21,666 bases of DNA. Source: a virus. Below are positions 1 to 21,666 of the stretch, one piece after another. Position 1 is the first letter of the stretch; every line of letters begins with the position of its first letter. The stretch covers positions 1 through 21,666 of the IMG/VR virus record IMGVR_UViG_3300030106_001165; one strand, 5' to 3'. Made by a program: the position numbers and the translations under genes. A model generated the notes under the pieces. That model worked only from the letters and a program-made list of their open reading frames with translations, was not told where the DNA came from and did no database searches.

Positions 1-3000
1 AACTCCTCTATAATTTTTGATCGTTCAGCGGTAGGTAAACTAGCAAAATTAGCAGGCAATGTCGAGCTAACATTTTGGCCTTGTGCACTAATTATATTTG
101 GACTTATTGATGATGCACTTAAATTTGGAGTCGTGATCCGTGGTTCTTGTTCAATGACTGGTGGTTCTATATCACCATAAAAACTTACTTCACCATCATA
201 TAAACTAACATTTCTATTATCTCTTATTAATTTATTAATATCTTGAATAGCTTCTAGATAAGGGCTACGTAAATTAGTTCCTTCTAATTTATTTAATTCT
301 CTATTTATTTCTGACATTCTTCCAATAAAGAAATCACTAGGTCTTGTTGGTGTAAATTTACCCCTCATTAATTGATTAAATACATCTTTACTTAAACCTT
401 TTCTTTTTACTTTTCTAGTAATTACACCATTAGAAACACCAAGTGTTCTTGCTGCATCTATGTTTTTATACATATCTTTTAATACAGAAAATCTTTGCGC
501 TTGTGAATATTTATATGCGTTAATAACATCCTCTTTACTAACCCTACCACCTCTTAATAATGGGGCTGTAAATAAGTTATCAGCACCTTTTAAATCTCTT
601 ACAAAAGATGTTGTCATAAAAGTTAACGCTCTTTGAGGATCTGAGCTAATACTTCTAAAACCAAATAGTCCAGGTAATTCATCTTGTAAATTATATAGGT
701 TACCATATTTATCTGTTTTACCAGTTGCTGCTTGACCTATTCTTTTTAATTGTGATATTGATCCTGGAGTTAGTGTTTCACCTACATGAAAAATACCTTT
801 ACCTATTTTAACTAACGGATCATCTTGCTCTTTCCAAACTCTTCTACCATCTCTACCTATTCCTCTTCTAATTGTACTATCAACTAATCCCTCTATAAAA
901 ATAGATTCACTTGTAAATGGCTCCATAATTTCAACTACACCATCAGTTAAACCTTTAGCTAATGCTTCTTTCAATGATTCATTTGATGCATCTGTTTGTG
1001 CTAAAGCATTAGTAACAGCTCTATAAGGTCTTGTTAAAAAATCATATGCATTTGAATAACTAAAATCTATGTATTTTAAATTACCTTTATCATCTCTACC
1101 TGTTGCTAAGAGTGTAGAGTTTTTAGACCACTCAGGAACAAATCGTCTAAGTGCTTTTATTTCTTCATCTGATACATCATTTTTAGCTTTAAATACTTCT
1201 GATAAGAAATATGGAATACCACCCACTGTTGTACCAAAACTTAATAATCTTCTTAATCCTAAATCTCTTAATTGTGGAATACCACTAGTTATTTCATCAA
1301 TTGATTGAGAGATAATATTATTTCCTGTTCTCATAATTTCTAATGGGAAAGCTATAAAGTTTCCAAAAGGAGATTGTCTTAAAGCTTTTGCGGTTCTACC
1401 AATATATTCGTAGTTAGGAACTTGATTTCTTACCATGTTTGCTGATAGTTCATCCATAAATCCTTCAAATGATTCATCTGCTATCTCTTTTCTTGCTATC
1501 TTTTTAGAAAAATATTGACCTGCTTTTTCTAAACCTTCTACTTCTCCATTTAATACAGATTTATAATTACCCTTATTAATGCCTAATTGATTTAATATAC
1601 TAGAATGTCTATTTCTCTCTAATTCAAATGTTGTAATTTTCCAGAAATCATCTTCAGCAATATAAGCTTCTTGAAGTTTGCCAAACGTTTTTCTAACTCC
1701 ACTTGGTAGTTTTTGAAGTTTGTCAAAAGCTTTTGCAGCTGTTGCACCTTCAGCAATATCTCTTGTTAGTCTTGCTATTTCACCCGCTTCTACTTGTGTT
1801 CCTACAATTCCTAATCTTTGATATCTTGCAAAATTTCTAGCCTGTTCTTGTGGTAATGTTCCAAAAACTCTACCCGCTGTTAATTCATAAGCTGTACCTA
1901 AAGCACCTTTACCTCCTAAAGATTTAGGAGCTAGTGTTTGTATATCAGTTAAATTAGGAAGTATTGCACCATTTGCTGCAGCAAATGCGCCAGCACTTAA
2001 TAAGTTTCTAACGTGAGTAAGTGGTGATAAAATTGTTTTAGCAACTTGAGCTGCACCTTTTGGTGCTAATAACATATATCTATATGCAAGACCAACTCTT
2101 GTATTGTTTAACCAGTTACTAGTTACGTCAAACATTGCATCATATTCAGGTGCTCTTACATATTTACCTTCTAAAGAAGACATACCAGTTAACTCTTGTC
2201 TTGTTTCAATAGAAACTTTTTTAAATTTATTAGGATCTAAATTTTGTTCAAAGTCTTTTCCAAACTCTTTCACCATGTCATCATATGTAAATATTTTTTT
2301 ATTTGGTCCAGAGCTAAAAGCTTTATTTAAATCATCCATATATTTTAAACCATACGCTAATCTAGCTTGTCTACTTGTGGTTGCGTGAAAAGTATATGTT
2401 GGATCTTTAACAACACCTAATAATTCTCTCTGCCAAGGTTCAGCAATTCTTTTTGTTAATATATCTGGACTTAAAGATACTGCTTCTATTTCTGCTTTTG
2501 TAGCTGCTCTTTCTGTTACAGACTCTACGCCATTTTTAAATTTAGGATCCATGACATCTTCAACATCAAGACCTTGTTTATTAATAAAATCATCTATTTG
2601 TTTATTAATTTCAACATCAAGTTTTTGTAACTGTTGTGGTGTTTGAGGTATTATTTTTCCCTTATCAGCACCAGATACAAAATAGTTTTTTTCGTCTAAT
2701 GCGTACGCAGCTAATTTATCTGCTTTCAAAGAATCAAAAGCTTTTTTCTTAATTTCTTTAGTTACTTTATATTTTTCTAATAAAGGTAATTTGTCAAAAG
2801 CTTTAAATCTATAGTTTACATAACTTCCTATTTCATTACTAAATGTTTTAAATTGATCATCAGTTAGTTTGCCACCCTGCATTAGTGTGCTTGAAAGATT
2901 ATCTATTCCAAGACGCATATTAATCACAGCATCTTCTAATTGTTTTATAGTTTTGTCATCAATACCTGCATCTTTCATAGTGTTTGTTAAACGTTTTAAA

Positions 3001-4427
3001 GAATCATTTACTCTGTAATCATCTCTTTTAAATACACTCTTTTTTATTTTAGCTGAACCTTTTAAATTTTGTTCTATTTTATTTAATTGATTTTTTAATA
3101 CAGCTCTATCTTTAATTAATTTCTGTCTTCTAGGTTGATTTAAAAATCTTTGTACGTCATCGATTGAATCTGATTTTATTGCTCTTAATTCATCGTCAAT
3201 TGCTTTTATGGAATTTTCTATATCTGGAACGCTTGATAAAAGTCGTTGATGACCTTTACTAATTTCTATTTTTGCAAGTGCTTGTTTAGCTCTATCAGGT
3301 CTTAGTAAAAGATCTTTTTTATTTTCTGGTGCAGGACCAATAAATTTTTTATTAACTTTACCTTCTAATATTTCAGATATAGTTGATTTAACTTTACTTT
3401 CAGTTAAAGGCGTAAATTTTTTACCATCAGCTCTTTTTAATAAAAAATTATTTATTGGATCAATCATATCTTTACTTAAACGATCAACCTCTTTTGCAGA
3501 CTCAAGTGTTGCAAACTCTATAGCCTTAATAGTATCATCTGATCCTTTTAATAATTCAAAAGTTAGTCTACTTCCTCCTCCTTGTGGAGATAAACCTAAT
3601 CTTACTTTTTGCACTGCTCTTGCAATAAATCCTGGTGCGTATTCATTAATACCTTCTGGATCTACTTTTCTAATTTTTTGAACACCTTTACCTGCACCTA
3701 TCAAAGCTAGATTAAATAGTGCACCCTCTGTTCCAAACTTTAATCTGTTTTTTAATCTTCTAAATGCTTCATCTCTACCTTCTTTATCTGTGCTTCTATC
3801 CATCATAGTGATAGCATAAGGTTCTAAAGATGTGCCTTGTGCAATATCTGCTAGTGTTCCTATATCTTCATCAGCAACAATTGCTTCTCCTAAACCACCA
3901 CCTATTACAGCACCTGTGGTCTTACCCATAATCTTTCTACCAACATTAGTTAAGCTAAGAGATTTACCTGCTCTTCTAGCTTGTATCGCTCGTCTAGCAA
4001 GATCTCTAGCTATTTTCTCACCTTGTTTTAAACCTAGTTTTTGAGCTTCTAATAAAGTAGCTCTTTTACTTAAACCTCTTGCTAAGTTTGCTCCAGCCCT
4101 TGCACCAAGCACACCCCCTGATATAGCAAGAGGAGCGATTTGAGTTAACGCTTGAGTAATCTTACCAATGGTTCGTGCTTCGGCTTCATCGTCAAATGGA
4201 TTAACATCATCAAACCATTCCTCTACACTTTTAGCTGTATCTGTATCTCCAACTAAATCAAATACCTCTGCACCTAAAGACACAACACCTTTTGGTATAT
4301 TCCACACACCAGTTGCAACACCAGCTAATGCAGATTCAAAAAATCCTACATCTTCTTCTTCATTTTTAGCATCAGTTTTTTGATTGAGTTCTTTTATTGA
4401 AACTCCCTTACCATAGACAACAGCCAT
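1..4427 (-). CDS. giant internal virion / ejection-type protein, 3' end outside window
   Basis: An uninterrupted minus-strand frame runs from ATG at 4427 to the left edge, giving at least 1475 residues. The start is secure: AGGAGG lies 5 bases upstream of the ATG and partly overlaps the stop of the preceding gene. The first ~60 residues (MAVVYGKGVSIKELNQKTDA, then FFESALAGVATGVWNIPKG) and a Gly/Ala-rich hydrophobic stretch near residues 95-120 resemble the N-terminus of very large proteins common in marine podoviruses. Long lysine/glutamate-rich helical stretches fill residues ~270-600. A block near residues ~1000-1050 (NYEYIGRTAKALRQSPFGNF, followed by FPLEIMRTGNN) looks conserved. No lytic transglycosylase or peptidase motif was recognised. 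Size and position at the end of the structural block suggest a DNA-ejection or internal core protein, comparable in place to T7 gp16. That role is inference; the gene itself is certain. Confidence 0.85.
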   Translation of the reverse strand, partial: MAVVYGKGVSIKELNQKTDAKNEEEDVGFFESALAGVATGVWNIPKGVVSLGAEVFDLVGDTDTAKSVEEWFDDVNPFDDEAEARTIGKITQALTQIAPLAISGGVLGARAGANLARGLSKRATLLEAQKLGLKQGEKIARDLARRAIQARRAGKSLSLTNVGRKIMGKTTGAVIGGGLGEAIVADEDIGTLADIAQGTSLEPYAITMMDRSTDKEGRDEAFRRLKNRLKFGTEGALFNLALIGAGKGVQKIRKVDPEGINEYAPGFIARAVQKVRLGLSPQGGGSRLTFELLKGSDDTIKAIEFATLESAKEVDRLSKDMIDPINNFLLKRADGKKFTPLTESKVKSTISEILEGKVNKKFIGPAPENKKDLLLRPDRAKQALAKIEISKGHQRLLSSVPDIENSIKAIDDELRAIKSDSIDDVQRFLNQPRRQKLIKDRAVLKNQLNKIEQNLKGSAKIKKSVFKRDDYRVNDSLKRLTNTMKDAGIDDKTIKQLEDAVINMRLGIDNLSSTLMQGGKLTDDQFKTFSNEIGSYVNYRFKAFDKLPLLEKYKVTKEIKKKAFDSLKADKLAAYALDEKNYFVSGADKGKIIPQTPQQLQKLDVEINKQIDDFINKQGLDVEDVMDPKFKNGVESVTERAATKAEIEAVSLSPDILTKRIAEPWQRELLGVVKDPTYTFHATTSRQARLAYGLKYMDDLNKAFSSGPNKKIFTYDDMVKEFGKDFEQNLDPNKFKKVSIETRQELTGMSSLEGKYVRAPEYDAMFDVTSNWLNNTRVGLAYRYMLLAPKGAAQVAKTILSPLTHVRNLLSAGAFAAANGAILPNLTDIQTLAPKSLGGKGALGTAYELTAGRVFGTLPQEQARNFARYQRLGIVGTQVEAGEIARLTRDIAEGATAAKAFDKLQKLPSGVRKTFGKLQEAYIAEDDFWKITTFELERNRHSSILNQLGINKGNYKSVLNGEVEGLEKAGQYFSKKIARKEIADESFEGFMDELSANMVRNQVPNYEYIGRTAKALRQSPFGNFIAFPLEIMRTGNNIISQSIDEITSGIPQLRDLGLRRLLSFGTTVGGIPYFLSEVFKAKNDVSDEEIKALRRFVPEWSKNSTLLATGRDDKGNLKYIDFSYSNAYDFLTRPYRAVTNALAQTDASNESLKEALAKGLTDGVVEIMEPFTSESIFIEGLVDSTIRRGIGRDGRRVWKEQDDPLVKIGKGIFHVGETLTPGSISQLKRIGQAATGKTDKYGNLYNLQDELPGLFGFRSISSDPQRALTFMTTSFVRDLKGADNLFTAPLLRGGRVSKEDVINAYKYSQAQRFSVLKDMYKNIDAARTLGVSNGVITRKVKRKGLSKDVFNQLMRGKFTPTRPSDFFIGRMSEINRELNKLEGTNLRSPYLEAIQDINKLIRDNRNVSLYDGEVSFYGDIEPPVIEQEPRITTPNLSASSISPNIISAQGQNVSSTLPANFASLPTAERSKIIEE

Positions 4428-4435
4428 TTAACCTC

Positions 4436-5707
4436 CTATGATGTAAGTTTGATTGGAGTCGATTCACCAGCCTCTATTTTAAATAGATTTCCTTTGTCGT
4501 CGTAATAGAATCCATCAGCAACATCATCTTTAATTTTTCCTTTTTTATCTTTAGGAAGTAGTGAGAATAAACCAAAATTTAATCCAGCCTCTGCCATAGT
4601 TCTAGCCGCTTTTAATGCTGGACCTTTTCCTATATCTTGTTCCATAGCTGCTTGGTTTGTAGTTATGATAGATTCTTTTGTAGTGTCTGATGTCGGATCA
4701 GCTATCATTGTTTTAGCTATATCTTTTGGATCTAACCCAGATATTCTAGCTAACGTATTTATTTTATCAGCAGTTGGATTATCCATTTTATCTATGGCTA
4801 ATTTTAATGCAGCTAATCTAACTTCTTTATCTGTTTGTTTACTAGCAGCAGCTGATCTTGCTAAACCTTCAATACTTGGAGCAGCAGCTCTACCTACGGC
4901 ACCAACTAAATCTCCTCCAGGTTGAGCTAAAAGATTTGCTCCAAATCTTGCAAGTTCTAAAAATCTTTCTCTTCTAGTTTGCTCAGGATCATCGCCTGCA
5001 GCCTCTCTAAACATTTTTAAATAACTTTCCATTGTGTCTTCATCAGATGGTGTATCATCACCTTTATCTGGTTTAGGTGGGTCTTTATCTGGATCAGGTG
5101 TATCTTCATCTTTAGGTAATAAACCTATTTCTTTTGAAACTTCTATAGCTTCTGGTTTATCAAAAGTACGTTTTGTTGGGTATTTCATATTACCAAAAAT
5201 ATCAAACATACCACCTGACTCTTCTGGTAAATCTAAATCAAACATTGCAGCCTCTGCTGCTATATCTCCAGCACCTCCAGCTTGTGTACCTTTTCCTGTT
5301 GCTATATTCATAGCACCACCAGTTTTTTCTAAAGTTTCTTGTGCATCTTTTATAGACATTCTTTCACCTTCTTTAGGATGTCCTTTTGGATAAACAGGAT
5401 AATTTTCATCAGCTAAAGCCGCTACTGGCACAAATGGTGCTGCCATTAAAATACCTCCTGATGTTTTAGGAAATTGTGTAATTGCTTGTGATCCTGCTCT
5501 AGTTAATGCACCTTTTGAAGATAGTATCCCCTCTTCAGGAAAAAGACTAAGAGCTTTACTACCACCTCTTTTTAAAAGATTTAAAGCTCCTGAACCAAGA
5601 CGCGAAAAAAATCCACCCTCTTGAAACCCAGGTCTTAATGACATAATACCATCATCGCTTCGACCCCCCATTCTAAACATAGGTCTTTTTAAAATACGAT
5701 CCATCAT
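4436..5707 (-). CDS. internal virion-type protein with N-terminal GFQEGG motif
   Basis: 423 aa, starting MMDRILKRPMFRMGG; either of two adjacent ATGs could be used and neither has a clear Shine-Dalgarno. Residues 11-32 carry the MGGR...GFQEGG signature also found near the start of the 6638-7894 product. A hydrophobic Ala/Pro segment lies near residues 84-100. An acidic, proline-rich linker (about 199-225, with DTPDPDKDPPKPDKGDD) separates it from a helical, alanine-rich C-terminal half (about 245-310) that looks conserved among marine phages. The stop TAG is built into the Shine-Dalgarno of the giant downstream gene, so the two are probably co-translated. The function is not known; placement among ejection-type genes suggests an internal virion protein. 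Confidence 0.8.
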   Translation of the reverse strand: MMDRILKRPMFRMGGRSDDGIMSLRPGFQEGGFFSRLGSGALNLLKRGGSKALSLFPEEGILSSKGALTRAGSQAITQFPKTSGGILMAAPFVPVAALADENYPVYPKGHPKEGERMSIKDAQETLEKTGGAMNIATGKGTQAGGAGDIAAEAAMFDLDLPEESGGMFDIFGNMKYPTKRTFDKPEAIEVSKEIGLLPKDEDTPDPDKDPPKPDKGDDTPSDEDTMESYLKMFREAAGDDPEQTRRERFLELARFGANLLAQPGGDLVGAVGRAAAPSIEGLARSAAASKQTDKEVRLAALKLAIDKMDNPTADKINTLARISGLDPKDIAKTMIADPTSDTTKESIITTNQAAMEQDIGKGPALKAARTMAEAGLNFGLFSLLPKDKKGKIKDDVADGFYYDDKGNLFKIEAGESTPIKLTS

Positions 5708-5708
5708 A

Positions 5709-6638
5709 TTAATTTCTTAATGCTCCGAATATTCCTGCTATACCTGTTCCTAATCCTAACGCAGTTTGTAAAGGATCTGCTTTAGGCATAGAATCAAATT
5801 GGAATTGTCCTGGGTATCCACCCATTAATCCTGTTACACCTGAACCAAAGAATCCTAATCTCTCTAATGGTTCGTAGGCCGCGGTTCTTGCTGCTTGTCT
5901 TTGCGCATCTAGCACTGCTTGTCTTTGAGCTTGTTGTGCTGAACCTACTTGACCAAGTGTAGATATATCAGCTCTTTGTAATCCTGGAACCTGACTTGCT
6001 AAACCAGTTTGAAACTGACCTAAACCTAATTGTTGTTGAGCTAAACCAGATTGTGCTTGTCCTAAACCAAATCTATTTGCAATGTCTTGCTGTCTAGCTT
6101 GCATTGCTTGCCCAAAACCTTGTTGTCTTAATTGTGCTTCTAGTGCAGCTCTGTCTCTCCCTGATTGTGATTGATACTCTGATAGTTGCACACCTGCTCT
6201 ACCCGAACCTAACGCACCTAATGATGCTTGTTGATCTCTAATGTTTTGTTCGTTGATTGCTCTTTGTCTATCAAATTCTGCTAGTGTTGTGTCTATAACT
6301 TGTTGTTGATATGGAGAAGTATAAGCTGCTGTTTGTGCTGCAGTTGGTGCACCAGTTAAACCAGCTATACCACTTAAAGTTGTTCCTACATCACCAACTG
6401 TTTGACCAGCTGTTGTTGCTTGTTGCTGTGCTGCTTGTATAAATGGTTGAAAAGATCCAACACCTGTTCCTGCTAATGTTGCAGCCCTTGTTTGTAACGC
6501 GTCTTGCGCTGCTACTTCTGGTGCAAATTTAGAAGTATCTACTGGTATTGCTGTTGTAGCAGCTAACTGCTTTGCATAATCTTTACCAATATCTTCTATA
6601 AACTGTGCGGGTAATGTTCTTGATGTTGTAACTGCCAT
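5709..6638 (-). CDS. Gln/Ala-rich internal virion (ejection-like) protein
   Basis: 309 aa, very rich in Gln, Ala and Gly. Residues ~108-190 (YQQQVIDTTLAEFDRQRAIN, then DQQASLGALGSGRAGVQLSEY) form a long predicted helix that I recognise as a common element of uncultured marine phage virion proteins. Residues 190-220 hold short imperfect repeats of the form GLGQ/GLAQ with Gln-rich spacing. The C-terminus (about 261-305) is glycine-rich and hydrophobic and could contact membrane. The composition resembles ejection proteins of short-tailed phages (P22 gp7/gp16/gp20, T7 gp14), but no specific homology can be claimed. The start codon overlaps the stop of the upstream gene by one base (TAATG), and the stop lies one base before the next start. 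Confidence 0.8.
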   Translation of the reverse strand: MAVTTSRTLPAQFIEDIGKDYAKQLAATTAIPVDTSKFAPEVAAQDALQTRAATLAGTGVGSFQPFIQAAQQQATTAGQTVGDVGTTLSGIAGLTGAPTAAQTAAYTSPYQQQVIDTTLAEFDRQRAINEQNIRDQQASLGALGSGRAGVQLSEYQSQSGRDRAALEAQLRQQGFGQAMQARQQDIANRFGLGQAQSGLAQQQLGLGQFQTGLASQVPGLQRADISTLGQVGSAQQAQRQAVLDAQRQAARTAAYEPLERLGFFGSGVTGLMGGYPGQFQFDSMPKADPLQTALGLGTGIAGIFGALRN

Positions 6639-7894
6639 TATACTTGAGCCTCCAAATCCTTCATCATCTTATACATCTTATCTGCCCCTTTATCAACACT
6701 TCCTCCACCTGCTGCTCTGACCGCATCTGCTGTCATTACAAATTCATTTTTGCTTAATCTTGCTGGCACATCATCAGCTTTCTCTTTGGCTCCTAGTGGT
6801 ACAAATCCACCACCTCTGAGATCCATTTCCATACCTCCAAGGTTCATGATTCCACCTTCAGCTTTACCAACTTTATATTTTCTAGCTTTTTTAATATCTT
6901 TACCTAATATCTTTTTTAATTCTTCAAGAGTCATTAGAGGATTACCAGTCATATCTGCTTGCTTATTAAAATCTCTAACCATTTTTTCTAAATCATCGTC
7001 ACTTACTGGTGTGCCACCCTCAGCATAAGCACCTGTAAACTCTGCTGGTGGTAAAAATCTAAACTGTGGATCATTTTGTCTTGCAAGTCTAACTATTCTA
7101 TCGATATCTAAACCTTCACCTCTGTAAAAATCTTCTTCGTCATCTTCTTCTTGTTGTCCTCTAGCAGCCATTAATCCAGCAAGTCCCGATAGACCTGTAA
7201 TACCTGCAATTTTACCAAGACCTGTTAATTTTGTTCCCTCAGCTAAACCAAATTTACCTAATAATCTACCAAGTCCACTAGTTCCAAACATACCTGTTTG
7301 AGGACCTTTTGTAATTAGTGCTTTTAAAGGATTAAAACTACCTTTGCCAAAAAAAGATCCAATACCACCTGCACCAGCACCGCTCATTAAAAATGGTGCT
7401 GCCAATATTGCAGCTTTTCCAAGGGGGCTTTTAACAACTTTCTTTACAGCACGTTTAGCTTTCTTTACAATTTTACCTAAAAAGTATCCTTGTCTAGGTT
7501 CTTGTAAACTAGCTATACCACCATCTGCTAAACCTAGTGCACTCTGTAATGGTGTTTGCATTGCGACTGGTGTTTGAGGTGAAGTAACATTTAATTGATC
7601 TGGACCAGGTCCTCCTCTTGATATAGGTCTTGGTTGGCCTTGTAATTCAAGAACAGGTCTTCCTGCAAATAAATTATTTGAACCTGATTGAACTGCTTGT
7701 AATTGTTCACCACCTGAACCTAAACTAGATTCAGCTGATTGTAATCTTTGATTAATTTGTTGTAACATTTGTTCTGCAGAAGATACACTACCACTTAATT
7801 GATTTAGTCTTGGCATGATCCCACCTTCTTGAAAACCTATTCGTCCACCCATTTTTCTAAGTTGTCTTTCCATATCTGATCTTGAAATTGCCAT
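6638..7894 (-). CDS. internal/tape-measure-like virion protein with GFQEGG and PARLSKNEFV motifs
   Basis: 418 aa. The N-terminus (residues 10-26) has KMGGRIGFQEGG, shared with the 4436-5707 product. A Gln-rich helical stretch follows (about 35-65), then a Lys/Arg-rich segment (about 140-157) and an Ala/Gly hydrophobic region. Short xEGG/xDGG motifs recur (GGIAS, AEGGT, AEGGI). The C-terminal 58 residues include DDVPARLSKNEFVMTADAV, similar to the C-terminal element of many tail tape-measure proteins (VPALLSPGEFV type). It is probably a structural protein inside the particle or tail. The exact role is unknown. Its stop overlaps the next start as TAATG. Confidence 0.8.
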   Translation of the reverse strand: MAISRSDMERQLRKMGGRIGFQEGGIMPRLNQLSGSVSSAEQMLQQINQRLQSAESSLGSGGEQLQAVQSGSNNLFAGRPVLELQGQPRPISRGGPGPDQLNVTSPQTPVAMQTPLQSALGLADGGIASLQEPRQGYFLGKIVKKAKRAVKKVVKSPLGKAAILAAPFLMSGAGAGGIGSFFGKGSFNPLKALITKGPQTGMFGTSGLGRLLGKFGLAEGTKLTGLGKIAGITGLSGLAGLMAARGQQEEDDEEDFYRGEGLDIDRIVRLARQNDPQFRFLPPAEFTGAYAEGGTPVSDDDLEKMVRDFNKQADMTGNPLMTLEELKKILGKDIKKARKYKVGKAEGGIMNLGGMEMDLRGGGFVPLGAKEKADDVPARLSKNEFVMTADAVRAAGGGSVDKGADKMYKMMKDLEAQV

Positions 7895-7906
7895 AGTTTA
7901 TCTATC

Positions 7907-8077
7907 TTATTTTGTTTTTCCAAATAAATCAAGACTTGGCATTATAACATTTACGTCTTGAGCCATGTCTTCTTCCTTATAACCTTTTGATTTCCAGTCT
8001 TTTCTTTCCTTAAAAAGCTCCCCTGTTTCCTTGTGTCTGTACGTTGTTTCTACTTTTGCTGGTTTAATTTCTTGCAT
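7907..8077 (-). CDS. small conserved hypothetical protein, 56 aa
   Basis: A short minus-strand gene starting at ATG 8077, whose first base is the last base of the TAA stop of the upstream gene (TAATG). The product begins MQEIKPAKVETTYRHKETGE and ends SLDLFGKTK. It is charged and lacks membrane segments or cysteines. TYRHKETGELFKERKDW looks like a small beta-hairpin followed by a helix. It fills the gap between 7894 and 8077 almost exactly, and I recall similar short proteins at this place in marine podovirus genomes. The function is unknown. Confidence 0.72.
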   Translation of the reverse strand: MQEIKPAKVETTYRHKETGELFKERKDWKSKGYKEEDMAQDVNVIMPSLDLFGKTK

Positions 8078-8418
8078 TATGTTGTTACCTCTCTTGGCTG
8101 TATTTCTAATATTGAAGCTATGACGTGCAGTTCGTTTGCGTCAGCAGCTTGTACTTTAAGTACCTCACTTTCCTCCATTACAAGAGGATTAGTTAAAAGT
8201 TCTGTTGTGGCTTTAGACCCTATAGATTTATCTTTAAATAAATTAAATATAGTACCACTAGCATTTACTAAAGTTATGGTTATTGTGCTTCCTGATCCAG
8301 CATCCTCAGATACTAATAATGATTTTACAACAGCAGCCTTAAAACTAGGCACTGTATATAATGTTGTTAAATCCGTTGTAGTTAAGTCTACTTTTTTATT
8401 TATAAAATTATTTGCCAT
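8077..8418 (-). CDS. small beta-rich virion-associated protein
   Basis: 113 aa, starting MANNFINKKVDLTTTDLTTL. The alternating hydrophobic pattern and Thr/Val/Ile-rich strands suggest a compact beta-sandwich of the type used for decoration or small tail proteins. Both ends overlap neighbours by one base (TAATG at 8418 and at 8077), placing it in one operon with the internal virion genes. Structural role is inferred from context and composition; no catalytic motif is visible. Confidence 0.75.
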   Translation of the reverse strand: MANNFINKKVDLTTTDLTTLYTVPSFKAAVVKSLLVSEDAGSGSTITITLVNASGTIFNLFKDKSIGSKATTELLTNPLVMEESEVLKVQAADANELHVIASILEIQPREVTT

Positions 8419-8582
8419 TAATTTAAAAAGAAGTTTTGTGCCTCTACCTCATCCTTTAATTCTTCTTGAAACGTCGTATTTAATTTCTCAACAATAGCAT
8501 CAAGATCTCTAACTTGTGCTTCTGCTGTAGGTAGATCATATTCTCTACTAGGTCTTGTTAATACTTGTACTATTTTAGCCAC
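8418..8582 (-). CDS. small coiled-coil protein, 54 aa, GTG start
   Basis: A minus-strand frame opens with GTG at 8582, embedded in the stop of the upstream gene (TAGTG), and closes with TAA whose last base begins the next ATG. The product begins MAKIVQVLTRPSREYDLPTA and continues as an acidic, heptad-like helix to FFLN. No ATG lies early in the frame; choosing GTG leaves no gap on either side, and the same TAGTG junction occurs at 20869. There is no strong Shine-Dalgarno. It may be a chaperone-like or accessory structural protein, but the function is unknown. Confidence 0.65.
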   Translation of the reverse strand: MAKIVQVLTRPSREYDLPTAEAQVRDLDAIVEKLNTTFQEELKDEVEAQNFFLN

Positions 8583-9502
8583 TACAAACCGTACCCAAAT
8601 CCTTGTCTACCACCAGAGTCATAAGAGAATCCACCAGTTGGTCCTCCTGAATCTTGAACTCCTGGTCCATCACCACCCGTTCCTGGTCTTCTACCTCTTC
8701 TTTGTGATTCAAGTTCTGCTGCTTGTTTAGCTCTTGCATCTGCTAAAGCTTTTGCTTCTCTATCCTTTAATGCTTGTAAATCTTTTAATCTTTTTTCAAG
8801 AACGGCTGATTTTTTTTTCTTTAATGTTTTTTTAATTGTTTCCATTCTTTTATCAATAGCTCCAGTTAATCCATAAGTGGTTTCATCACCCATCTTACCT
8901 CCTGTTAATGCATTTAATAAACCACCTGACACAATGTTGTATTGATCCATTCCTGGTATTTGAGACATCAACCCTCTAGTGCTTGGATCTGAATAAAAAT
9001 CTTCTAGAGCACCTTGTCTATAATCTCTTTCAGGTAATAAATTACCTAATATACCAATCCCAGGTAAACCTGTCAGTAAAGAGGCTATGCCACCAATAGC
9101 AGTTTTTCCTAAATTAATGCCTTTACTAATACCAGACTTTGTTTTATCTAAAAAACTTCTAGTGTCTATCCCTTGTAAATTTGGAGGTATTGAAAAATTT
9201 TTTTCAGCTAAAAATTTAGCAGTTGCTTCTGGAGTGCCTAAATTAAATGCTCTATAATTAAAGTTTCTATCTAAAAAACCTTTTGTTGGATTATTCTGTC
9301 TTAAAAAAATATTATTTACAGGAGCATCGATAAAATCAATTGCAGGTGTTCCCATGCCTGGTACAAGTTCATCACCACTTGAGAAGTCTATTCTATCAGG
9401 CACATCTACAGGTGGAAACATTTCTAAACTTTGTAAACGATTGGGCATGTAATCAGGATTCATTATTAAATCTTGATATATATTTGAATTAGTTATCGCC
9501 AT
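8582..9502 (-). CDS. structural hypothetical protein with Lys-rich coiled coil and Gly-rich tail
   Basis: 306 aa. The first third (MAITNSNIYQDLIMNPDYMP) is mixed and acidic. Residues ~125-160 form a Gly/Ile/Leu-rich hydrophobic stretch that could cross or insert in a membrane. Residues ~215-270 are a highly charged lysine/alanine helix (METIKKTLKKKK, LEKRLKDLQALKDREAKALA). The C-terminus is Gly/Arg-rich and ends GGRQGFGYGL. Amphipathic plus basic helical parts fit an internal or ejection protein, but no family was recognised. It starts one base inside the stop of the tail closure gene (TAATG). Confidence 0.75.
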   Translation of the reverse strand: MAITNSNIYQDLIMNPDYMPNRLQSLEMFPPVDVPDRIDFSSGDELVPGMGTPAIDFIDAPVNNIFLRQNNPTKGFLDRNFNYRAFNLGTPEATAKFLAEKNFSIPPNLQGIDTRSFLDKTKSGISKGINLGKTAIGGIASLLTGLPGIGILGNLLPERDYRQGALEDFYSDPSTRGLMSQIPGMDQYNIVSGGLLNALTGGKMGDETTYGLTGAIDKRMETIKKTLKKKKSAVLEKRLKDLQALKDREAKALADARAKQAAELESQRRGRRPGTGGDGPGVQDSGGPTGGFSYDSGGRQGFGYGL

Positions 9503-11706
9503 TATCGTCTTCCGTCTGGTTGCGTGTCTAATCTAAAAGTACCCAACTTCCAGCTTTGACTCGTTGAGGTGTTTTCTATTTTTAATGCAATGGCTCTTGC
9601 TCTTGCACGAGTATCCACTTTACTAGTAGATGAGGTAATTGTAAAGGGTCCTAGTGACGAGCTTGATGCTGTATTATTTGGAAAATTACGTAAGTTTAAA
9701 GTAACTCTAGTATCTCCAGTTTGAGATATAAAATCTGGAACAAATCTTCTAATTTTCATAAGATGCTCACCATCTCCTTTAAAATCAGCTATGCCTGTCA
9801 TTTTATTACCCACTATTCTTTGAGTTATATCAAAGTCTCCTGATAATATGTTTGCTGTTATAGCTGTAATAGTACCATTTCTATTTTGATCTGTTCCTGT
9901 TTCGTGTTCATAGTAACTTGTTCTACCTTCTGTGTTTCCAACCACATCAAAAGATGTATCTGTATCTGCATCATACTCTAAAGCATGAGGTTTGCCAAAA
10001 ACAGCAGAGTCTCTCCACATCGTTCTGGCTAAACTACCAACTGTCCACACCGGTCTTTGTGGTGATGAATCAAAGTAATTATAACAAACCATTCTATTTA
10101 CAACACTAGATCCTGTCTCTGGATAAAACCACATTACTTCACCAAACAAATTATTTAAACCTGCTGACACCATTTGATTACCAGATGCTAAATTTATACT
10201 ATCAAAAACAAAATCTTCTACTAAACAAGGTAATGATTCTAATTTACCTGCATATCTAAAAAAACCATTTTCTGACATCCAATATGCAGAGCCATCAACC
10301 TCAACACATGCATTCTGTCCAACAAGTCCACAGTTAGTTCCAACTTGTGCAAATGCAAATGTAAATGGTTGTCCAACAAAACGTTGTGTGAATAACGCTG
10401 TATCAGTCCAAACATAGATTGCATCACGACCTCTAATTGCTCCCCTGATCTGTGATCCGTCAGCCAGTCTTTGTGTACCAGCTGTATTGGTTGCCGTAGG
10501 TGTATAGGTGTTTATATCTTCTTGATCCGAGAATCTTACAAACATATCATCTTGAGTTGTTGGATCACCAATAGTTGTTTCTGTTCCAAAAAATACTAAG
10601 TGTCTATCAGGTGTGGATACCAACATATGTCTTGATGCTGTAGGTGCTCCAGTTATAATTGTTGCCCTTGTATCAGTTGCATTAGATAAACTAGAGTCCC
10701 AAGAAAAAACAGCACCATCGTGAATTAAACAAATTGCTTTATCACCAAAATTATCTAGTGACCACATTCCTGGTTCAAGAACTAAGTCTCCTGATGCAGC
10801 TTCTCCCCAAGCAACAAAGTCAGATGTGTTCGTAACAGTTGCTCCATTACTATGAGCTGCTTTTGATGTTCCTCTGACTCCTCTTGTAATGCCAGTTAAG
10901 TCATTACCAGAAACACCCGTGTATGATATTTCCTCTGTTCCTACTTTGATAAAATTGGTACCTGAAGATGGAAAGTTAGTTGTACTTGTTAACGTAATAG
11001 AAGTCCCTGATCCTCCAGTTCCAGCAGTGTCATTCAATAAAGCACCATTTAACGTTGTGGTGATGGCACCTGCTGCTTCACCACCCCAAGATCCTAGTCC
11101 CCAACCAAATCCTTTTGCTTGAACAGCTGGGCCTACAGTGTAATATTTTTTTATTCTAATACCGCCTGATGTTGTTGCACCAGATCCACTTTCATTTGAA
11201 GGCATTGTTATTGTTGCCGTTAGATTGGTTGGTGTGCTTGCAACCATAAATTTTTTATTATCAAAATCTGATGCACCAAAATTTGAGTTTGTAATAGCTG
11301 TAAAATTATCCATTAAAAGTATATCACCTGGTGTTAATCCATGTGCACTAGAGTAAGTTATAGTTACAGTTGGTGATCCGTTAGACGTGCTAAAAGCACT
11401 TGTAAGCGTTGTTGTAGATTGAATAGGGTGTATATCATAAAATACACCTCCTGAATAAGCATATAATATTCTATTAGTTCCTATAATAGCATATTTTCTA
11501 CCTAAACTATTAACAAAATGATGCAGTCCTCTTCCTGCACCTGTAAGTTCATTTTCATTTAAAGTTCCTAATTGATTCCAACCCCCTATTTTTTCAGGCG
11601 TGTTATATCTAAATCTAACATTATCACAGTCAACCCACTGACCTTCTGCTCCTGTGGGTGTAACTTGTTTATTAATACCTGGTTGGAATCCTATTTTCTG
11701 TAGCAT
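9502..11706 (-). CDS. tail closure/nozzle-type protein (P22 gp10 / T7 gp12-like)
   Basis: 734 aa. The N-terminus (LQKIGFQPGINKQVTPTGAE, followed by DNVRFRYNTPEKIGGW at 28-43) is the signature of a family of podovirus tail proteins usually annotated as stabilisation or tail nozzle proteins. The following residues (LHHFVNSLGRKYAIIGTNRI) begin a beta-propeller-like region. An inserted module at ~115-180 carries HGLTPGD, and residues ~235-293 carry a second module (IKVGTEEISYTGV, RGVRGTSKAAHSNG) common in phage tail proteins. The protein would close the portal channel below the adaptors. Context agrees: adaptor-like genes upstream, ejection-type genes downstream. The start is preceded by a GGGG-rich weak Shine-Dalgarno. 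Family is moderately certain, exact role less so. Confidence 0.78.
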   Translation of the reverse strand: MLQKIGFQPGINKQVTPTGAEGQWVDCDNVRFRYNTPEKIGGWNQLGTLNENELTGAGRGLHHFVNSLGRKYAIIGTNRILYAYSGGVFYDIHPIQSTTTLTSAFSTSNGSPTVTITYSSAHGLTPGDILLMDNFTAITNSNFGASDFDNKKFMVASTPTNLTATITMPSNESGSGATTSGGIRIKKYYTVGPAVQAKGFGWGLGSWGGEAAGAITTTLNGALLNDTAGTGGSGTSITLTSTTNFPSSGTNFIKVGTEEISYTGVSGNDLTGITRGVRGTSKAAHSNGATVTNTSDFVAWGEAASGDLVLEPGMWSLDNFGDKAICLIHDGAVFSWDSSLSNATDTRATIITGAPTASRHMLVSTPDRHLVFFGTETTIGDPTTQDDMFVRFSDQEDINTYTPTATNTAGTQRLADGSQIRGAIRGRDAIYVWTDTALFTQRFVGQPFTFAFAQVGTNCGLVGQNACVEVDGSAYWMSENGFFRYAGKLESLPCLVEDFVFDSINLASGNQMVSAGLNNLFGEVMWFYPETGSSVVNRMVCYNYFDSSPQRPVWTVGSLARTMWRDSAVFGKPHALEYDADTDTSFDVVGNTEGRTSYYEHETGTDQNRNGTITAITANILSGDFDITQRIVGNKMTGIADFKGDGEHLMKIRRFVPDFISQTGDTRVTLNLRNFPNNTASSSSLGPFTITSSTSKVDTRARARAIALKIENTSTSQSWKLGTFRLDTQPDGRR

Positions 11707-11728
11707 AACCCCTACTTATATATAGTTT

Positions 11729-12061
11729 TTAGTTTTTTGGTAGTATTATATTCCAATCTAGACTAGATATCAATTCATTCAAGTGAACCTTTTTAAGCTT
11801 ATTTTGTTTTAAATATTGATGTAGTTCTTCTAAATCTACAATGATCCATTGATCCTTAATATCAAAAACCATTTTTTCTGCTCTGCTTGTTGTCTTTCCA
11901 TTTTGAGCCATGATACCACTAGATAATTTAAACATATCTCTAACATCAAATTTATAAAATCCATTAGTGCCTTTAATTATTCCAGCCACATTCCATGAAG
12001 TTTTTTCTTTAGGATACTCTACAGCCTCTAGTTGTTTAGAAAATCGTTGCACTATATCCAT
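11729..12061 (-). CDS. conserved marine-phage hypothetical protein, 110 aa
   Basis: The 110-aa product (MDIVQRFSKQLEAVEYPKEK, SSGIMAQNGKTTSRAEKMVF, ending SLDWNIILPKN) is mixed alpha/beta with Lys and Trp residues, no signal peptide and no cysteines. It resembles small conserved proteins I recall from pelagiphage-like genomes, but has no known function. It is the first minus-strand gene after the oppositely oriented oxygenase cassette, so its transcript must come either from a promoter in the 38-bp divergent gap or by read-through antisense to the cassette. The minus strand has TATAAA (12078-12083) as a possible -10 but only a poor -35. No clear Shine-Dalgarno is visible. Confidence 0.72.
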   Translation of the reverse strand: MDIVQRFSKQLEAVEYPKEKTSWNVAGIIKGTNGFYKFDVRDMFKLSSGIMAQNGKTTSRAEKMVFDIKDQWIIVDLEELHQYLKQNKLKKVHLNELISSLDWNIILPKN

Positions 12062-12062
12062 A

Positions 12063-12091
12063 TTGACAAATTTATCTTTATAAATTAGATT
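12063..12091 (+). promoter_or_regulatory. sigma70-type promoter driving the oxygenase cassette
   Basis: A perfect -35 TTGACA (12063-12068) is followed after 17 bp by TAGATT (12086-12091), which matches the -10 consensus at four of six positions. Initiation would fall near 12098, only a couple of bases before the first ATG at 12100, so the message would be nearly leaderless unless translation starts at the in-frame ATG at 12118. It lies in the only divergent gap of the window, which supports the call. Not tested experimentally. Confidence 0.5.
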
Positions 12092-12108
12092 ACTTTCTAA
12101 TGAAAGTA
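12091..12108. repeat. perfect 7-bp inverted repeat over the cassette start codon
   Basis: TACTTTC (12091-12097) and GAAAGTA (12102-12108) are exact reverse complements separated by TAAT. The dyad overlaps the predicted -10 end, the transcription start and the ATG at 12100-12102. It could be an operator for a repressor or a small hairpin affecting initiation. AT-rich dyads of this size can occur by chance, so the role is uncertain. Confidence 0.4.
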
Positions 12109-12606
12109 TATAGAAATATGTTACCTACTAAAGAATTTAAGGATTTAACAAATCATCTTATTAATGCTAATTTCCCTTGGTATTATAATAAAGGTGTGGT
12201 CTACGAACACGAAGATGGCACTCCCGAAGATAAAAAAAATTTTCAATTTACCCATACTTTTTATATGAATGATAGAGTAAATTCTGATCAATTTAAAATA
12301 TTAATACCATTAATTAAAATTATTAATCCACTAACTGTTGTTAGAATAAAAGCTAATTTATTAACTAGAACATCTAAAATTATAGAACATGGTTATCACA
12401 CTGACTATGATGAAAATAGTCATAAACTTACCACTGGTATATTTTATTTAAACACTAATAATGGATACACTAAATTTAAAAATAAAAAGATTGTTAAAAG
12501 TGAAGCAAATAAATATATAGAATTTAAAGGTGAAGAAAGTCACACAGGTTCTACTTGCACTGATAAAAATATAAGGGTAGTTATAAATTTTAACTATATT
12601 AAATAA
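12100..12606 (+). CDS. 2-oxoglutarate/Fe(II)-dependent oxygenase, cassette gene 1
   Basis: 168 aa. A short N-terminal part (MKVYRNMLPTKEFKDL, NFPWYYN at 24-30) resembles phage oxygenase-like proteins of marine viruses. The double-stranded beta-helix signature is complete: H100-x-D102 in EHGYHTDYD, the strand TTGIFYLNTNNGYTKF, the distal H148 in ESHTGS, and R159 in IRVVINF as the likely 2-oxoglutarate anchor. It would use O2 and 2-oxoglutarate to oxidise an unknown substrate in the cytoplasm. ATG at 12100 is chosen because it gives the family-like N-terminus; ATG at 12118 is an alternative. No Shine-Dalgarno is visible. The stop overlaps the next start (TAATG). Confidence 0.8.
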   Translation: MKVYRNMLPTKEFKDLTNHLINANFPWYYNKGVVYEHEDGTPEDKKNFQFTHTFYMNDRVNSDQFKILIPLIKIINPLTVVRIKANLLTRTSKIIEHGYHTDYDENSHKLTTGIFYLNTNNGYTKFKNKKIVKSEANKYIEFKGEESHTGSTCTDKNIRVVINFNYIK

Positions 12607-13247
12607 TGGTATTAGAAAATTATTACTATTGGTTTAAGGAAGTTTTAACTCCAAAATTCTGTGATGATGTAATTAAGTATGGTAATTCTAAAAATAAAAA
12701 AACAGCTTTAGTAGGTGGTTTTGAAAGAGACATTGAAAAAAATCCTCTTACTAAAAAAGAATTAAAAAATTTACAAAAGATTAGAAAATCAGAAGTTATT
12801 TGGATGAATGATGCTTGGATATATAGAGAGATTATGCCATACGTAAGAAAAGCTAATCAAATGGCTGGATGGAATTTTCAATTTGATATGTCAGAATCTT
12901 GTCAATTTACAAACTATGGTCCAGGTCAATTTTATGGCTGGCATTGTGATTCAAATCCTCATCCTTATAAAAGAGATGATGAGAATAACCCTGAAAATGG
13001 TAAGATTAGAAAATTGTCTGTTACTTGTTCTTTAACAGATCCTAGTAAATATAAAGGTGGAGAGTTAGAGTTTAATTTTAATATACCTGATAAGCGTAAA
13101 AAAGATAATATAAAAAAATGTATTGAAATTTTACCTAGAGGATCTATCGTTGTTTTTCCTTCTTTTGTTTGGCATAGAGTTTGTCCTGTTACAAAAGGAA
13201 CTAGAAACTCTTTAGTAATTTGGAATTTAGGATGGCCATTTAAATGA
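12606..13247 (+). CDS. prolyl-4-hydroxylase-like (PKHD type) 2OG-Fe(II) oxygenase, cassette gene 2
   Basis: 213 aa. The catalytic core is clear: YGPGQFYGWHCDSNP gives H113-x-D115; KLSVTCSLTDPSKYKGGELEF is the typical following strand pair; PRGSIVVFPSFVWHRVCPVT gives the distal H190; and R200 (GTRNSLVIWNLG) is the 2-oxoglutarate-binding arginine. This arrangement matches PKHD/P4Hc hydroxylases (the PiuC/YbiX group and phage homologues). The reaction is oxidation coupled to decarboxylation of 2-oxoglutarate; the substrate is unknown, with protein side chains possible. It starts within the stop of gene 1 and its stop overlaps gene 3 by 4 bases (ATGA), so translation is probably coupled. This is the most confident assignment in the cassette. 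Confidence 0.88.
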   Translation: MVLENYYYWFKEVLTPKFCDDVIKYGNSKNKKTALVGGFERDIEKNPLTKKELKNLQKIRKSEVIWMNDAWIYREIMPYVRKANQMAGWNFQFDMSESCQFTNYGPGQFYGWHCDSNPHPYKRDDENNPENGKIRKLSVTCSLTDPSKYKGGELEFNFNIPDKRKKDNIKKCIEILPRGSIVVFPSFVWHRVCPVTKGTRNSLVIWNLGWPFK

Positions 13248-13900
13248 GTTTAAATTATACAGGATATTTTATAACACCTATCTATGAACAAAAAATAGAT
13301 AAATGGATTAAACCTTTAAACAAAGCTTGTGATAAACATATTAAAGAAGCTAGAAAAAAAGATATACCATTTATAAAAAAAAGAAACAAAGATTTTGAAA
13401 AAAATTTAAAAGACTTCGGTCTTTCTGCTCACTCTGGTTCTTTGTCTGGTTTACCTGAATTTAAAGAGATAGAGGAATATGTAATTAAATGCTCTGATAA
13501 AATATTAGATCAAATGGGTTATAATACTCAAGGTTATAAAATGTTTATGACAGAAATGTGGGTTCAAGAATTTTCTAAAAATGGAGCAGGTCATCATGAG
13601 GCACACATACATTATGATAATCACATATCAGGTTTTTATTTTTTAAAAGGATCAAATAAAACTTCTTACCCTGTATTTAAAGATCCAAGACTAGCAAAGA
13701 TAATGAGTTCTTTACCTGAAAAAAATCCTTGGGATACTACGTTTGCTTCACATGCAATTAAATATCATCCAGAACCTGGAACTTTAATTTTGTTTCCATC
13801 TTTTTTAGAACATGGATTTCCAATAGATCATGGGATAGAACCTTTTAGATTTATGCATTTTAATTTACAAGCAGTAAGGAGAACAATAATTAACAAATGA
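13244..13900 (+). CDS. putative 2OG-Fe(II) oxygenase of the HxH/SGxYYL type, cassette gene 3
   Basis: 218 aa. The core HHEAHIHYDNHISGFYFLKG (about 117-136) and PGTLILFPSFLEHGFPI (178-194) match the family of putative 2OG-Fe(II) oxygenases described by TIGR02466/Pfam 2OG-FeII_Oxy_5, in which an H-x-H-rich segment precedes SG-hydrophobic-YYL. Visible candidate ligands are H121/H123, D125, and the distal H190; R202 (EPFRFMHFNL) could bind 2-oxoglutarate. The lysine-rich N-terminal ~60 residues are helical and without recognised domain. It is linked by ATGA overlaps on both sides. Fold assignment is fairly sure; activity is inferred. Confidence 0.78.
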   Translation: MSLNYTGYFITPIYEQKIDKWIKPLNKACDKHIKEARKKDIPFIKKRNKDFEKNLKDFGLSAHSGSLSGLPEFKEIEEYVIKCSDKILDQMGYNTQGYKMFMTEMWVQEFSKNGAGHHEAHIHYDNHISGFYFLKGSNKTSYPVFKDPRLAKIMSSLPEKNPWDTTFASHAIKYHPEPGTLILFPSFLEHGFPIDHGIEPFRFMHFNLQAVRRTIINK

Positions 13901-14517
13901 GTTTTAAAAAAAATAAATATCAAGTAATTAGAAAAGCTTTATCGCCTGAAATGACTTATTTTTGTTCAAGGTATTTTACTTTTAAAAGACAAGTCGCAAC
14001 CACTTTATTTGATCACAGATACATTTCCCCATTTGAAACAATGTTTGGATCTTGGAATGATGATCAAATTCCAAACACTTATTCTCATTATGCTGATTTA
14101 GTTATGGAAGTTTTATTAGCTGAATTACTTCCTTTGATGATGAAAAAAACAAACCTTAAACTTACACCTAATTATTCTTATGCAAGAATATATAAAAAAG
14201 GTGATGAACTTAAAAGACATAAAGATAGATTTAGTTGTGAAATATCTACAACTTTAAATTTAGGTGGTGATCCATGGCCCATATTTCTTGAGCCATCTGG
14301 AAAAAAAGGAATGAAAGGTGTTAAGATAAATTTAAAACCTGGAGATATGTTAGTTTATAGAGGTTGTGATTTAGAACATTGGCGAGAACCTTTTGAAGGG
14401 GACAGCTGCACTCAAGTATTTCTACATTATAACAATTTAAAAACAAAAGGGTCAGAAGAAAATTTATTTGATAAAAGACCTCATTTAGGATTACCTTCTT
14501 ATTTTAAGAAAAAATAA
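13897..14517 (+). CDS. 2OG-Fe(II) oxygenase-like protein with HKD motif, cassette gene 4
   Basis: 206 aa. YARIYKKGDELKRHKDRFSC carries H108-x-D110, STTLNLGGDPWPIFLEP is the next strand pair, and LKPGDMLVYRGCDLEHWREP carries the distal H161. The usual arginine about ten residues after that histidine is absent: the segment reads GDSCTQVFLHY, with Gln173 there. The same EHWRE...QVFLHY ending occurs, from memory, in other marine phage oxygenase-like proteins, so another residue may bind the cosubstrate. The N-terminal ~90 residues are mostly helical. It overlaps gene 3 by ATGA and gene 5 by TAATG. Fold likely; cosubstrate use less certain. Confidence 0.75.
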   Translation: MSFKKNKYQVIRKALSPEMTYFCSRYFTFKRQVATTLFDHRYISPFETMFGSWNDDQIPNTYSHYADLVMEVLLAELLPLMMKKTNLKLTPNYSYARIYKKGDELKRHKDRFSCEISTTLNLGGDPWPIFLEPSGKKGMKGVKINLKPGDMLVYRGCDLEHWREPFEGDSCTQVFLHYNNLKTKGSEENLFDKRPHLGLPSYFKKK

Positions 14518-15101
14518 TGTTGATTAATGAACTTTTCCCTACAGTTATAGGTTTTAGTGAAAATAAAAAACATAATAATTTACTCACAAGACATTTATAT
14601 AAAATACAAAAACAAATAAATAGTGGAGGTCAAAATTGGGGTTCTACTGTGTACAATACAGATGGAACTTACAATCTTCATAAAGATTTAAAATTTAATA
14701 AATTAAATGATTGGATATTTTCTGAAGTTAATAATTACAAAGATATAATTGGCTATAAAGATTTTAATATGTCTTGTTCTAGAAGTTGGTTTAATATCTA
14801 TAAAAAATATGATTATCAAGAAAAACATAATCATGTAGGCACTGATACTATATCAGCAGTTTATTTTTACAAAGTTGTTAAAGACAATAGTAATTTAATT
14901 TTTCATTCTCACGAACCTGAAAGTGTTCAACAAACTTTTAACAAAAAAAATAAATATACTTGGAGAAGTTTTATAGTTGAACCAAAAGAAGGACTATTAG
15001 TTATGTTTAAATCTCATGTAATACACAATGTTTTACAAAAAAATAATAATGAAAAAAGAATATCTTTTGCTTATAATTTTAAATTAAATTATTCTGGTTG
15101 A
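14517..15101 (+). CDS. putative 2OG-Fe(II) oxygenase of the HxH type, cassette gene 5
   Basis: 194 aa. The start MLINELFPTVIGFSEN resembles the opening of TIGR02466-type proteins (LFPTPV...). The core is SWFNIYKKYDYQEKHNHVGT (H104-x-H106), then ISAVYFYKVV, and KEGLLVMFKSHVIHNVLQ (distal H170) with R181 in EKRISFAYNF. It belongs to the same broad subfamily as gene 3 but is very different in sequence, so the two are not recent duplicates. The last 13 bases overlap the 3' end of the convergent minus-strand gene, leaving no room for an ordinary terminator downstream of the stop. The substrate is unknown. Confidence 0.78.
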   Translation: MLINELFPTVIGFSENKKHNNLLTRHLYKIQKQINSGGQNWGSTVYNTDGTYNLHKDLKFNKLNDWIFSEVNNYKDIIGYKDFNMSCSRSWFNIYKKYDYQEKHNHVGTDTISAVYFYKVVKDNSNLIFHSHEPESVQQTFNKKNKYTWRSFIVEPKEGLLVMFKSHVIHNVLQKNNNEKRISFAYNFKLNYSG

Positions 15102-15487
15102 TTAGGTACTAGTACCCAACCAGCAGTATTATCTGCTTGATAAGCATCTTCATCCCAACGATATATTTTATCTTCACTTGGCTGGGATATAGGTGGTACT
15201 AAATCACCATTTGTATCGTAAGTCCATGAAGCACCCGGTTTAGGTGTTAAAAACCTATCATTAGTTTCATCATAAATAAAACCTGGTCCTGCATACATTT
15301 TTCTAAAATTATTATTGTAAGAAGTTTGCATCCACTTAACACCATCTGCAGATAAAGGCACAACTGTTTCAAAATGAGTTGCAGCTTGTGTTGACTGTTC
15401 TCCACCATTGTTTGCAATATCTGTATTGCAACCAACTACTACTCTTAGAACTTTATTATCTTTATCTAATTCTGCAAAATGAGCCAT
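15089..15487 (-). CDS. conserved marine-phage protein (MAHFAELD... type), unknown role
   Basis: 132 aa beginning MAHFAELDKDNKVLRVVVGC and containing VKWMQTSYNNNFRKMYAGPG, FIYDE and a C-terminal IYRWDEDAYQADNTAGWVLV. This is a recognisable protein type widespread in cyanophages and pelagiphages near tail genes, normally annotated only as hypothetical. The repeated aromatic/acidic pattern (WxYDxNGDLVPP, YRWDED) suggests small beta-hairpin units; it may be a minor virion or tail-fibre assembly protein. It starts one base inside the stop of the glycine-rich gene. Its 3' end overlaps oxygenase gene 5 tail to tail, and a long hairpin lies within its last codons. Confidence 0.8.
   Translation of the reverse strand: MAHFAELDKDNKVLRVVVGCNTDIANNGGEQSTQAATHFETVVPLSADGVKWMQTSYNNNFRKMYAGPGFIYDETNDRFLTPKPGASWTYDTNGDLVPPISQPSEDKIYRWDEDAYQADNTAGWVLVPNQPE
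15094..15123. terminator. long hairpin at the convergent junction (possible terminator)
   Basis: CTGGTTG (15094-15100) pairs with CAACCAG (15117-15123), and inside it GGTAC (15105-15109) pairs with GTACC (15112-15116) around a TA loop; ATTA (15101-15104) forms a four-base bulge. That gives 12 base pairs in AT-rich surroundings. In the minus-strand transcript it is followed by an A/U-rich run (15077-15093), not a pure U tract, so it is an imperfect intrinsic terminator. In the plus direction no U tract follows. It lies in the coding end of the 15089-15487 gene, so a processing or protective role is also possible. Confidence 0.45.
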
Positions 15488-16413
15488 TATGCTACCACTA
15501 AATTTCCACTAGTTACAAACCTAGCTACCTTTCCTCCACCTTCTGGCGAGGGTACTGTTACTAAAGAATTACTTGGAGGTGTTACAGAGAATAAAGGTGC
15601 ATTACATGCACATACTCTTATCTCTACTCTACCAGATCCGCCTCCACCACTTGCTGGAGAAGGAAAGCCGCCGCCTCCGCCTCCGCCGCCAGTATTTGCC
15701 GACCCAGCTCCGCCGTTTCCAGATCCTCCGCCGCCGGAACCACCTGAACCAGATCTTGATTGAAATCCTCTACTATCATTTCCAGATCCTCCTCCGCCAC
15801 CATAGGTCGCTGAAGATCCTGTAATATTTATTGCTACTCCTGCACCACCATTTCCACCGACTGGATTTGGATTGCCTCCTGGTTTTCCTGCTTCACCAGC
15901 TCCGCCACCGCCAGATGATCCTGCATTTCCGCCACCTTGTCCAGTTCCTCCAGGATTTCCTTGTGGGGGACTTGTTGGAGGTGTATTACCAGTTCCTCCT
16001 GGAACTCCACACCAACCTACAGTACCTGAACCAGAACCTCCCGGTCTTAAAGGTGCTGGATTACCTGTTCCTCCACCAGTTGAAGAAATAGCATCTACTC
16101 CTTCTGTGCCAGGGGCATTAAAAGATGAAGTTCCACCTCTTTCAGCTGTAGGGGATGGTACTGGATATGCAGTGGGCGCACCACCTGCACCTACTACTAC
16201 TGCATAAGTTGTGCCAGGTTGTATAGTTAATTGTGTACCGCTGTTTAATGGGCTAGGTCCATAAGCTGAAAATCTCATACCTCCAGCTCCTCCGCCACCG
16301 CCGTTTGGTGCATCTCCGCTTCCACCTCCAGCGAGAACTAAATAATCTACGCCAAAGCCACCAGCTGTAGTGTTTGATCCAAAACCTAATATATTATAAC
16401 CGAAACTTGACAT
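15487..16413 (-). CDS. glycine-rich tail adhesin-like protein
   Basis: 308 aa, dominated by glycine with Ser, Asn and Pro. The opening VDYLVLAGGGSGDAPNGGGG matches the start of glycine-rich domains seen in phage tail fibres and adhesins, and the Gly runs recall polyglycine-sandwich adhesins such as phage S16 gp38 (structural analogy only). The C-terminal ~45 residues (GRVEIRVCACNAPLF, then ARFVTSGNLVVA) are non-repetitive and could be the attachment or folding end. An AGGAGG Shine-Dalgarno overlaps the stop of the tail fibre gene upstream. Local GC is far above the rest of the window because of glycine and proline codons. Probable role: host recognition at the tail tip or fibre. Confidence 0.75.
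   Translation of the reverse strand: MSSFGYNILGFGSNTTAGGFGVDYLVLAGGGSGDAPNGGGGGAGGMRFSAYGPSPLNSGTQLTIQPGTTYAVVVGAGGAPTAYPVPSPTAERGGTSSFNAPGTEGVDAISSTGGGTGNPAPLRPGGSGSGTVGWCGVPGGTGNTPPTSPPQGNPGGTGQGGGNAGSSGGGGAGEAGKPGGNPNPVGGNGGAGVAINITGSSATYGGGGGSGNDSRGFQSRSGSGGSGGGGSGNGGAGSANTGGGGGGGGFPSPASGGGGSGRVEIRVCACNAPLFSVTPPSNSLVTVPSPEGGGKVARFVTSGNLVVA
15667..15690. repeat. GC-rich glycine-codon trinucleotide tract
   Basis: The 24 bases are eight consecutive CCN-type triplets on the plus strand, reading as eight GGC/GGA glycine codons on the coding strand. It is the purest stretch of a longer GC-rich region (about 15640-15930) in otherwise AT-rich DNA. Such tracts can change length by slippage or recombination in steps of one codon. 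Confidence 0.55.
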
Positions 16414-16425
16414 TTATCCTGCCTC

Positions 16426-17850
16426 CTATGCGTCGTTAGCAGCGTCAGTAGTAAAGAATAATTTAACCCCTAATAATTTTGCATCAGCTGTTAAATCATC
16501 TGCTGAAACGTCTCTAGATATTTGAAAAAAAACGTATTCATCTGTACTTGGTGAACCAGCTATAGTCACTGCTCCACTTTCTGCTGTTACTGCTAAATCA
16601 TTTGCTGTACCACTCATAGCTTTTGCAGTAGGTGCAACTGCAGTACCAAAAGCGGTATTTAAATCTCCGTTATCTGCTAATGCAACACCTTGCAAAGCCC
16701 ATGATGTTGTTCCTGTGTTTGTAGTATTTGCTGTAAAGAAAGCTTGAAATGTTACTGTGCCTTCGTTCCATGATTTAGGAAATGCTACAGCAAACTGTGC
16801 AAACTCATCTGAATCTTTGTCAAAATCTAAAGTTTTAATCTCAGGACCATTTGATAATTCTACTTGGTTTGGACCCTCTGCTCCATTTGTAGTATTAGGA
16901 TACATAGCAACTGCAGGAACCCAAATAGTTTCTTTACCTGCAACTTTAATCGCAGATCCACCAACTTGAGCAACACCAGTTCCATTAGGTGCAATGTTAA
17001 TATTACCATCTGCTGCATCTGTAATTGTAATAGTTCCAGAATCTGTTCCAGAGTTTGTGCTTAAAACTAAGTCTGCTGCACCACCAGTTGTAATTGTAAG
17101 TGCACCTGCACCATTTGAAGTTAAAGTAGCAGCTGCTCCAGAGTCTCCAACTTTTACTGTATCTCCAGCAAGAACAACGTCTCCAGTTCCTTTTGGAGTA
17201 ATATTAATGTCTATGTTTGAGTCACCACCTGTAGATGAAAGAGTTGGTCCTGCACCTGTTGCTGCATTTGCTATTGTAAATTCGTTTACCGCAGAACTTG
17301 TGGCCGTTAATAAAGCTAACTCATTTCCGTTAGTATCTAAAATAGATGTTCCTATTTTAGGTGATGTTAAAGTTTTATTTGTTAAAGTTTGTGTTCCAGT
17401 TAATGTAACATCTCCAGCTGGTAAAGTATCAATGTCTGGATTAGTTCCATCATTTGCAGTAGCAAATACAAGAGCATCACCTTTATCACCTGCTGCAAAA
17501 GTAAAACTATCTCCAGAACCTGAAGCATATTTAAACTGTACTGTGTATGCACCTGATGTTGAATTTCTTAAAAAATAAAAAGTTTGAACGTCTAAAGGTA
17601 TTGTTACAATCTGGTTACCTGTAATTGTACCTGTAAACTCAATCATTCTATGAGAAAGAGTAGCACCAGTTGATCCATCAGAAACAGATAAAGCAGTTGT
17701 TTGTGCACCACCAGCTATGCTTTGTGTTGTATAACCACCTGAAATTTGCTCTATAATTTGTAAATTAGTATTAGTTTTTGTCCCCCATGTACCAGCGTTT
17801 TCACCAGTTGCCTGAAGTTCTACTCCTAAAGGTGTATATGTTGATGCCAT
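16426..17850 (-). CDS. tail fibre protein
   Basis: 474 aa. The N-terminus MASTYTPLGVELQATGENAG and then WGTKTNTNLQIIEQISGGY is a frequent start of marine phage tail fibres (virion attachment part). Residues ~150-165 contain TGTQTLTNKTLTSPKI, a classic fibre motif. Residues ~205-295 carry Gly/Thr-rich beta repeats with two copies of an INI-x-P-x-GTG-x-V unit (213-224 and 283-293). The C-terminal ~165 residues from ETIWVPAVAMYPNTTNG form a separate beta-sandwich-like domain that could bind a glycan. It starts after an AGGAGA Shine-Dalgarno overlapping the upstream stop. The product should assemble as a trimeric fibre for host recognition. Confidence 0.82.
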   Translation of the reverse strand: MASTYTPLGVELQATGENAGTWGTKTNTNLQIIEQISGGYTTQSIAGGAQTTALSVSDGSTGATLSHRMIEFTGTITGNQIVTIPLDVQTFYFLRNSTSGAYTVQFKYASGSGDSFTFAAGDKGDALVFATANDGTNPDIDTLPAGDVTLTGTQTLTNKTLTSPKIGTSILDTNGNELALLTATSSAVNEFTIANAATGAGPTLSSTGGDSNIDINITPKGTGDVVLAGDTVKVGDSGAAATLTSNGAGALTITTGGAADLVLSTNSGTDSGTITITDAADGNINIAPNGTGVAQVGGSAIKVAGKETIWVPAVAMYPNTTNGAEGPNQVELSNGPEIKTLDFDKDSDEFAQFAVAFPKSWNEGTVTFQAFFTANTTNTGTTSWALQGVALADNGDLNTAFGTAVAPTAKAMSGTANDLAVTAESGAVTIAGSPSTDEYVFFQISRDVSADDLTADAKLLGVKLFFTTDAANDA

Positions 17851-17862
17851 AATTTTTATCTC

Positions 17863-19044
17863 CTATGCAGCGTCACTATAACTTGTATTTGATCCAGTTG
17901 CAACATTTGTATACGACGAATTTGAACCTGTGTCAACTGATTGATATGCTTGAATTCCAAAGCCTGTAGCAGTTCCAAATGCAGCTATTGAAGAAGTCAT
18001 TCCTTGACCAGTTAAACCTACAACGTCAGCAGGTGTTATCGCACCAACTGAAGACGTCGCACTAAGACCAGTTATACCTACAACGTCAGCAGGTGATATA
18101 GATCCCACCGAAGAAGTTGCAGAAATCCCTGTTGGTAATGCGGTAAAATCACCAACGATCGAAGAATCACCAACAGATACTGTTGCAGAAACTCCTGTTA
18201 CACCAATTACATCTGCAGGAGTTAAAGCTCCCACAGAAGAATTTATAGTTGAAGTAGATAAACCTACTGACATCTCAGTAGGTGATATTGTTCCTACACT
18301 TGTCGTTGAAGAAACTCCAGTTACTGAAACGGTTGGACTATTTATTAAAGTAGGTGTTCCTAAACTTGTTGTTGCAGAAACTCCTGTTACACCAACTACA
18401 TCTGCAGGAGTTAAAGCTCCTACACTTGCAGTGGCTTGTTGTCCTGCTAATAATATATCACCTTGAATGCCCCACGCATCATCATTCCAAGCTGCTCTAC
18501 CCCATCCAGCACCTATTTCTGCATCTACAGTAACCGATCCAATAGATGAAGTTGAACCAACACCTGTTGGAGTAACTGTTTCATCACCCATGTTTCCCCA
18601 TGAGCCAGAAGAATTCCAACTTTTTGCACCATAACCTGTTGTAAAAGCTTCACTTATACCCCAAAGATTAGCACTCCAATTACCTGCGCCCCAAAAATCT
18701 GCATCAGGAGTATTTGCTTGTCCACCCATACCAGAGTGTTGTGTACAATAATAATAAAGAGTTGGTGCGCCTGAAGCTACTTGAATTTGAGTGTAGGCTC
18801 CAGATGACCCTGGAGTTCCGTTTGTTGTTACATTAGTTGTATATTCATCACCACCACCATGTGTTCCATCGCTTGTTGTTGAAAGTCTTAAAGGGTGACC
18901 ACCGTTTGAACTATCAGATTGATCAAATCTAAAAGTAGCGCCTTCAACTAATTCTAAAGTAGGTTGTAAAGCTCCATCAATATAATATTTATTACCAGAA
19001 CCAGTGTATACCACCGTGACTGTGAATGTTCTGTCAACGGACAT
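17863..19044 (-). CDS. virion protein with cupredoxin-like domain and SVG...PADVVGVTG repeats
   Basis: 393 aa. Residues 5-108 look like a cupredoxin fold: beta strands, then GGHPLRLS (H50) and YYYCTQHSGMGG (C100, H103, M106), together the ligand set of a type 1 copper site. Residues ~115-200 are Trp/Gly-rich (DFWGAGNWSANLWG, GWGRAAWNDDAWG), a pattern seen in marine phage structural proteins. Residues ~210-365 are seven degenerate repeats of 20-22 aa based on SVGALTPADVVGVTGVSATT, and the tail ends TGSNSSYTNVATGSNTSYSD. No signal peptide is present, as expected for a virion protein. Location between a small virion protein and the tail fibre suggests a fibre or tail appendage. The copper binding is inferred from residues only. 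Confidence 0.78.
   Translation of the reverse strand: MSVDRTFTVTVVYTGSGNKYYIDGALQPTLELVEGATFRFDQSDSSNGGHPLRLSTTSDGTHGGGDEYTTNVTTNGTPGSSGAYTQIQVASGAPTLYYYCTQHSGMGGQANTPDADFWGAGNWSANLWGISEAFTTGYGAKSWNSSGSWGNMGDETVTPTGVGSTSSIGSVTVDAEIGAGWGRAAWNDDAWGIQGDILLAGQQATASVGALTPADVVGVTGVSATTSLGTPTLINSPTVSVTGVSSTTSVGTISPTEMSVGLSTSTINSSVGALTPADVIGVTGVSATVSVGDSSIVGDFTALPTGISATSSVGSISPADVVGITGLSATSSVGAITPADVVGLTGQGMTSSIAAFGTATGFGIQAYQSVDTGSNSSYTNVATGSNTSYSDAA
17975..18437. repeat. intragenic degenerate tandem repeats (60-66 bp unit)
   Basis: Seven units code for the 20-22 aa repeats of the cupredoxin-domain protein. Most have diverged, but 18181-18231 and 18370-18420 are 51-bp copies that differ at a single base, pointing to recent duplication or gene conversion. 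Boundaries are approximate. Confidence 0.65.
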
Positions 19045-19057
19045 CCGTTGTTCTCCC

Positions 19058-19495
19058 TTACGCTATTCTAATGATTGCGTTAGTTGCGTCTGCTGTTGGA
19101 AATTGAATTGTAAAAGTTCCAGAAGAAACAGTTTTATCACCACCGAATGCAATTACTGCTACAGCTTTATCTGACTGTGTATCGTTATATATTAAAGCAC
19201 CATTTGCTGTAAAAGATGCAGAACTAAAACTTACATCAGCAAAATCGCAAACCGCAGTTGATGAATCTAAAGTTGGTGTAACACTTGTAAGAGTGGCTCC
19301 ACCCGCAGTATATGCAGTTCCAGATGAGTTTGTAATTTCGTTTGAAGTTGAGTAAGCCGTAGTGCTTGCTCCTAAAGTTGCGTCACTTGTAAATAAAGCT
19401 ATTTTAAAAGTATTTCCACTTGTAGCTGTTAAGTTGTGTGTGCCAACTAATATTTCTTGTTTAAAGCTATTGCATATTGCCGATGTTATTGCCAT
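19058..19495 (-). CDS. small beta-rich virion protein
   Basis: 145 aa, starting MAITSAICNSFKQEILVGTH and ending TNAIIRIA, with the internal elements FKIALFTS, TAYTAGGATLTSV and NGALIYND. I recognise this as a common small structural protein in marine tailed phages, and the strongly beta, Thr/Ser-rich sequence suggests a tail or decoration protein. The Shine-Dalgarno (AGGAG) overlaps the stop of the upstream adaptor-like gene. Exact location in the virion is unknown. Confidence 0.78.
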   Translation of the reverse strand: MAITSAICNSFKQEILVGTHNLTATSGNTFKIALFTSDATLGASTTAYSTSNEITNSSGTAYTAGGATLTSVTPTLDSSTAVCDFADVSFSSASFTANGALIYNDTQSDKAVAVIAFGGDKTVSSGTFTIQFPTADATNAIIRIA

Positions 19496-19506
19496 AATTT
19501 ATTCTC

Positions 19507-20211
19507 CTACGGGTTCGCTGAATTTATTGGAATACGAACAGTGCCATCAGTGTAGTCATCTCTTCGTCTTCTACCAATTTGTTCACTAGCGAACTTTTGT
19601 ACTTCTTGTTTATACTTATTTTCATATAAAGTCAACATATCCATTGGACCTTTTAAAAATGAATATGCCTCTGATAAACAACAATATAATAATCCATTTG
19701 GAAAGTTAAGGCTAATGTAATTAGTGTCATTATTCTCTAATAATACGGGAGCTGCATTATAATGAACTCTAAATTTATAGGTAGTATCAGGGACTGGAGC
19801 AAACATCATTCTTCCAGATGTAGTATCAGATTCTCCAGTAGCACCACCAAACATAGCATAATATTTAGGTTGTCCTCTTTTAGCTGATTCTGTTGATGAA
19901 ATATATTCTTGTAAATATGAAATATCTTTTTTTTCTAAAAATACGTTTGCTCCAGTTGTAGCAGATGTTGAATCATATACCTGTATACCTCTAATAAAAA
20001 CTGCCCCTGCTGGAGCATTAATTGTTTCTTGACCTGCAACTAAATTACCAGTTTGTTGTTTTCTATCTGCATCAATGGGCACATCTCTAAATATTCTATA
20101 CTGTGCGTTTAGAATTATGTTCTCTAAAACAGCATCTGTTAAAACATTAGAATCTGTTTCAGTATAACTTTTTATTTGTGTTTTTAATCCTGATGCACTT
20201 AATCCAGCCAT
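19507..20211 (-). CDS. head-tail adaptor-like protein 2
   Basis: 234 aa. The N-terminal helices (LKTQIKSYTETDSNVLTDAV, then LENIILNAQYRIFRDVPID), a central beta region and the C-terminal helix (LYENKYKQEVQKFASEQIGRRRRDD) match the layout of phage adaptor proteins of the SU10-adaptor/P22 gp4 type that sit under the portal ring. It follows a second adaptor-like gene (20869-21618), so this phage may have two stacked or alternative adaptors. The start ATG overlaps the stop of the small zinc-knuckle gene (TAATG). Family placement is from pattern recall, not a search. Confidence 0.75.
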   Translation of the reverse strand: MAGLSASGLKTQIKSYTETDSNVLTDAVLENIILNAQYRIFRDVPIDADRKQQTGNLVAGQETINAPAGAVFIRGIQVYDSTSATTGANVFLEKKDISYLQEYISSTESAKRGQPKYYAMFGGATGESDTTSGRMMFAPVPDTTYKFRVHYNAAPVLLENNDTNYISLNFPNGLLYCCLSEAYSFLKGPMDMLTLYENKYKQEVQKFASEQIGRRRRDDYTDGTVRIPINSANP

Positions 20212-20375
20212 TACGCTATTACCTCTTTACAATCTGGACAACTTTTTTTAAATCTTAAATGTTTTAAACAATGTAGTGGTTTGGGTTCTTGTACTTCTTC
20301 ATATAAAATAAGATGAGGATCTTGTTTTTCTTGTTTAAATATATTTTTTATCCAATTCCAAATTTTATTAATCAT
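20211..20375 (-). CDS. 54-aa putative zinc-knuckle microprotein
   Basis: A short frame opens with ATG at 20375, overlapping the upstream stop as ATGA, and ends with TAA sharing its last base with the next ATG. The product is MINKIWNWIKNIFKQEKQDP followed by an acidic segment and HCLKHLRFKKSCPDCKEV. C36-x2-H39-x6-C46-x2-C49 is a compact CCHC-type site for one zinc ion. The first 14 residues form an aromatic amphipathic helix that could lie on a membrane. It is placed between two adaptor-like genes. The function is unknown; a structural cofactor or a host-directed peptide are both possible. The exact double overlap makes the gene likely. Confidence 0.72.
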   Translation of the reverse strand: MINKIWNWIKNIFKQEKQDPHLILYEEVQEPKPLHCLKHLRFKKSCPDCKEVIA

Positions 20376-20869
20376 GGTGTTATTGTAACTGGTCCTGCAG
20401 ACACAGTCGGTCCTCCTGCTTCTTCTGTTATACTAGGAGTTGAACCTAGTGTAAACGTATATTTATCTGTTGTAGTTACTGTTATACTAAATCCTGAAGA
20501 ATCCTCGTAGGCTGTAAAAGCTACACCTCCAGGACTTCCTTGCACGTTTCTAAATCTTACTGTATCCCCTGAAGTTCTGCCGTGATTGTTTTCTGTTACT
20601 GTTATTGTTGTTGATGATGCTGTTGTTGAAAAAGGATTATTTCCTAACATAACAGCAACTGCTGGTTCTATTCTACCAGGTCTTACATTTCTTAAAGATA
20701 TGGCATCAGCACTACTTGGTTTTGGTTCTAATTGTGGTTGTTTAGGTTCAAATTCAGATACGTGAACAAAAGATCCATTCCATTCTCTCACCATTTCTCT
20801 ATATGGAAACTCCATACCAGATCTATCAGATATTGCTTTTGCGTATTTACCTGTTGCGTATTTAGACAC
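20372..20869 (-). CDS. structural protein with HG-x3-GD module, GTG start
   Basis: 165 aa, starting at GTG 20869 inside the stop of the previous gene (TAGTG), with AGGAG five bases upstream supporting this start. N-terminal MSKYATGKYAKAISDRSGME and VREWNGSFVHVSEFEPKQPQ are common in marine phage virion proteins. The C-terminal half has NNHGRTSGDTVRFRNV and GFSITVTTTDKYTFTLGS, the same kind of module as in the tail closure protein at 9502-11706. It is likely a small structural protein near the head-tail junction. Confidence 0.75.
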   Translation of the reverse strand: MSKYATGKYAKAISDRSGMEFPYREMVREWNGSFVHVSEFEPKQPQLEPKPSSADAISLRNVRPGRIEPAVAVMLGNNPFSTTASSTTITVTENNHGRTSGDTVRFRNVQGSPGGVAFTAYEDSSGFSITVTTTDKYTFTLGSTPSITEEAGGPTVSAGPVTITP

Positions 20870-21618
20870 TATGCTCCTGGATAATAAGTTTTAGGTGTTA
20901 TGTGTGTACTAGAAGCAGAGCCATCTTCAGCTAATGCTCTAGCTAGTTCATCTTCATAATATAATTTCATTTGTTGTGTTAGCTGTGGTTGATACTTTTG
21001 TGCAAGATAAAAAGAAAGTCCAGCAGTCATACAAGGAACAAATCTAAATGGAACATCAGTTGCATTCGTATAATCACCAACATCTTGTATTCTTTTTATG
21101 TAATAAAAATGCATATCTTTAGATGCATTAGAAGAATCAGGTGTTGGATAAACATGCACTCTAACTTTATCAATAAATCTTTCTATCCAATATTGATTAG
21201 GTGTTCCTTTAGAAAGTTTATTAGAAAAACCTGCATAAGTTGATCTATCAACTTTAGTCATCGGTGAATCAGATTGTGTAGTTTGAGTCCTATTTGATCT
21301 TAACTGTGCTTCAAGAACATCAGATATTCCATAAACTCCATTTGGAGTAGAGGTAGCACTCGTGCCGTCACCACTTGATCTAAAAAAATCATACTCTGCT
21401 TGACCCTCTATCAAATCTAAATCAAGTTCATCTATTTCCCAATAGTGAATACCTCTGTTACCCCATTCTTGAAATAGAATATTAAGAGATCTTCTTGCAG
21501 ATTTAAGTTGATAACCTGCAACGTTTTGTAATCCTAAACGTTCAAAAGCATCTTCTATTATTTCATCAATAGCAAAAGTTTTGTCGAACGTTGTTGTTCC
21601 CGAGGTGGTGTTAGCCAT
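20869..21618 (-). CDS. head-tail adaptor-like protein 1 (tail tubular A / gp4-like)
   Basis: 249 aa. The N-terminal part (FAIDEIIEDAFERLGLQNVA, YQLKSARRSLNILFQEWGNR, GIHYWEIDELDLDLIEGQAE) is typical of phage adaptor proteins that attach below the portal, comparable to T7 gp11 and P22 gp4. Aromatic/basic beta strands follow (HFYYIKRIQD), then a helical C-terminus (LSFYLAQKYQPQLTQQMKLY). A strong AGGAGG Shine-Dalgarno lies five bases before ATG 21618 and contains the stop of the upstream gene. Position immediately after an earlier head gene fits the assignment. Confidence 0.78.
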   Translation of the reverse strand: MANTTSGTTTFDKTFAIDEIIEDAFERLGLQNVAGYQLKSARRSLNILFQEWGNRGIHYWEIDELDLDLIEGQAEYDFFRSSGDGTSATSTPNGVYGISDVLEAQLRSNRTQTTQSDSPMTKVDRSTYAGFSNKLSKGTPNQYWIERFIDKVRVHVYPTPDSSNASKDMHFYYIKRIQDVGDYTNATDVPFRFVPCMTAGLSFYLAQKYQPQLTQQMKLYYEDELARALAEDGSASSTHITPKTYYPGA

Positions 21619-21626
21619 TTAACCTC

Positions 21627-21666
21627 CTATCCATCAAAGAATGTCGTAACACTCACTGCTGTTCCT
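21627..21666 (-). CDS. C-terminal fragment of upstream virion gene
   Basis: In the minus-strand frame ending with TAG at 21629-21627, the last 12 codons read GTAVSVTTFFDG and stay open to the right edge. The stop forms part of the Shine-Dalgarno of the next gene, the same arrangement as at several other junctions here. In related phages the gene before the first adaptor is often a head protein, but 12 residues are too few to name it. Confidence 0.5.
   Translation of the reverse strand, partial: GTAVSVTTFFDG

Follow-up and report, generated by a model that had tools for sequence, protein, structure and literature searches.

2OG-Fe(II) oxygenases rank among the most abundant genes of unexplained role in marine phages; they are usually classed as metabolic and host-directed. 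The closest described case is that of the HTVC023P-type pelagiphages, for which Wittmers et al. (2022; PMC9599517) reported eight 2OG families that are not orthologous to one another and frequently share their location with one or two "ferrochelatases." The phage considered here, represented by a window of 21,666 nucleotides (IMG/VR record IMGVR_UViG_3300030106_001165), is of this same HTVC023P type and infects SAR11, an abundant ocean bacterium; its five oxygenase genes (g1 to g5) are very probably the same genes. The clustering of 2OG genes with a "ferrochelatase" in these phages is already published. However, the accessible text accepts the ferrochelatase, with its link to haem and iron, whereas g4 is itself predicted to adopt an oxygenase fold; it describes 2OG genes that are non-adjacent, whereas those of this locus overlap; and it gives no tail slot, no orientation and no link to the small tail-associated protein p132. 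The fold correction, the tail-slot rule, the co-inheritance with p132 and the switching of orientation presented below were not found in the accessible literature.

The operon and its products

Five plus-strand open reading frames occupy positions 12100–15101 of the window, each overlapping the next by 1–4 nt (ORF map), and are flanked on both sides by long minus-strand virion genes. They constitute one translationally coupled operon, reversed relative to the virion genes in this window. Upstream, a 38-nt gap separates g1 from the divergent gene of a 110-aa protein (hypo110, 11729–12061, minus strand); p734 (9502–11706, minus strand), a conserved tail-module protein, marks one edge of the oxygenase slot. 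At the other end, g5 is convergent with p132 (15089–15487, minus strand; phrog_7759), which is followed by gly308 (15487–16413, minus strand; PF21722), a glycine-rich, fibre-like protein with 31.5% Gly and 28 Pro; both are candidate substrates. The tail-module protein p474 (16426–17850, minus strand) forms the opposite edge. A sigma-70 promoter scan gave a signal no higher than shuffled sequence, and a terminator scan barely exceeded the shuffled level; neither was informative.

All five products are assigned to the 2OG-Fe(II) oxygenases by sequence family or predicted fold, and belong to four families. Pfam places g2 (12606–13247, 213 aa; PiuC/PKHD-like) in PF13640 (1.2e-16), and g3 (13244–13900, 218 aa) and g5 (14517–15101, 194 aa) in PF13759 (6e-14 and 7e-17, respectively), of which g5 is the second member in the operon. 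For g1 (12100–12606, 168 aa) and g4 (13897–14517, 206 aa), no Pfam match was obtained above any cut-off, and sequence-profile searches of the PDB returned nothing significant; their AlphaFold2 models are of high pLDDT (94.4 and 93.3), and the best PDB matches found by Foldseek are HIF/P4H prolyl hydroxylases. The double-stranded beta-helix fold is assigned in this way to every product, through Pfam for g2, g3 and g5 and through AlphaFold2 with Foldseek against the PDB for g1 and g4.

The 2-His-1-carboxylate iron triad, in the form H-x-D...H, is present in g1 (H100/D102/H148), g2 (H113/D115/H190) and g4 (H108/D110/H161), and is replaced by H-x-H...H in g3 (H121/H123/H190) and g5 (H104/H106/H170), as in the solved PF13759 members 3bvc and 2rg4. 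Across 29–251 relatives per gene the metal ligands are essentially invariant (97–100%), which indicates that the enzymes are under selection. The distal Arg, at a position where Arg or Lys binds the C5 carboxylate of 2OG in this superfamily, is conserved in g1 (R159), g2 (R200), g3 (R202) and g5 (R181), and the canonical 2OG-binding Arg is absent from g4. The initial annotation had read five overlapping oxygenase genes, four of them with this Arg, and the Pfam, structural and triad evidence bears it out. Its view that the genes represent at least four subfamilies and not tandem copies also holds: PHROGs separates them into phrog_274 (g1), phrog_61 (g2), phrog_81 (g3 and g5) and phrog_2954 (g4), and hhalign detects clear kinship only between g3 and g5 (97%), the remaining pairs being weak. 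Tandem duplication is ruled out, as a subfamily is shared only by g3 and g5.

Public databases label g1 "DNA endonuclease V" and g4 "ferrochelatase" (PHROG). At E ≤ 1, g4 has no Pfam ferrochelatase match and g1 no nuclease Pfam match. Together with the motifs and the predicted folds (2OG oxygenase for g4, prolyl-hydroxylase-like for g1), this leads us to reject ferrochelatase for the former and endonuclease V/DenV for the latter. The widely propagated labels of phrog_2954 and phrog_274 are probably wrong, and the case for a haem/iron partnership that has been built on them is weakened accordingly.

The tail slot and the exchanged block

Relatives were selected with an unrelated tail gene, p234, and counted if they spanned the region (n = 21). 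At least one oxygenase lies between p474 and p734 in 21/21 of them, with g2 in 20/21 and g4 in 19/21. The slot is filled likewise in the isolates HTVC023P and HTVC027P and in the genome 023Pt_psg01; in HTVC033P, whose tail genes have no match to p734 or p234, the order is gly308-p132-gly308-g2-g3-g4. The common core is g2-(g3)-g4 with extras that shuffle around it, and g5 has only three close relatives; a fixed five-gene order, which the initial annotation had proposed to look for, is not supported. It had also set out what would speak against its reading, namely products that mostly fell outside the 2OG-oxygenase fold, or random single genes in related genomes. Neither is the case, since all five products are placed in the fold and the group is conserved.

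The reversed direction that had been emphasized is real in this window but atypical of relatives, where oxygenases of these families are usually collinear with the virion genes, so that inversion as a defining feature is ruled out. Only a minority of loci are inverted, and the state switches: inversion was found in 32/151 surveyed loci, about a fifth, with at least 14 changes along the p734 tree. The occurrence of both orientations recalls switches of the Mu G-segment type, but no strong inverted repeats flank the segment in the window, only weak short ones, which speaks against an invertible element of that type in the part of this genome covered by the 22-kb window. In one relative (L157), long inverted-repeat arms are present and consist of p132/gly308 duplicates.

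The cassette and the adjacent tail genes p132 and gly308 move between genomes as a single block. Relative to one related locus (L088), identity is about 76–97%, mostly >85%, over 12,151–16,350 (g1–g5, p132 and gly308), versus 40–70% outside this segment and just 41% in p734. Oxygenase divergence also follows p132 and not p734. Mantel correlations with p132 were 0.47 for g4 (p = 0.002), 0.44 for g2 and 0.54 for g3, versus −0.06 between g4 and p734. The pattern holds even where p734 is nearer: at the 33 loci with g4 directly beside p734 and a distance of 600 nt or more to p132, g4 correlated with p132 at r = 0.72 (p = 0.0005) and with p734 at r = 0.05. An exploratory contingency test of p132 against strong g4 gave 13/14 versus 0/6 (Fisher p = 1.8e-4), with a 200-bit cut-off set after looking and few independent lineages. 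Homologues of p132 without nearby 2OG genes exist in Bellamy, Greip, HTVC025P, CRP-143 and CRP-207, so p132 as an obligatory partner is ruled out.

Candidate roles of the enzymes

That related phages exchange the operon along with a tail-fibre gene suggests chemical decoration, by these enzymes, of the fibre in contact with the host. The explanation that we favor, with moderate confidence, is that g1–g5, p132 and gly308 form an exchangeable fibre module that brings along enzymes which would tailor its tail-fibre proteins. The initial annotation had raised modification of virion tail proteins as one idea, and it is strengthened by the fixed tail slot, by the co-variation with p132 but not p734, and by the way in which gly308 and p132 are swapped in one block with the oxygenases. 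A strictly stepwise pathway, which it had also named, is not supported. We infer a scheme in which g1–g5 would be co-transcribed as part of the tail-fibre module and expressed late in infection, and in which the active enzymes would introduce hydroxyl groups, or make some other oxidation, on side chains of the module's own fibre proteins (gly308 and/or p132), either ahead of tail assembly or while it proceeds; the modified fibre would then alter the surface presented to the SAR11 host, and with it adsorption. Tryptophan halogenases, carbamoyltransferases and occasional sulfotransferases share the slot in relatives, and of the 55 ORFs for a halogenase or carbamoyltransferase at the surveyed loci, 54 have an oxygenase within 2.5 kb. 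In those relatives, the halogenases and carbamoyltransferases may add further groups, the carbamoyl possibly onto the new hydroxyls.

These companions are natural-product tailoring types too, and the enzymes might instead make or alter a small molecule or a host surface glycan, for example to block superinfection. A prolyl-hydroxylase-like fold leaves the substrate unfixed, since the fold matches of g4 also include the small-molecule hydroxylase EctD, as well as EvdO1 and HygX. However, no PKS, NRPS or RiPP scaffold genes were recognised in the slot, and the oxygenases are co-inherited with structural fibre genes, which makes this role unlikely. Reprogramming of host metabolism, through consumption of 2-oxoglutarate or production of succinate and a resulting change in nitrogen sensing or energy supply, has been proposed for T4-like cyanophages (PMC3037559) and again for S-SCSM1 (PMC9602691), and several 2OG genes are common in marine phages. 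Draining 2-oxoglutarate, however, needs just one uncoupled enzyme, and this proposal leaves unexplained the retention of four divergent families together, their tail slot and their co-variation; we regard it as rather unlikely. High turnover, changes of orientation and conserved anchors on both sides (p474 and p734) that could allow hitch-hiking would all suit a recombination hotspot gathering moron genes, with a merely physical link to p132 and gly308. Such passive carriage is quite improbable, given that g4 follows the distant p132 rather than the adjacent p734 and that the cargo is overwhelmingly of one chemistry class with near-invariant ligands. AlkB/TET-like modification or repair of DNA or nucleosides, as proposed for Syn9 2OG genes near uvsX/uvsY (PMC2984593) and echoed by the endonuclease label of g1 and a weak Tet-like match in the PDB sequence search with g4 (E = 0.49), is very improbable, as the genes lie in the tail module away from replication genes, the top structural neighbours are protein hydroxylases with no AlkB/TET among the top matches, and the cyanophage genomes covered by PMC2984593 are noted there to contain no true denV.

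If fibre tailoring is correct, many of the genes now called "auxiliary metabolic genes" would, as a class, need to be reassigned, the idea that phage receptor-binding proteins are oxidised by enzymes would become directly testable, and one of the ocean's most abundant phage–host pairs would have a non-sequence layer of host recognition. More tentatively, swappable hydroxylase, halogenase and carbamoyltransferase cassettes that travel with their target fibre gene could represent combinatorial post-translational tailoring of receptor-binding fibres in marine phages, which would diversify tail-tip chemistry past what amino-acid sequence permits.

Comparison with known systems

The g1–g5 families also cluster beside p132 in unrelated, T4-like marine phages. 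The 2OG clusters of S-RSM4, S-SM1, S-SSM5, HTVC008M and Mosig contain the same families, often beside tail fibre or baseplate genes and p132, and p132 adjoins 2OG genes in S-SSM5, P-RSM4, S-CAM8, S-MS29, S-SM1, S-RSM4, HTVC008M and DSL-LC04. In HTVC008M, too, the cluster runs opposite to the virion genes on either side. However, these T4-like cyanophages and pelagimyophages have contractile tails, unrelated virion cores and a gene order different from that of this phage, and some cyanophage homologues sit away from tail genes, such as the g1-type gene of P-SSM2. Among characterized enzymes, PHD2 and the EF-Tu hydroxylase P4H of P. putida are the nearest solved folds to the g1 and g4 models and share the H-x-D...H triad, but identity is 8–17%, g1 is shorter than these domains and g4 is without the canonical Arg.

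Among giant viruses, PBCV-1 encodes a prolyl 4-hydroxylase. Similarly, mimivirus L230 is a virus-encoded collagen lysyl hydroxylase (PMC5802723). Both resemble the present genes in being virus-encoded 2OG oxygenases, and theirs act on (Gly/Pro-rich) proteins. In those eukaryotic viruses, however, a single enzyme has a characterized substrate, whereas the phage tail module of this locus brings together five predicted enzymes, drawn from four families, with candidate substrates.

The oxygenase genes and their fold

The window makes up nearly the whole of an IMG/VR virus record of 22,342 bases. Five ORFs on the + strand (g1-g5, 12100-15101), which overlap by 1-4 nt, are flanked on both sides by virion genes on the - strand. 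The first starts 38 nt from a divergent 110-aa ORF (hypo110, 11729-12061), possibly a regulator or chaperone of the cassette, while g5 is convergent with the gene of the small tail-module protein p132, with a 13 nt overlap. Among relatives, hypo110 adjoins p734, the tail protein at one edge of the oxygenase slot, in many of the inverted loci and in some that are collinear. A 393-aa tail protein (17863-19044) begins with a stretch common to marine tail-fibre PHROGs, which by eye looks cupredoxin-like, followed by degenerate V-G repeats.

The initial annotation had recognized oxygenase signatures in all five genes, and profile and structure searches agree. The Pfam search matched g2 to PF13640 and g3 and g5 to PF13759, with no match above cut-off for g1 and g4; PHROGs assigned these two to phrog_274 ("DNA endonuclease V") and phrog_2954 ("ferrochelatase"). 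For this pair, 46 g1 and 45 g4 relatives were aligned and structures were predicted (pLDDT 94.4 and 93.3, respectively). In Foldseek comparisons with the PDB, the g1 model retrieved 2OG oxygenases, for the most part prolyl hydroxylases of the PHD/P4H type (best E 6.4e-7, highest TMq 0.68), and the g4 model a Dictyostelium PHD (7.2e-8), a Pseudomonas putida P4H (7.7e-8) and then other 2OG enzymes, including EctD and EvdO1. According to these models, g1 and g4 are probably mislabelled genes with a predicted 2OG oxygenase fold. Ligand positions are 97-100% conserved in each of the five families, and the canonical 2OG-binding Arg is absent from g4. An H-x-H motif occurs in g3 and g5; in 3bvc and 2rg4, PF13759 members of known structure, the corresponding H-x-H lines up with that of g3. 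Profile comparison clearly related only g3 and g5; at least four families are therefore present, as had been proposed. The labels "DNA endonuclease" and "ferrochelatase" of phrog_274, phrog_2297, phrog_2954 and phrog_3531 have been carried over into numerous RefSeq records of cyanophages; all four look like 2OG oxygenase families, phrog_274 and phrog_2954 on the basis of fold.

A tail slot with changing orientation

The top DNA matches were the Pelagibacter phages HTVC023P and HTVC033P and the genome 023Pt_psg01, in which g2-g3-g4 are collinear with the virion genes; at least 023Pt_psg01 also has a counterpart of g1. HTVC027P carries a reversed three-gene cassette in the same slot, one gene being annotated as a 2OG oxygenase. 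About 370 loci were fetched and the families mapped by HMM. Restricting the set to loci that span the anchors p474 to p734 and were retrieved through an unrelated tail gene, p234, left 21, all of which contain at least one oxygenase of these families in the slot (g2 in 20, g4 in 19). The expectation of a conserved group is thereby supported, and the inverted direction seen in the window is not the rule in relatives: 19 cassettes are collinear and two inverted. Many slot ORFs left unassigned or weakly assigned by HMM are further 2OG proteins. Support for a SAR11 host comes from contigs belonging to Pelagibacteraceae genome records (L397, L398), on which homologues of g4 are likewise found together with this tail module. 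Two close relatives of the window (L303:4212-6939 and L314:3879-6541; p234 92-94% identical) have an inverted cassette whose five oxygenase-family genes are very divergent, and other small tail proteins stand in place of p132 and the glycine-rich, fibre-like gly308.

More broadly, 32 of 151 loci are inverted, and at least 14 orientation changes are needed on their p734 tree. In the contigs L156 (2633-6107) and L157 (1619-6971), two copies of p132 in opposite orientations enclose g2-g3-g4 together with one more ORF on the opposite strand; gly308 is likewise duplicated in L157, and the longer arms are 72-96% complementary. The layout resembles an intermediate of inversion or an arrangement with alternate fibres, and homologous recombination between such duplicates is a plausible route to cassette inversion. 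In L305 (5292-7507) the cassette is of mixed orientation, a g5-like gene on the - strand preceding g1, g2-like and g3-like genes on the + strand.

Co-inheritance with p132 and proposed function

Nucleotide identity between the window and locus L088 is 76-97% (mostly >85%) over 12,151-16,350 and 40-70% on each side, p734 being only 41% identical. The edges of this block lie near the starts of g1 and gly308, which indicates that g1-g5, p132 and gly308 were exchanged as a unit; L089, from a different sample, has this left junction too, which speaks against a chimeric assembly. Pairwise divergence of g2, g3 and g4 correlated with that of p132 (r 0.44-0.54, p=0.002 each, 500 permutations, which leave in the bias of these loci towards query-gene relatives) and not with that of p734 (r -0.10 to 0.07), whereas the tail proteins p734 and p145 correlated at 0.78. 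In the 33 loci with g4 at most 300 nt from p734 and p132 at least 600 nt away, g4 tracked the distant p132 (0.72, p=0.0005) and not the adjacent p734 (0.05), so physical distance alone is no explanation; part of the g4-p132 correlation could come from exchange of the entire region between the anchors.

We lean, by a modest degree, towards the reading that the oxygenases tailor the fibre proteins of their own module post-translationally. The protein families, the slot, the co-inheritance and the changes of orientation are observed; activity, substrate, timing and effect are all inferred. Candidate substrates would be gly308 (31.5% Gly, 28 Pro) and p132, with its conserved Pro/Trp positions. A small-molecule pathway is possible, as is passive cargo. 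Control by 2OG/nitrogen status (PMC3037559) and DNA repair (PMC2984593), both put forward in the literature, do not predict co-inheritance with p132.

Other enzymes and other phages

Tryptophan halogenases (L351:8622-10100, L356:7029-8444, L105:6857-8011, L278:5510-6718, L172:5340-6443) and carbamoyltransferases (L172:9869-11503, L302:7815-9389, L338:7105-8445, L280:7602-9077, L362:7642-9228) also occupy the slot in relatives. Of 55 such ORFs, 54 have an oxygenase no more than 2.5 kb away, an enrichment partly built into locus fetching; one or the other is present in 6/20 p234-fetched loci.

A literature search, covering few subscription journals and bioRxiv preprints, found no earlier proposal of tail-fibre modification, correction of the two labels or description of the tail slot. 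For HTVC023P-type phages, PMC9599517 had already reported that many 2OG genes are colocated with "ferrochelatases", and had interpreted this in terms of haem/iron. In S-RSM4, Mosig and, with inverted orientation, HTVC008M, clusters of the same oxygenase families lie next to genes of the tail or neck. Homologues of p132 adjoin 2OG genes in S-SSM5, P-RSM4, S-CAM8, S-MS29, S-SM1, S-RSM4, HTVC008M and DSL-LC04, and stand without neighbouring 2OG genes in five other phages; in several cyanophages, a carbamoyltransferase adjoins 2OG-g4-p132.
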